From: Sandaracinaceae bacterium
GTDB taxonomy: Bacteria; Myxococcota_A; Polyangia; Polyangiales; JAFGIB01
Direction of reading: 5' to 3'
Length of the DNA: 64,000 nt
Assembly (NCBI GenBank): GCA_017881055.1
Contig: JADGRF010000101.1
Span: forward strand, 31,304-95,303
The notes under the pieces were generated by a model. It did not search any database and was not told the origin of the DNA. It worked only from the letters and a program-made list of their open reading frames with translations. The position numbers and the translations under genes were made by a program. Shown piece after piece: positions 1-64,000 of the stretch. Positions within the stretch are counted from its first letter, which is position 1. Every line of letters starts with the position of its first letter.

Positions 1-1
1 C

Positions 2-3000
2 TGCGACGGCAAGATCGACGAAGGCGAAGCCGGCGCCGGCCTATGCGGTGCGGGCTCGTGCGTGCAGTGCCAGTGCGCGCTCGCGTGCAACGATCGTGAC
101 GAGTTCGGCATCATGTGCCCGACCGGCAAGGCGGCCGTCACGAGCGGCGGCAAGTGCTTCTGCGTGGGCGAGCTGTGCAAGCCTTCGGAGTGCGGCACCG
201 AGACGCTGCCCAAGAAGGGTACGCCGCAGTGCGCACCGGACATGCCCGGCGTGGTCGGAAACTGCGTGTGCAAGAACAATGTGTGCACCTCCCCGTGCGA
301 CGGCGTGATGTGCCCGCCGAACACGGTCTGCGATCCGACCTCGGGCAGCTGCCAGCGCGAGACGTGCTTGCTCCCGCAGTTCGCCTGCAAGAGCAACGAG
401 GTCTGCGACCCGACGGGCGGGGCGTGTTCCGTCGATGCGTGCGCGACGACCACCTGCAAGGCTGGCGAGGCCTGCCGCGATGGCAACTGCTTCGCGAGCT
501 GCGCCAACGTGCAATGCAAGAGCGGCGAGCTGTGCGTCGAGGGCAAGTGCGAGGCCAACAAGTGTGCCTCGACGCCCACGTGCGACATCGGTCAGATCTG
601 CAATCCGGCGGACGGCAAGTGCATCACGCCCGCCGACTGCCAGAGCTCCGGCTGCACCCAGGGCTTCATCTGCAACCGCGCGACCGGCTGCGAAGCCGAC
701 CCGTGCTTGCGCACGACCTGTCCCACGGATCAGACCTGCATCGCCGGCGAATGCACGTCGCGCTGCACGGGAGGCCTGGTCGAGTGCAAGAGCACGTGCG
801 TGGATCCGAAGACCGATCCGACGTTCTGCGGCGCGAAGAACGACTGCACCGGCGCTGACGTCGGCACGCAGTGCGACGGCAGCAAGGTGTGCAGCGTCGG
901 CAAGTGCTCGGCTTCGTGCGCTGCGGGCCTCGTGCAGTGTGGCAAGAGCTGCGTGGATGCCAAGAGTGACGAGATGCACTGCGGCGCGAGCGGCGACTGC
1001 AGCGGCAAGCGCGCGGGCAGCGTGTGCGGCACAGGCTTCATGTGCTCGGCCGGCATCTGTCGGCCGATCCCTTCCGGCGTAGGCAACAACGGCGGCACCG
1101 GTTCGGGCAACGGCACGGGCCCTGGTGCGACCGGAAGCAACCAGGTGGACAACCACAAGCGCGTGCTCGTCACCGGTGGCGGTGGCTGCGCATGCACGGT
1201 GCCCGCGGGTCACGGCACAGGTTCCGATCAGCCCGTGCGCGGTCCAATTGCGTTCGCGCTCGGAGTCCTCTTGCTCGCGCTGCGTAGACTGCGTCGTCGC
1301 GGCCGGATCGCAATGCGCGGCGCGCAGCTCGTGCGCGCACTGCTCACGGTCGTCGGCGTGGGGCTCTTCGCCATGCTCGGCGGCTGTAAGGTGCAACCCT
1401 TCTGCCTCGACTGCGTCGAAGACGCAGGCTCTACGATCACGAACGAGAGCGAGGGCGGCAGCGCCAACCTCGGCGACGCCGGCGCATCGAACGTCGGTGA
1501 CGGTGGCGGCACCAACACGGGCAAGAACGATGGCGGTGCCGGCGCGGGCGGTGCGGGCGGTGGATGCCTCGCGCAGGAGCTCTGCAACGGCAAAGACGAC
1601 GACTGCGACGGCAAGATCGACGAAGGCATCGACACCAAGAGCGATCCGAACAACTGCGGCGGCTGCGGCAAGGCGTGCCGGCCGGACCACGCGTTCGGTC
1701 AGTGCAAGGCTGGCGTCTGCGGCTTCACGACCTGCGACATCGGCTTCGTGAATCTGGACAAGAAAGCCCTCAACGGTTGCGAGTATGCGTGTCAGGCGCA
1801 TCCCGATCCCGACGACTCGGTCTGCGACAACCGCGACAACGACTGCGACGGCAAGATCGATGAAGACGTCAATAAGCAAACCGATCCGCTGAACTGCGGC
1901 GTGTGCGGCAAGAGCTGCCGCTACGCGAATGCCGTCGCGGGCGCGTCGTGCGTGGGCGGCCAGTGCGCGCTCGATCCGTCGAAGTGCGACCCCGGCTTCT
2001 ACGACATCGATCACAACCCGGCGACGGGCTGCGAGTACCAGTGCACGCCTGCGGCCGATCCGACCGAACTATGCAATCGGATCGACGAAGACTGTGACGG
2101 CAAGATCGACGAGACCGTGGCCAGCATCGCCTGCGGCGATGACACGGGTGAGTGCAGCTCCGGCACCACCGTCTGCACGAACGGCCAGACCGTGTGCATG
2201 GGTGGCGTCGGTCCGGCGACCGAGATCTGCGACGGGCTCGACAACGACTGCGACATGAAAGTCGACGAGACCGATCCGCGCATCGGTCCGTGTGGCTCGA
2301 CGCTCGGCACGTGCCAGGCGGGTACGTTCGCCTGCGTGAGTGGCGCGCTCGCCTGCCTCAACGCGACCGATCCGGTCGCCGAGGTCTGCGACGGCCTCGA
2401 CAACGACTGCGACGGTGTCATCGACAACGGCAATCCCGGCGGCGGTGTGTCGTGCGGCTCGAGCTCCACCGGCGAATGCAAGCTCGGCCTGAGCGTGTGC
2501 ATGGCTGGCGCGCTGCGCTGCGCCAACGAGGTAGGTCCGACGGACGAGGTCTGCGACGGCAAGGACAACGACTGCGACGGCGTCGTCGACAACGGCAACC
2601 CGCAGGGCGGCGCGGCCTGCGGCAATAGCTTGGGCGAGTGCGCGAACGGCACGTTCCTGTGTCAGAACGGCTCGCTGGTCTGCAACGGCGGCACGCTGCC
2701 TACGCCCGAGATCTGCGACGGCCTCGACAACAACTGCGACGGTCTGTTCGATGAGAACAATCCGGGCGGCGGCGGTGCGTGCGGCTCCAGCGTGGGTCAG
2801 TGCAAGCCTGGCGTGCAGCAGTGCGTGGCGGGTGGCCTGGTCTGTGCCGGTTCAGTCGCTGGCGTGCCCGAAGTCTGCGACGGCCTCGACAACGACTGCG
2901 ATGGTGTCGTCGACAACGGCAACCCGGGCGGTGGCGGCGGTTGTGGCAGCAGCATCGGCGAGTGCCAGCCCGGTACCGTCATGTGCGTGACCGGCGCGCT

Positions 3001-6000
3001 CGTCTGCACGGGTGCCGTGTCCGGCACGCCCGAGATCTGCGACGGCCTCGACAACAACTGCGACGGCAGGTTCGACGAAGGCAACCCCGGTGGCGGTGCG
3101 ACGTGCGGTAGCAGCGTCGGTGCGTGCAAGACCGGCGTCGAAGCGTGCGTCGGTGGTTCGGTCGTGTGTCAGGGCGCGGTCAACGGCTCGGCCGAGGTCT
3201 GCGACGGCCTCGACAACGACTGCGACGGCGTGGTCGACAACGGCAACCCCGGCGGCGGCGCGACCTGCGGCAGCGGCATCGGCGTGTGCAGGACCGGCAC
3301 GATGCTGTGCCAGTCCGGTGCGCTTTCGTGCGTCGGCGGCGTCTCGGGCAGTGGCGAAGTCTGCGATGGCAAGGACAACGACTGCGACGGCGTGATCGAC
3401 AACGGCAACCCTGGCGGCGGTGCGACCTGCGGCAGCGCCGTCGGCGAGTGCAAGAAGGGCACGCAGCAATGCATCGCGGGCGGCATCGTGTGCAGCGGTG
3501 CGACTGCGCCTGCCGCAGAAGTCTGCGACGGCAAGGACAACGACTGCGACGGCCTGGTCGACAACGGCAATCCTGGCGGCGGCGCGAGCTGCGGCAGCTC
3601 GGTGGGTGAGTGCAAGAAGGGCACGATTCAGTGTCAGAGCGGCGCGCTCTCGTGCGTGGGCGCAGTCAGTGGCACGGCCGAGGTCTGCGACGGCAAGGAC
3701 AACAACTGCAACGGCCTATTCGACGAAGGCAACCCCGGCGGCGGTGCGACCTGCGGCAGCAGCGTGGGCCAGTGCAAGACCGGCACGCTCACCTGCGCGG
3801 GCGGCACGTTCGTGTGCCAGGGCTCCGTGAGTCCCGGGAACGAAGTCTGCGACGGCAAAGACAACAACTGCGATGGCGTCGTCGACGAGAACAACCCGGG
3901 CGGTGGCGCGAGCTGCGGCAGCAACTTGGGTCAGTGCACGGCGGGCACTATTCAATGCGCGTCAGGTGCACTCTCGTGCACGGGCTCGGTCGCTGGCAGC
4001 GTCGAGGTGTGTGACGGTCTCGACAACGACTGCGACGGCAAGTTCGACGAAGGCAACCCGGGTGGCGGTGCGACTTGCGGCAGCTCGGTCGGCGCGTGCA
4101 AGACCGGCGCGATCGCGTGCGTCAGCGGTGCGCTCGTGTGCTCCGGCGCAGTCACGGCCAGCCCCGAGGTGTGCGACGGCATCGACAACAACTGCAACGG
4201 CACGGTCGACGAAGGTAACCCCGGCGGCGGCAGCACCTGCGGCACCGACACCGGCGAGTGTTCGACCGGCACGGTGCAGTGTCAGAGCGGCGCGCTCGCG
4301 TGCGTCGGCGCAGTCGGCGGTACGACCGAGGTGTGCGACACCAAGGACAACGACTGCGACGGCAAGTTCGACGAGAGCAACCCCGGGGGCGGCGCGACCT
4401 GCGGCTCCAGCGTGGGCACGTGCAAGACCGGCGTGCTCACGTGCACCGGCGGCTCGATGCTGTGCGCGGGCGAAGTGCAGCCCATCACCGAGACTTGCGA
4501 CGGCAAGGACAACAACTGCGACGGCACCGTCGACGAAGGCAACCCGGGTGCGGGCGGCGTATGCGGCACCGACGTGGGCGAGTGTTCGACCGGCACCAAG
4601 CAGTGCGTCAGCGGTGCGCTCGTGTGCATGGGCGGCAAGACTCCCACGCCGGAGATCTGCGACGGCAAGGACAACAATTGCGACGGCAACTTCGACGAGG
4701 GCAACCCGGGCGGCGGTGCGACCTGCGGTTCGAGCGTGGGCGCGTGTCACACGGGTACGCTCACCTGCACGAGCGGCGCGCTCAATTGCGCAGGCTCGCA
4801 AGCGGCGGTCGCCGAGACCTGCGACGGCATCGACAACAACTGCAATGGCACTGTCGACGAAGGCAACCCCGGTGGCGGTGGCGCGTGCGGCTCCGACGTC
4901 GGCACCTGCAAGCTCGGCACGCTCACCTGCGGCGCCGGTAGCTTGAGCTGCGTGGGTAATACGGCTCCGGCGACCGAAGTCTGCGACGGCAAGGACAACG
5001 ACTGCGACGGCTTGTTCGACGAGGGCAACCCTGGCGGCGGTGCAGTTTGCGGCTCGAACGTGGGCACCTGCGTGCAGGGCGCGATGACCTGCGTCAGCGG
5101 CGGCTTGACCTGCGTCGGCTCGACCGGCCCCAGCGTCGAGGTCTGTGACACCAAAGACAACAACTGCAACGGCTCGGCCGACGAGACGTTCAACCTGCAG
5201 AACGGCGACACCAACAACTGCGGCAGCTGCAACCACGTCTGCAACCTCCCGAACGCCACGCCCAAGTGCGCGTCCGGCGTCTGCAAGATCCTGGCGTGCA
5301 ACACCGGCTTCGTGGACGCCAACCACACCGACGCCGACGGCTGCGAGCTCACCTGCACCGTCAGCGGTCCCGAGGTGTGTGACGGCCTCGACAACGACTG
5401 CAACGGCCTGATCGACGACAGCCCGCAGCTGCCACCCTCCAGCTTCTGCGGCATCAACATCGGCGAGTGCAAGTCCGGGACGGTCGTGTGCTTGAGTGGC
5501 GGCATCCAGTGTCAGGGCACGGTCGCGGCGGTGCCCGAGACCTGTGACGGCAAGGACAACGACTGCAACGGCAAGATCGACGAGAACTGGAGCATCGGTA
5601 ACTCGTGCAGCGTCGGCGTAGGTGGCTGCAAGAACACCGGCTTCCTGCAATGCAGCGGCGCGTCGGCCTCGCAGTGCTGCACCGCGAAGTCGCCCACGGC
5701 GTGCACGGTGCTCGCAGCGAAGCCCACCGCGAACGAAGCCTGCAACAACATCGACGACGACTGCGACGGCAAGACCGACGAAGTCAGCGGCGTGAGCGGC
5801 GACAACGGCGGCATCGGTCCGGACGACTTCTCCACCGTCACGATCACGGGCGGTGTGAAGGTCTTCCAATACGAAGCATCGCGTCCCGACGCGCAGGCGA
5901 ATGCGTCCGGCTCGGGCAACAAGCTCGCGTGCTCGAACGGCAACAAGATCCCGTGGACCGACGTCACCTGGAACGAAGCGCACGACGCGTGCTGCGCGCT

Positions 6001-7402
6001 CAACGCGGGCGGCCAGTGCGCGGGCAACGGCGGCTGGCGCCTGTGCGACTCGCCAACCTGGCAGACCGCATGCCAGAGCACGACGGCCCTGTGCAAGTGG
6101 GGCTACGGCACCAACTGCTCCACTGCCAACGGTGCGACCAGCGCGGCGCAGGAGTGCAACGGCAAGGAATACGACAGCGACCCGAACACCACGGGCGATC
6201 AAGATGCGCGCCTCGCCACCGGCTCGTTCGGTCAGTGCAAGTCGCCTTGGGGCGCGGCGGGCGACATCTACGATATGTCTGGCAACGTGAAGGAGTGGAC
6301 CAACACGCAGCAGAGCAACGGACTCTTCGAGCTGCGCGGCGGTAGCTACAACAACATCGAGTCCGGTCGCACCTGCGCGTTCAACTACGTGGTCGGCGAT
6401 CAGGCCTTCGCCTTCCAGAACACGGGCTTCCGCTGCTGCAACTACCCGGCGGCGGTTCAGACCTGCGCGTCGTTCACGGCGACCAACGTCCCGCAGTCCA
6501 CACCGGGCAACGCGGACTCCGGCACAGCGGTCTCGACGCTGAGCGTTGCAGCTGGCACCAAGATCACGGACGTCAACGTGATCGGCGCTACCGGCACCAC
6601 CAACCGCATCCTGCAGGATCAGATCACGCTGACCAGCCCCGGTGGCACCACCAGCACGCTGCTCGCGGCCGGCTCGTGCAGCAACGGCATCAACCACAAC
6701 TGGAGCTTCTCGCTCGACGATCAGGCCGCGGCCGGCGCCGCCAGCTGCACCACACCGATCGGTGGCGGCGCGACCGTGCAGCCGACGAACGCGAGCTTCA
6801 ACGGCGCTGCGCTCTCGGTCTTCAACGGTCAGAACAGCACGGGCACCTGGACGATGAAGGTCATCGACAACGTCGCGCTGCCCAGCTGCACCACGTTCAC
6901 CTCGAACGACGTGCCGAAGACCATTCCCGGTAGCCCGACGCCAGTCACGGGCACGGCCACCTCGACCTTGAGCATTCCCGTGACGCAGGGCGGCATCATC
7001 ACCGACGTAAACGTGCTCTCCGCCGTCGGCACGACCGGTCGCTTCAGTCAGACGCAGATCACGCTGACCAGTCCAGCCGGCACGGCGCGCACGATGGTCC
7101 CGTCCGGCCAGTGCGGCAACGCGATCGCGAACTGGAGCTTCAACTGGGACGACGCCGCGGGCAGCGCCACCGTCAGCTGCGCCGCGACCCCAGCCGGCGG
7201 CGGCGCCACGATTCGCCCGAATCAGACGCTCGCAGTCTTCAACGGCCAGGAGAGCAGCGGCACCTGGACCCTGAAAGCGATCGACGGTAACGCCACCGGT
7301 GCGTTCTTCCCGACCATCACGGGCTGGAGCATCCAGGTCTGCATCTCGCCCGTGTATCCGACGATCACGGCGTGGGGCCTGCAGATCTGCGGCACAGACT
7401 GA
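2..7402 (+). CDS. Giant Cys-rich surface protein, 5' truncated by window edge: EGF/TraA-like Cys-rich region, MYXO-CTERM-like segment, lipobox, about 25 MopE-type 'CDGxDNDCDGxxDE' repeats, FGE/SUMF1-like segment, two proprotein-convertase P-domain-like segments
   Basis: Frame is open from base 2 with no stop until 7402. Seen in translation: GGGGCACTVPAG...GPIAFALGVLLLALRRLRRRGR, then MRGAQLVRALLTVVGVGLFAMLGGC, repeated EVCDGLDNDCDGVVDNGNPGGG units, WGAAGDIYDMSGNVKEWT...ELRGGSYNN...GFRCC, and two SFTATNVPQ..TWTMKVID / TTFTSNDVPK..TWTLKAID modules. May be two genes (boundary near 1313). Confidence 0.85.
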   Translation, partial: CDGKIDEGEAGAGLCGAGSCVQCQCALACNDRDEFGIMCPTGKAAVTSGGKCFCVGELCKPSECGTETLPKKGTPQCAPDMPGVVGNCVCKNNVCTSPCDGVMCPPNTVCDPTSGSCQRETCLLPQFACKSNEVCDPTGGACSVDACATTTCKAGEACRDGNCFASCANVQCKSGELCVEGKCEANKCASTPTCDIGQICNPADGKCITPADCQSSGCTQGFICNRATGCEADPCLRTTCPTDQTCIAGECTSRCTGGLVECKSTCVDPKTDPTFCGAKNDCTGADVGTQCDGSKVCSVGKCSASCAAGLVQCGKSCVDAKSDEMHCGASGDCSGKRAGSVCGTGFMCSAGICRPIPSGVGNNGGTGSGNGTGPGATGSNQVDNHKRVLVTGGGGCACTVPAGHGTGSDQPVRGPIAFALGVLLLALRRLRRRGRIAMRGAQLVRALLTVVGVGLFAMLGGCKVQPFCLDCVEDAGSTITNESEGGSANLGDAGASNVGDGGGTNTGKNDGGAGAGGAGGGCLAQELCNGKDDDCDGKIDEGIDTKSDPNNCGGCGKACRPDHAFGQCKAGVCGFTTCDIGFVNLDKKALNGCEYACQAHPDPDDSVCDNRDNDCDGKIDEDVNKQTDPLNCGVCGKSCRYANAVAGASCVGGQCALDPSKCDPGFYDIDHNPATGCEYQCTPAADPTELCNRIDEDCDGKIDETVASIACGDDTGECSSGTTVCTNGQTVCMGGVGPATEICDGLDNDCDMKVDETDPRIGPCGSTLGTCQAGTFACVSGALACLNATDPVAEVCDGLDNDCDGVIDNGNPGGGVSCGSSSTGECKLGLSVCMAGALRCANEVGPTDEVCDGKDNDCDGVVDNGNPQGGAACGNSLGECANGTFLCQNGSLVCNGGTLPTPEICDGLDNNCDGLFDENNPGGGGACGSSVGQCKPGVQQCVAGGLVCAGSVAGVPEVCDGLDNDCDGVVDNGNPGGGGGCGSSIGECQPGTVMCVTGALVCTGAVSGTPEICDGLDNNCDGRFDEGNPGGGATCGSSVGACKTGVEACVGGSVVCQGAVNGSAEVCDGLDNDCDGVVDNGNPGGGATCGSGIGVCRTGTMLCQSGALSCVGGVSGSGEVCDGKDNDCDGVIDNGNPGGGATCGSAVGECKKGTQQCIAGGIVCSGATAPAAEVCDGKDNDCDGLVDNGNPGGGASCGSSVGECKKGTIQCQSGALSCVGAVSGTAEVCDGKDNNCNGLFDEGNPGGGATCGSSVGQCKTGTLTCAGGTFVCQGSVSPGNEVCDGKDNNCDGVVDENNPGGGASCGSNLGQCTAGTIQCASGALSCTGSVAGSVEVCDGLDNDCDGKFDEGNPGGGATCGSSVGACKTGAIACVSGALVCSGAVTASPEVCDGIDNNCNGTVDEGNPGGGSTCGTDTGECSTGTVQCQSGALACVGAVGGTTEVCDTKDNDCDGKFDESNPGGGATCGSSVGTCKTGVLTCTGGSMLCAGEVQPITETCDGKDNNCDGTVDEGNPGAGGVCGTDVGECSTGTKQCVSGALVCMGGKTPTPEICDGKDNNCDGNFDEGNPGGGATCGSSVGACHTGTLTCTSGALNCAGSQAAVAETCDGIDNNCNGTVDEGNPGGGGACGSDVGTCKLGTLTCGAGSLSCVGNTAPATEVCDGKDNDCDGLFDEGNPGGGAVCGSNVGTCVQGAMTCVSGGLTCVGSTGPSVEVCDTKDNNCNGSADETFNLQNGDTNNCGSCNHVCNLPNATPKCASGVCKILACNTGFVDANHTDADGCELTCTVSGPEVCDGLDNDCNGLIDDSPQLPPSSFCGINIGECKSGTVVCLSGGIQCQGTVAAVPETCDGKDNDCNGKIDENWSIGNSCSVGVGGCKNTGFLQCSGASASQCCTAKSPTACTVLAAKPTANEACNNIDDDCDGKTDEVSGVSGDNGGIGPDDFSTVTITGGVKVFQYEASRPDAQANASGSGNKLACSNGNKIPWTDVTWNEAHDACCALNAGGQCAGNGGWRLCDSPTWQTACQSTTALCKWGYGTNCSTANGATSAAQECNGKEYDSDPNTTGDQDARLATGSFGQCKSPWGAAGDIYDMSGNVKEWTNTQQSNGLFELRGGSYNNIESGRTCAFNYVVGDQAFAFQNTGFRCCNYPAAVQTCASFTATNVPQSTPGNADSGTAVSTLSVAAGTKITDVNVIGATGTTNRILQDQITLTSPGGTTSTLLAAGSCSNGINHNWSFSLDDQAAAGAASCTTPIGGGATVQPTNASFNGAALSVFNGQNSTGTWTMKVIDNVALPSCTTFTSNDVPKTIPGSPTPVTGTATSTLSIPVTQGGIITDVNVLSAVGTTGRFSQTQITLTSPAGTARTMVPSGQCGNAIANWSFNWDDAAGSATVSCAATPAGGGATIRPNQTLAVFNGQESSGTWTLKAIDGNATGAFFPTITGWSIQVCISPVYPTITAWGLQICGTD
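2381..5137 (+). repeat. Coding tandem repeat: 17 units of about 54 aa (about 162 bp) of the type E-V-CDGxDNDCDGxxDxGNPGGGxxCGSSxGxCxxGxxxCxxGxLxCxG
   Basis: Hand-counted 17 consecutive NPGGG-class units between GAG codons at 2381 and 5138; 2757 bp/17 is about 162 bp. More degenerate units flank on both sides (about 1573-2380 and 5138-5800). Confidence 0.85.
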
Positions 7403-7469
7403 TTTTCCAGGCTTTTGCGTGCAGGCCGCGACGCGTCACCCGGCTCGCCTGATTGTCCACGCGAGCGAA

Positions 7470-8585
7470 ATGGCGTACAGTCTACGCGTGCTCCCTACAA
7501 GTCGTTCATGGGCGCCGCTGACAGCTGCAGCGCTCGGGTTTGCGAGTCTTCTTGGTTTCCAAGATTCGCGCGCGCTGGCTGAAGATGCGACAGCTGCAAC
7601 GGTCGCGCGCTCAGTCGTTCCTGCCGCTCCGGCCAGCAAGCCGGTCGACATCACCATCCTGCAGACGGTGAACCTGCCGTGGCAGGCTCCGGAGGTGATC
7701 GTCACGGCGCTCGCGCCGCTCGAGCGCTTGCACGTCGAGCTCGTGATCGACACGGCCGCGGGCCCTTCGGAAGACGCCTCCGACGTGCTCACCGGCATGA
7801 CGCGCTCGATCACCTGGAAGACCGGCAGCGGCAAGCATCGCTGCGAGGTGCGTGTGTCCGGCGTGCAGAACGGCATGGGTTTTCGTCGGGTCGAGAGCGC
7901 CACGGTCGACGTCGTGCCGCCGCTCCATGTGGAGTTTTCGCCGGCCAACGTCGACCTCGCGGCGCGCACGCTCCATTTTCGTTCGCGCTCGGACATCGCG
8001 TTCGCCGAGCTGACGCTGTTCGACGTCGACGGCAACGCGCTGCATCAGGCCACCACGCCGGTCGGCGGCGGCCAGGCCGGCAAGCCGATCACGCTGAGCT
8101 GGCCGGAGCTCCCTCGACCAGTCGCCAAGCTCACGGTGCGCGCCTTCGGCAGCTCCGACAGCTGGGCCGACATGGAGTGGTCGCCGATCCAGATCGAAGT
8201 ACCGCACGATCCGATCTTCTTCCGCGACACGGTCGTGCTCGGCAGTCGCGCCGACAAGCTGGCGGCAGCGTATCAGGCCGTGCGCCGCGTTGTGCACGAG
8301 TACGCAGGCGTGCCGGGCTTGCACCTGTACGTGCTCGGGCTCTCGAACCTCGAAGAGAAGGCGGGCTACGCGGCCGATCGTGCACGCGCCGTCGCCCAAT
8401 ACTTCCAAGAGCGCGGCGGCGTGGACCTGCCGGTGCTCGCCGGCTCGAGCATCGAGCTCGAAGACGCCGACGCCGACTCGGACTACGTACAGGCTTTCGT
8501 CGCAGTCGACGAGCCCGTGCACTCGCAGTGGCTCCCAGTCAGCGTCGCCGCGGTTTCCACGAAGGTCGCCAAGCTGGCGCCCTGA
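7470..8585 (+). CDS. Exported OmpA-like (degenerate) periplasmic/outer-membrane protein
   Basis: In-frame ATG at 7470, signal-peptide-like N-terminus (MAYSLRVLPTSRSWAPLTAAALGFASLLG...ALA), C-terminal IFFRDTVVLGSRADKLAAAYQAV...GLSNLEEKAGYAADRARAVAQYF resembling an OmpA-like fold. Confidence 0.7.
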   Translation: MAYSLRVLPTSRSWAPLTAAALGFASLLGFQDSRALAEDATAATVARSVVPAAPASKPVDITILQTVNLPWQAPEVIVTALAPLERLHVELVIDTAAGPSEDASDVLTGMTRSITWKTGSGKHRCEVRVSGVQNGMGFRRVESATVDVVPPLHVEFSPANVDLAARTLHFRSRSDIAFAELTLFDVDGNALHQATTPVGGGQAGKPITLSWPELPRPVAKLTVRAFGSSDSWADMEWSPIQIEVPHDPIFFRDTVVLGSRADKLAAAYQAVRRVVHEYAGVPGLHLYVLGLSNLEEKAGYAADRARAVAQYFQERGGVDLPVLAGSSIELEDADADSDYVQAFVAVDEPVHSQWLPVSVAAVSTKVAKLAP

Positions 8586-8645
8586 ACAAACAGTCGCATC
8601 GGCCGTGAGACACGCGACGTGGATCGCGGCCCATGCGTCGCTGTT

Positions 8646-9857
8646 TTAGACGCGCTCGATCAGCATTGCGATGCCTTGGCCCACGCCGATGCACATCGTG
8701 CAGAGCGCGTAGCGGCCTTGCGTTCGTGTCAGCTGGTACGTCGCGGTCGTGACCAGGCGTGCGCCGCTCATGCCGAGTGGATGGCCGAGCGCGATGGCTC
8801 CTCCGTACGGGTTCACGCGCGCGTCGTCGTCGGCCAGGCCGAGCTGACGCGTCACAGCGAGTGCTTGGGCGGCGAACGCTTCGTTCAGCTCGATCACGCT
8901 GAGGTCTGCGAGCGAGACGCCCGTCTTCGCCAGTAGTTTGCGAGTCGCCGGAGCGGGACCGATACCCATGATGCGCGGGGGAACGCCGGCGCTGACGCAT
9001 GCGACGATGCGTGCGCGCGGCGTAAGGCCGTACTTCTTCGCGGCCGCGGCCGACGCGATCAGGAGCGCGCAAGCGCCGTCGTTCACACCCGAGGCGTTGC
9101 CCGCGGTCACGCTGCCAGCCTCGCGAAACGGAGCCGGCAGCTTGGCGAGCGACTCGAGGGTCACGTCCGCGCGTGGGTGCTCGTCGCGTTCGACGTTCGT
9201 GACTCCGCCCTTGGCCCGCAGCGCTACCGGCGTGATCTCCGCGGCAAGAAAGCCTTGCTCCTGCGCGGCTGCGGTCTTCTTCTGGCTCGTCCACGCGAAG
9301 CGATCCTGATCGGCGCGCGTGACGTTGAAGTCAGCTGCGACGTTCTCTGCGGTCTCCGGCATCGAGTCGATGCCGTACTGCGCGTTCATCAACGGGTTCA
9401 CGAAGCGCCAGCCGATCGTGGTGTCGAAGAGCTCGGCGTTCCGCGAGAATGCCGTGGTGGCTTTGCCCTGTACGAACGGCGCACGTGACATCGATTCGAC
9501 GCCGCCAGCGATCACGAGCTCGGCTTCGCCCGTCTTGATCGCGCGCGCGGCCATGCTCACGGCGTCCATGCCGGAGCCGCACAAGCGATTGACGGTGGTG
9601 CCGGGAACGTCCACCGGCAGGCCCGCGAGCAAGCTAGCCATGCGGGCCACGTTGCGGTTGTCTTCGCCGGCTTGATTCGCGCAACCCAAGATCACGTCGT
9701 CGACCGCTGCGAAGTCGACCCCGGGATTGCGCTCGCGCAGGGCTTTGAGGGGTACTGCGCCGAGGTCGTCCGCACGTACGCCCGAGAGCACACCGCCGTA
9801 GCGGCCGATCGGAGTTCGGATCGCGTCGCAGATGAATGCCTCGTGGAGGGCCTGCAT
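8646..9857 (-). CDS. Acetyl-CoA acetyltransferase / 3-oxoadipyl-CoA thiolase-like thiolase
   Basis: Thiolase motifs [11 protein letters not shown] (acylated Cys), [31 protein letters not shown]-terminus [28 protein letters not shown] and [20 protein letters not shown] are PcaF-like. Confidence 0.93.
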
Positions 9858-9958
9858 GTCTCTCTGTCTCTCGACGGTCATCGCAGGACCCGCCCCGCCA
9901 AATGCGCGTGCGCCTGACCCAAAAGACCGCGAACGTGACACTCTACACCATACGGACG

Positions 9959-12900
9959 ATGAGTAGCGGCTCGCCCCGAACCAGGCCGACGCGGGAAACC
10001 GCCTCGGGAACGAGGCCCAGTGCTCCGTTCCTCGGCACCCGCCGTTTTGCGCTGCGCAGGGCGCTGGGCGAGGGCAGCATGGGCGCCGTCTACCTCGTGT
10101 TCGATCGCCAAACGGGGACAGAGGTCGCGCTCAAGACGTTGCGGCGCGTGGATGCGTCGGGCATCTATCGGTTCAAGAGCGAGTTTCGCGCGCTCGCTGA
10201 TGTGAACCACCCCAACCTGGTGAAGCTGCACGAGCTGTTCTGCGAGAACGACGAGTGGTTCTTCACGATGGAGTACGTGCACGGGCACGACTTCCTGGAG
10301 CACGTCGTCGGACCGCAGCTGCGTCGCGGGGATCGTACGCCGCGCCCTACGAGAGAGGTCGATCTCGACGCCTGTGGCGAGCCGCTCGACCCGACCGAGC
10401 AGGTGCGCAGCCTCGAGCTGCTGTTTCCCTCGCCGCTGCGGGATCTGCAGCGCTTGCGCGACGTGATGCAGCAGATCGCGAGCGGCCTTTTGGCGGTGCA
10501 CGCCGCCGGTAAGCTGCATCGCGACTTGAAGTCCGACAACGTGCTGGTCACGCCCGACGGGCGCGCGGTGCTGCTCGACTTCGGCATTGCAGCAGAGCGC
10601 AGCGGTCAGCTGCACAAGACGCTCGATGCCGGCGTGATGGGCACGCCTGCGTACATGTCCCCGGAGCAAGCCGAAGGTCGCGCGGTCGACGAGGGCACCG
10701 ATTGGTATTCGCTCGGCGTGATGCTCTATGAAGCCCTGACCGGCGCCGTGCCGTTCGATGGCACGTACCTGCAGATCATCCAGCAGAAGCAGCACTTCGA
10801 TCCGCTGCCTCCGTCGCAGGTGGTCTCGGGCGTGCCAACGGACCTCGACGAGCTCTGCATGCAGCTTCTGGCGCGCGACCCGAGCGCGCGTCCACGCGGC
10901 GCAGCGGTGTTACGCGCGCTCGCGGGCAAGCGTGCCGCATCGACTCCGCCGCCGCGACCGAGCGTGTCGCCGGAGCTCATCCCGACCCTCGTGGGTCGCA
11001 AGACGCAGCTCGAAGCCCTGGACCAAGCGCTCGCGGCTACCGATGCGAATCATCCGGTGCTCGTGCTGGTGCACGGCGACTCCGGCATGGGCAAGACCGT
11101 GCTGGTGGAGTCGTTCCTGGCAGGCCTGCGTACGCGCGGCGAAACAGTCGTGCTCAAGGGTGCGTGCTACGAGCGTGAGAGCGTACCGTTCAAGGCGTTC
11201 GACAGCTTGATCGACACGCTCAGTCGCTACCTGCGTCGGCTGTCGCCGGTGCGTGCAGCGGAGCTGATCCCGCGCGACGTGCAGGCGCTCGCGCAGCTCT
11301 TTCCCGTACTGCGCCGCGTCGACGTGATCAAAGAAGCGAGGCGACGCACTCCGTTGCCGACCGACCCGCAGGAGCTGCGCCGACGCGCGTTCGTGGCGCT
11401 CAAGGAGATGTTCTCGCGCATCGCCGACCGCCATCCGCTCGTGCTCTTCATCGACGACTTGCAGTGGGGCGACGTCGACAGCGCGCGCCTGATCGCGGAT
11501 CTGTTGCAGGGCCCCGACAGCCCCGCGCTGTTGTGCGTGGGCACGTACCGCAGTGGCGAGGTCGCCGGGAGCAGCTGTCTGCAGACGCTGCTCATGCACA
11601 CGCGCGATGGTGCGCAGGCCGATCTGCGTCAGCTCGCGGTCGGGGCGCTCGCGCCCGAGGAATGCAACGAGTTGGCGCGCGAGCTGCTGGGCCAAGACGC
11701 GTGGCCCTGCGCCAGGGCCATCGGCTCCGAATCGCAAGGCTCCCCGTTCCTGCTGACGGAACTCGTGAGCTACGTGCAGAAGCGGCGCGAGCTCGACGGA
11801 AGACTCCCGGAGCTCGTCAGCCTGGAAGTGGCGCTCGCGGAGAGATTCGAGACGCTCTCGACGGCGGCGTGTCTGCTCCTCGAGCTGGTCTCGGTCGCAG
11901 CGCGGCCCGTGCCGGAGCACATGCTGTCGCTGGCAGCGACGTTCGACATCGACTTGCCCACCGCGCTCTCCGAGCTGCGCGGCTTGCGCCTTTTGCGCGG
12001 CGTGGCGCAGCGCTCGGTGCGCGCCGTCGACGTCTACCACGATCGCATCCGTCGCGCGGTGTTGGCCCGCTTGTCGGATGAAGCGCTCGTGCTCTGGCAT
12101 CGGCGCCTTGCCACCACGCTCGAAGCGAGCGGCAGCAAGGACCTCGAGGCGCTCACCCGGCATCTGCTCGGCGCGCGTGCGTTCATGCGCGCCAGCTTGT
12201 ACGCGCGGCGAGCCGCGGAGCAGGCACGAGGTGCGCTGGCCTTCGACAAGGCCGCTGAGCTCTACGCCGTGGCCGCCGAGCATTCGGTCGGCGATGCAGC
12301 AGAGCGGAGCGAGCTCCTGGCCGCCTGGGGCGAAGCGCTCGTGAACGCCGGCCGGGCGGCGCGCGCTGCAGACGTGTTCTTCGAGGCGGCGGCGCTCGCA
12401 CCGGTGGACGCTGCGCTCATGTTGCGCCGCAAGGCGGGCGTCGAGCTCCTGCGTGGCGGGTACTACGCGCGCGGTGTCGACGCGCTGCATGAGACTCTGG
12501 GGCAGTGGCAGCTGACGCTTCCGGCGTCGTTTCGCGAATCGTTCGGTCAGGCGCGTGTGCTGCGCGACACGCTTCGCCAGCGCGGCTTCGTGTTCGCGCG
12601 CCGAGCCGAGCACGAGGTCCCGCGGGACCAGATTGAGCGACTCGACACCGTGTTCTCGATCACGCTGGGCCTCTTGCTCACCGAGGTAGATCGCACGCTG
12701 CCTTTGGTCGTGCGCATCGTGCTCCACGCGCTCGACGCAGGTGAGCCAGCCCGGATTGCCTGCGCCCTGTGCCTGTTCCACGTGTACGTCGATGGGGGCA
12801 TGGCGACCGTGCTCGGTGACAAGGCGCTCGGTGCGCTCGAGTTGGCGCAGACCTTGGCTGCGCGAACCGACGACGCGCGTGCGCGAGCGTGGGTGCTCTT

Positions 12901-13777
12901 CGCACGCGGACACGAGAGCATGCGACGCGGCGAGCTGACGCAGGCGACGCTGAAGCTTGCTCAAGCCGAAGAAGCGTTCCGCACGCGCTGCGCAGCAAGC
13001 GCTGCCGAGATGCGCTTGTGTCGGCAGCTGTTGGCGTCACTCGTGGTGTATGGCTCTGGGCTGGACGGTGGAGAACGCTGCGAGGAGTGGGTGCGTGAGG
13101 CGGAGGATCACGGCGACATCGCGAGCGCCATTCGGCTGCGCTTGCTCGCCACAGGGCATTCGCTCGCCCAGGACGCGCCCGAGCGCGTCGAGCGCTATTG
13201 TGCGGAAGCCGAGACCCGGCCCGACTTCGATCTCACCGGCTTTGCGCGCCAGGTCTCGCGAAGTCAGGTCGATCTGTATCGCGCCGATGCGGCCGCGTGT
13301 CGCGCCGATATCGACGGCTTCGATGGGTTCTTCACGTCTGCGCTGGCGTCCGTACCGTTGTGGTCGGCGCAGTGTCACGTGTTGCGCGCTCAGCTCGCGG
13401 TCTGCGCGAGCGCTCTCGCTGTCGAAGCTGAACGCGACTTGCTGCTCGGGCGAGCCGATACCGAGATCGGCCTCGCCGAGAAGCTCGGGCTGCGCTGCTT
13501 TCTGCCGCACATCCAGCTCCTGCGCGCAGCCGTGGCCGCGGGCCGCAGCGAGCCCGAGCTTGCACTGCGCTGGCTCGACGCGCTGCTCGATGCGTCCGAG
13601 ACACGCCGTGAGCTGCCCGTGGTCGCGGCCTGCGCGCGCTTGCGCAAAGGTGAACTGCTCGGCGGCCACGCAGGCGCGCTGCTCGTGGAACAGGCCGATG
13701 CCGATCTTCGTGCGCGTGGCGTGCGCAACCCGGCGGTATTCTCTGGCTTGTATGCACCGCTGGGGGTGCAGGCTTGA
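9959..13777 (+). CDS. PknK-like serine/threonine protein kinase with AAA ATPase and TPR-like C-terminal region (paralog 1)
   Basis: Kinase motifs GEGSMGAVYLV, VALKTL, HRDLKSDNVLV, DFGIA; Walker A HGDSGMGKTVLV; FIDDLQWGDVDSARL; long helical repeat tail. Start chosen at ATG 9959. Confidence 0.9.
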   Translation: MSSGSPRTRPTRETASGTRPSAPFLGTRRFALRRALGEGSMGAVYLVFDRQTGTEVALKTLRRVDASGIYRFKSEFRALADVNHPNLVKLHELFCENDEWFFTMEYVHGHDFLEHVVGPQLRRGDRTPRPTREVDLDACGEPLDPTEQVRSLELLFPSPLRDLQRLRDVMQQIASGLLAVHAAGKLHRDLKSDNVLVTPDGRAVLLDFGIAAERSGQLHKTLDAGVMGTPAYMSPEQAEGRAVDEGTDWYSLGVMLYEALTGAVPFDGTYLQIIQQKQHFDPLPPSQVVSGVPTDLDELCMQLLARDPSARPRGAAVLRALAGKRAASTPPPRPSVSPELIPTLVGRKTQLEALDQALAATDANHPVLVLVHGDSGMGKTVLVESFLAGLRTRGETVVLKGACYERESVPFKAFDSLIDTLSRYLRRLSPVRAAELIPRDVQALAQLFPVLRRVDVIKEARRRTPLPTDPQELRRRAFVALKEMFSRIADRHPLVLFIDDLQWGDVDSARLIADLLQGPDSPALLCVGTYRSGEVAGSSCLQTLLMHTRDGAQADLRQLAVGALAPEECNELARELLGQDAWPCARAIGSESQGSPFLLTELVSYVQKRRELDGRLPELVSLEVALAERFETLSTAACLLLELVSVAARPVPEHMLSLAATFDIDLPTALSELRGLRLLRGVAQRSVRAVDVYHDRIRRAVLARLSDEALVLWHRRLATTLEASGSKDLEALTRHLLGARAFMRASLYARRAAEQARGALAFDKAAELYAVAAEHSVGDAAERSELLAAWGEALVNAGRAARAADVFFEAAALAPVDAALMLRRKAGVELLRGGYYARGVDALHETLGQWQLTLPASFRESFGQARVLRDTLRQRGFVFARRAEHEVPRDQIERLDTVFSITLGLLLTEVDRTLPLVVRIVLHALDAGEPARIACALCLFHVYVDGGMATVLGDKALGALELAQTLAARTDDARARAWVLFARGHESMRRGELTQATLKLAQAEEAFRTRCAASAAEMRLCRQLLASLVVYGSGLDGGERCEEWVREAEDHGDIASAIRLRLLATGHSLAQDAPERVERYCAEAETRPDFDLTGFARQVSRSQVDLYRADAAACRADIDGFDGFFTSALASVPLWSAQCHVLRAQLAVCASALAVEAERDLLLGRADTEIGLAEKLGLRCFLPHIQLLRAAVAAGRSEPELALRWLDALLDASETRRELPVVAACARLRKGELLGGHAGALLVEQADADLRARGVRNPAVFSGLYAPLGVQA

Positions 13778-13783
13778 GCTGCG

Positions 13784-16700
13784 TCAGCCTGTTTCGTCCT
13801 CGACCGCAAGGCGTACGACGCTGGATTGCTCGTCCGCCGAGATCACGCGTCTGCGTGACAGCAGCGGATGCGCCAGCGCGCGAACCTCGCTCGCGCGCTC
13901 GCCGGTCTCTCGCGCAGGGGGCTCGCTCGGCGTCGCACGTGCCGCATCGAGCGGCGCGGGCCAATAGCGCTGGCGCTCGAAGGGATAGCTCGGCAGCGAC
14001 ACTTTGTGTCGCGCTCGACCCGACTCGAAGGCGTTCCAGTCCACGTTGCCACCGGCCACGTAGAACGCGGCCAGGGCAGTAAGCAGCGGGGGATGTGCAT
14101 CGTGGTGATCGGCGAGCAGCGCGAAGCGAGTTGCGCTGCGCGAGCCGTGCGCGCCGAGATCGAAGCACAGTGTGGGATCGAGCGCGTCCAATGCAGCCAA
14201 GCCTTCGTCGGGCCTGTGCTCGTGATAGATGTGCGCGCTGAAGTGCGCCGACCCGGGGACCTCGTCTGCACGCCACGCGCGACCGACTGAGCCGGAGACG
14301 AACGGGATCGTGGGCGCTCGGTACTTGATCGAGCGCAGAACGGCTTTCAGATCCCGTGGCGTGCCGGTGAGCGGCGCTCCCGCGTGGAAGCTGGCACGCA
14401 GCGCGGCTCGCTGCGCCACCGTGACGAGTGCGTCTTCCCACGCCATCACGCCGGCAGCGCACGCAGCGAGGTACTCGCCGGCGCCTTGGCCGAGCACGCA
14501 CGCGGGTGTGACTCCCCAGCTGCGCAGCAGCATGAAGAGCGCGTGATCGAGCGCCGCAGCGCACGTCGGGCCGAGCGCGTCGGACACCAGTGCTCCGGCT
14601 GGCGTGTCGAACAGCGCCGCAGATGGCGGCACGGCAACGTGCTGGCGGAGCACGTCGTCAGCATGCAGCAGAGCGCGGCGAAACTCGGGCTCGCACTCGA
14701 AGAGCGTCGCACCCGTGCCGGTGTAGATCGGGCGCTCGCGGAAGATCAGCGCCAACTGCAGCGGCGGCTCGCTCGCGCCAGCCGCGCCCATGCGTTCGGA
14801 GGGCGTGTCGCTGCGTAGCAGCTGACGCTGCAGCGCTTCGTTGCTATCGGCGATGAAGGCGGCGCGCACGGGAAAGTGCGCGCGACCGGTGCTCGCCGTA
14901 AAGCACAGGTCCGGCAGGGCCAGTCGATCGAGTCTCCTCGCCCAGCGCTGCCGCTGCCGCTGCAGAGCGTTCGCCGTGCGAGCCGAGAGCGTCAGCAGGT
15001 GCACCGAGCGCTCCCGGTGTTCCTCGGCTCGTGGCTCGACGTGACGCTGCAGCGGCGCCTCGCCCAGCACGACGTGCGCATTCGTACCGCCGAAGCCGAA
15101 GCTGCTTGCACCTGCGTAGCGTGTCCGGTCTCCCCGCGGCCAGCGCGTGGGCACCGTGGGAAAGGTCAGCGACCAGCGCGCGACGTCGATGTCCGGATGC
15201 ACGTCGCGCAGGTGCAGATTCGGCGGGATCTCCTCGCCGTGCAGCGCCAGCGCAGCTTTGATCACGCTTGCCATGCCCGACGCGGCCTCGAGGTGGCCGA
15301 TGTTGCTCTTGACCGCGCCCAGCAGGCACGGTCGCTCGCGCGCGTGGCCGTCGAGCACGGCGCCGATCGCGCGCGCTTCCACGGTGTCGGCGAGCGGCGT
15401 ACCGACGCCGTGCGTCTCGATGTAGTCGACGTCCTCGGGACCGATGCCGGCGTCGGCAAACGCGCTGCGCAGCAAGCGTTCCTGCGCGGGTCCGCTCGGC
15501 GCCATGATCCCGTTCGACGCACCGTCGTGGTTCACCGCCGACCCGGCAACCACGGCGTAGATGCGGTTGCGCGCGCGCACGGCATCCGACACGCGCTGCA
15601 GGATCACTACGCCACCGCCCTCGCCGCGCACGAAGCCGTCGGCGCGTGCATCGAACGCTTTGCAGCGGCCGTCTTTGGCGAGCGCGTGCGCCTTCGAAAA
15701 GAACACGAATGGCTCGGGCGTGAGCAGCGCGTTGACACCGCCCACGATCGCGTGCGTGAGCTCACCGCGCCGCAGCGCGGTCGTCGCGTGCGCCAGCGCC
15801 ACCAGCGACGACGCACAGGCGGCATCGATCGTCATGCTCGGGCCGCGCAGATCGAGGAAGTACGAGAGTCGGTTGGCGATCAAGCTCTTGGCGTTGCCGG
15901 TGCCGTAGTCCGCGTCGACCAGCTGTGGGTGCCGACCGAGCAAGAGCGTGAAGTCTCCCGAGCTGGCACCCGCGAACACGCCGGTCTGCGTGCCGGCCAG
16001 CGTGCTTGGCGCGATCCCGGCATCCTCCAGCGCTTCCCAGGAGAGCTCGAGAAACAAGCGTTGCTGCGGATCCATCAGCGTCGCTTCGCGGCGTGAGATC
16101 CCGAAGAAGCTCGGGTCGAAGCGATCGATGTCCTCGATGAAGCCGCCCCAGCGCGTGGCGATCTTGCCGGGTGCGTCGGCATCCGGATCGTACAGCCCGT
16201 CCAGAGAGAAGTGCGACTCCGGAATCTCGGTGATCGCGTCGACCCCGTGCCGGAGCAGGTCGTGGTACGCGCGCAGATCGGGTGCGCCGGGAAACCGGCA
16301 GCTCATACCGACGATGGCGATCGCGTCGTCGAGTGGAGCGGCGGCGCCAGGGCTTCGCCGCGCGCCGGCGGACGCGCTGCCGTGCGCGCCCGCGCGCGTG
16401 GTTGGACGGCTCCCGGCCTCGGTGCAAAGCGCGCGCGCCAAGCCGGCGATGGTGGGGTTGTCGTACGTGATGGTGGATGGCAACGTGACGTCGAAGCGCG
16501 TGCACAGTGCGTCCGTCAGCTCGACGGCCATCACCGAATCGACTCCGTAGCGGGCGAGGGGAGCGGTGTCGTCGATGCTGCTCGGGTGCAGACCGAAGCG
16601 CTCTGCCAAGCGCTCTCGTAGAAACGTAGCGATGGCTTCGGCGCGCGGATCGAGCGGGACGGGCCGAGTCCAGGTCCGTGACGCGCGCTGCGAATCGGCG

Positions 16701-18463
16701 GAGTCGGTGGTGGTGCGCGGAGCGTCCCAGCGTGCAACGACCGACAGCTCGCCGCCCAGAAAAGCAGCGCGCATCGCGCTACGCCGAACCTTGCCGCTCG
16801 AGGTCTTGAGCAGGCTGCCCTTCTTCAGCAGCACGACCGCGTGCGCTGCCAGCTCGTGCTGCTCGCGGATCGTTTCGAGAATGGGATCGAGCAGCGCGTG
16901 CGGGTCGCGGCCGGCACGATGATCGAGCTCCTGCACGACAACCACGCGCTCTTCGTCGTCGACCGAGACTCCAAAGGCCGCGCCGGTGTCTGCCAGCAAC
17001 GCGGGGTCGACACGCTGCACCGTACGCTCGATATCCTGCGGATGGTGTTTCTGACCGCGCACGACGATCAGATCCTTGAGCCGACCTGAGATGAACAGCT
17101 CGCCCTCGTATACGAAGCCGAGGTCGCCCGTGCGCAGAAACGGGCCCTCGTGAGTGTCGGTGAGATGCGCCGCGAAGGTGTGCTCGGTCGCGTCCAGGCG
17201 ATTCCAGTAGCCTGAGGCTACGGACGGGCTCGTCAACCAGATCTCACCGACGCTGCCGGGCTCGAGCGCCAGCCCGCGCTCGGGGTCCACGATTTCGAAG
17301 CGCCCGCCACCGATCGCAGCACCGCAGCCAACCATGCAACGCGCCGGCTCTCCGTCGCGCGCTCGTCGCGCGTGGCCGTGGGCGAGCTGCTCCGTGCTGA
17401 ATGAAACCAGCTTCGGGCCGCGTTCGAGCGGTCCACCGGAGAAGAGCAGCGTGGTCTCCGCCATGCCGTAGCTCGGATAGAAGGCACGGCGGTCGAAGCC
17501 GTGGGGCTCGAACGCGCTGCTGAACGCGTCGAGCGTGCTTGCGTCGATCGGCTCGGCCCCGTTCCAGACGACACGCAGCGAAGACAGATCGAGCTCGACC
17601 CGCTGCTCGGGTCGGATTCGCTGGACGCAGTGCCGGAACGCGAAGCTCGGCCCGCTGGTGACGCTGGCGCGGTAGTGCGAGATGGCGCGCAGCCAAGCGA
17701 GCGGCCGCCGCAAGAACGTCTCCGCGCCCAGGTGCAACGCAGTGGCGCCCGCGAATAGCGGGTGCAAGGTGCCGCCGATCAAGCCGAAGTCGTGATACGG
17801 CGGCATCCAATTCAGCCACGGTCCGTCGAGCGGAGTGCGCTCGACGACGCTCGCGATCATGCGTTGGTTGGCGACCAGCTGCGCGTGCGTGATCACGACG
17901 CCCTTCGGCTCGGCCGTCGATCCCGAGGTGTACTGCAAGATGCATGCGGTCTCGCCACGGAAGTCCGGTCGGCGCCACTGCTCTGCGTCGGCAAGTGCAA
18001 CGCAGTCGCTGGGCAGCCAGTCGATGCCGGCGAGCTCGGGCAGCCCTGCGCATTGCGCGGCAATTTCAGCAGTGCTCACCGCGAGCACGATTCGAGCATC
18101 CGCGATGATTGCGCGCGCGCGCTCCGCGGCTCGAGCCAAGCTGTGCTGACGCGGCGGATAAGCGGGAACGGCGATCGCGCCTGCGTAGAGACAACCCAGG
18201 ATCGCGCACGTGTAGTCGATGCCGGCGCGCTGCAGAATCAACACGGGGCGGCCCTGCATTCCGCGATCCTGCAGCGCAACCGCCAGCGCACGCGCGCGAC
18301 GGTCCAACTCGGCGTAGCTCAGCGAGGTCAAGACCTCATGCTCGTCGATCCAGCCGAACGCGCGAACATCAGCGCGCGCCGACGCGTGTGCGGCTACGAC
18401 GTCAATCAGCGTGTGGGGGTAGCTCAAGCTCGCACTCCTGCCGCAACGCAACGTACAATGCAC
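13784..18463 (-). CDS. Hybrid FAAL-ACP-KS-degenerate AT-truncated DH polyketide synthase
   Basis: FAAL: ILQYTSGSTAEPKGVVITHAQL, NWMPPYHDFGLIGG; ACP: YGVDSVMAVELTDAL; KS: AIVGMSCRFPGA..., DAACASSLVALAHA, ETHGVGTPLADTVEARA, KSNIGHLEAASGMA; AT relic VLGQGAGEYLAACAAG; post-AT linker LPSYPFERQRYW; ends ALAHPLLSRRRVISADEQSSVVRLAVEDETG*. Confidence 0.9.
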   Translation of the reverse strand: MHCTLRCGRSASLSYPHTLIDVVAAHASARADVRAFGWIDEHEVLTSLSYAELDRRARALAVALQDRGMQGRPVLILQRAGIDYTCAILGCLYAGAIAVPAYPPRQHSLARAAERARAIIADARIVLAVSTAEIAAQCAGLPELAGIDWLPSDCVALADAEQWRRPDFRGETACILQYTSGSTAEPKGVVITHAQLVANQRMIASVVERTPLDGPWLNWMPPYHDFGLIGGTLHPLFAGATALHLGAETFLRRPLAWLRAISHYRASVTSGPSFAFRHCVQRIRPEQRVELDLSSLRVVWNGAEPIDASTLDAFSSAFEPHGFDRRAFYPSYGMAETTLLFSGGPLERGPKLVSFSTEQLAHGHARRARDGEPARCMVGCGAAIGGGRFEIVDPERGLALEPGSVGEIWLTSPSVASGYWNRLDATEHTFAAHLTDTHEGPFLRTGDLGFVYEGELFISGRLKDLIVVRGQKHHPQDIERTVQRVDPALLADTGAAFGVSVDDEERVVVVQELDHRAGRDPHALLDPILETIREQHELAAHAVVLLKKGSLLKTSSGKVRRSAMRAAFLGGELSVVARWDAPRTTTDSADSQRASRTWTRPVPLDPRAEAIATFLRERLAERFGLHPSSIDDTAPLARYGVDSVMAVELTDALCTRFDVTLPSTITYDNPTIAGLARALCTEAGSRPTTRAGAHGSASAGARRSPGAAAPLDDAIAIVGMSCRFPGAPDLRAYHDLLRHGVDAITEIPESHFSLDGLYDPDADAPGKIATRWGGFIEDIDRFDPSFFGISRREATLMDPQQRLFLELSWEALEDAGIAPSTLAGTQTGVFAGASSGDFTLLLGRHPQLVDADYGTGNAKSLIANRLSYFLDLRGPSMTIDAACASSLVALAHATTALRRGELTHAIVGGVNALLTPEPFVFFSKAHALAKDGRCKAFDARADGFVRGEGGGVVILQRVSDAVRARNRIYAVVAGSAVNHDGASNGIMAPSGPAQERLLRSAFADAGIGPEDVDYIETHGVGTPLADTVEARAIGAVLDGHARERPCLLGAVKSNIGHLEAASGMASVIKAALALHGEEIPPNLHLRDVHPDIDVARWSLTFPTVPTRWPRGDRTRYAGASSFGFGGTNAHVVLGEAPLQRHVEPRAEEHRERSVHLLTLSARTANALQRQRQRWARRLDRLALPDLCFTASTGRAHFPVRAAFIADSNEALQRQLLRSDTPSERMGAAGASEPPLQLALIFRERPIYTGTGATLFECEPEFRRALLHADDVLRQHVAVPPSAALFDTPAGALVSDALGPTCAAALDHALFMLLRSWGVTPACVLGQGAGEYLAACAAGVMAWEDALVTVAQRAALRASFHAGAPLTGTPRDLKAVLRSIKYRAPTIPFVSGSVGRAWRADEVPGSAHFSAHIYHEHRPDEGLAALDALDPTLCFDLGAHGSRSATRFALLADHHDAHPPLLTALAAFYVAGGNVDWNAFESGRARHKVSLPSYPFERQRYWPAPLDAARATPSEPPARETGERASEVRALAHPLLSRRRVISADEQSSVVRLAVEDETG

Positions 18464-18536
18464 ATACTTGTGAGTCGAGCTACACTATGGTTACGTTTCT
18501 TGCACAGTTGTACGGCGCGGCTCCTCGAGCTGGCTC

Positions 18537-21500
18537 GTGAACACACGAGCAGCGTCGTTCCGGCTTGATCCCCGCGGGCGCGCCGCGCTAGCGTTCCGTG
18601 CTGCTGTGGTCGTTTACGAGCTGGACTACGATTCCGACGCGCAGGTTCTGGAATTCCTCACCCAGGTCAGGGACCGAGGCGCCGTCGTGTTGCCCGCCGC
18701 GGTGTGGATCGAGATGGTGCTCGCGGCAGTGGCTGTCGAGCACGGGCGCGCGTTCGCGCTCGTCGATGTCGTCGTCGAGCGAGCCGTGCAGCGTGGCGTT
18801 GGCCGCTCGTTGCGGGTGTCCGTCCCCGTGAAATTGCCTGGCGCGTTCGAGCTCGCGAGCTCGGCGTTGGGTGCGGCGAACGTGGACCAGCAAATACACG
18901 TGCGCGGCCGCGTCATTTGCGCGCCGACGTCGCAACGCGCGACAGCGCCGGCGGCGCTGCCATCGCTCGCAGCGTTCACGGCATCGCGCGCAGCGATCTA
19001 CGCGCGCCTGCACGCGCTCGGCGTCGACGTCGCGCCCGCATGTCAGTGGATCGACACTGCAGAGGTCGGACCCGACGGGAGCTGGGCCGCCGCGCAGGGC
19101 CACGCGAGTATCGATGAGAGCGCCTATCGTGCACCGCGGCTCGCGCTCGACGCCGCGCTTCAGCTGGGCATGTTGCTGGCCGCGCAGGCGGACATGCAAT
19201 GGCCACGCGTCGGCGCGATCGCGAAGGTGGAGCTCGGGCCGGTTGCCGAGCTTGCCCACGGTGTTCACGCCTCCCCTGACGTACGCATCGTCTCGGCGCG
19301 TCGTTCAGCCTCCGGAGGGGTCGCGCTCGATCTCATCGACCCGCAATGTCGCGCGGTCGTGTCGCTGCACGACGTTCGCTACCGACCCGCGACCGAGCTC
19401 GAGCGCCCCTTGTCGTTGGAAGATCTGACCGCGCTCGCCGCCTTCGCGCTGCCGTTTGCTGTCGGCTCGCGCGACACCGACTTGCGTTCGCTCGGCGCCA
19501 GCTCGCTCGATCTCGTTCGGCTCTGCGCGGCCGTCGAGGAGCACTACGGCCGCAGCGTAGAACGTGGCCGGTTCTTTCGCGCGCCATCACTGCGCGCGTT
19601 GTTGGCCGCCGCGTCACCCGATCGGGCGGCGTGTGCGTCCGACCCAAGCAGCTCGTTCTCCGCGTTTCTCGATCAGCCACGCGCGACCGCGACTCACGCC
19701 GGGAACACCGCGCCGCTCACCCAAGTTCAGCATGCCCTGTGGGCGATCAGCCAGGAGGCTAGCGGCGTTCCGGTCTACAACGAGTGCGTTTGCTTCCACG
19801 TGCACGGCCCGATCGACGTGCGCGCGCTGCGCGCCGCAATCCTCGGCTTGATCGAACGCCACGGAAGTCTGCGCACCCGCATCGTGTCCGCAGACGCTGG
19901 TTTCGTTCAGCAGATACTGGCCGCGGATCCGGCGCAGCTTCGTGAGCACGAGCTGGCATCGTCGCCAAACGCGGCGCGCGAAACGTTGCTGGCCGAGTGG
20001 ATCGCGGCCCAGGCGCGGGAGCCCTTCGGGAGCGACGAGGCCTTGTTTCGCGTGCGCATCGTCCGCGTCGCTCCGGAGCGGCACGCGCTGCTGTTCTGTG
20101 CCCATCACGCCGTGTGCGATGCGTTCTCGCTGCGAGCCTGTTTGACGCAGGAGCTGACGGCCCGCTACGCGGCGGAGACGTCGGGCGCGAGCTTGCCGCG
20201 CGCGTGGCGCGAGGCACCGGCGCAGCTGGCTGACGTGGCCCGCTGGGAGACGGATCCCGCGCGTGCTGCGCTGCTTGCGGCGCGAGCCGAGCGGGCTTGC
20301 CAGAGGTTTTCCGGCATGCCGGACTCCCTTGCGCCACGGGCCGACCACGCGCGACCCGCCGTGTTCTCTCATCGCGGAGCACGAGTCCCGGTCGCGCTCT
20401 CCGCCAGCACCGTGAGCTTGCTCGCGCGCTTTGCAAGCGCGCACGGCGCCACGTGGTTTGCGACTTTGCTTACTGCGCTGCGTGTGCTGCTCTATCGGCA
20501 CACCGGTCAGCGCGATGGCGCGATTGCCGTGCCGCTCGCGAACCGGGCCGAGGCGCGGCTTGCGGAGGTAGTCGGCTGCCTGATCAACAACGGCGTGATC
20601 CGTCTCTTGGTCGCAGGCGAGCTGTCGTTCGCGCAGTGCGTCGAGCACGCGAGCGCGCGCATTGCCGAGGCCATCGAGAGCCAGGACGTTCCGTACCCGA
20701 GCTTGGTGCGCGTGCTTTCGCCGCAGCGCACGCGCAGCCAAGCACTGTTGGCGCAAGTGGCCTTCGTGTACGACGAGTGGATGGCCGACGCGCTCGCGCT
20801 GCCGGGCCTGCGGATCGACGCCCAGGAAGTCGCCACAGGGACGACGAAGCTCGACCTCTCGCTGCGCCTCGTGCGTCGTCGTGACGGGCTCGGTGGCTTC
20901 ATCGAATACAGCACCGACCTCTACGAACGCGAGACGATCGAGCAGCTCGCGCGTCACTTCGAGGCGTTGCTCCACGACGGCGTGCTGCATCCCGAGCGCG
21001 CGATCGCAGGGTTGCACATGGCGACCCAAGACGAGCTCGAGTCGGCGATGGCCGCGAGCTTCGGTAGCATAGCCGACACCCGAGCCGAGTGCCCCGTACA
21101 CGAAAAGCTCAGTGCGATTGCCGAGCACCATGCCGAGCGAGTCGCCATCGAGCACGGAGGAAGGCACCTACGCTACGCGCCGCTGGTCGCACGCATTGCC
21201 GCGTTGGCAGCGCGCCTGCAAGCGGACGGCCCTTTGCTTGGGCAGCTGATAGGCATCGCCTTGCCCCGTTCGATCGAGCTGCCGGTAGCTGTCTTCGCCG
21301 TGCTGCGAGCCGGTGCGGCATTCTTGCCGCTCGATCCGAGCGAGTCGCTGTCGTTGCTGCTGTCGAAGTTGCAGAGCGGCGGGGTGACTCGTGTCATTAC
21401 GAACGACGCCTTGGCAGCAGCGCTCGCGGAGCACGGCCTAGGCGTGGTGATCGTGGACGACGAGGAGCACGTCGCGTTCGAGGCCACTGCCCACGCTCTG

Positions 21501-24014
21501 GCTCCGGCCCCGCAGGTCGCGCCCGACGCGCTGGCGTACGCAATCTCCACCTCGGGCTCCACCGGTGCGCCGAAGCTGGTGCTGCTCGACCATCGCGGCC
21601 TCAGCAACCTCGCGACCGCTCAGATCGACGTGCTCGGCGCCGCGCCCGGCACGCGCGTGCTGCAGTTCACCTCGCCGAGCTTCGACGTCTTCGTTGGCGA
21701 GCTGATGCTGGCGCTGTGCTCTGGCGCGACGCTGGTCGTGGTCAGCACGGACGCGTTGCTCGGCGCTGCGCCGCTTGCGGACTTCGTCGAGCACGAACGC
21801 ATCCAAATCGCGACGCTCACGCCGGCGGTGCTCGCGACACTGCCGCAGCGTCGGCTCCCGGAGCTCGAGACACTCGCTGTTGCAGGTGACGAGTGCCCGG
21901 CCGAGCTGGTTGCAGACTGGGCCGACGGGCGACGCTTCTTCAACCTGTACGGCCCGACCGAAGCCACGGTCTGGATCACGTTCGCGCACTGTCGAGCGTG
22001 CGAGTCACCGGTTCCAATCGGCCGTCCGTTTCCCAACACGCAGGCCTACGTGCTCGACGCCGACAAGAACCCGGTTCCGGCAGGCGTGGTTGGAGAGCTC
22101 TACCTCGGCGGCATCGGTGTGGCGCGTGGTTACCGGAATCATGAAGCGCAGAACGAGCTGCGCTTCATGCCCGACCCATTCGTCCGCGCAAAAGGCGCAC
22201 GCATGTTCAGAACCGGCGACGTCGCGAAGCGCCGCGCGGATGGCCAGCTCATCTTCCTCGGTCGCACGGACGGTCAGGTGAAGGTGCGCGGCTTTCGAGT
22301 AGAGCTCGGAGCGATCGAGCGCGTGTTGCTCGGCTGCCCGGCCGTGGCTGCAGCCGCAGCCTTCGTCGACAAGGCTGCCCACGGCGAAGAGCGCGTCCTC
22401 GGCGCGGTCGTTGCCGCCGCCAGCGCCGAGTGCGATGTCGAGATGTTGCTCCGGACGGTACGCTCCGCGCTGCCACACTATATGGTGCCATCCGAGCTGC
22501 GCGTGCTCGCGAGCCTGCCGCTGCGCCTCAGCGGCAAGATCGATCGCGCGGCGCTGCAGCGCGCGTTTGCAGCTGCTGCGCCGGGTCCCGCGAGGGCGCC
22601 GCTCGATCCCCGCTTGCATGCCGTCGCGCAGCTGTTTCGCGACACGATCGACCGACACGACGAAGCGCAGCTGCCAGCCGAGAGGGCCGCTGCCGTCAGC
22701 AGCACGCATCCGGACCGCTCGTTCTTCGAGTTGGGCGGACACTCGTTGCTGGTAGCTACGCTGCTCGCCCGCGTACAGAGCCGCTTCGGCTGCGACGTGC
22801 CCCTAGCCGAGTTCTTGGATGAGCCGACCGTTCGTGGGCTCGCGCGTGCGATCGAAGTGCAGCAGGCTGCTGCGCAGCGGCTTGCTCTGACGCCCGAAGA
22901 TCCCGCGCGCCCGCTCGTCGGCGAGCGGCTAGCCGCCACAGCAACCATTTCACGCGAGCACATCCTGGTCACGGGCGCAACGGGCTTCGTCGGCGCGCAT
23001 GTGCTGGCGGAGCTCGCCAAACGCACCCGCGCCGATCTCTGGTGCCTGATCCGCGCAGACGACGACCGGGCGGCTGCCCGACGCCTGCGAGCTGCGCTGA
23101 AGACGCTGCGACTCGAAGCTCGCGCAGCACCGGAGCGCATCGTGGCATTTGCAGGTGACATCGCACAGCCGCGCCTGGGACTGAGCGAGCCCGCGTTCTC
23201 CCAGCTCGCAGCCGGCGTGTCTCGTATCTACCACTGCGCGGCCGCAGTCAATCTCACGGCCGATGCCGCCGCTCTACGCGCGGCCAATGTCGACGGAACG
23301 CGCGAGCTCTTGCGACTGGCGAAGGTCGGGCAGGGGATACCGTTCGAGCACGTCTCCACCCTGTCGGTCGTGCTCGACTCTGCGGACGATCCGTGCAGCC
23401 GTCTGCTCGAGGGGCCCGCCAATCACGCGTCGTTCGCGACGGCGTATGCTGCAACCAAGGCCGAGTCCGAGACCTACGTCGAAGCCGCGATCGCAGCGGG
23501 CCTCGATGCGCGTATCTACCGACCCTCGTTCGTCTGCGGAGACACTCGTACCGGCGTGTGCAACGCCGAGGATCTGTTCTCGCGCTTCATTCGCGGCTGC
23601 CTCGAGCTCGGCATGGTGCCGGACGTGGACTTCGAAGAGAACCTCGTGCCCGTCGACTTCGTGAGCGAGCTGATCGTAGCGGCTTCGCTGCGTGTTCGAG
23701 CGACGCAGCGCTACTACCACGTGACTGCAGCACGCGCCACGCGCGTGTCCGAGGTGATCACTGCGCTGCGCGCGACCGGCGCCCCGCTGTCGACGGTGCC
23801 GTGGCTGGCGTGGCTGGCGAATGTAGACGCCAGCTCCTCGCTCGCGCCGATCGCCGCGCTGCTGCGCAGTCACGATCCGAGCGCTCACCGTTGGCCCGCC
23901 GTCGATCGCAGTCACGTCGCGGAGCTCGCGACCGCGTCCGCCATCGCGGAGCCCGTGGTCGACCAGCCGCTCTTGCGACGTTACGTGGACACGCTGCTCA
24001 GCGCATCCGAGTGA
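18537..24014 (+). CDS. DH(degenerate)-ACP-C-A-PCP-thioester reductase (R) NRPS
   Basis: N-terminal DH-like FLTQVRDRGAVVLPAAVWIEMVLAA and LALDAALQ; carrier SLGASSLDLVRL; C domain HHAVCDAFS; A domain AISTSGSTGAPKLVLLDHRGL, NLYGPTEATVW, GRTDGQVKVRGFRVELGAIE; PCP FFELGGHSLLVATLL; R domain ILVTGATGFVGAHVL, HVSTLSVV, YAATKAESE. Confidence 0.92.
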   Translation: MNTRAASFRLDPRGRAALAFRAAVVVYELDYDSDAQVLEFLTQVRDRGAVVLPAAVWIEMVLAAVAVEHGRAFALVDVVVERAVQRGVGRSLRVSVPVKLPGAFELASSALGAANVDQQIHVRGRVICAPTSQRATAPAALPSLAAFTASRAAIYARLHALGVDVAPACQWIDTAEVGPDGSWAAAQGHASIDESAYRAPRLALDAALQLGMLLAAQADMQWPRVGAIAKVELGPVAELAHGVHASPDVRIVSARRSASGGVALDLIDPQCRAVVSLHDVRYRPATELERPLSLEDLTALAAFALPFAVGSRDTDLRSLGASSLDLVRLCAAVEEHYGRSVERGRFFRAPSLRALLAAASPDRAACASDPSSSFSAFLDQPRATATHAGNTAPLTQVQHALWAISQEASGVPVYNECVCFHVHGPIDVRALRAAILGLIERHGSLRTRIVSADAGFVQQILAADPAQLREHELASSPNAARETLLAEWIAAQAREPFGSDEALFRVRIVRVAPERHALLFCAHHAVCDAFSLRACLTQELTARYAAETSGASLPRAWREAPAQLADVARWETDPARAALLAARAERACQRFSGMPDSLAPRADHARPAVFSHRGARVPVALSASTVSLLARFASAHGATWFATLLTALRVLLYRHTGQRDGAIAVPLANRAEARLAEVVGCLINNGVIRLLVAGELSFAQCVEHASARIAEAIESQDVPYPSLVRVLSPQRTRSQALLAQVAFVYDEWMADALALPGLRIDAQEVATGTTKLDLSLRLVRRRDGLGGFIEYSTDLYERETIEQLARHFEALLHDGVLHPERAIAGLHMATQDELESAMAASFGSIADTRAECPVHEKLSAIAEHHAERVAIEHGGRHLRYAPLVARIAALAARLQADGPLLGQLIGIALPRSIELPVAVFAVLRAGAAFLPLDPSESLSLLLSKLQSGGVTRVITNDALAAALAEHGLGVVIVDDEEHVAFEATAHALAPAPQVAPDALAYAISTSGSTGAPKLVLLDHRGLSNLATAQIDVLGAAPGTRVLQFTSPSFDVFVGELMLALCSGATLVVVSTDALLGAAPLADFVEHERIQIATLTPAVLATLPQRRLPELETLAVAGDECPAELVADWADGRRFFNLYGPTEATVWITFAHCRACESPVPIGRPFPNTQAYVLDADKNPVPAGVVGELYLGGIGVARGYRNHEAQNELRFMPDPFVRAKGARMFRTGDVAKRRADGQLIFLGRTDGQVKVRGFRVELGAIERVLLGCPAVAAAAAFVDKAAHGEERVLGAVVAAASAECDVEMLLRTVRSALPHYMVPSELRVLASLPLRLSGKIDRAALQRAFAAAAPGPARAPLDPRLHAVAQLFRDTIDRHDEAQLPAERAAAVSSTHPDRSFFELGGHSLLVATLLARVQSRFGCDVPLAEFLDEPTVRGLARAIEVQQAAAQRLALTPEDPARPLVGERLAATATISREHILVTGATGFVGAHVLAELAKRTRADLWCLIRADDDRAAARRLRAALKTLRLEARAAPERIVAFAGDIAQPRLGLSEPAFSQLAAGVSRIYHCAAAVNLTADAAALRAANVDGTRELLRLAKVGQGIPFEHVSTLSVVLDSADDPCSRLLEGPANHASFATAYAATKAESETYVEAAIAAGLDARIYRPSFVCGDTRTGVCNAEDLFSRFIRGCLELGMVPDVDFEENLVPVDFVSELIVAASLRVRATQRYYHVTAARATRVSEVITALRATGAPLSTVPWLAWLANVDASSSLAPIAALLRSHDPSAHRWPAVDRSHVAELATASAIAEPVVDQPLLRRYVDTLLSASE

Positions 24015-27000
24015 GCTTCCGCGTCCATGGGCTTCCACGGAAGGTACACCGCGGTCCAAGGCTCGGGCTTTCGAATGCCTTGGAGACGCAGCGCGGCGTC
24101 CGCGGTCGCGCGCAGCTTGTCTCCCGCTTCGCCGCGCACGATGCTGCCTAGCGCGCGTCGCGCGTAGGTCGCAAACACCGGCATCTGGTGCTCGTGCTCG
24201 AGCTCGATGCAGCGACGCAAAAGAGCGCGGGCGCGCACGGCGTCGCCCTCCGCGATTGCCATGCTTGCGCGCAGCAAGTCAGCCAGGCAATTGGCGTACG
24301 GTCTGCGTGCGGTCGCCATCGAGCGCAAACACGCGTCCATCGCGCGCCGCCCCTCGGAGCTGCGCGTCGCGGATGCTGCGAGCAGCGCGCGTCCACGCAG
24401 GAAAGCCGTCGTCACCTTGAACAGATCGGAGCGTGCCGTGAACGTTCGGCTGAACGCAGGCCACTGCGCGTTCAGGTGGGCCAGAGCCTCTGCTCCGCGA
24501 TCCATGTACAGCAGCGTGTCGACCGTGCGAGTCATCACCCACAAATGATAGTTGTCGAACGTGGTCGAGAGAGCCTTGCGCTGCTCGTCCAGCAACGCGA
24601 GCGCGCGTTCCGGCTCATCCGTCATCAAGTGCGCGAGCGGGACCGAGAGCGACAGGCAGCCGAGCGCAAAGCGATCGTCACGTTCGCGTGCTTCGCGGAC
24701 GCGCTCGGGTGCTTCCTTCAGGATCTGCGAAAACTCACCGGTCTGTTCGATGTTGCCGTAGCGAATGGTAGCGACGAGGTTGCGCTCCCACGAGCAGCCG
24801 GAGCAGCTGTGCTCGAAGATGGCTTCGGCTTCCTCTGCGAACGCTGCCACGCGACTGAAGCGCCCGAGAAACAGATACGCGCCGGCGTGCGCCAGCTTGG
24901 CGGTTGCCGAGGCGTGTGGGCTGCCAAGCTGATCCGCCAGCGTGCTCGCGCGCCGCAGCACAGCATCGACGCGAGCATCCGCGTGGCGCCCGCCCGCGTA
25001 CGCCGTGTTTATGGCCTCCCAGGCGAGGCCTTGCAGTACGCGCGTCGGCTCACCGGCGTGCAGCGCATAGCGAAGATGCTGTGCCTGCAGCAAAGCGCAG
25101 CGCAGCGGGTCGCCTACGCCCAGCTCTGGAAACACGGCGCCGATGGCGTCCACACGCTCCAGCTCCGCGGGCGGGATCTCCGCCTCAGAGCGCTGGACGA
25201 AGTCGAACCCGTGGGCTTTGAGCGCCAGTTTGTTCCAGACCAGCGACGCGATCACCTTGGCGTCTCCGGTCGGGTAGGGCACGTCCATCTGCGAAAGCAC
25301 GGTCTTGGTCAGCTCGAGGCCCTGCTCGATGCGCCCGCTCCGCAGCAGCTGCTGCGCAGCTTTGCGTTGGATCGCGCGTGCCTCGGCACCCGTGCAGCCC
25401 TGCGCCGCGCGCAGATACTCCGCCGCCGCTTGCGCGCCGCGGCCGGCATTCGCCAGCGCGTCGCCGAGGTGACGAAACAGGTCGCGCGCGCTCGCTGCGT
25501 CCGCGCTCGGTTGCAGGTCGATCGCCTTCCGGTACAGCTCGGCTGCGCGGTTGAATGCGAGCTTCTCGGCAGCGGCATGAGCCGCGAAGATTGCGGTCTC
25601 ACCGGCGCGGCCTCCGTCGCCGGCCTCGGCGTAATGCACGACGAGCTGCTCGGGCTCGCCCACACCCCAGTTCTCGCTAGCGTGAGCGATCCGCGCGTGC
25701 AGCGTTCGAACCTGCTCGGGGCCGAGCGCGCTCACCACGGATTCACGCACGCGATCGTGAAAAGTCTCCGCGCAGTCGGTCTGGCGCGTGCCGCGCGTGC
25801 GGATCAAGCGCGCCGCACGCAACGCGAGCAGCGCTTGTCGGTCACCGGCGGGCAAGCCCGCGGCTTCGAGCACGACGCCTTGCTCGAGCGGTCGCGCGGC
25901 GACGCTCAGGACGTCGAGCACACGTCGCGCTTCGTCCGACATACCAGCGACGCGCGTTGCAATCACGTTGTCGAGCGAGACGCGCAGCAGCGCGGACGAG
26001 GCATTCTCCGCGTGCGCCTTCACGTGCTGCGTGAGCTCGCCGACGAAGAACGGCACGCCTTCCGACTCCGCTGCGATCGTGCGTGTAAACAGGGCATCCG
26101 CCAGCGGGAGACCGCGCAAGAACTCGCGCGTCAGCTGCTCCGTTTCGTCGGGGGCGAGCGCGTTCACTTCCAGCAGCTCGGGACGCGCGCCGGCGTCAGC
26201 GAGCGCGTGCTCGTGCAGGATGTGGTGCAGGAACGCGCTCGAGCTCGCTTCTTCGCGTCGGTACGTGCCGACGAACAGGATCGGCGGTGCATCGGGCCCA
26301 CCCAAGAGGTGCGAAAGCAAGCGCGCCGAGTCGACGTCGCCCCACTGCAGGTCGTCGATGTTGATCACGAGCGGGTGATGATCCGACAGGCGCAGCAGGA
26401 GATCGCGCAGCGCGCCGAACGCCTGATTGCGCAGCTCGCGCGGGTCGTTCGTCTGATGCAGCGGCACGCGCGCGCGGGCCACCGCATTCACGCGCTTGAG
26501 CACGGGGAACAAGCGCGCGAGCGCGTGGATGTTGCGTGGCAGAAGCTCCACAGCGGCCTGCGCTGGCGTACGCATCAGGTGGCGGCTCAGCGCATCGATG
26601 ATGTCGTCGAACGCTTTGTAGGGAACGCTCTCGCGCTCGTAGCAGCGACCGCGCAGCACCACGGCTTCGTCGTTCTTGATCAGCTCGTTCGCGAATGCAC
26701 GAACGAGCGCGGACTTGCCCATGCCGGAGTAGCCGTGCACGAACAGCGTGGCCGCCTGTCCAGACTTGCTGCGCTCGAACGCTTCGCGGAGCTTCGCCAG
26801 GTGGGGCTCTCGACCGATGAACGGCTCGCCGAGTCGACGTACGGGCGAGCTCGTGCTGGCATCGAAGGCCGGCGGCGACTGCGTACCGGTGCTGACCAGG
26901 CGCAGCAGCTTGGTGAGGGAAGGGCGCTTCTGGGGATCACGGCGCAGCAGGGCTTGGCACAGCTGGTCCAAGTCGTCCGGCACGTCGGCGATCAGCTCGC

Positions 27001-27841
27001 TTGGCGGAACCGGCTCCTGTTCGTCCTTCTGGCGCAGGATCTGCAGCACGGTTCCATCGAATGGCAGCTGACCGGTCAGCGCTTCGTAGAGCACGGCGCC
27101 TACGCTGTACCAATCGCTGGCCGGCGTGATCGGCTCGCCCGCGGCTTGCTCCGGGGACATGTACGCGGGCGTGCCGAAGACGGCGCCGCCGACGCTGCGC
27201 TCCGCGTCTCCTGCATCAGGATCGACGTGCGTCGAGTTGCTGACCATTCCGAAGTCGAGAACGACCACGCGTCCGGTCGGCGTGACCAACACGTTTGAAG
27301 GCTTGATGTCGCGATGCAGCTTACCGGCATCGTGGAGCGCCGCGATGGCTTCGACGAGTTGGCGCATTACCGAGCGCAGACGCAGCATGTTGCAGTTGGC
27401 GCGCGGCAGCGGCGCCTCGCCCAATATCGAGCGTTGGCTGAGCGTCACGGAGGGATGCCGCAGAAGGCGTGCGCGACCTGCCAGGGTCGGCGGCGAGCCG
27501 CGGTCGCTGTCGGGTGGCAAAGGGACCTGATGCTCCGCCACGTACTCGTCGAGCGTTTGCCCGTCGACCAGCTCCATCGTGAAGAACCATTTGTCGCCGT
27601 CGAAGCAGAGCTCGTGCAGCGTGACCAGGTTCGGATGGCTGAGATCCGCGAGCTGGCGGAACTCGTTCTTCAGTCGGTAGATGTTGAGCGCGTCGGTCTT
27701 GTGGAGGGCCTTGAGCGCGACGCGCGTGTTGTGTTCGAGATCGCGCGCCTCGTAGACGATACCCATCCCGCCGTGACCGAGCTCTCGCTCGATCACGTAC
27801 CGACCAGAGCTTTGTGTAGGAATTACGTTGCTCTGCACCAC
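23981..27841 (-). CDS. PknK-like serine/threonine protein kinase with AAA ATPase and TPR-like region (paralog 2)
   Basis: GHGGMGIVYEA, VALKAL, HRDIKPSNVLV, DFGMV; Walker A HGYSGMGKSALV; NIDDLQWGDVDSARLLSHLLGG; closely similar along its length to the 9959-13777 product. 3' end overlaps the NRPS 3' end by 34 bp. Confidence 0.9.
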   Translation of the reverse strand: MVQSNVIPTQSSGRYVIERELGHGGMGIVYEARDLEHNTRVALKALHKTDALNIYRLKNEFRQLADLSHPNLVTLHELCFDGDKWFFTMELVDGQTLDEYVAEHQVPLPPDSDRGSPPTLAGRARLLRHPSVTLSQRSILGEAPLPRANCNMLRLRSVMRQLVEAIAALHDAGKLHRDIKPSNVLVTPTGRVVVLDFGMVSNSTHVDPDAGDAERSVGGAVFGTPAYMSPEQAAGEPITPASDWYSVGAVLYEALTGQLPFDGTVLQILRQKDEQEPVPPSELIADVPDDLDQLCQALLRRDPQKRPSLTKLLRLVSTGTQSPPAFDASTSSPVRRLGEPFIGREPHLAKLREAFERSKSGQAATLFVHGYSGMGKSALVRAFANELIKNDEAVVLRGRCYERESVPYKAFDDIIDALSRHLMRTPAQAAVELLPRNIHALARLFPVLKRVNAVARARVPLHQTNDPRELRNQAFGALRDLLLRLSDHHPLVINIDDLQWGDVDSARLLSHLLGGPDAPPILFVGTYRREEASSSAFLHHILHEHALADAGARPELLEVNALAPDETEQLTREFLRGLPLADALFTRTIAAESEGVPFFVGELTQHVKAHAENASSALLRVSLDNVIATRVAGMSDEARRVLDVLSVAARPLEQGVVLEAAGLPAGDRQALLALRAARLIRTRGTRQTDCAETFHDRVRESVVSALGPEQVRTLHARIAHASENWGVGEPEQLVVHYAEAGDGGRAGETAIFAAHAAAEKLAFNRAAELYRKAIDLQPSADAASARDLFRHLGDALANAGRGAQAAAEYLRAAQGCTGAEARAIQRKAAQQLLRSGRIEQGLELTKTVLSQMDVPYPTGDAKVIASLVWNKLALKAHGFDFVQRSEAEIPPAELERVDAIGAVFPELGVGDPLRCALLQAQHLRYALHAGEPTRVLQGLAWEAINTAYAGGRHADARVDAVLRRASTLADQLGSPHASATAKLAHAGAYLFLGRFSRVAAFAEEAEAIFEHSCSGCSWERNLVATIRYGNIEQTGEFSQILKEAPERVREARERDDRFALGCLSLSVPLAHLMTDEPERALALLDEQRKALSTTFDNYHLWVMTRTVDTLLYMDRGAEALAHLNAQWPAFSRTFTARSDLFKVTTAFLRGRALLAASATRSSEGRRAMDACLRSMATARRPYANCLADLLRASMAIAEGDAVRARALLRRCIELEHEHQMPVFATYARRALGSIVRGEAGDKLRATADAALRLQGIRKPEPWTAVYLPWKPMDAEAHSDALSSVST

Positions 27842-28082
27842 GTTGCCGCCGTTCCGGTAGTGGCTATTTTCAGAGTCATTGGAACTGTGGTCAATACCGC
27901 TACAGCAAGTTTTTTATGTTATTTTCGACACGAAACTGACACAATTCGCAGAATCTTCCGTCACGGACGGTCGGTATCGCCCGCGTCGTATGTGCAGAAG
28001 ACGACGCGGTCTTGTGCTTTGCCAAGAGCCGCGGAACGGCCTAGATCTGGGGTGGGGCAGGCTTTCCCGCTCCGGCACGCGC

Positions 28083-29390
28083 ATGATCGCTCCCACTTCC
28101 GAACCCAAAGCCGACGGCAATCTCGCGAAGACCCCGTTCGCGCACTTGGTCGTGTACCTCTACCAACACCGGTCTAGCGGGACCCTGCTGCTCGGCGAGG
28201 CCGACGCCCCCAGCGTCGATCGCGAGACCGCCACGTGGGTGCGCTTTCAACGCGGTCGTGCCGTCGCCGCTCATTTCGCGGCTGGCCCCGCGGAATCGCT
28301 CGAGCTAGGCCTCTTGCCGCTTTGCGAGCTGCGCGCCGCGCCGTTCGAGTTCTTCGAAGAGGACGCAGTCGGCGACGACGTCGACGTGGTCACCGGCATG
28401 TTCGACCCGCACGGTTTCGTTGCTGAAGCTGCGCGGCGTTACCCGCGCCCCGATATCGCGAACGACGTGCTGTCACGCTTCGCTGGAACGCGCCTGCGCA
28501 TCCAACTCGGTGTCGACGTCGATCGCCTGCGGCTGTCGCCCGGGGAGATCAAGCTCGTCGAAATACTGCGCGCCGGTCCCAGCGACATCGAGACCTTGTG
28601 CTCGCTGAGCGAGTTGCCGATCGACGAGTCGCGCCGTCTGCTCTACGTGCTCATCATCGCGAAGCTGGTCGTGCCCTACGAGCCGAAGAATCCGCAGAGT
28701 GCACAGATCAACTTTCGGCAGCCGCAGCCGTCGCCCACCGCGTACAGCCTGACGCCGGACCCCGCTCCGGTCGCGACACCTGCGGCCACGCCCGACGCGA
28801 CCAAGGGCGCGTCGGGGCCGTCGAGCTCGAAGCCACCGGCTCGAGCGCCCGTCGCAACCACGTGGCAGACCATCGCGTCGCGTGCGGCGCAAGCATCGAT
28901 GCATCCGGGCGCGCCGGCCGCCGGGCCGGCCAAGGGCGCGCGTCCGACCAGCATGTCACCCCCGCGGGCCAGCCTGCCGCCGGTCGAAGCGCTCGACGCC
29001 GCAGGCAAGCAGAAGCGCATCGAACAGATGTTCGCACGCAACGCGTTCGACGAAGCGTTGCCGGTGATCCGCGCGCTCGTGGCCGAGGACGCGAACAACC
29101 CGCAGTATCGTGCTCTGCTCGGTTATGCCCTGCTCGTTCGCTCCAGCGAAGGTGTGCCGAAAGAAGTCGTCGACGAAATCAACAGCGCTCTGCGTCTGAA
29201 CGAGGACGAGCCGCGCGCGCTCTACACGAAAGCGCTCTCGTACAAGCGTGCCGGCAAAGAGCGAGAAGCTCTGCACTACTTCAAGCGCACGGTTGCGGTC
29301 GAGCCCGGACACATCGAGGCCGCGCGCGAGATCCGCCGGCTCGGCATGCGCGCGACCAGCGACGACAAGGACAAGAAGGGCCAGCGCTGA
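28083..29390 (+). CDS. DUF4388-like N-terminal domain protein with TPR-like C-terminus
   Basis: KTPFAHLVVYLYQHRSSGTLLLGE... N-terminus; C-terminal ALLGYALLVRSSEG..ALYTKALSYKRAGKEREALHYFKRTVAVEPGH TPR. Start chosen at ATG 28083. Confidence 0.7.
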   Translation: MIAPTSEPKADGNLAKTPFAHLVVYLYQHRSSGTLLLGEADAPSVDRETATWVRFQRGRAVAAHFAAGPAESLELGLLPLCELRAAPFEFFEEDAVGDDVDVVTGMFDPHGFVAEAARRYPRPDIANDVLSRFAGTRLRIQLGVDVDRLRLSPGEIKLVEILRAGPSDIETLCSLSELPIDESRRLLYVLIIAKLVVPYEPKNPQSAQINFRQPQPSPTAYSLTPDPAPVATPAATPDATKGASGPSSSKPPARAPVATTWQTIASRAAQASMHPGAPAAGPAKGARPTSMSPPRASLPPVEALDAAGKQKRIEQMFARNAFDEALPVIRALVAEDANNPQYRALLGYALLVRSSEGVPKEVVDEINSALRLNEDEPRALYTKALSYKRAGKEREALHYFKRTVAVEPGHIEAAREIRRLGMRATSDDKDKKGQR

Positions 29391-29521
29391 GGCGTCGCGA
29401 ATCGCTCCCCGGCCTCCGCCGTGCTACAAGGCATGGCTCTTTGCGGGACCTGGGGTTGGGTCTCACTTCAGCACCGCTTTGGCGCGTTCGATGGGAGCGC
29501 GGCCGTCCGTGACCTCTGCTT

Positions 29522-31300
29522 ATGCCTGCCAACACGCCGCACTTCAAGAACCTCGTCGAGCTGTTCCAGCACGCCGTGCACAGCTACGCGGATCGGCAAG
29601 CGTTTGGCGTCCTGAAGGGCAAGGAGTGGGTCTGGACCACGTACGCCGAGCTCGATCAGCTGGTCACGCAATGCCGCGCCGGGCTCGCGCTGCTCGGCGT
29701 GGGCCGCGGTGATCGCGTCGGCGTGATCGCGGACAACCGCCTGGAGTGGGTGATCGCTGCGCACGCCACCTTCCAGCGCCGCGCGATCTACGTGCCCATG
29801 TTCGAAGCTCAGGTCGACAGCGAACTCAAGTACATCCTCGCCGACTCCGGCTGCAAGGTGTGCATCGTCGCGAACTCGTCGGTGGCCACGCGCGTCGGTG
29901 CGATCCGCGAAGACCTGCTCGACCTCGCGCACGTCGTGAACATGGAGGGTGCGCCGGACGACCCGACGTCCTTCACCAACCTGCTCGCGCGCGGCGCCGA
30001 GCGCGCGATCACGGGACGCACCCCGAGCCCGACCGACGTCGCGACCTTGATCTACACGTCCGGCACCACGGGCGAGCCGAAGGGTGTGCGGCTGACGCAT
30101 GGCAATCTCGCGAGCAACACGGCTGCGCTCAGCGAGATGCGCGACTACGGTCCTGATCCGCGCACGATGGCGTTCTTGCCGTGGGCGCACGTGTTCGGCG
30201 GCTGCGTCGAGCTGAACCTGGCGTTCGCGCTGGGCGCGAGCGTGGCGATCTGCAAGAACGCCGACCAGCTGTTCGAAGAGATGCCGCGCGTCCGGCCCAC
30301 GACGCTGTATGCCGTGCCGCGCATCTGGCAGCAGATCTATCAAGACATTCAGCGCGAGCTCGCCAAAGAAACGGACATGGGTCGCAACATGTTCGAGCAA
30401 GGCCTGCGCCTGCGTGCGAAGCAAGCGCGTAGCGAGCGCTTGAGCTTGTCCGAGAAGATGTTACTCAACCTGTCCGACAAGCTCGTAATCGGCAAGCTCA
30501 AGGCGCAGCTCGGTGGCCGTCTGCGTCTCGCGTTTTCTGGTGCCGCGCCGTTGCCAGCGGAGGTCGCGGAATTCCTGCACGCAATCGGCGTGACCATCCA
30601 CGAAGGCTACGGGCTCACCGAGTCGAGCGGATCCTCCACGACCAACCCGGCGGGAGCCGTACGTTTCGGTTCCGTCGGCAAGCCCGTTCCGAACACCACG
30701 ATCACGATCGACCGCGCTGCCTACAGCGGCGACGACCCGCGCCAGGGCGAAGTGATCATCCATGGTCCCGGCGTGATGGCCGGCTATCACAACCGGCCCG
30801 AGGACACCGCCGCCGCGCTGACTGCGGACGGCGGTCTGCGCACCGGCGACGTGGGTCATCTCGACGACGACGGCTATCTCTACATCACCGGTCGCGTCAA
30901 GGAGCTCTACAAGTTGAACAGCGGGCGTTACGTCGCGCCGGTTCCGCTCGAAGAAAAGCTCAAGCTCAGCCCGTTCATCTCGAACTGCATGGTCTACGGC
31001 TCCGGCCAGCCCTACAACGTCGCGCTGATCGTCGCAGACGTGCCCGCGCTCGCGGCGTACTTCGGCGGTGATGCGCGCCCGGTGCAAGATCTCCTCTCCG
31101 AGCCACGCACGCGTCGCTTGTTCGAAGAAGAGATCCACAAGCACAGTCGCGACTTCCGCACGTTCGAGCTCGTGCGCAATTTCTGGATCGAGATGGAGCC
31201 GTTCACACGTGAAAACGGCATGCTCACCCCGACCTTCAAGCTGCGCCGCGACAACGTGTGCAAGCGCTACGAAGGCAAGCTGCTCTCGCTCTACGGCTGA
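29522..31300 (+). CDS. Long-chain fatty acid-CoA ligase (AMP-dependent synthetase, FadD15-like)
   Basis: [70 protein letters not shown]. Confidence 0.92.
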
Positions 31301-31304
31301 TCGC

Positions 31305-32381
31305 ATGGCAGATCGCAAAGAAGCCAACAGCGAGCGAGCCGAGCTCGGCGACGACAGCGCGCAGCCGCTCGATACGCGAGCGCTCTCGCGCTACCTGAGC
31401 GAGCACGTGCCGGGCGTCGTTGGGGAGGTCGCCGCCCGCAAGTTCGCGGGTGGCCAGTCCAATCCCACGTACAAGCTCGACGCGGGTGGCCGTCAGCTGG
31501 TGCTGCGCAAGAAACCGCAGGGTGTGCTCTTGCCGACTGCGCACATGATCGAGCGCGAGTACCGCGTGTACCGTGCGCTCGAGAGCAGCGAGGTGCCCGT
31601 CCCGCGGCCGCTCTTGTACTGCAAGGACGCCTCCGTGATCGGCACCGAGTTCTTCGTGATGGACTACGTTGCGGGCCGCATCTTCTGGGATCCGGCGCTG
31701 CCCAACGTCGAGGCATCCGAGCGTCGCGCGATCTATTCCGAGATGGTGCGCGTCCTTGCAGCTCTACACTGCGTGGACTACGCCGCCTGCGGGCTCGCCG
31801 ACTACGGCAAGCCTGGTAACTACTTTGCGCGTCAGCTGAAGCGTTGGACCGAGCAGTATCGCGCCGCGCAAACCGAGACCTTGCCCGCGATGGACGCGCT
31901 CAGCCGCTGGTTGCCCGCGCACCTGCCGAGCGACGACACCACCACCTTGGTGCATGGCGACTTCCGGCTCGACAACATGATCTTTCATCCGACCGAGCCG
32001 CGCGTGCTGGCGGTGCTCGATTGGGAGCTCTCCACGCTGGGTCATCCGCTCGCCGATCTCGCCTACGCATGCATGCCGTACCACCTCGGTGCGCCCGGGC
32101 GCGCGGCGATCGCCGGCATCGCAGGTCCAGGAACCGCCATTCCGCGCGAAGCGGAGTACCTCGCCGAGTATTGCAAGCACACGGGGCGCACGAGCTTGCC
32201 GGACCACACGTTCTGCTTGGCGTTCTCGCTCTTTCGCTACGCCGCGATCGTGCAGGGCGTGTACCGGCGCGGCCTCGACGGCAACGCCAGCAGCAGCGAC
32301 GCCACGAGCTACCGAGACCGCGTCGCCCAGGCCGCCGAAGTCGGCTTTCAGCTGGTCCGCGCTTCCGGCAGCGACGTCTGA
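31305..32381 (+). CDS. Phosphotransferase family protein (APH/ACAD10-like)
   Basis: [42 protein letters not shown] (Brenner motif); [19 protein letters not shown]. Start ATG 31305. Confidence 0.88.
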
Positions 32382-33832
32382 GCGCCGCCGCCGGGCCGCC
32401 GCGTGCGGCGACGCACGCGCCAGAGAATCAAGACGCCGAGGCCGCTTAGGCTCGTGCTCGGGGCCGTGCGGTCGTGCGGCGGCAACGCGGTCGCGCAGCC
32501 CGAGCCGCCGTGCTTCTTTGCGGAACCAGCGGCGTCGGTCGCTCCTGTTCCAGCTGACGACGCGCCCGCATCGCCGAGCCCTGCGCCGGCATCGCTGCGC
32601 GGGACGCCGCCGTCCAGCTGGAACCCCAGCATCAGCTCGCGACGCCAATCGCTGAAAGGCCCGGAACAAGCGATGGCCACCTTGGAGTCGAGCGGGCAGG
32701 GCACCATCGTGGTCACATCCGTGAAGGCCATCACCGTGGTCAGCGTGTCGCCTTCGTCGGTCGAGACCGACAGGCCGGCCGTGCCAGCGCGCTCGTCACA
32801 GACGTAGAGCGTAGTGCCGTAGAGCGCGGCGCATTCTCCTGCGCGCGTGGTGAGCTGCGTGAACGTCTTGCCACCGTCGCGTGAGCGCCAGAAGCCGTTG
32901 CGCCCACCGACCCACAGCGTCTTCGCGTCTTCGGTGATTGCGAAGGCGCTCAAGCGGTCGACGCCGAGCGGGCTGGTGAACGCGGCGGCGTGATCGTGGC
33001 TGACCAGAAAGCGATCCAAGACGCCGATGCCGAGCTCTGCGTGCGCGACACCGAACACGGCGGCCGTGCTGGTCGGATCGGCGCCCAAGAGCTCCAGCGC
33101 ATACTCGTCGTCGTGCAGCGAGAACGGATGCTGGGTGAACGACTTGCCTGCGTCGGTCGACTCCGCGAAGAACCAATCGAAGCCCATCATGTCGGCGCGT
33201 AGGCGCAGGCCCGAGGCCAGCAACACATCTTTGCCGAGCGGCGACACCTGCAGGTGGTCGTAGATGAAGTCGGTCACGCGTGGTCCCGTGCTCGAGAACG
33301 TCGTTCCGCCATCTTCGCTCGTATACAGGCCGTTCTTCACGTTCGCCTGCCCGGTGCTCGCGACCAGGTGCTTGGCGTCGTTCGGATCCTGAGCCAACGC
33401 GGGTACGGCAATCATGTCGAGCGGAGCAACGGCGTCGATCGTGCACAGGTCGGCGCTTGCCGACAGCAGGCCGTGCGAGGTCCCGATCAAGTACCCCCCG
33501 CCGCTCCGTGCGGCTACGCTCGGGATCTCGGACGTATTGATGCCCAGCGCCTCATTGCAGAGCAGCTGGAAACCCGTGCTTCCGTCGTGGCTCAGCACTA
33601 GGCCGCGGTTGGTGCGCACGAGCACGCTCTGGCCTTGGCGGATGACGCCGCTGCCGTGAGGTGGATCGTGAGCGAATGCCTTGGCGCACACGAGCAGCAC
33701 GAGCGCAAACGCGATGCCTCCGGCAGGACGCAGCGCTGGACCAGCGCAGCTCGACGACAGTGGTTTCGCGCTCGATGGTGTCGATCGTTCTTTGGGTGTC
33801 GCGCCAAAGTGGAGTGTCTTGCGGTTGATCAT
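32348..33832 (-). CDS. Exported Asp-box/BNR beta-propeller-like protein with MYXO-CTERM-like C-terminal anchor
   Basis: [31 protein letters not shown] Asp-box units; signal sequence [16 protein letters not shown]; tail [38 protein letters not shown]. Confidence 0.78.
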
Positions 33833-34184
33833 GTGCTGCGGCGCCGACCCGGGCTCGGGCCAAATCGTAGCGCTGGTCGGCCGCATCGACGAGGGCACGC
33901 AGCGTCGTCCCACACGAACCCGAAACCGAGGCACAGCGCATACACAATGCCACTTGTGAGAAGCACTGCTGCGGTCCGCGCCCGCGCGCTGCGCGCAGGA
34001 AGGAACACGGACGGCTCTTCACTAGGGGACGCGTCCGCTGCGCTCTGCACGGGAAATGTGGTAGACAGTTATTGTCACTCTATGATGTCTGAAGTGCCAA
34101 AAAGCGTTTCGAGCGGTCTGCGTACCGGGGCTACGGGGGGCTCAGATTGAGCCACTACGCCGCAGTTGCCGCCGAAGTCGGCGC

Positions 34185-34201
34185 TTGGCACGAAACATGA
34201 A
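34185..34201 (+). promoter_or_regulatory. Candidate sigma-54-type promoter upstream of the pilin gene
   Basis: TTGGCACG-AAAC-ATGAA against YTGGCACGrNNNTTGCW: perfect -24 element, -12 element lacks the C of GC. About 75 nt upstream of ATG 34275. Confidence 0.35.
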
Positions 34202-34274
34202 CTACGACCAGTGAGCTTTGGGGCTGCTGTCACCTGATGTCAACTGGAACTCGTTGACCACGAGAGGACAACTG

Positions 34275-34814
34275 ATGACCACGCGTTTGCGTAAAGTACA
34301 CGGGTTCACGCTGATGGAGCTCATGATCGTCGTGGCGATCGCCGGCATTCTATCTGCCATCGCGATCCCGACATTCACGATGCTGAGAAATCGCGCGAAG
34401 ACGGCCGAGGCGTCGACGAACTTGAACTCCATGTTCAAGTGCGCGGCGGCGTACTACTCGGGCGAGCGTGGCGGCCAAGGCCAAACCGCAAACGTCAGCG
34501 GGTATTGCATCGCGGCACCAAGCGCCATGATCCCCGGGCCCCCGATCAAAGACAAACAGTCGTTTTCACACGACCCCACGTTCGATTCGCTCGGTTTCTG
34601 GATCGCCGATGGCGTCTACTACGCGTACAAGCTCACTTCGCCCGGCGCGGGCTGTTCTCACGCCGCGGGCGACAGCAATCTCTACACCTTCGACGCCTAC
34701 GGCAACCTGGACGGCGATGCGTTCTTCAGCACGTTCGAGCTAGCTGCAGGCTCGGACAAAGATAACACGCTCTATCACGGCTTCGGCTTCTACGTGAACA
34801 ACGAGATGGAGTAG
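34275..34814 (+). CDS. Type IV pilin / pseudopilin-like prepilin
   Basis: Class III prepilin signal RKVHG|FTLMELMIVVAIAGILSAIAIPTF; ATG 34275. Confidence 0.9.
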   Translation: MTTRLRKVHGFTLMELMIVVAIAGILSAIAIPTFTMLRNRAKTAEASTNLNSMFKCAAAYYSGERGGQGQTANVSGYCIAAPSAMIPGPPIKDKQSFSHDPTFDSLGFWIADGVYYAYKLTSPGAGCSHAAGDSNLYTFDAYGNLDGDAFFSTFELAAGSDKDNTLYHGFGFYVNNEME

Positions 34815-34821
34815 AGCGCGC

Positions 34822-37212
<2,391 letters not shown>

Positions 37213-37338
37213 GTTGCCCAGATAGTACCATCCGGAAACGCGCCGGCAGTAGGCGGCAGTGGCCCGGGTGCATCAACGGCGCGCACATGTCCGCTGCGTG
37301 CCCACTCTGCGTGCACTCCAGGCTACAGCGCAGCGGCG

Positions 37339-37857
37339 CTACGTTGCGCGATGCTTGCTCTTGCCAAGCGCGAGCACCCGCTGTGCGTGGCGGGTTTCGA
37401 CCGGCTGGACCGAGAGCCGCATGCCGCGTCGCGTGACCAGCATCCCGTCCAGCGCGGGGTCGTTCTTCATGGCCTCGAGCGTCACGGGCCCCGCCAGCTT
37501 CTCGACGAATTCCACATCCACCATCGACCAGCGCGGATCCTCTTGCTTCGAGCTCGCGTCGTAGTGGTCGCTCTTCGGATCGAACTGCGTGTGATCGGGG
37601 TAGGCCGTGCGGACGATCCGCGCGAGCCCGACCACGCCCTTCGGCTCGCTGCTCGAGTGGTAGAAGAGCACGAGATCGCCGACCTGCATCTCACGCATGT
37701 GATTGCGCGCTTGGAAGTTGCGTACGCCATCCCAGGGCGATCGCTTCATGCGCGCGAGGTCGTCGATGCCGAACACGTTCGGCTCGGTCTTCATCAACCA
37801 GAAGCACGGCGGCTGGGCCGCCGGCTTCTTGGCCTTACGGAGCGTCTTCGCGCTCAC
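37339..37857 (-). CDS. EVE domain-containing protein (thymocyte nuclear protein 1-like)
   Basis: FWLMKTEPNVFGIDDLARMKRSPWDGVRNFQARNHMREMQVGDLVLFYHSSSEPKGVVGLARIVRTAYPD; GTG start overlaps the TGA of the upstream gene (GTGA). Confidence 0.92.
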   Translation of the reverse strand: MSAKTLRKAKKPAAQPPCFWLMKTEPNVFGIDDLARMKRSPWDGVRNFQARNHMREMQVGDLVLFYHSSSEPKGVVGLARIVRTAYPDHTQFDPKSDHYDASSKQEDPRWSMVDVEFVEKLAGPVTLEAMKNDPALDGMLVTRRGMRLSVQPVETRHAQRVLALGKSKHRAT

Positions 37858-38846
37858 GCAAACCAGCGCTGAATCGCGGTCTCGGGCAACGACACACCCG
37901 TGACCTTTGCCTTCTGCACCAGCTCCCAGAAGTAACGGTACGTCGCGCGATCGTGCAGATCGCCGTCGTATTGGATCGGACCCCAGTTCGCGTCCTGCGC
38001 CGCGAGCAGGATGTTCACGGCCGTCGCGACCTCGTCGTGCTTCGGCTTCATCGCGTCGACAATCGGCTGAATCTGCAGCGGGTAGATCGACCACATGCGC
38101 AGGAAGCCGAACTCGTTGCGCGCGCGCGAGGCATCTTGGAACGTCTGGTACTGGTTCTTCAGATCGAGCGTCACGTTGTGCGCGGGAATGACGCCGCTGC
38201 ACTGCGCCGCCGAGACCACGCGCGCTTTCGCGTACGAGATCGCGCGATGGTCGAACTGACCGGGCGAGCGCATGTTTTCCGACGCGACCGCGCCATGAAA
38301 GCCCGACACGAAATCCATCAGACCGAAATCCAGCACCTGCACCCACGGCAAGGCCGCGATGTCGTACGCGTCGCGCACGGCGCCGTGTGTCTCGATCAGC
38401 ACGTGGATCGGAATCTCGCGCGTGATGTTCGCCTGCTTGGCCACCTGCTGGATGTAGTTGATCTGCTCTTTGACCTGCTCGAGCCGCGTCGGCTTGGGGA
38501 TCGTGATGTACGCGAGCTCGTTGCCGGCACCCGGCACGAGCACATCGACGTCGAGCTTCCAATGCGCGTTCGAGTGATCGTGAATGCGCACGCCCGCCTT
38601 CTTGTGGATGTTGCGCGCGGACTTCGCCATCGCGACCACCATCTCGGCGTGTTTCTTCTCTTCGCCCTGCTTGGCGCCGTCTTCGCAGTCCATCGTGATG
38701 TCGAAGATGCCTTCGAGCTTCTGCTGAAGATCCATGGCCTTCTCGATCAGCTTTTCGCTGCCCGCGAAGTGCTCGCAGGTGTTGATGATCGGGAACGGTT
38801 TTTCTCCCGCGAAGAGGGCGTCGTTCGGATGAATGCGGGCGCTCAT
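37854..38846 (-). CDS. HpcH/HpaI aldolase/citrate lyase family protein (malyl-CoA lyase-like)
   Basis: KLEGIFDITMDCEDGA, LIETHGAVRDAYDIAALPWVQVLDFGLMDFVSG, RMWSIYPLQIQPIVDAM; start ATG 38846 with AGGAG just upstream. Confidence 0.85.
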   Translation of the reverse strand: MSARIHPNDALFAGEKPFPIINTCEHFAGSEKLIEKAMDLQQKLEGIFDITMDCEDGAKQGEEKKHAEMVVAMAKSARNIHKKAGVRIHDHSNAHWKLDVDVLVPGAGNELAYITIPKPTRLEQVKEQINYIQQVAKQANITREIPIHVLIETHGAVRDAYDIAALPWVQVLDFGLMDFVSGFHGAVASENMRSPGQFDHRAISYAKARVVSAAQCSGVIPAHNVTLDLKNQYQTFQDASRARNEFGFLRMWSIYPLQIQPIVDAMKPKHDEVATAVNILLAAQDANWGPIQYDGDLHDRATYRYFWELVQKAKVTGVSLPETAIQRWFA

Positions 38847-38862
38847 GACGTTGAGACTCCTG

Positions 38863-38966
38863 CGCCGAGAGCCGTAGGCTGCTCGGCGGTTTTGTGACCC
38901 CCGCCGAGAGCCGTAGGCTGCTCGGCGGTTTTGTGACCCCCGCCGAGAGCCGTAGGCTGCTCGGCG
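38863..38966. repeat. Three tandem copies (39-bp period) of a hairpin element CGCCGAGAGCCGTAGGCTGCTCGGCG in the 5' leader of the HpcH/HpaI gene
   Basis: Identical 26-nt hairpins at 38863, 38902 and 38941 separated by gttttgtgacccc; arms CGCCGAG/CTCGGCG plus AGCC/GGCT with a one-base bulge. Confidence 0.92.
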
Positions 38967-39270
38967 GGGTGTAATGGGTGCGCCTATACCACGTTCCACA
39001 CGTCTCACCACTGGCCGCGATGGTCGAGTGGGCATCGGTGCTCGGCTGACGCGGCTTGACGTGCGCGGGCGTGTGTCCAAATACTAGGGCGTCAGCCGAT
39101 TCGTGTGGGGGCTAACGACTCGACCCAATTTTTCGATGCGCTACTTGCGCAACCGCTCGCACACTCCTATCCTCCTACATGGGATCACCTCTGGCTTGTT
39201 ACGCGGGAAGTTGCAATAAATTCAACATCTCTCAGGTGGCGTGGAACGTGCTTCAAGCCCGCAGCTAGGT

Positions 39271-40707
39271 ATGACCGATTTTCGTAACGCAGCCTCTCTA
39301 AACAATCGACACGGATTAATCCGTCCGCACGAGGCGAAGCTCGACTTTCTCGCGCGCACGACCGACGCGTGTTGGATTACGATCTCGCTCTGGGTCGCGT
39401 CGGCCCTCTACCCCGAGAAGTGGGACTCGCGTCACTCGACGGCCGCTGCCGTCGCGGTCGTAGTCTTCTACCTCGTGGGTCAGGCGCAGGGCCTGTACCG
39501 CGCATGGCGCTCCGAGCCGATCAAGCGTGAGTTCGCGCAGGTCTGGCTGACGTGGGCGTTCGTCGTTCCACTGCTCTTGCTCTTGGCCTTCGTCGCGAAG
39601 ACGTCCGAGGACTACTCGCGCCGCGTGATTCTCGAGTGGTTCGGCATGGCGCCGACGTTCATCTCGGTTTGGCGCGTCGCGCTGCGCTTGTTCCTGCAAG
39701 AGATGCGCGCGCGTGGCCACAACACGCGCACCGTCGCGATCGCGGGCGCATCGGCCCTCGGCGAAGAGCTCGCGCGCAGCATTCAGCGCTCGCCTTGGAT
39801 GGGCATGCGCATGGTTGGCTTCTACGACGATCGTCATGTCTCGCGCTTGCACCCGATCGATCCTGAAGCCGGCGAGATCAAGGGCGACCTCGACAAGCTC
39901 GTGGCCGAGACCAAGCACGGGCGCGTAGACGTCGTGTACATTGCGCTGCCGCTGCGTGCGGAACCGCGCATCAACGCGATCATCCGGCGTCTGCAGGACA
40001 CCACTGCGTCGGTCTATCTTGCGTACGACTTCGGCGGCTTCGATGTGCTCCGCGCGCAGTGGGGGCAAGTCGGCGGCGTGCCCGTGATGAGTGTGGTGGA
40101 GAACCCGTTCCATGGCATCGAAGGCGTGACCAAGCGCGTCGAAGACTTGCTGATCGGCAGCTTGATCATGTCGGCGATCGCGTTGCCGATGCTGGTGATC
40201 GCGCTGGTTGTACGCCTCTCATCGAAGGGACCGGTGTTCTTTCGCCAGCGCCGCTACGGCCTCAATGGTGAAGAGATCACCGTGCTGAAGTTCCGCACGA
40301 TGACCGTCACGGAAGATGGAGCCGAGGTCAAGCAAGCCACGCGCAACGACATACGCGTCACGCGCGTTGGTCACTTCCTGCGCCGCACGTCGCTCGATGA
40401 GCTTCCCCAGTTCATCCAGGTACTCACGGGGGATATGTCGATCGTGGGGCCGCGACCGCACGCCGTGGTGCATAACGAGCAATATCGCTCGCTCATCCAG
40501 GGTTACATGCTGCGGCACAAGGTGAAGCCGGGAATCACGGGCTGGGCCCAGGTCAACGGCTGGCGGGGAGAAACCGACACGCTCGAAAAGATGGCAAAGC
40601 GCGTCGAATACGACCTCGCATACATTCGCGACTGGGCGCTGTGGATGGACCTGAAGATAATAATGCTGACCGTGCTTGGCGTTTTTCGTGGAAAGAACGC
40701 ATATTAA
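39271..40707 (+). CDS. Undecaprenyl-phosphate sugar phosphotransferase (polyprenyl glycosylphosphotransferase, WcaJ/EpsE-like)
   Basis: SSKGPVFFRQRRYGLNGEEITVLKFRTM, RRTSLDELPQFIQVLTGDMSIVGPRPH, GITGWAQVNGWRGETDT; N-terminal TM helices. Confidence 0.93.
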   Translation: MTDFRNAASLNNRHGLIRPHEAKLDFLARTTDACWITISLWVASALYPEKWDSRHSTAAAVAVVVFYLVGQAQGLYRAWRSEPIKREFAQVWLTWAFVVPLLLLLAFVAKTSEDYSRRVILEWFGMAPTFISVWRVALRLFLQEMRARGHNTRTVAIAGASALGEELARSIQRSPWMGMRMVGFYDDRHVSRLHPIDPEAGEIKGDLDKLVAETKHGRVDVVYIALPLRAEPRINAIIRRLQDTTASVYLAYDFGGFDVLRAQWGQVGGVPVMSVVENPFHGIEGVTKRVEDLLIGSLIMSAIALPMLVIALVVRLSSKGPVFFRQRRYGLNGEEITVLKFRTMTVTEDGAEVKQATRNDIRVTRVGHFLRRTSLDELPQFIQVLTGDMSIVGPRPHAVVHNEQYRSLIQGYMLRHKVKPGITGWAQVNGWRGETDTLEKMAKRVEYDLAYIRDWALWMDLKIIMLTVLGVFRGKNAY

Positions 40708-40814
40708 GCGCCCCAAGTTGGGCGGGGCTGTCGGTGTCGGTATAGTGGCCGTGAGCGAATCCGGCTTGCCGTGGTGCGGTGCCACGAGTGTGTTGCTTGG
40801 AGTAACTGCGCGAC

Positions 40815-42740
40815 GTGGACAACAACGATTCAGATGACGAGTACAGGGCGCGGCCAGGCGCCCCCATCGACTTCGGTCGGTTGACTCACGCGGTAGGGCG
40901 CCACTGGAAGTACATTCCGATCGCGGTCGCGATCGGCGCGCTGGTTGGCCTGGTCTACGCGGCCCTCATGATTCAGCCGGACTACTCGGCGCGCGCGACC
41001 ATCCTGTGGGAGCCTCCGGGAACCGGTGATGGCGAGCCGTCGGACCGCAGCTTCCTGACCCAGGTCGACAGCATCAAGCTGCCCGTCAACCTGATGGAAG
41101 TTCGCCGCCGCCTGAAGATGAAGATGGGGCTCGACACGCTCAAGGACAAGATCAACCTCTTGTTCGACGCCGACAGCCACTTGGTGCAGGTCGAGGTCAC
41201 CGATCGCAGCGGCAAGAACGCTGCTGCGCTGGCCAACTCCACGATCGACGTGTTCCTCGAGTACCAACGTCGCGTCGGTCGCGCGCGCGGCGAAGAGCAC
41301 CTGCAGGCCATCGAAGCCGACATCGAAGTGGCGCAAGCGCAGCTCAAGAATGCCCGCGACGCGTACGACGCGTTCCGCAAGCAAATGGGCGTCTCGGATT
41401 TTCAGCTCGAGACCAAGCTCGCGATCGAGAAGGCCTCGCAGCTGAAACAGCAGGCCGACATTTCCGTGGCCGAAGCGCTGACCGAGGAAGCTCGCCAGCG
41501 CCAGCTCAACGAGGAGGCGTCGCAAGCGCCAACCACGATGGCGGGCGGTACCAGCATGACCAACCCCGACGCGATCGCGCTGTCGCAGGCGCGCATGCAG
41601 TTGGCGGCGGCCCGCGCGCACTTGGCGTCGGATCATCCGCAGATTCTGCAGCTCGAGTCGCAGGTGGCCTCGCTCGAGACGCGAGCCAAGTCCAACACCA
41701 ACATGGTGCAGGGCGCGGTCTCCGTGTTGCCCAACGCGCAGTACTTGTCGATCAAGGCTGGCATTTCGAACAGCAAGGTCAGCAAGGAAGCCGCGATGGA
41801 GCGGCAAGAGACGTACAAGCGCTTTGCTCAAGAAGCCGAGAAGCGCTTGCAGCAGCTGTCGGAGGCCGAGGGCCAAGCGCAGACGCTGCTCTCGAAGATC
41901 AATCTGCTCGAGACCCGCAGCTCGGAGCTCGAGTCGCAGCGCGTGCGTGTGCGCGACAGCGTGCGCAATGCGTCCGCAGACTTTCGCGTCGTGACACCCG
42001 CAAGCGTGCCGGAGCGTCCGAACCCTTCGCAGCGTCGTTCGATCGCGGTGAAGTTCCCGGCGGCTGCGCTCGTGATCGCGCTGTGCGTGATCTTCGGCTA
42101 CGAGCTGCGCGGACTCCGCGTGCACACGGCGCGTGAGGCCGGCTTTTGGGCGAACTCAGCGGTGATTGCTTCGTCGACCTGGCCGCGCGAGGCGAACACG
42201 CTCGGAGCGCTGGTCGACGAGCTGAGCGACGCCGCACCCGTCGTGCGCGGCATGACGCTCGTGGTCGGCGCGCGCGTCAACGAAGTGCCCCTGGCGCGGG
42301 AGATCGCGTATTGGCTCAGTCACCTCTCGGGCTTCTCGCAGCGCAGTGTCGTCGGCTCCGACGAGTCGATCGTCGACGGGGTGAAGCAGCCCACCGTGGA
42401 AGTTGCGCCCGGCGTGGAAACCGCACCTACGGCCGGCGGTCCCAGCCAGGCCTTTGCGCTGGCGCGCCGCGGTAGCGGCGGAGATCAGCTGACCGTGGCG
42501 CAGGCCTGGGACGGTCCGCCGAACGGCCCGTCGTTGCGTCGCGCCGCGCGCTTGGCCGATCGCGTGCTGGTCGTGCTCGCTGCCGGTACGTTGTCGGCCA
42601 CCGAGGTTGCTCAGCTCCGTTCGCGGCTGGGGCGCGACCGTGGCATCGGCCTTCTGCTGGTCGGCCTCAATCCCGATTTCGTGAAGCTGCCGGACCGCGT
42701 AGGCGCGGTCGAAGACTTCTGGCGCGAGCGGTCGGCTTGA
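40815..42740 (+). CDS. Wzc/GumC-like polysaccharide co-polymerase (chain-length determinant family)
   Basis: Wzz-like N-terminus with TM (YIPIAVAIGALVGLVYAALM), long coiled coil, PxxP-type second TM region (PERPNPSQRRSIAVKFPAAALVIALCVIFGY), C-terminal cytoplasmic domain without a recognisable Walker A. Confidence 0.85.
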   Translation: MDNNDSDDEYRARPGAPIDFGRLTHAVGRHWKYIPIAVAIGALVGLVYAALMIQPDYSARATILWEPPGTGDGEPSDRSFLTQVDSIKLPVNLMEVRRRLKMKMGLDTLKDKINLLFDADSHLVQVEVTDRSGKNAAALANSTIDVFLEYQRRVGRARGEEHLQAIEADIEVAQAQLKNARDAYDAFRKQMGVSDFQLETKLAIEKASQLKQQADISVAEALTEEARQRQLNEEASQAPTTMAGGTSMTNPDAIALSQARMQLAAARAHLASDHPQILQLESQVASLETRAKSNTNMVQGAVSVLPNAQYLSIKAGISNSKVSKEAAMERQETYKRFAQEAEKRLQQLSEAEGQAQTLLSKINLLETRSSELESQRVRVRDSVRNASADFRVVTPASVPERPNPSQRRSIAVKFPAAALVIALCVIFGYELRGLRVHTAREAGFWANSAVIASSTWPREANTLGALVDELSDAAPVVRGMTLVVGARVNEVPLAREIAYWLSHLSGFSQRSVVGSDESIVDGVKQPTVEVAPGVETAPTAGGPSQAFALARRGSGGDQLTVAQAWDGPPNGPSLRRAARLADRVLVVLAAGTLSATEVAQLRSRLGRDRGIGLLLVGLNPDFVKLPDRVGAVEDFWRERSA

Positions 42741-42762
42741 TCGTGAACGGCCGGCATGATTG

Positions 42763-42837
42763 GCGAAACCCGAGATATGCGAAACCCGAGATACGCGAAC
42801 CCGCCTTCGGCTTTTCGCGGGTCGGCTTTTCGCGGGT
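42763..42837. repeat. Short direct/inverted repeat cluster between Wzc-like and OPX genes
   Basis: gcgaaacccgagata twice (16-bp period), then cggcttttcgcgggt twice (15-bp period); ACCCGC/GCGGGT complementary arms. Confidence 0.7.
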
Positions 42838-42880
42838 CATGTTAGCCTGCGGCCCTCATGCATGCGGATAGGTGCAACTG

Positions 42881-43993
42881 ATGGTCGCGCTGCGACGGCT
42901 CACCCGCTTCGCTGGGATCGTGCTGGTGTCGTGCTCCGGGCTGCTGCTGGGCTGTGCTTCGTTGCCGAAGGCGCCGAAGCGTCCCATGGACGATCGTGAA
43001 TTCGCGGCTCCGCTGTTGATCGGTAAGTCGGGCATTCAAGACGATCGACCGCCGTCGTTGCTGTTGATCCCTGGCGACAAGATCAACATCGAGATGACGT
43101 CCGGTACGACCACGACGTTGCCGAGCGTGTTGATCGAGGCCTCGGGCTCGGTGCACGTGCCGCTCGCGGGCGACGTCGAGATCGCTGGGCTCAGCCTGAG
43201 CGCGGCGGAGCAGAAGCTGACCAAGGCGCTGCAGCGCTACGACTCGCTCGTGCACATCGACGTGACGGTGGCTGCGCTCGATGGTCACAAGGTCACCGTC
43301 GCGGGTGCGGTGAAGCAGCCCGGCGTCGTGCTCTTGACGCCAGCGGCTAGGCTCGCGGATCTGATCATGCAGTCCGGCGGCACGATCACCAATCTGGTAA
43401 ACGGCCAGATGGTGGATGGCTCCGACTTGGCGAGCGCGCGCCTGGTGCGCGACGGAAAGCAGCTGCCAATCGACTTCCAGAAAGCCGTCGCTGGCGATCC
43501 GCTGCACAACGTGTACATGCGCGCGGGCGATCAAGTTTACATTCCTTCCGGGCGCGGCCTGACCGTCAGCCTGATGGGGCAGACGGGTGGCATGGTCATC
43601 CAGTGGGCCCCAGGTTTCCGGCTGACGCAGGCGCTCGCGATGGCCGGCGGTGTGCATACCGGCGGTGACAAGGACGACATTCGCATCGTGCGCGGCTCGA
43701 TCGACGCGCCGCGCGTCTACACCACGAGCGTGCGCGACATGATCGACGGCGCGGGCCACGACGTCGAGCTCTATCCCGGCGACTTGGTCTGGGTCACCGA
43801 CCACTGGATCGAAGACTTCGGCGAGGTCATCGGCGTGATCGGTCCGCTGATTTCGCTGACGTTCAGCGCCTCGGCGTTGGCGGTTGCCTTGAGCAACCGC
43901 ACCGCGGGCACGACGACGCTGGTGCCGACGGGACAACCCACTACGCCGGTCCCGCTGCGCAAGCTAGCGATTCCGTTCTCGTTCGGTCGGTGA
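42881..43993 (+). CDS. Polysaccharide export (OPX/Wza-like) lipoprotein with SLBB domains
   Basis: Lipobox LLLGCAS; LIPGDKINIEM, VTVAGAVKQPGVVLL, VYIPSGRGLTVSLMGQTG. ATG 42881 or alternative start 42872. Confidence 0.88.
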   Translation: MVALRRLTRFAGIVLVSCSGLLLGCASLPKAPKRPMDDREFAAPLLIGKSGIQDDRPPSLLLIPGDKINIEMTSGTTTTLPSVLIEASGSVHVPLAGDVEIAGLSLSAAEQKLTKALQRYDSLVHIDVTVAALDGHKVTVAGAVKQPGVVLLTPAARLADLIMQSGGTITNLVNGQMVDGSDLASARLVRDGKQLPIDFQKAVAGDPLHNVYMRAGDQVYIPSGRGLTVSLMGQTGGMVIQWAPGFRLTQALAMAGGVHTGGDKDDIRIVRGSIDAPRVYTTSVRDMIDGAGHDVELYPGDLVWVTDHWIEDFGEVIGVIGPLISLTFSASALAVALSNRTAGTTTLVPTGQPTTPVPLRKLAIPFSFGR

Positions 43994-44021
43994 GGTGACC
44001 TGCCAGCGGAACCGCGGCGTG

Positions 44022-45236
44022 TCAGCTGCGTCCGTAGCGGGCGCCGGCGAGCGGGTCGTCCAGGCGGTCGCGCCTGACTTCTTCGCGCAGCTCGCGCAGA
44101 CGCACATAGAGCTCGACGTCGCTTGGCGTGCTGGTGTCGTCGTGGCGGAGGCCGAGCAGGCGCGCCGCGAGATGGCGCGCCTCCAATCGATCGCGTGCGT
44201 AGGCGAGCAGCACCGCGCAGCGCGCGAGACGCTCGCGAGCATCGCCTGGTCGCGCCAGTCGCGTGTTGCCTTGGCGCGCGGCACGCAGGCTCGCACGCAA
44301 CGCGCGTAGCGCTAGGTAGCTGGTGTCGGACCACAGACGTTCCGGGTGCAGCGCGTAGCTCATCGGGTCGGTGGGCGCGCCGACACGTCGTGCTTCGAGC
44401 CCGAGGTGCACGCGACCGAGCAGGGCCAGGCGCTCCTGGCGAAACTGCGCGAGTGGCACGGCCGGAACCCAGCGGTCGGGCCGCGCCATGTAACGAAGCG
44501 CATCCGTGTACGCGGCGGCGAGCCCTCGCATGAACCCTGACATGAGTCCCGGCATGCCTTGGACGCCCTCTGCGGTCTCCAGCTCGGCGCAGCGCTCCGT
44601 TGCGCGAAACGCGTAGCAAGCGGTGGAGAGCAGCAGCGCGTCGCCGCACGCCAACACGCCCTCGTGCAAGGCTTGCGGCGTACGCTGTTCGTGTCCGATG
44701 TCGTCGAGGTTGGCGGTTGCGATTGCCGCTGCCGCGTCGCACAGAGTCGCGCCCCAGGCTTCGGGCGGGAGCTCTTTCGGATGCACGCTGGCGATGCGTC
44801 CGAGCACCGCTTGGTCGCCGGTCAGCACTTCGACGTGTCCGCCTGCGACGTCCATCCAGGTGAGCGCGGGGGTCGGATGTTGCAGCTCGCCCTCGGTGCG
44901 TGCGCACAGGTGCACGTCGACGCCCAGGCGATCGCTCCAGGTTGCCGCGATGCGCTCGAAGCGCGCGCTGGCTTTACGCTCGCTGCTCCCGACGACCGCG
45001 AGCAGCTCATAGCAGGATTGGGCTTGCAGCTCGCCGTTGCGTTCGACCACGCTGCCTTCGCCGCGCGCGTACGGGCCAAGCAGGAAGAGCGCACCGAGCG
45101 TGCGCCCGAGCTCACCGTCGATTGCGGCCGAGAGTCGCGCCAGGTCTTGGGTGACGCGTGCTTCGGCGTCTCGATCACCACACAGGGTGTGGGTCGCACT
45201 GCCGCCGTCGGCCGCATTGGTCCCGTGCGTGCTCAT
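44022..45236 (-). CDS. Nucleotidyltransferase-fold-like protein (possibly catalytically inactive)
   Basis: LGALFLLGPYARGEGSVVERNGELQAQSCYELLAVV resembles the GSxARG..DxD nucleotidyltransferase motif, but without DxD. ATG 45236 overlaps the upstream TGA. Confidence 0.55.
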   Translation of the reverse strand: MSTHGTNAADGGSATHTLCGDRDAEARVTQDLARLSAAIDGELGRTLGALFLLGPYARGEGSVVERNGELQAQSCYELLAVVGSSERKASARFERIAATWSDRLGVDVHLCARTEGELQHPTPALTWMDVAGGHVEVLTGDQAVLGRIASVHPKELPPEAWGATLCDAAAAIATANLDDIGHEQRTPQALHEGVLACGDALLLSTACYAFRATERCAELETAEGVQGMPGLMSGFMRGLAAAYTDALRYMARPDRWVPAVPLAQFRQERLALLGRVHLGLEARRVGAPTDPMSYALHPERLWSDTSYLALRALRASLRAARQGNTRLARPGDARERLARCAVLLAYARDRLEARHLAARLLGLRHDDTSTPSDVELYVRLRELREEVRRDRLDDPLAGARYGRS

Positions 45237-46324
45237 GGTTTGCCCTCGTCCGTAGTATGCGCTCCGCGCGCGGCCACGTATGCTTGATCGAGCAGGAGCG
45301 CCGCTGTGAGGCCGAAGATCGTGTCCACGGGTCGAAACGGCGCGCGCAGGTTGCCGTTCGGGCTGCGTTCGGAGAACGCGTTCGTCACGGACAGCATGAG
45401 ATCGAGCACCGGACCTAGCGAGTAGGCCACCGCCACTCGGATGCTGCGGGTGTTGCGCCAGTGCGTGGGACTCGCATCGGCCAGGGTCACGACGGCGCCG
45501 GTGTCGGTCATGATCTGCGCGGGTGCCAGGGCATAGGCATGCCAGTACTCGAACGCGAGCCAGATCAACGCGCTCCACTTTTCGCTGAGCTGACCCTGTG
45601 CGATCAGGTTCGCCTGCAGAATGTCCCGCGGATTGGCGAGGCTGCCCAGGTACGAGCAAGACGCGCTGGTGCCGGTGCCGGCGGTGCCACCAAAGCACGG
45701 ATAGGGCACATCCGCGGAGACTGCGTTGCCGCGGGAGAAGCGGCGGATGTAGCCGAAGATCGCGCGAAACTGTATGCCGCGCAGCCAGTCCTCGAACGAG
45801 AGCGCGGCCCCGATGCGAGGCCCGGCGCCGAGCATCAAGCCTGCAGCGCGACTTGCGAGCGACACCGGCACGACCGCTTCGACACCGCCGGACAGGTCCA
45901 GCTTGCGGTGCGTCGCGAGCTGGCTGCTCCACAACAGCTGCTCGAGTCGCAGATCGGTGTCGGAGAGTAGCGGCTTCTGTCGCCACGTGGTCGTGTCCGA
46001 GCTGGTGAGCTCGATCTCAATGCCCTGTTCGATGCGCAGGCGCGTGTGCTCGGAGAAGTGCCAGTACAGCCATAGGTCGAGGCCGACGGCGTAGTACGGA
46101 TCGTACGAGAGCTGTGCGTTCTTCGAGAACGTGTTGGCGCCGAGCGATTGGTCGAAGAGCAGCGCGGTGTCCCGCCACGGCAGATACCTCGTGAGCTCGC
46201 TGGCATCGCCGGCGTTGGGCTGCTCGGCTTCACGCGTCTGCGCCGCGGCGATTTCGGCATGCAGCAGCGCGCAGCCCAGAGTAACTAGAAGAAACCGACA
46301 TGCGCGCTGCACCGCCCGGCTCAT
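45233..46324 (-). CDS. Outer-membrane beta-barrel-like exported protein
   Basis: Signal peptide RFLLVTLGCALLHAEIAAAQ; amphipathic beta-strand pattern; ATG 46324. Confidence 0.6.
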   Translation of the reverse strand: MSRAVQRACRFLLVTLGCALLHAEIAAAQTREAEQPNAGDASELTRYLPWRDTALLFDQSLGANTFSKNAQLSYDPYYAVGLDLWLYWHFSEHTRLRIEQGIEIELTSSDTTTWRQKPLLSDTDLRLEQLLWSSQLATHRKLDLSGGVEAVVPVSLASRAAGLMLGAGPRIGAALSFEDWLRGIQFRAIFGYIRRFSRGNAVSADVPYPCFGGTAGTGTSASCSYLGSLANPRDILQANLIAQGQLSEKWSALIWLAFEYWHAYALAPAQIMTDTGAVVTLADASPTHWRNTRSIRVAVAYSLGPVLDLMLSVTNAFSERSPNGNLRAPFRPVDTIFGLTAALLLDQAYVAARGAHTTDEGKP

Positions 46325-46353
46325 CGCGCGCGAGTATGCCAGAATTGTGCTGC

Positions 46354-46833
46354 TCACTCGACGTACAGGCTCGTGAGGCCCGCGTTCTTGCGCATGGCCT
46401 CGAATAGCACGATCGAGACTGCGTTCGACAGGTTCAAGCTGCGCACCGCACCGCTCGTCGGAATGCCCCACACGCGGTCTTGATGCCGCTTCAACAGCTC
46501 GCGCGGCAGGCCGACGGACTCCTTGCCGAAGACCAGCGCATCGCCGGGCAGGAACTCTGCGTCCAGGTACGAGCGCTCGGCTTCGGAGCTGAGCAGGTGC
46601 AGGCGCGTGCCGGGGTGCGCGTCCACGAAGGCGTCGAACGTCGCGTGCAGATGCACGTCGACCAAATGCCAGTAATCGATACCCGCGCGCTTGAGCGAGC
46701 GGTCGTCGATGCGAAAGCCCAGTGGCTCGACCAAGTGCAAGGGCGAGCCCGTGGCTGCGCAAGTACGCGCGATCGACCCGGTATTCGGCGGGATCTCGGG
46801 CTCCACGAGCACCACGCGAAACGGTTGCGGCAT
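46354..46833 (-). CDS. trmL: tRNA (cytidine(34)-2'-O)-methyltransferase (SPOUT)
   Basis: RVVLVEPEIPPNTGSIARTCAATGSPLHLVEPLGF, LVFGKESVGLP, RSLNLSNAVSIVLFEAMRK. Confidence 0.93.
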   Translation of the reverse strand: MPQPFRVVLVEPEIPPNTGSIARTCAATGSPLHLVEPLGFRIDDRSLKRAGIDYWHLVDVHLHATFDAFVDAHPGTRLHLLSSEAERSYLDAEFLPGDALVFGKESVGLPRELLKRHQDRVWGIPTSGAVRSLNLSNAVSIVLFEAMRKNAGLTSLYVE

Positions 46834-46920
46834 GGGCGCGCAGCGCAGCTTGGGAGTCACCGGCATCGTGGCCGCGCAGGATATCACGCGCCTTGACCTG
46901 GGAGATCGCGCGAGGCTAGC

Positions 46921-47961
46921 GTGAGAACGGTGTTTCGTCTTCGCTGCAGGCTGTTCGCGGCTCTCGCGATCGTCACGTTCGTCTCGTCCGCGTTTGCCAT
47001 GTTCGCGCCAGTGCACGCGCGTGCGGGCAGCATGGACTTGGCGTTGGATCACCTGGGCATTCCGGGTGGCCACGGCGGTTGCACCGCCACGAATGCGTAC
47101 TGTGCCGACAACGAAGCGTTCGAGCGCTTGGTCTCCGAGTTCGCAGTCGCCGTGACCGCGCCCGTCTCGAGCGGCGCTGCAACGCTCGGGCCCGCGGGCT
47201 TCTATCTCGGTGTTAGCTCGACGCTCACGCCGATCTCGGCGAGTGGCAATGCGTGGCAGCGCGGGAGCCAAGGCGGCAACAGCGCCGTGCACAATACCTC
47301 GCCCGATGCGGCGTTGGTCTGGAATCGGTTCTCGGTACGCAAAGGCTTGCCGTTCGGCTTCGAGCTCGGCACGTCACTCGGGCAGGGCATCGATACGTCG
47401 ATCTGGGTGCTCGCGGCGGAGCTGAAATGGGCGCTGCTCGAGGGCTATCACAGCGGCCTCGGTCACTTTCCGGATCTCGCCCTGCACGGCACACTCTCGA
47501 CCACGGTCGGCGCGGGCGCGCTATCGTTGCAGACCGACACGCTCGACGTGATCTTGTCGAAGCCGTACGTCGTGTTTGGCAGCTATCGGATGACACCGTT
47601 TCTTGCGCTGCAGGGGCTGTTCGTGCGCGCGCGCACCGGCCGCGTGGATCTCACGCCGGGCACCAGCGGCTGGGACAACTGCAAGCCCGCCGCGGCGACC
47701 GGCTCGGCCACGGGTGCAGTGACGAGCTGCAGCGGTAACGGCTCGGATCTCGCGAACGATGTCGTGTTCAATCCCGTGTCGCAGACGCGCTGGCGCATGT
47801 TCGCCGGCTTAGAGGTTGCGCACCAACTGCTGACCACCTCGCTCTCCGTCGGCTACGATCTCGCCGTCCCGAGCTTGGCCACGAACAACCCGGAAGACGG
47901 CATCTCTGGGCCGCTCGCCCGCCAGATCGCGTTTCAGCTTTCCCTCGGGTTGCGCTACTGA
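46921..47961 (+). CDS. Exported outer-membrane beta-barrel-like protein
   Basis: GTG start, signal peptide RLFAALAIVTFVSSAFA, alternating beta pattern, terminal aromatic (FQLSLGLRY). Confidence 0.6.
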   Translation: MRTVFRLRCRLFAALAIVTFVSSAFAMFAPVHARAGSMDLALDHLGIPGGHGGCTATNAYCADNEAFERLVSEFAVAVTAPVSSGAATLGPAGFYLGVSSTLTPISASGNAWQRGSQGGNSAVHNTSPDAALVWNRFSVRKGLPFGFELGTSLGQGIDTSIWVLAAELKWALLEGYHSGLGHFPDLALHGTLSTTVGAGALSLQTDTLDVILSKPYVVFGSYRMTPFLALQGLFVRARTGRVDLTPGTSGWDNCKPAAATGSATGAVTSCSGNGSDLANDVVFNPVSQTRWRMFAGLEVAHQLLTTSLSVGYDLAVPSLATNNPEDGISGPLARQIAFQLSLGLRY

Positions 47962-47972
47962 TCCGCGTCGCC

Positions 47973-49082
47973 GTGAGTACCCCCGTGTCCAGTGAGCGCG
48001 CGTCGCAGCGGCTGTGTCGAGCGCTCGCGCTCGCGTGCAGCCTCGCATGTGCTGTCGTCTGTCTGGCGTCGAGCGTCGGCTGCGAGAGCCGCGCGCAGGC
48101 AGGCCTGGCCCGTGCGCTGACGGGCCGCGGCAAGGTTGCCGTGCTCGGTGGCCCTCACTTGTTGGAGGTTCACGCCGAGGGTGTGCAGCTGCTGGCAGCC
48201 GCTTCGGTGCCGGGGCTGTCGGCGGCGCTCTCGGGTGCGGAGCCGAACGTCGTGGCGTCGACGCTCGCGCGCGCGGGGCTGACCGGGATCGTGGTCGACG
48301 CGCGCGCACAGGACGTCGCGCTGGCGCCGAGCGCGGTTGCGCAGCGCCTGGCCCGCTACGAGAGCACGGCAGGTCTGACCGGCATCTATCTCGCGCCGCT
48401 CGCTGCGTTCTACGGGCTCGACCCGATGCGCGACTGGAGCCCGGCCTTGCGCACGGGCTTGGCTGAAGTGGCGCGCCGCTTGGTGGCGGGTGAGCAGCCG
48501 CCGCGGCTTTCGTCGTTTCCGGAAGCGGTGCGCCGCGTCGAGCCGGTCGAGGTCATGGTGCTCTTGCGCAGTGGAGAAAGACCGCGCCTCTGGCGCTCGG
48601 CCCGCGGCAGCTCGTTCGCACGAGCTCTGCTCACGGCGGCGTCGGTCGCGCGGAAGCGTTGGATCGAACGTGAGCAGGCGATGGGCGGCTCGATCGACAA
48701 GCTCTTGCCGCAGCTGACGATCGACGTGGCGCTGCTCGAGGACGACGGTGAGATCGGGGCTCGTGATCCCGCGTTCGTCGACCGGGTCGTGTCCGCCGAG
48801 CACGGCGTGGCGTACGAGAACAAAGGCGCCTGGCGTTACTACTTGCCCGAGGCGACTCATCAGCCGAAGGGCGTGCGCCCGAGCGCCGCCTACGCGCGCC
48901 TGTTTGCCGAAGACGGCTTGCCGGAGGGGAGCCTCGGCAGCTCCGAGCTGCGACCGTACCGCATGGCCGTGCGTGTGGTCGGAACGTCCGAGGGTGGCGC
49001 GCCCGAGCCGCACGCCGCTGACGTTCACGACGCCATCGGCGACGTCGTTGCGCCGTCCGAAGTGCTGGGCGACTCAAACTGA
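47973..49082 (+). CDS. Hypothetical exported lipoprotein
   Basis: N-terminal ALACSLACAVVCLASSVGCES lipobox-like; continuous ORF with no family recognised. Confidence 0.6.
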   Translation: MSTPVSSERASQRLCRALALACSLACAVVCLASSVGCESRAQAGLARALTGRGKVAVLGGPHLLEVHAEGVQLLAAASVPGLSAALSGAEPNVVASTLARAGLTGIVVDARAQDVALAPSAVAQRLARYESTAGLTGIYLAPLAAFYGLDPMRDWSPALRTGLAEVARRLVAGEQPPRLSSFPEAVRRVEPVEVMVLLRSGERPRLWRSARGSSFARALLTAASVARKRWIEREQAMGGSIDKLLPQLTIDVALLEDDGEIGARDPAFVDRVVSAEHGVAYENKGAWRYYLPEATHQPKGVRPSAAYARLFAEDGLPEGSLGSSELRPYRMAVRVVGTSEGGAPEPHAADVHDAIGDVVAPSEVLGDSN

Positions 49083-50603
49083 CGCGTGTGCAGCTGGCGG
49101 CGGCAGCGAGCGCAGCTTGGGCCGCTCGACATTCGCGAGCCGCTCCGCGGCGCGATACGCGATGGCCATGATCGAATGCTGGGGGTTCACGCCCAAGTTG
49201 CTTGGGAATACGCTCGCATCCATGACGTAGAGCCCCGGCACGTCGTGGCACTGCAGCTGCGCGTCGACGACTGCGTGACCAGGACTCGCCCCCGCGGCGG
49301 CCGTGCCGAAATGATGCGAAGCCATGAGGTGAATATCGCGGCGCGTCACGTGCTCGGCGAGGACCAGCTCGGCCTGCTCCGCACGCGTGAGACGCTCCGG
49401 TACACCCGCGACGCCCGGCAGCACCTCGACGGCGCCGGCCGCGAACATCAGCCGCACCAGCAGCGCGACGCCTTCTTTCAAGGTCGCGACGTCTTCGCGC
49501 AGCGGCTCGTAGCGCACCTGCGGGCTACCGAAGAGCGAGGGACGCACGCGGCCCCGGGCGCGCATACGGATGACGGCGCAGAACTGTGCGAAGTAGTCGA
49601 GCTTGCGCAGGCTGCGTTGCCACTCTTCGCCCGCACCCGGCAAGCGTGCCGCGAGCAACTCGGGCGGTAACGAGATGGACTCGATCTTCATTCCACGATC
49701 ACGCAGCGGCACTTCGTAGGCCTGCGTGGCTCCAAAGCCCATGCCCACCTGATGATCGAAGCGGCCGATCACGGCGGCGCCGGGATGTGCTTGGTAGCCT
49801 TCGCCGACGTTCTTGCGCACGCCGCTCTTCCACAACAACAATGGCGTGTGGATCGCTCCCGCGCACACGATCACGGCGCGCCTCGCGTGCATCCGGAACG
49901 TGCCGCACGCGACACGCGCATCGGCCGTCAGCTGCGTGCCAAGCACGAAGCCAGCGCGTCCGCGATCCAGCTCGATGCGATCTGCGCGGCAGAGCGGGTG
50001 CAGGCGCGCACCTTGGGCGATCGCTCGTGGCACGTACGAGATGTCCATGCTTTGACGCGCACCGTGCGGGCAACCTTGCAGGCAGCGCGCGCTGCCTACG
50101 CAGCGGCGTGCGTTGCGGCGGATCGGCCGGCCCGTCAGACCGAGCGCGTCGCTGCCGGCTTTGAGTAAATCTCCGTTGCCGCCGCGCGTGTCCTCGGCCA
50201 CTTCGCCGATCTCGAGCTCGGCTTCGATGCGTGAAAAGGCGGCATCGAGCGCGCGTTCCTCCAGGAGCTCGCCGAGGCCGTGGCCCGCCGCCCACTCTGC
50301 GCGCACGTCGTCCGGCAGGCGCCAGATGATGCCGGAGTTGACCGCCGTGCTGCCGCCTACGACGCGCCCGAGCAAGAGTGGCATCGGCGCAGGACTGTGC
50401 GTGGCGAGCGTCGCGACGTCGCGCAGCGATTGACTCATCGCATCGAGTAGGCCGAGCGCGCGCTCCTCGGGTGCCAGAGACGGACCTTCTTCCAGCAAGA
50501 TCACCGAGGCCCCGGTCGCGCTCAGCACGCGAGCCGCGGTCGCACCACCCGCGCCCGTGCCGATGACCACGTAGTCGGCGCTGTCTTCGACATGCTTGCT
50601 CAC
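49074..50603 (-). CDS. GMC-family / cholesterol-oxidase-like FAD oxidoreductase
   Basis: YVVIGTGAGGATAARVLSATGASVILLEEG; GRVVGGSTAVNSGIIWRLP; DASVFPSNLGVNPQHSIMAIAYRAAERL. Confidence 0.9.
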   Translation of the reverse strand: MSKHVEDSADYVVIGTGAGGATAARVLSATGASVILLEEGPSLAPEERALGLLDAMSQSLRDVATLATHSPAPMPLLLGRVVGGSTAVNSGIIWRLPDDVRAEWAAGHGLGELLEERALDAAFSRIEAELEIGEVAEDTRGGNGDLLKAGSDALGLTGRPIRRNARRCVGSARCLQGCPHGARQSMDISYVPRAIAQGARLHPLCRADRIELDRGRAGFVLGTQLTADARVACGTFRMHARRAVIVCAGAIHTPLLLWKSGVRKNVGEGYQAHPGAAVIGRFDHQVGMGFGATQAYEVPLRDRGMKIESISLPPELLAARLPGAGEEWQRSLRKLDYFAQFCAVIRMRARGRVRPSLFGSPQVRYEPLREDVATLKEGVALLVRLMFAAGAVEVLPGVAGVPERLTRAEQAELVLAEHVTRRDIHLMASHHFGTAAAGASPGHAVVDAQLQCHDVPGLYVMDASVFPSNLGVNPQHSIMAIAYRAAERLANVERPKLRSLPPPAAHASV

Positions 50604-51127
50604 GACGCACGTTCTTTGCTTGCCGCCGTCAGCGGCAGACGGCGACGCATACCACTTTCCGCGCGCGTCCCTTGCACGTTGTCGTAGCCCGAACGCGCAC
50701 GCACGGAGGCGGTCCCGAGCAGCGCGAGCGCTGCCGCCAGCTTCAACAGCAGCGTCAGCTCGCGCACTGCGAACGTCGGGTGGCGCAGTAGATCGGCGAG
50801 CAGCACGGCACGCTCTGCGGGCACGAGCTGCGAGATCGTCGCAAAGCGTCCCCAGCGCCAGAACGGTGCAAGCGCTGCGAGCCACACGGCGGTGACCAGA
50901 CCGAACGAGGCCAGGCGTGTGCTCGCGCGGCGCAGGCGCATGAACGCCGACGTGTAGTCGACCTCGCCCGGCAGCGGCGAGAGGCCGACGTCGGACGCGG
51001 GTGCAAAGCCCGCGAGCAACTCACTCGCCCACTTCGTGGTGAGACGCATCACGCGAACGACCTCCGGTTGCGGAGAGCCCGAGCACGAACCGACCAGCGC
51101 AACCACTTCGCGCTTTCGGCCGCTCAT
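50600..51127 (-). CDS. Small hypothetical membrane protein, translationally overlapping the GMC oxidoreductase
   Basis: ORF with hydrophobic segments; stop overlaps the GTG start of the 49074-50603 gene. Confidence 0.6.
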   Translation of the reverse strand: MSGRKREVVALVGSCSGSPQPEVVRVMRLTTKWASELLAGFAPASDVGLSPLPGEVDYTSAFMRLRRASTRLASFGLVTAVWLAALAPFWRWGRFATISQLVPAERAVLLADLLRHPTFAVRELTLLLKLAAALALLGTASVRARSGYDNVQGTRAESGMRRRLPLTAASKERAS

Positions 51128-51221
51128 TCAGGTTGTGGCTTGCGGCGCGGCGCGCTGCAATGCGAACAACGCTGTCTACCGCAACGAATTGCGGTGCATG
51201 TGCGCTGCTTCAGGTGAGCAA

Positions 51222-52634
51222 TCAGCCGGCGGCGTTGCGGCTCCCTCGCTCGCGGCTGAGCACCTCGGCCACGCGCTCGTAAAGGTCGCGGAGCTCGAAC
51301 GGCTTGCGCAGGACCGCGTCCGGCTCACCGCCGGGCGCAAGTCGACGCGGTAGCTCGCTGCCGGTCACGATCATCGCGGCATTCACGGTGCCGACGGCTC
51401 GCAGGTGCGCGAGTGCGGCGTCTCCGCGCTGATCGCCGAGCAACAGATCGACGAGCGCGAGCTTGAACGGACCTTGCGCGCGCAACGCTTCGTTGAGGTT
51501 GGCTGCGAGCACGACTTCCGCCCCGCGCATCTGCAGGGCCGTACCAATCATCTCGCGCAGTGAGGGATCGTCATCGAGCACGAGAAAGCGGCCGTCGATG
51601 TGCTCGGACAGGAACACGCCGCTCGAGCGCTTTGCCGAGCTGATCGTGCGCTTGCGAGGCTTTTCCGCGGCGATGGCGCGCGGCAGGTCGATCTGAAAGC
51701 GCGTGCCCCGACCGGGCTGCGTGTCGAGCTCGATGCGGCCGCCGAGATCGCTCACCGCTTGCTTCACCGTGGCGAGGCCAATGCCCGAGCCCGAACGCTT
51801 CGTGGTGAAGTACGGCTCGAACACGCGCGCGCGCACGTCAGGCATCATGCCGGGGCCGTTGTCGCTGATGCACAGGTGCACGGTCTGGCCGGTTGCTGTC
51901 AGCTGGAACGTAACGACGCCGCGCTGAGGCAGCGCTTCCACGGCGTTCACAGCGAGATTCCAGACGATCGACCAGACGTTACCGCGATCACCCGCGACGC
52001 ACAGGCCCGGCGTGATGCTGGTGCGCACCGCGATGCTCTTCTTGAGCGCCTTGGGGATCAGCAAGCGGGCGGCTTCTTCGACGAACGCGGACAGGTCGAT
52101 GACCGGCGCATCGGGCTCGGTTCCGGTTTGACCGCTGACCTCGCCGAGCACCGTGCGCGCGGCGGACCACGCAGTCTCGGCGCTCTTTTCGATCAGGTCG
52201 AGCGCCTCATCGACGCGGGCGCCCTCTTTGGCGAGCCGGGCCCAGCCAGCGATCGCACCGAGCGCATTGGCGAGCTCGTGCGAAACGCGCGCCGAACGGT
52301 CGGTCGCGAGCGCGCGCCGCTGCAGCGCGGCGTCCTCCACCGACGGTGATGGGGCGAGGATGACTTGAACGCGACCGGCGCCGGCAGGCACGAACAACGC
52401 GTGCAAGCCGTGGCTGAACGACAGCTCGCCGCGTTCGCCTTGGCGCGCTCGCCGCACGCATGCGACCGCGGCCGCCGCTTGGTCGCCAGCGATCGGGCGA
52501 ATCGCGGCTTCGAGGTTGCGTGGCGACGCCTGGGTTCCGAGCGCATCGCGCGCAGCGGCATTGAGCCGGAGCGCGCCCGACTCATCTTCTTCCAGCAATG
52601 GAAGCCCGAGGCTTCCGCACAGCCAGTTGATCAA
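51222..52634 (-). CDS. Hybrid sensor histidine kinase with C-terminal receiver domain
   Basis: H-box RVSHELANALGAIAGW; N-box NLAVNAVEAL; DNGPGM; GSGIGLATVKQ; receiver FLVLDDDPSLREM, LALVDLLLGDQRGD, VLRKPFE. Confidence 0.92.
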   Translation of the reverse strand: MINWLCGSLGLPLLEEDESGALRLNAAARDALGTQASPRNLEAAIRPIAGDQAAAAVACVRRARQGERGELSFSHGLHALFVPAGAGRVQVILAPSPSVEDAALQRRALATDRSARVSHELANALGAIAGWARLAKEGARVDEALDLIEKSAETAWSAARTVLGEVSGQTGTEPDAPVIDLSAFVEEAARLLIPKALKKSIAVRTSITPGLCVAGDRGNVWSIVWNLAVNAVEALPQRGVVTFQLTATGQTVHLCISDNGPGMMPDVRARVFEPYFTTKRSGSGIGLATVKQAVSDLGGRIELDTQPGRGTRFQIDLPRAIAAEKPRKRTISSAKRSSGVFLSEHIDGRFLVLDDDPSLREMIGTALQMRGAEVVLAANLNEALRAQGPFKLALVDLLLGDQRGDAALAHLRAVGTVNAAMIVTGSELPRRLAPGGEPDAVLRKPFELRDLYERVAEVLSRERGSRNAAG

Positions 52635-52881
52635 GAAACAACCCCGCCAGAAAAATGCCGCAACACTGCAAACCTACTCGCGTTAGCTGGGCGAGTCAAC
52701 CGCTACCGGTGCTTACGTACAACTTCCCACATCCCGTAGCACGCGAAAGCCCCCGCTGGCGGTGGCGCGCGCAGGCCGAAAGTGCCGGGGCGCTACGGGC
52801 GGGCTAATAGCTGATCGAGCCAAGGCCTCGCAACACGCGACGGTGGCTTTCCGGGACCAGTTTGCTATTTTTCGCGCCCCC

Positions 52882-53187
52882 ATGGCCGCCCCGACCATCA
52901 CGATCGACGTCGTGCGACACGTTGCAAAGCTGGCTGCGCTTTCGCTGTCGCCGACTGAAGAAGAGACCATGTGCCGCGAGCTGCGGGCGATTCTCGCCTC
53001 GATGGCGGCGCTCGAGGCGCTCGACGTGAGCGGGGTTCCGCCGACGTTCCACGCGGTTGCGATGCACGGCGGGCTGCGTCCCGACGAAGTTCGCGATTCG
53101 TTTCCGCGCGCGGAGCTGCTCGCTGCAGCGCCCGCCCACGAGGCCGGTGGCTTCGCTGTGCCCAAAGTCATGGACGGGGAAGGTTGA
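52882..53187 (+). CDS. gatC: Asp-tRNA(Asn)/Glu-tRNA(Gln) amidotransferase subunit C
   Basis: [20 protein letters not shown]...; followed by gatA and gatB. Confidence 0.93.
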
Positions 53188-53189
53188 TC

Positions 53190-54653
53190 GTGCGCGACGC
53201 AGCCGGCATGGCGGTCACGGAGCTCGCTGCAGCCATCGCGAGCGGTGAGCTGTCGGCGGTGGAAGTCACGCGTGCCACGCTCGCGCGCATCGCGGCGCGT
53301 GACGGTGTGACCCACGCGTATCTGCACGTCGACAGCGAGGGCGCGCTGCAGGCCGCCGCGCAGGTGGATCGTGCGCGTGCGCAAGGCGAGAAGCTTGGCG
53401 TGCTGGCGGGCGTGCCGATCGGCATCAAAGACTGCATGTGCACGCGCGGTCTGCCGACCACGTGTGCGTCGAAGATCCTCGAAGGCTACGTGCCGCCCTA
53501 CGACGCGCACGTCGTGGAGCGCGTGCGCGCAGCCGGTGGCGTGATCGTTGGCAAGCTCAACATGGACGAGTTCGCGATGGGCTCGTCGAACGAGAACTCG
53601 GCGTACGGCACCGCGAGAAACCCCTGGGACAGCGCGCGCACGCCAGGTGGCTCGTCCGGCGGCGCCGCAGCTGCAACGGCGGAAGGCCTCGCGGGCGCGA
53701 CGCTCGGCAGTGATACGGGTGGCTCGGTGCGTCAGCCCGCGAGCTACTGCGGTGTGACCGCGATCAAGCCCACGTACGGGCGCGTGTCGCGCTACGGTCT
53801 GATCGCGTTCGCATCGTCACTCGATCAGGTCGGACCGATCGCGCGCAACGTGCGCGATGCGGCGCGCATGCTCGGTGTGATCGCGGGTCACGATCCGCGC
53901 GATGCCACGAGCGTCACGCGGCCGGTCGACGACTACGAAGCGGAGTGCGGCAAGGACGTCCGGGGCCTGCGCGTCGGTGTGGTCAAGGGGGCGACCGATC
54001 GTGGCTGCGATCCTGCTGTGGTCGAGGCGTTCGCGCGGACGCAGAAGCAGCTGACGGCGCTCGGTTGCGAGCTGGTCGAGGTCGAGCTGCCGCACCAGGA
54101 ACACGCGCTCGCCGTGTATTACATCATCGCGCCGGCCGAGGCGTCGTCGAACCTGGCGCGCTTCGATGGCATGCGGTACGGCCTGCGCGTCAACGGGGAC
54201 GACCTGCGCGACACCTACGCGCGCACGCGCGGCGCGGGCTTCGGCCCGGAAGTGAAGCGCCGCATCATGCTGGGCACGTACGCGCTGTCAGCTGGCTACT
54301 ACGATGCGTTCTATCTGAAAGCGCAGAAGGTTCGCACGTTGATCAAGCGCGACTTCACGCAGGCTTTTTCGCGCTGCGATGTGCTGATCACGCCCACCGC
54401 GCCGACGGCCGCGTTCAAGTTCGGCGAGAAGAGCGGCGACCCGATGTCCATGTACATGCAGGACATCTTCACGCTGCCGCCGAGCCTCGCGGGCATCCCG
54501 GCCGTGAGCGTTCCGTGCGGGCTCTCCCCGGACGGCTTGCCGATCGGCCTGCAAATCTGCGCGCCGGAGCTCGAGGAGAAGCGCCTCGTACGCATCGGTC
54601 ACGCATTCGAGACCGCGATTGCCTGGAACCATCGGCCGCCGAGGTTTTCATAG
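53190..54653 (+). CDS. gatA: Asp-tRNA(Asn)/Glu-tRNA(Gln) amidotransferase subunit A
   Basis: Amidase signature [52 protein letters not shown] 53190 or ATG 53208 start. Confidence 0.96.
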
Positions 54654-54655
54654 AC

Positions 54656-56125
54656 ATGGCCGAGTACGAAACAGTGATTGGGCTCGAGGTGCATGCACAG
54701 CTGACGACGAAGAGCAAGCTGTTCTGCGGCTGCTCGATCGAGTTCGGCGCGCCGCCGAATACGCACGTGTGTCCGGTGTGCCTCGGGCTGCCGGGCTCGT
54801 TGCCGGTCGTGAATGCGGGTGCGGTCGAGCGCGCGATGCGTGCGGCGCTCGCGCTCGGCTGCACCGTGCGTGAGCACAGCGTGTTTGCACGCAAGAACTA
54901 TTTTTATCCGGACCTCGCGAAGAACTATCAGATCTCGCAGTACGAGCTGCCGCTGAACGAGAATGGGCGGCTGGTCGTCGAAGTTGAAGGCACGACGCGC
55001 GAGGTGATCATTCAGCGCATCCATCTCGAGGAGGATGCCGCGAAGAACATTCACGGCGCGGGCTCGGGTGAAAGCACGCTGGTCGACTACAATCGTGCGG
55101 GCACCGCGCTCATGGAGATCGTGAGCGGACCGGACCTGCGCAGCTCGTCCGAGGCCGAGGAGTACTTGAAGCGCTTGCGTGAGATCCTGATGTGCCTCGG
55201 CGTCAACGACGGAAACCTCGAGGAGGGCTCGTTTCGCTGTGACGCCAACGTGTCGATTCGGCCGGTGGGTCAGAAGAAGCTCGGCACGCGTTGCGAGCTG
55301 AAGAACATCAACTCGTTTCGCTTCGTGCGCAAAGCCATCGACTACGAAGTCGCGCGGCAGATCACCGTGGTGTCGGGTGGAGGCACGATCCGTCAGGAAA
55401 CGCGCACCTGGAACGAGACGCAGGGCAAGACGCTGCCGATGCGCAGTAAGGAAGAGGCGATGGACTATCGCTACTTCCCCGATCCGGATCTGCCGGCGCT
55501 AGCTGTGACGCCGGAAGCAATCGAAGCTGCGCGCGCCGCGTTGCCGGAGCTGCCCGAAGCTAAACGTGCTCGGTATCTTGCGGAGCTCGGTCTCACGGCG
55601 GCGGATGCGTCGGTGCTCACGGGGCATCCGGAGATTGCGCGCTACTTCGAAGCGAGCGTGGCTGCGTTGCTTGCGCGCGCGAACAAGCTGACACGCGACG
55701 CTGCTGGCAAGCGCGTGGCGAATTTCGTGCAGTCTGAAGTGCTGCGCTACGCGAAAGCCGATGGGCTGCGCGTCGAGCTGCCGGTCACGAGCGATCACGT
55801 CGCGGAGTTGCTCGCGCTGGTCGAGAGCGGCGAGATCAGCGGCAAGCAGGCCAAGAGCGTGCTGGCCGACGTCATGGCGAGCGGGAAGAGTCCCGCGAAA
55901 GTCGTGGCGGAGCAGGGCTTGAGTCAGGTCAGCGATACGGCGGCGATCGAAGCCGCAGCGCGTGAGGTGCTGGCCGCGAACGCGCCGAACGTCGCGCTGT
56001 ACAAGGCGGGCAAGACGAACGTGATGGGTTTCTTCGTCGGGCAAGTCATGAAGGCCATGAAGGGCGCGGGCAATCCACGCCTGGTCAACGAAGTGCTACA
56101 GAAGCTTTTGTCCGAGGCGCCATGA
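54656..56125 (+). CDS. gatB: Asp-tRNA(Asn)/Glu-tRNA(Gln) amidotransferase subunit B
   Basis: [60 protein letters not shown]. Confidence 0.97.
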
Positions 56126-57234
56126 GCGGTAGCGCTGATTCTAGTGATTCGGCGCGCCTGTCGCGTGCGGCGCTCTCTCACGCGAAGTACTTCGCGGTCG
56201 AGTTCGATCCCGCGACGCTCGAGATCGTGATGCTCGACCAGCGCAAGCTGCCGACGCAGATTGTCTACTATCGCTATCGCAAGCCGGACGAAGTCGTGGT
56301 GGCGATTCGTGACATGGTCGTGCGCGGTGCTCCCGCGATTGGGATTGCAGCTGCGTATGGGCTCGCGCTCTTGGCGTTCTCGGAGCGCGGCGATGCGAAG
56401 AGCTACCTGGTGAGCAACGGTGTCGCGTCGCGCATCCTGAACGCGGCGCGGCCGACGGCCGTGAACTTGGCGTGGGCGATTGCGCGCATGGGCCGACGTG
56501 CCGCGGAGGTTGCGCATGATGCGCCGGAGCTTCGTGCGCAGCGCATGCTGGCGGAAGCTGAAGCGATCCATCGTGAAGACGTGCTGGCGTGCAAGGCCAT
56601 GGGTGCGCTGGGTGCCGAGCGTGTGCCCGAAGGCGCGACCATCCTCACGCACTGCAACGCCGGCGCGCTCGCGACCGGCGGCTACGGTACTGCACTCGGC
56701 GTGATTCGCGCCGCGCACGCGCAGGGCAAGAACATTCGCGTGCTCGCGGACGAGACGCGGCCGTATCTGCAGGGCGCTCGCCTGACTGCCTGGGAGCTGC
56801 ACCAGGATGGCATTCCCGTCGAAGTGATCACGGACTCCATGGCGGCGCACTTCTTTCAGCGCGGCGAGATCGGCTTCTGCGTCGTGGGCAGCGACCGCAT
56901 CGCGGCGAATGGGGATGTCGCGAATAAGATTGGCACCTACGGTGTGGCCGTGCTCGCGAGCTTTCACGGTGTGCCGTTCACGGTCGCCGCACCGTGGAGC
57001 ACCGTGGACCTCGCATGTCCGAGCGGCCTCGAGATCCCGATCGAGCAGCGCTCGCGCGATGAAGTGGCGCGGATCGGCGACCAGATCGTGGTGGCCGATG
57101 GCATTGGTTGTAGGCATCCGGCGTTCGATGTGACACCGGCGCGCCTGGTGACCGAGGTGTTCACGGAGCGCGGTGCGTTCAAGCCCGCGCAGGGCGGTAA
57201 GCCTGCGGATCTGTTGCCGCCCGTGGGCCGTTGA
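56122..57234 (+). CDS. mtnA: S-methyl-5-thioribose-1-phosphate isomerase
   Basis: [76 protein letters not shown]. Confidence 0.95.
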
Positions 57235-57291
57235 GCTCTCGGCAAGAGCGGCACGTGTGACAGAGGCGCGGCCCTTCAGTAGCATGGAGCC

Positions 57292-57924
57292 ATGAGCGAG
57301 TCGCCGATCGCGTTCTGCATGCAGCGTTTGCCCGAGCTGTTCACCGAGTTGAAGGCGAACGCGGAACGACGCGCGGCGGGCGGCGACAAGCGCGTGGAGG
57401 CGCGGCTCGCAGACGTGAACGCGGCGGGCGTGACCGTGCGTCTGTCGTTCACGGGTGATGGCGGCGGTGAGGTGTTCGTGGCGATGGATCGCGGCGATCT
57501 GCGGGTTACGCGCGAGCGGCCGGAAAAGCCCCCGCTTCGCTATGCGTTGTCGGTTCCCGACTCGGTCGCGCAGCTTGCGCTCGGCTTCTTCTCGCGCCGC
57601 CTGTTGGACGACGCGGCGCAGCACGATGCTCTGCCGGGCTTTGCTTCTGCGCGCGCCGACAAGCTCTTCAGCATGTACAAGTTCGCGTTCGATCTGAGCT
57701 TGTCCGCTGTACCCGAGGCGGGTGACGTGCTCGTGCGTATCGCGCTCGGTCGTGATCTCCCCGCTGCGCCTGAGTTCACGGTGCGCGCGGCGTATCCCGA
57801 GTTGGCGGCTGCGCGTGGACGAGGCGCCGGCATGCAAGAGTTACTGGCCGCGGGCAAGATCGCGATCTCGGGCGACATGGCGAAAGCGATGATGCTCGGC
57901 ATGACGCTCACTCAACTACGCTGA
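57292..57924 (+). CDS. SCP2 sterol-binding-like domain protein
   Basis: C-terminal LLAAGKIAISGDMAKAMMLGM is SCP2-like; otherwise a continuous ORF. Confidence 0.55.
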   Translation: MSESPIAFCMQRLPELFTELKANAERRAAGGDKRVEARLADVNAAGVTVRLSFTGDGGGEVFVAMDRGDLRVTRERPEKPPLRYALSVPDSVAQLALGFFSRRLLDDAAQHDALPGFASARADKLFSMYKFAFDLSLSAVPEAGDVLVRIALGRDLPAAPEFTVRAAYPELAAARGRGAGMQELLAAGKIAISGDMAKAMMLGMTLTQLR

Positions 57925-57939
57925 CCGCGAGCACGCACC

Positions 57940-58392
57940 ATGAACAGGCACATGAACGAAGACGTGCTCGAAGCGTTGTCGGAGCTGCTTGCGGCGGAGC
58001 TACCGGGCTTGCAGATCAGCGGCACGAACATGCAAGTCACGCTCGAGACGCGCTACGGGCGCGTGCTCTTGCGCTTCGACTTCGACCCGACGACCGAGTC
58101 GATTCGCATGTACACAGCGGTGCCGCCGCCGGCAGGTGCCGGCCCGGAGTTCCTGCTCTGGTGTCTGTCGACCAACACGCTCTACTGGGACGTGAAGATC
58201 GGCCTCGATCCCCAAGGCATGCTGCTCGTGCACGCGGACGTGGATCTCGACCAAGCCGACCTCACCACGACCGCGCGCGTGCTGATTGAACGCGTGGTCG
58301 GCATGCGCGAGCTGCTCGACGACGACTTGGTCGAGTACCTGATCCGCCACAAGCTCGCGACCCCGTCCCAGCAAGAGCGCTGGACGAAGTAG
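57940..58392 (+). CDS. Hypothetical protein, CesT/YbjN-like
   Basis: Short acidic ORF; weak resemblance to type III chaperone/YbjN fold. Confidence 0.5.
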   Translation: MNRHMNEDVLEALSELLAAELPGLQISGTNMQVTLETRYGRVLLRFDFDPTTESIRMYTAVPPPAGAGPEFLLWCLSTNTLYWDVKIGLDPQGMLLVHADVDLDQADLTTTARVLIERVVGMRELLDDDLVEYLIRHKLATPSQQERWTK

Positions 58393-58406
58393 CGGAGCGT
58401 GGGCGA

Positions 58407-59750
58407 TCAGCTACCGTTGCGCTCGTTGCGCCACAGGTCTTCCGTGGTTTGGCGCACGCGGATCACTTCGAAGCCGGCGCCATCCACGAGCACTTCGGCC
58501 GCGAACGGGCGGCTGTTGTACGTGCTGCCCATGACGGCGCCGTAGGCACCGGCGCCGCGGATCGCAAGCAAGTCGCCGCGCGCCACTTCCGGCAGGTTGC
58601 GGTCGTGCGCGAAGAAGTCGCCGGACTCGCAGACGGGACCGACCACGTCGGCGGGCGTCTCGGGCGCACCGGCTTTGGTCGCGACGGGCACGATGGCATG
58701 GTATGCGCGATACAGGGCAGGGCGGATCAGCTCGGTCATCGCGGCATCCACGATCACGAAGCGTTTCTTGCTCTGTTCCTTCACGTACACGACACGTGTC
58801 AGCAGCACACCTGAGTCGCCGACGATTGAACGGCCAGGCTCGACGATCAGCTGGGCACCGAGCTTGTCGGCGCCGCCTCTTCGCATGCTGTCGATGATGG
58901 CGCGACCGAATATCGCGCGGCTCTGCGCGTCGCGCTCCTCGTTGCCGTACAGGATCGGCCAGCCGCCGCCGGCGTCGAGCGTGGTGATCTTCGCGCCGGC
59001 TGCTGCGCACTCGCACGCAAACGCGGCAGTGATGGCCACAGCGTCACCGATTGGTTCCGGCGAGAGCACCATCGAGCCGATGTGACAGGCTACGCCTTCG
59101 AGGTGCAGGTGCTTGCTGGCGATGATCCGCGGCAAGAGCTTGCGCGCGACGTCGAGCTCGAGACCGAACTTGGAGTTGTGCAGACCCGTGGCGATGTACG
59201 GATGCGTTGCGGCATCGACGTTCGGGTTCACGCGTAGCGCGATCTTGGCTTGTACGCCGAGCTCGGCGGCGACCGCTTCGATGGCGTCGATCTCAGGCGC
59301 GCTCTCGACGTGCAGCGAGCGGATGTTGGCTTCCAACGCCGCGCGAATCTCGGCGTCGGTCTTGCCTACGCCACTGAATACGATCTTCGCAGGCGAGAAG
59401 CCGGCTTTCAGCGCGCGCGCAAGCTCGCCGCCGGACACGATGTCGGCACCGGCGCCGGCACGCGCCAGGCGCGATAGGATGGCGAGGTTCGAGTTGGCTT
59501 TGACCGCGTACGCCACCATGTGCGGCACATCGGACAGCGCAGCGTCGATCCCGCGATACGCTTCGTCGATGGCTGCGGCGCTGTACACGTACGTGGGCGT
59601 GCCTACGTGCTCCGCAATTTCGTCGAGTGGCACCGAGTCCGCGTGCAGCACGCCTTCGTGCGAGACGAAGTGCTTCGAAGCGGGGACGCGTTGGTGGCCG
59701 GATGCGGGTTGATCAGGTGCTGATTGTTTCGGTGCTGCCACGGGACTCAC
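58407..59750 (-). CDS. lysA: Diaminopimelate decarboxylase
   Basis: PTYVYSAAAIDEAYRGI, YAVKANSNLAIL, GGGWPI, EPGRSIVGDSGVLLTRV, GPVCESGDFFAHDR, GAYGAVMGSTYNSRP. Start overlaps the argH stop by 4 bp. Confidence 0.96.
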   Translation of the reverse strand: MSPVAAPKQSAPDQPASGHQRVPASKHFVSHEGVLHADSVPLDEIAEHVGTPTYVYSAAAIDEAYRGIDAALSDVPHMVAYAVKANSNLAILSRLARAGAGADIVSGGELARALKAGFSPAKIVFSGVGKTDAEIRAALEANIRSLHVESAPEIDAIEAVAAELGVQAKIALRVNPNVDAATHPYIATGLHNSKFGLELDVARKLLPRIIASKHLHLEGVACHIGSMVLSPEPIGDAVAITAAFACECAAAGAKITTLDAGGGWPILYGNEERDAQSRAIFGRAIIDSMRRGGADKLGAQLIVEPGRSIVGDSGVLLTRVVYVKEQSKKRFVIVDAAMTELIRPALYRAYHAIVPVATKAGAPETPADVVGPVCESGDFFAHDRNLPEVARGDLLAIRGAGAYGAVMGSTYNSRPFAAEVLVDGAGFEVIRVRQTTEDLWRNERNGS

Positions 59751-61180
59751 GGCTCCGTACGAACTGAAAAACGAGTGGCGAGAGCGGCGAGATCCAAGCC
59801 TCGCGTTTGTAGGCGCTGGCGGAGGGCTGTGATTTCGGCGAGCACCATGCTGCGCGCGGGACCGCCAGGCAAGTTGCGTCGCTCGATTGCCGTCTCGGGA
59901 TCGAGCGCGCGGTAGACGTCTTGTTCGAAGGCCGGGTGCTCGGCCTTGAGCTCGTCGAGCGAGAGGCCGGAGAGCGTCGTGCCCTTGTCGAGTGCGCGTC
60001 GCACGAGGCGCCCCGCCACGTGGTGCGCATTGCGGAAGGGCACGCCCTTGCTCGCGAGATAGTCGGCAACCTCGGTGGCGTCGACGAAGCCTTCGCCGAG
60101 CGCTTTATGCATGCGCGCGGCATCGAAGCGCGCGCTGCCGATCGAGCCCGCGAGCACCGTGAGCGACGCATCGACCGTGTCGAACGCGTCGAACACGGGC
60201 GGCTTGTCTTCCTGCATGTCGCGGTTGTACGCGAGCGGTAGACCCTTGAGCATGACCATGAGCGCGACCAAGTCGCCGACCACGCGTCCGCACTTGCCGC
60301 GCACCAGCTCGGCCATGTCGGGGTTCTTCTTCTGCGGCATCATCGACGAGCCGGTCGTGAAGGCGTCGCTCATCTGCACGAAGCCGAACTCCTGCGAGCT
60401 CCAGAGCACGAGCTCCTCGGCGATGCGCGACAGGTGGATCGCGCAGTTGGCGAGGCACGCGACCGTCTCCACCAAGAAGTCGCGGTCGCCCACGGCATCG
60501 AGCGAGTTGCGGGTCACGCCATCGAAGCCGAGCTCTTTCGCGGTCATCTCGCGATCGAGCGGGAAGGTAGTCGCGGCCAGCGCACCCGAGCCCAGCGGGG
60601 AGAGGTTCATGCGACGTGCGGCGTCGAGCAGCCGCGAGCGATCGCGCTCGAGCATTTCGCTCCAGGCGAGTACGTGGTGCGCGAGTCGAACCGGCTGCGC
60701 GCGCTGCAGGTGCGTGTAGCCGGGCATCAGCACTTCCACGGTACTTCGCGCGCGCAACGCGAGCACGCCCAGCATCTGGTCGATGCGGCCGGTCGTGGCG
60801 ATGCAAGCGTCGCGCGTCCACATGCGCATGTCGGTCGCGACCTGGTCGTTGCGGCTGCGCGCTGTGTGCAGGCGTGCACCGGCTTCGCCGATGCGCTCGG
60901 TGAGCGTGGCCTCGAGGTTCATGTGCACGTCTTCGCGTGCCGGGTCCCAGACCAGCGTGCCGGCCTCGCCTTCTTTCGCGAGTTGGCTGAGCCCGCCGAC
61001 GATGCGCTCCACGTCTTCATTGGAGATGATGCCGCGTGCGCCGAGCATGCGCGCGTGGGCGATCGAGCCGCGGATGTCCTGTGGGTACAGACGCTTGTCG
61101 ACATCTACGCTGGCGCTGAAGGCCGCCGCTTGCGCATCGAGGTCTTGATCGAATCGTCCGCCCCAGCTCTTGTCACTCAT
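59747..61180 (-). CDS. argH: Argininosuccinate lyase
   Basis: WGGRFDQ; LHTARSRNDQVATD; GYTHLQRAQPVRLAHH; GSSMMPQKKNPDMAELVRGKCGRV. Confidence 0.97.
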   Translation of the reverse strand: MSDKSWGGRFDQDLDAQAAAFSASVDVDKRLYPQDIRGSIAHARMLGARGIISNEDVERIVGGLSQLAKEGEAGTLVWDPAREDVHMNLEATLTERIGEAGARLHTARSRNDQVATDMRMWTRDACIATTGRIDQMLGVLALRARSTVEVLMPGYTHLQRAQPVRLAHHVLAWSEMLERDRSRLLDAARRMNLSPLGSGALAATTFPLDREMTAKELGFDGVTRNSLDAVGDRDFLVETVACLANCAIHLSRIAEELVLWSSQEFGFVQMSDAFTTGSSMMPQKKNPDMAELVRGKCGRVVGDLVALMVMLKGLPLAYNRDMQEDKPPVFDAFDTVDASLTVLAGSIGSARFDAARMHKALGEGFVDATEVADYLASKGVPFRNAHHVAGRLVRRALDKGTTLSGLSLDELKAEHPAFEQDVYRALDPETAIERRNLPGGPARSMVLAEITALRQRLQTRGLDLAALATRFSVRTEP

Positions 61181-61226
61181 GCTTGCCTCACGCCACCCGT
61201 CACACGCATCACGCGCCGTAAACCAC

Positions 61227-63503
61227 TCACGTCCAGGCTGGAAGCCTTAGCGCGATTCGATGCAGAAGTCGCGCGCCCGCCCGCACCGCGTACGCGTCCA
61301 CGCACAGGCTGAAGGCCGCTGCGACTGCGGGTTCGAGTAAGCCCGTCGCGGCTGCTGCGACTACCGCCGCGAACCCGCCGAGACAAAACAGCGCGGCCGA
61401 GAGCGCGGCGTCGCGCGCGGCGTTCGCAATCCAGAGCGCGGCCGCGGCATCACGCACGTCCTCGCTGACCAGCGCGACGGCTTTCTCGCCGGCGGGGCCA
61501 CCGGCAGCGCCGAGCGCGATCCCGACATCGGCGGCCGAGAGCGCGGCGTCGTCTTCGATCGGGTAGCCGATCACAGCGACGCGCGCGCCGGCCTCGTGCA
61601 GGCTGCGCACCTCGTGGCCGCGCTCCTCGGGCAACAGCTCAGCCTTCACGTGCGCGATGTCGAGGCCTGCGGCGAGCTCTTCGATTGGGCGGCGCTGCGC
61701 GCCCGTCAGGAGCACCACCTCGAGGTCCATGTCGAACATGCGCTGAATGGCCGCGCGTGCGCCGACGCGCAGATGATCTTGCAGCGTGATCACGGCGCGC
61801 ACGCGGCCTGCGACTGCGACGAAGATCGCGGTGCGACCGGCGGACTCGGCGCGCGCGGCGTCGGCATCCGCGGTGGCCACGCTTACGCCCTGATCGAGCA
61901 GCAGGCGACGGCTGCCGATCACGACCTCTTCGCCGTTGGGCGCGATCGCCGTCACGCCGCGGCCGGGCACGTTGACCGCACGCCGGATCTCGAGCGCCGG
62001 CAAGCTCTGCGTGCTGGCGAACGCCGCGATCGCGCGCGCGATCGGGTGCTCGCCCACGGCGTGCTCAGCGGCAGCTGCCAGCGCGAGCACCTCGGCGCGT
62101 TCCAAGAGGCTCGCGCCGTCGCCCATGAAGTGCACCTCGACGACCTCGGGCTTGCCCTCGGTGAGCGTGCGGTTGGGCGCCATCGCCACCAGACTGATGT
62201 GCCCCGTGAGATCGAGCGCGCTGCCGTGTTGAAAGATGATGCCGCGCGCGCCGGCGCTCGCTGCGCCCGCCAAAAACGTCCACTCCGTGCTGCGCTTGAG
62301 CGCGAGCAGTGGGCCGGCGATCAAGACGGCGCTGGCCGCTGCGAGCGGCGAAGTTAGACCACGGCTACCGGCGAGCGCGATCGCGGCGAACGCCAGCGCG
62401 ATCACGGAGGGCCCACCGAAGCGCGTGATTTCGGCGGCGACGCGCACGAGCGGTGCGGCGTCGCGTTCCGAGGCGCGACCGAAGCGTGCGATGCGCACCA
62501 GGCCCCGGTCGTCGCCGACGCGCGTCGCCAGCACGCGCAGTGCGCCGTCGATTACGGTCGCGCCGGCAAGCACCGCGTCGCCAGGCTTTCGCGGCACGCT
62601 CGTGGTGGCGCCCGGGTACGGCAGGATGTTGGCCTCGCCGGCTTGCACGACGCCATCGACAGCGAGCACCTGGCCCTTCAGCGCGATCACTTCTTCGCCG
62701 GTGCGCACCTTGCTCGCATCGCAGCGCGTCGTCGCGACCGCGAACGGATCGCCGCTCTCTTTCACGGGCACGTAGACTTGGCTGGGCAGGCGCGCGAGCA
62801 GATCGGTCACGGCGCGCTCGACCGGCTCGCGCGTCTCGGCGTCGAAGTAGGCGCGCGCGAGCATGGCGACCGAGGCGAGCGCGGCGCCGCACAAGCCGAG
62901 ACTGCCGCCGCTGCCGACGACCACGCCTTGGTACGCGGCGAGCGCGGCGCCGATCGCGCCGATCGGGCCGAGCAGCCACGCCAGCACGCCCACGTCGCGG
63001 ATCGACGGCGCGGCCAGGCGCAACGCCATCAACGATGCGATGCCGCTGGCGGCGGCAGAGGCCAGCGCGAGCTCGGGGCGCGGGAACAGGCCGAACAGCA
63101 CGGCGACACCCGCGGCGCTGCAGCCCGCGGACAGCCACCGCATTGCGTCCGGCGGGACGGCCTTGCGCTCACCCAGACCTGCGGCGTGCCCAGGCGTGAA
63201 CACGGCTTGCGAGACGGGTGTGCGGTGTCGGGGAACGCCGGTGGGCGGTGTGCGACCGGGCAGGGGATGCGCACCGCTGCCCGTGGTCGGTCGTTTGCGG
63301 CTGCGGACACCGCGCCGGAACTCGCGCACGCACTCTTCGCCGCACAGAAAGCGCAGGCCGTCATCGAAGGCCAACACGTTCGGTGCGCGCAGCGGATCGA
63401 CGTCGGCACCGCAGGCGGCACAGGCTTGGGGCGCGAGCAGGAGCCGATCCGCGGGTACTACCGCGACGGGCACGAGCGCACGCGTGGGGGCCTTGGCTGG
63501 CAT
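61227..63503 (-). CDS. P-type (heavy-metal, P1B-like) ATPase homolog with degenerate catalytic motifs and N-terminal TRASH/zinc-finger-like Cys motif
   Basis: Overall P-type layout with PGA (for TGE), AGPLLALKRST (for CPC), MAPNRTLTEGKPEV (for DKTGTLT), EHPIARAI (HP retained), LLTGA (for TGD), GYPIEDDAALSAADVGIALG (for GDGINDAPAL). N-terminus CAACG...FLCGEEC. Start ATG 63503. Confidence 0.88.
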   Translation of the reverse strand: MPAKAPTRALVPVAVVPADRLLLAPQACAACGADVDPLRAPNVLAFDDGLRFLCGEECVREFRRGVRSRKRPTTGSGAHPLPGRTPPTGVPRHRTPVSQAVFTPGHAAGLGERKAVPPDAMRWLSAGCSAAGVAVLFGLFPRPELALASAAASGIASLMALRLAAPSIRDVGVLAWLLGPIGAIGAALAAYQGVVVGSGGSLGLCGAALASVAMLARAYFDAETREPVERAVTDLLARLPSQVYVPVKESGDPFAVATTRCDASKVRTGEEVIALKGQVLAVDGVVQAGEANILPYPGATTSVPRKPGDAVLAGATVIDGALRVLATRVGDDRGLVRIARFGRASERDAAPLVRVAAEITRFGGPSVIALAFAAIALAGSRGLTSPLAAASAVLIAGPLLALKRSTEWTFLAGAASAGARGIIFQHGSALDLTGHISLVAMAPNRTLTEGKPEVVEVHFMGDGASLLERAEVLALAAAAEHAVGEHPIARAIAAFASTQSLPALEIRRAVNVPGRGVTAIAPNGEEVVIGSRRLLLDQGVSVATADADAARAESAGRTAIFVAVAGRVRAVITLQDHLRVGARAAIQRMFDMDLEVVLLTGAQRRPIEELAAGLDIAHVKAELLPEERGHEVRSLHEAGARVAVIGYPIEDDAALSAADVGIALGAAGGPAGEKAVALVSEDVRDAAAALWIANAARDAALSAALFCLGGFAAVVAAAATGLLEPAVAAAFSLCVDAYAVRAGARLLHRIALRLPAWT

Positions 63504-63585
63504 CGGGGGCCGTACTCTACACCGAGACCCCCGCCCGTCGATTGCAGGGTTTTGGCGCCGCGCGGGCTTCAGGTACCCTGCCGGC

Positions 63586-63996
63586 ATGCGCGCTCGCCAG
63601 CTACTCGGCTTTCTCGCGTTCTCCGTGTTAGTGACCGCCTGCGCGGGCGTGGGCTCCGAAATCAAGCCCGAGCAGTGGCGGATACGTCTGCGCGCCGCCA
63701 TGGAGCAAGAGGTACCCACACGCGAACGGCGCGACGAGCTGTCGCGTCTGCTGGTCGACGCGACCGAGCACGGCGCGCTCGATCGACTGACCCGACCCGA
63801 AGTGCAGGCCGCGTTTGGTCCGGGGCTCGCCTGCGACGCGTATGCGCTGTGCGACAAGCAGGGCTTTCAGGGTAGCGATTGGTATTACCCAATCGGCCAC
63901 ACCGACAGCACGAAGATCAAGCAGCTGCCGATCTTGATCGTCGGCTTCGACCCGCAGCAGCGCGTGTCGCGCGTGTATGCGTTGCACACGCATTGA
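63586..63996 (+). CDS. Small hypothetical lipoprotein
   Basis: MRARQLLGFLAFSVLVTACAG lipobox; complete ORF. Confidence 0.7.
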   Translation: MRARQLLGFLAFSVLVTACAGVGSEIKPEQWRIRLRAAMEQEVPTRERRDELSRLLVDATEHGALDRLTRPEVQAAFGPGLACDAYALCDKQGFQGSDWYYPIGHTDSTKIKQLPILIVGFDPQQRVSRVYALHTH

Positions 63997-64000
63997 GCAC

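Follow-up and report, generated by a model that had tools for sequence, protein, structure and literature searches.

The window, by which we mean the whole stretch of 64,000 nucleotides analysed here, begins inside a very long gene. Direct reading finds frame 2 of the forward strand open from the left edge of the window to a stop at 7402, and on contig C216 of the source assembly this frame extends over 4,218 codons in all, with its start about 5 kb upstream of that edge. The part upstream of the window encodes a signal peptide followed by a VWA-like domain (FDTSGSM; …TAHAQVKPRFALAFDTSGSMNWD…), and the features inside the window are listed in Table 1. Positions 1175-1312 read GGGGCAC…GPIAFALGVLLLALRRLRRRGRIA and run without a stop into MRGAQLVRALLTVVGVGLFAMLGGC at 1313-1387 and then into KVQPFCLDC, after which come in order a D/G-rich linker, MopE repeats, an FGE-sulfatase-like domain and P-domains. 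The translation and coordinates given for this tag-to-lipobox junction in the initial annotation proved exact when frame +2 was re-read. Two distinct hydrophobic peaks, with Kyte-Doolittle maxima of 2.02 and 2.28, lie on either side of an Arg cluster, and the hairpin linker reads RRRGRIAMRGAQ. On the opposite strand, a 911-aa open frame at 3962-6697 (-) runs antisense to the MopE repeats and is probably a side effect of the repeats and high GC content of this coding sequence.

Table 1. Features of the long reading frame within the window (TM, transmembrane segment).
Feature	Position	Strand	Basis or remark
In-window part of the 4,218-codon ORF	2..7402	+	direct reading and source assembly
Cys-rich repeats, N-terminal half	857..1063	+	resemble MXAN_6577-like Cys-rich protein, far below cut-off
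MYXO-CTERM-like signature GGGGCAC	1175..1195	+	Cys codons 1187-1189 and 1193-1195
TM1, GPIAFALGVLLLAL	1241..1282 (approximate)	+	hydropathy; predicted out-to-in
Arg-rich loop RRLRRRGRIA, predicted cytoplasmic	1283..1312	+	hydropathy, junction alignment
ATG codon	1313..1315	+	not conserved, without preceding SD-like sequence
TM2, h-region of the internal lipoprotein signal, ending ...MLGG	1337..1384	+	hydropathy, alignment
Lipobox Cys and conserved post-lipobox motif C-K-V-Q-P-F-C-L-D-C	1385..1414	+	alignment; Cys codon 1385-1387
Asp/Gly/Asn-rich linker past the lipid-anchor site	1415..1563	+	direct reading
MopE-type putative metal-binding repeat array, C-terminal half	1564..5800 (approximate limits)	+	24 Pfam stretches in the window ORF
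FGE-sulfatase/SUMF1-like domain	5912..6436	+	domain search
Proprotein convertase P-domain, best of two stretches	6608..6874	+	domain search

Two signals of different kinds meet at this junction. Tags of the MYXO-CTERM type (TIGR03901) have a short signature motif with an invariant Cys (GCGC-like), a TM helix followed by an Arg cluster, and a position at the C terminus. The window carries the motif as GGGGCAC at 1175-1195 and the helix with its Arg cluster, but about 2,000 more residues follow in frame. The TIGR03901 HMM (cut-off 20 bits) finds no match in the window sequence, whereas 18 of 25 homologs match at E<=1, and the cut-off is exceeded, for example, by L037 (22.1 bits), L036 (26.7 bits), L032 (24.1 bits) and the first gene of a split pair described below. 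What had been called a normal C-terminal sorting tag is thus normal in its motif, TM segment and Arg cluster, and neither C-terminal nor matched by the TIGR03901 HMM, although close homologs do reach the HMM cut-off. Likewise, the supposedly normal N-terminal lipoprotein signal has the charged n-region (RRLRRRGR), the h-region (TM2) and the lipobox (LGGC) of such signals but lies mid-chain with more than 2,100 residues ahead of it; in 13 split relatives it is N-terminal. From this layout, the Arg-rich loop is predicted to double as sorting-tag tail and signal-peptide n-region.

The initial annotation held that these signals should not coexist mid-protein, a view contradicted by the recurrence of the in-frame junction across the class. 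In all, 74 distinct in-frame fused junctions of the window family were read across the window's class, a set gathered with a fused profile and therefore subject to ascertainment. It includes a second copy in the source genome, 47% identical over the junction and likewise stop-free. Matches were obtained in 26 of 57 related genomes (the window's own included), mostly stop-free, and a profile built from 25 junctions picked out junctions, complete and free of stops, in families throughout the class; when 285 genomes were sampled evenly from the phylum, matches at E<=1e-9 occurred only inside the window's order. Independently of the fused profile, a fusion-blind DNA motif scan (GCxVDP[FY]C-x3-C) of 85,000 species returned 18 matches, all 18 annotated as myxobacterial, deltaproteobacterial or uncultured MAGs, with 14 of the loci fused and 4 being overlapping gene pairs. 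The lipobox Cys is kept in every one of the 74 fused junctions and the residue before it is G in 67 and A in 5 (G/A in 72/74), while some lipoboxes in the family are loose at -3. Each of the two sorting-motif positions (alignment columns 10 and 12) is occupied by Cys in 64/74 junctions, the first Cys being replaced or unaligned in 10/74, and the residues after the lipobox are also conserved (P in 61/74, F/Y in 72/74, C in 64/74). The distance from the Arg cluster to the lipobox varies from 16 to 51 residues, with the frame kept throughout. An order of elements that recurs in 74 distinct homologous junctions is more than chance would give, which suggests a genuine polyprotein design that has been conserved, as opposed to a sequencing slip. 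Some of the fused relatives (L039, L050, L128, L131 and others) carry a different, propeller-like C-terminal domain (VWVDxRxGxxNGDIYYRRL) where the FGE-type ending would be, so that the second product differs between relatives that share the junction.

It is extremely improbable that an assembly or sequencing error, or recent pseudogene formation, removed a stop at this junction. The source assembly is indeed fragmented (341 contigs), but the same fused junction occurs in the paralog and in dozens of independent assemblies, including the one- and two-contig genomes G017 and G032, and everything downstream is open to 7402. We therefore reject such an error on the grounds of conservation in independent genomes. 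The first of the two options offered in the initial annotation, a stop lost between adjacent genes, is wrong as a local accident or error given the 74 distinct fused homologous junctions; the second, a polyprotein with predicted cuts at two sites, is well supported by conservation. Its interpretation can thus be regarded as partly supported.

The split relatives show what the two halves look like apart. In 13 relatives the halves are separate ORFs that lie in different frames, and in every one of these pairs the stop codon of gene 1 shares bases with the start codon of gene 2 (ATGA, GTGA or TGATG), which indicates that the halves, encoded by coupled genes, work there as separate chains. In L052, the one pair checked, gene 1 ends in a MYXO-CTERM motif over the cut-off (21.4 against 20 bits) and gene 2 begins with MSRFVSSAQLLALVVVLSSC, an ordinary lipoprotein-like signal; gene 1 carries VWA and MopE domains and gene 2 MopE and FGE-sulfatase domains, which is also the domain order of the fused proteins. 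In a tree built from the C-terminal halves (70 fused and 13 split members) the two forms interleave, with at least six label changes, three of them forced by starred branches; this is a quick tree with some long branches, from which the direction of change is not readable. The pattern suggests that, within the family, two overlapping genes have fused, or a fused gene has split in two, on several occasions. By the initial annotation's own test, the idea of a polyprotein was to be given up if all orthologs proved to be two separate genes; this did not turn out to be so, as 70 of the 83 tree members are fused.

Such overlapping pairs, together with the ATG that the window has where a start would be expected, might also suggest that two genes exist here as well, the second half being made by reinitiation at ATG1313 and the open frame between them being incidental. 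The start codons argue strongly against this. Between the Arg cluster and TM2, no ATG occurs in 66 of the 74 fused junctions, no ATG, GTG or TTG of any kind in 34, and a start codon with an SD-like sequence in only 5; nor does an SD-like sequence precede the ATG of the window. In the 34 junctions that offer no start codon, the C-terminal half must come from the same chain. We consider reinitiation highly improbable and reject ATG1313 as an independent start of a second gene, since this codon is neither conserved nor preceded by an SD-like sequence; it is probably an internal Met. Substitution patterns are consistent with a single chain. In close pairs, pooled dN/dS is 0.63 for the linker and TM2 and 0.30-0.33 for the flanks, about a twofold difference by crude Nei-Gojobori counts over few pairs, some sharing a member, and indels are of whole codons. 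A hydrophobic hairpin linker that evolves faster and stays in frame suits a piece that is kept in frame and then discarded.

The junction is not confined to this family. A second family, of proteins about 1,400 aa long and unrelated to the first (L106, L154-L173, L062), has the same in-frame tag-to-lipobox junction, with the pattern DEAGNVG…GGCGC–TM–RRRR–TM–GGCDCGG. With L106 as the query, matches were found in 69 of 116 genomes of the order, among them several dozen without a stop, whose open frames of close to 1,400 aa span the junction, and many weaker ones that are ordinary C-terminal tags with a stop; within these genomes the query had no match among those of the window's own family. Three further single ORFs (L107, L140 and L147) have a TM segment and a lipobox-like Cys in frame behind a MYXO-CTERM-like motif, between unrelated flanking domains (FG-GAP and LamG in L140), and look like additional single cases of the junction.

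The source genome contains candidates for the processing machinery. LspA has two matches over the cut-off, GspD is likewise over the cut-off, and two lspA-type genes lie side by side at G000:C249:12071-13215 (L072, L073). A CPBP protease (L071, G000:C300:52689-53018) has the EExxxR and HxxxN motifs, as LPEEALFR and HVLSN, and scores 87.9 bits with the MrtX model NF040593, below its cut-off of 180 and covering the C-terminal half only. All 57 related genomes match NF040593 and none of them exceeds its cut-off; this threshold may fit only Myxococcaceae and miss the enzymes of Polyangia. Since 4 of 14 control genomes also match below the cut-off, the presence of a CPBP protease is by itself weak evidence, and we regard L071 as a candidate myxosortase with putative orthology to MrtX.

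The 74 fused junctions, the interleaving of split and fused forms, the 34 junctions without a start codon, the fast-evolving linker, the machinery and the second family with the same junction lead us to consider it likely that the gene encodes a two-anchor surface polyprotein that is cut at both sites, yielding two lipid-anchored Cys-rich proteins and a discarded hairpin. In M. xanthus, MrtX cuts MYXO-CTERM in a manner dependent on the conserved Cys, and the T2SS helps to bring the product to the surface (PMC11980579); lipidation of this Cys is a proposal of Guo, Haft and Wall 2025 (PMC11980579). Applying this processing to the present gene, the N-terminal signal peptide would start export of the VWA/MopE/Cys-rich half, TM1 would act as a stop-transfer segment that leaves the Arg cluster in the cytoplasm, and TM2 would re-enter as an internal lipoprotein signal and carry out the MopE/FGE/P-domain half. 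The sorting-motif Cys (1187-1195) would be modified, after which a CPBP protease of the myxosortase type would cut distal to it, and the lipobox Cys (1385) would be acylated by Lgt and then cut on its proximal side by LspA. The products would be two Cys-rich lipid-anchored proteins in a 1:1 ratio and a discarded hairpin of about 65 residues. The scheme builds on an unbroken and conserved frame, conserved Cys residues, coupled two-gene equivalents, and a genome with LspA, a CPBP protease and GspD; from these we infer both lipidations, both cleavages, the topology and surface display.

Two alternatives to cleavage at both sites have to be weighed. If the chain were never cut, TM1, the loop and TM2 would stay permanently in the inner membrane as a hairpin to which two large periplasmic domains are attached, with the Cys residues structural or merely acylated. 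Two TM helices flanking an Arg loop are a legitimate topology as well, but such a hairpin needs neither the lipobox-type [G/A]C at the exit of TM2 (72/74) nor the GCxC at the entry of TM1, it is the fastest-evolving part of the protein, and the 13 split relatives have the halves as separate proteins with stand-alone forms of both signals; we consider this reading unlikely. Slightly more doubtful still is a single cut, either by LspA, which would free the C-terminal half and leave the N-terminal half on TM1, or by a myxosortase, which would free the N-terminal half and leave the C-terminal half on TM2. The divergent MYXO-CTERM-like motif of the window, the score of the candidate protease below the MrtX cut-off, and the proposal by Guo et al. 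(PMC11980579) of N-half processing alone for MXAN_5598 speak for one cut, while the retention of both Cys sites through most of the family and the homologs whose first motif reaches the MYXO-CTERM cut-off speak against it. Cleavage at both sites therefore remains our preferred reading.

The literature searched, which covered few subscription journals, held no published description of this junction, and a search on 'midcut' exosortase proteins or a sorting-tag/lipobox polyprotein found no account of such junctions. The name of the midcut-by-XrtH model (NF033207) implies a mid-protein sorting cut and in this resembles our case, and the model matches one junction here weakly (E 0.025). Midcut-by-XrtH proteins, however, belong to an exosortase system, unlike the junction described here. 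The fbcH cytochrome b/c1 precursor of Bradyrhizobium japonicum is one ORF cut at an internal signal peptide into two envelope proteins, but with a single signal peptidase site, no sortase-type signal and no lipid anchors. Internal MYXO-CTERM motifs have been called rare, with MXAN_5598 of Myxococcus xanthus as the example (PMC11980579). Like the window ORF, MXAN_5598 has the motif mid-ORF in a large surface protein, and release and anchoring of its N-terminal part have been proposed; its second half, however, is described as an outer-membrane beta-barrel with an OmpA domain, in contrast to the lipobox start and widespread arrangement found here (PMC11980579). TraA/TraB of M. xanthus resemble the 13 split relatives in that a MYXO-CTERM gene overlaps the next gene, but they are separate ORFs with a different partner protein (PMC11980579). 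In Haloferax volcanii, a C-terminal-type sorting signal in an ArtA substrate likewise works away from the C terminus, going by the title of Abdul Halim et al. 2017 and its citation in PMC11980579; the enzyme and signal are archaeal, and title and citation give no sign of a second lipid-anchored product. Compared with MXAN_5598, what appears to be new is that a lipobox follows the tag directly, that the junction is conserved across the class and interchanges with overlapping gene pairs, and that a second family has it too.

Bacterial polyproteins cut at an internal signal have rarely been described, and internal MYXO-CTERM tags had been reported as a rare oddity. The junctions reported here are also a warning to annotators that tag-to-lipobox ORFs are not fusion artefacts. 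They represent a class of candidate substrates, conserved and abundant, whose hairpin holds both a sortase-type site and a signal peptidase II site, so that a single substrate makes testable the need for a free C-terminal tail, the lipidation of the MYXO-CTERM Cys by Lgt and the order of the cuts. On balance, we favour the broader view that this is a general polyprotein design of the class Polyangia, shared by two or more conserved families of unrelated proteins. In this design, one cytoplasmic Arg loop would serve as both MYXO-CTERM tail and lipoprotein n-region, and a myxosortase and signal peptidase II, cutting the chain at sites separated by a few dozen residues, would yield two lipid-anchored surface proteins in a 1:1 ratio.

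Follow-up and report, generated by a model that had tools for sequence, protein, structure and literature searches.

A family of P1B-type ATPase homologues has, judging from its motifs, almost certainly lost the ability to pump and appears to have been retained by selection as a pseudoenzyme. One member is encoded in the window, by which we mean the whole 64,000-nucleotide stretch of DNA analysed. By sequence, its product is a P1B-type (CopA-like) ATPase homologue. A first-pass annotation had described an intact 758-aa frame here, and the frame is indeed open throughout (Table 1). A Pfam search of the protein returned PF00122 (E1-E2_ATPase, E 3e-14) and PF00702 (HAD hydrolase, E 3e-11), and CopA is the nearest sequence of solved structure. 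The match to TIGR01525 (ATPase-IB_hvy; E=6e-71) reaches 240 bits, which lies under the NCBIfam cut-off of 346. The protein consists of a single P-type unit with no fused active P-type ATPase.

The predicted structure is that of a pump. AlphaFold2 returned a complete P1B fold for the window protein, modelled with the family alignment (pLDDT 90.4, pTM 0.83), and for a distant member from family f12 (pLDDT 87.4, pTM 0.76), so that the fold check proposed at the outset gave the full P1B architecture in two distant members. The top PDB match of both models in Foldseek was CopA 7r0g (TM 0.62-0.65 on the query). The models run from a small N-terminal module through a disordered linker, four helices, the A domain, M3-M4 and the P and N domains to M5-M6; M3-M4 show a break near Pro398, and all eight predicted transmembrane helices are retained. 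By homology and by this predicted fold (A, P and N domains, transmembrane layout) the window protein is classed as P1B, without the residues that mark an active pump.

Searching 97 related genomes at the protein level and translating the loci yielded 72 members of the pseudo family, one per genome. These were compared with 31 canonical P1B pumps, drawn mostly from these genomes and in a few cases from other named records. The pumps had been picked by their DKTG and the contrast between pseudo and active sequences therefore lies in other motifs; all 31 also carry the Glu of TGE/SGE and GDGxND. The catalytic Asp is present in 31/31 pumps and in 0/72 family members, and the TGE Glu likewise in 31/31 and 0/72 (Ala in 57). 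The first Asp of GDG is replaced by Arg in 40 and by His in 16 of the 72 members, while the last Asp is retained in 69/72. The Lys of LPxxK survives in 2/72, with Arg in 64/72. The pump residues Tyr-Asn (YN) of M5 and Met-Ser (MxxSS) of M6 are missing, and the M6 serine position is acidic (D/E) in 46/72. DKTG, CPC and GDGxND occur nowhere in any of the 72 member sequences, and no intermediates between pseudo and active forms were found among the 72 members and 31 pumps. The family thus shares with the P1B heavy-metal ATPases (CopA/ZntA; TIGR01525, PF00122 plus HAD PF00702) the domain order, the predicted 7r0g-like fold, the eight predicted helices, the N-domain E/HP/GxG residues and an N-terminal YHS domain as in same-genome pumps, but differs from them in lacking the phospho-Asp, TGE, CPC, the GDG Asp, the M5 Tyr-Asn and the M6 Met-Ser, and in a score of 240 against 346 bits.

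Table 1. Features of the window discussed in the text, with window positions.
Feature	Position	Strand	Basis or remark
Pseudo-P1B-ATPase gene	61227..63503	-	758 aa, ORF uninterrupted
CxxC-x22-CxxxC module, residues 24-66, YHS/TRASH-like, putative metal-binding	63306..63434	-	Cys conservation, HHalign
A (actuator) domain, residues 241-345	62469..62783	-	PF00122 match; fold kept, TGE to PGA
PGA for TGE, residues 297-299	62607-62615	-	alignment to pumps
GPLL in M4 for CPC, residues 397-400	62304..62315	-	alignment; CPC absent from every member
APNRT for DKTGT, P-domain phosphorylation loop, residues 442-446	62166..62180	-	alignment
N domain with retained nucleotide-site residues	61779..62147	-	E480, H486-P487, G514/G516, G530, R532
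H486-P487 (HP)	62043-62048	-	N-domain alignment
G514/G516 (GxG)	61956-61964	-	N-domain alignment
TGA for TGD, residues 600-602	61698..61706	-	alignment to pumps
GYPIED for GDGIND, residues 646-651	61551..61568	-	first Asp lost, last Asp (D651) kept
argH (argininosuccinate lyase)	59747..61180	-	next gene downstream, 46 bp gap
lysA (diaminopimelate decarboxylase)	58407..59750	-	overlaps argH end by 4 bp

The first-pass annotation had read the window protein as carrying APNRT for DKTGT, PGA for TGE, no CPC and TGA for TGD, all of which alignment to the pumps bears out, and as keeping HP and ADVGIALG, which the alignment locates together with GxG. Its reading of GDGIND as GYPIED holds as well, but the motif occupies 61551-61568 and not 61548-61571, three bases inward at each end. 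That nearly all motifs are lost is also correct, except that GDGIND retains its last Asp and that loss of the TGD Asp is not common to the family: TGA is private to the window protein among its close kin (two congeners have TGD), and the Asp is kept in 53/72 members, mostly as SGD. In M4 of the window protein both Cys of CPC are gone, with a one-residue register ambiguity over whether Pro398 corresponds to the CPC proline. Frameshift or motif misalignment is ruled out by the lack of any motif elsewhere in any member together with the confident fold. The possibility that a profile alignment would find the true motifs elsewhere fails because no member contains DKTG, CPC or GDGxND.

What replaced the lost residues is itself patterned. 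The column of the DKT Thr holds Arg or His in 63/72 members and that of the GDG Asp a basic residue in 57/72; 54/72 are basic at both. Basic side chains at the old Mg2+/phosphate site may stand in for the metal ion. At the column of the lost phospho-Asp (window residue 442) Cys is found in 39, Ser in 12 and Leu in 9 of 72; the frequent Cys may point to new chemistry or merely to a preference for small residues.

One branch parts the pseudo from the active sequences (SH-aLRT 100 in a quick search with the motif columns masked), and the pseudo subtree broadly matches family labels, as vertical descent from a group ancestor would predict. Pairwise NG86 dN/dS, which is approximate at this high GC and divergence, was 0.06-0.29 in 19/20 pseudo pairs and 0.48 in the remaining one, similar to or below the values of active pumps (0.23-0.41, at larger distances). 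Frames are open at full length across the order-wide tree. Recent decay in one genome is ruled out, as the family has no intact member, and multiple independent losses are unneeded because a single branch separates the two groups. The first-pass annotation had argued for selection on a non-pumping role and against recent decay, for which close orthologues with intact DKTGT/GDGIND would have spoken. There are none among the 72 members, and its view is strengthened by the universal loss of the catalytic Asp, the fully supported branch and the mostly purifying dN/dS that it had suggested calculating. Degeneration conserved in orthologues and purifying selection mark the family as a putatively functional, selected pseudoenzyme.

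Prevalence was judged from the 97 relatives and from 144 genomes of the class. Among the latter, scores of ~300 bits and more are confined to one order, which we infer to be Polyangiales (Myxococcota) from named counterparts (Sandaracinaceae, Sandaracinus, Polyangiaceae, Myxococcota MAGs). The best scores outside it were at most 256 bits, and five of these out-of-order best matches, on examination, were normal pumps. Simple searches could miss very diverged members, so an apparent absence elsewhere in the order is uncertain. L154 (G020), L079 (G082), L070 (G062) and L052 (G052) are very diverged members of the pseudo family. In L062 (G051) and L070 (G062) the frame is open far upstream, with 1332 and >1000 codons between stops; N-terminal extensions or fusions are possible, as is a plain high-GC open frame.

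Conservation, measured as weighted column information in bits, is redistributed between the pseudo and active forms. The N domain is about equally conserved (2.46 vs 2.52 bits, pseudo vs active), as is the N-terminal YHS-like module (2.41 vs 2.30). The P domain falls to 2.63-2.73 vs 3.18-3.24 and the A domain to 2.29 vs 3.02. M4 shows the largest drop (1.97 vs 3.55); M1 has 1.78 vs 2.95, and helices other than M4 have 1.66-2.36 vs 2.25-3.23. These values indicate relaxed constraint on the transport path alongside persistence of nucleotide-site residues (E480, HP, GxG, G530). A passive channel or carrier, whose membrane domain would still conduct a solute such as an amino acid or polyamine with no ATP-driven cycle, would fit the eight retained helices, the acidic residue at the M6 serine position in 46/72 and the amino-acid gene context described below. 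We consider it quite unlikely, since no folded part is less conserved than the transmembrane helices, among which M4 has lost most, and these helices hold no polar residue that is invariant across the family. The relaxed membrane domain, the motif residues that differ between members and the occurrence in 72/97 related genomes could also be expected of a slowly decaying, functionless relic that persists by chance. This is extremely improbable given full-length frames over order-wide divergence, dN/dS well below one and invariant residues that are private to the family and not common to pumps (R507 and R532 in 72/72, E553 and D591 in 71/72).

The nucleotide-contact residues of the window protein's N domain are presumably those of CopA, and we assigned them by reference to CopA N-domain structures. 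Across the 72 members they are kept as follows: E480 in 61, H486 in 49, P487 in 66, G514 and G516 in 71 each, G530 and R532 in 72 each. Since 23/72 have another residue in place of the HP His, some members may bind nucleotide less well or no longer.

At the N-terminus, C28, C31, C54 and R39 are present in 66/72 members and C58 in 65/72; the remainder mostly lack the region. HHalign matched the module to the YHS domain that genuine P1B pumps of the same genomes carry at the corresponding place (probability 95.8%, E 8e-9). Weak matches to PF24461 (DUF7576, unknown function) were found in 23/48 members and to a TRASH model in 3. The first-pass annotation had likened CAACG...FLCGEEC to a TRASH/zinc-ribbon metal-sensing module, which agrees with the YHS/TRASH-like sequence and with these four Cys, which members that have the region conserve. 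The match to same-genome pumps suggests that the ancestor of the pseudo family was a YHS-bearing CopA. YHS/TRASH domains bind Cd or, in the YHS adenylyl cyclase of M. phlei, are copper-activated (PMC4626032). The module shares with the cyclase YHS domain four metal-ligand positions and the CxxC...CxxxC layout, but the sequence match is remote and the first ligand of the pseudo family is Cys, as in L24e TRASH, and not Asp.

The roles of metal sensor, chaperone or regulatory partner proposed in the first-pass annotation are compatible with this conserved putative metal site. In one form of this idea the YHS-like domain would load or inhibit an intact CopA-type pump whose gene lies elsewhere, and the dead body would serve as a dimerisation platform. 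The conserved four-Cys module and the proposal, from biochemical data, that YHS/TRASH domains are copper sensors (PMC4626032) favour it, as do the intact YHS-bearing P1B pumps of the same genomes; the search for an active P1B ATPase elsewhere in the window's genome that had been suggested found a separate intact pump (L071) on another contig. We nevertheless regard such a partnership as unlikely, because the recurrent neighbours include no recognised P1B pump or other metal gene; the linked genes are arg genes and a YkuD transpeptidase.

The window carries the pseudo-ATPase, argH and lysA in this order, all on the minus strand, the latter two being genes that we take to be argH and lysA from their own sequence and family knowledge. 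Neighbours were counted by hand over 56 distinct genomes with usable flanks; the contig profile scan used a 22-row family alignment. An arginine gene adjoins in 40/56 distinct genomes, in the two arrangements PSEU-argH-lysA and argD(-argF)-PSEU. The neighbour is argH in 22 of the 56, and argD or argD-argF lies immediately upstream in 18 (family f12, where Pfam identified a class-III aminotransferase and an ornithine carbamoyltransferase). The flanks examined in family f6 and some Sandaracinaceae genomes hold no adjacent arginine gene. The two arginine contexts fall on two sides of the tree and may be due either to function or to an arg cluster in the ancestor. In two sister genomes, at L117 (G008) and L118/L099 (G027), the pseudo-ATPase lies beside argH but in reverse orientation, as would follow from an in-place inversion.

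A YkuD L,D-transpeptidase gene adjoins the pseudo-ATPase in about 18/56 distinct genomes, and copper inhibition of LD-transpeptidases is announced in the title of Peters et al. 2018 (cited in PMC12729407). Both points favour an envelope factor that acts with this enzyme, for example one that protects or gates it when copper is present. This is very unlikely, as f12, g8 and most of f6 showed no YkuD gene next to the pseudo-ATPase, and the constrained domains are cytosolic whereas transpeptidases are periplasmic. At L082:6214-7884 and about 18 related loci the YkuD gene beside the pseudo-ATPase is often followed by an Extensin-like_C gene.

The reading that we favour, with moderate confidence, is a membrane-anchored pseudopump that senses or regulates by binding metal and/or nucleotide; that its role is regulatory we regard as probable. 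Three features missed by the first-pass annotation, the conserved nucleotide site, the relaxed path through the membrane and the linkage to arginine genes, point to such a regulator over a metal-pump partner. A single loss of phosphorylation and metal translocation in a CopA-like pump would have preceded the diversification of the inferred Polyangiales, after which selection would have kept the protein. Anchored in the inner membrane, it would bind a transition metal through the four-Cys domain and/or nucleotide through the N domain and switch conformation without hydrolysis, as a sensor/regulator or a scaffold for partner proteins. Because of gene linkage alone, its likeliest partners would be ArgH, ArgD/ArgF or the adjacent cell-wall L,D-transpeptidase, and the arginine enzymes as regulatory target are a guess on the same basis. 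The bolder version, a dead-pump family rebuilt to sense both transition metal (YHS-like module) and adenine nucleotide (N domain) and to control the adjacent arginine/lysine biosynthetic enzymes, is possible but doubtful. Against the regulator, the linkage may have survived from an older gene order in the ancestor, as the f6 protein has no arginine genes nearby, and the window protein is one of six members without a basic residue at either column of the old Mg2+ site, where most relatives carry them.

Among kinases and proteases, pseudoenzymes are a familiar phenomenon. To our knowledge, the nearest precedent for a dead P-type unit is FUPA 24 (CtpH/CtpI), whose N-terminal type I half Chan et al. 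are said to have described in 2010 as degenerate. In FUPA 24 an active pump carries the dead part as a fusion, whereas the pseudo family stands alone, monophyletic and order-wide. FUPA family 24 is given as mycobacterial CtpH/CtpI, P-type ATPase homologues (PMC3573892). The literature searched held no stand-alone conserved pseudo-P-type ATPase, which is weak evidence as most subscription journals lay outside its reach, and no paper pairing 'P-type ATPase' with 'pseudoenzyme'; a 2023 review of the superfamily does not mention 'inactive' or pseudo-pumps. The family offers a natural experiment on the capabilities of a P-type scaffold that is no longer phosphorylated, as well as an unexpected tie of a pump fold to arginine biosynthesis. 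It is also a warning for annotation: these genes match heavy-metal ATPase models, yet their products cannot, by the known cycle, be expected to pump. In the window, a divergent 136-aa ORF with a lipoprotein-type signal (LLGFLAFSVLVTAC) occupies 63586-63996 (+) and starts 82 bp from the pseudo-ATPase start.
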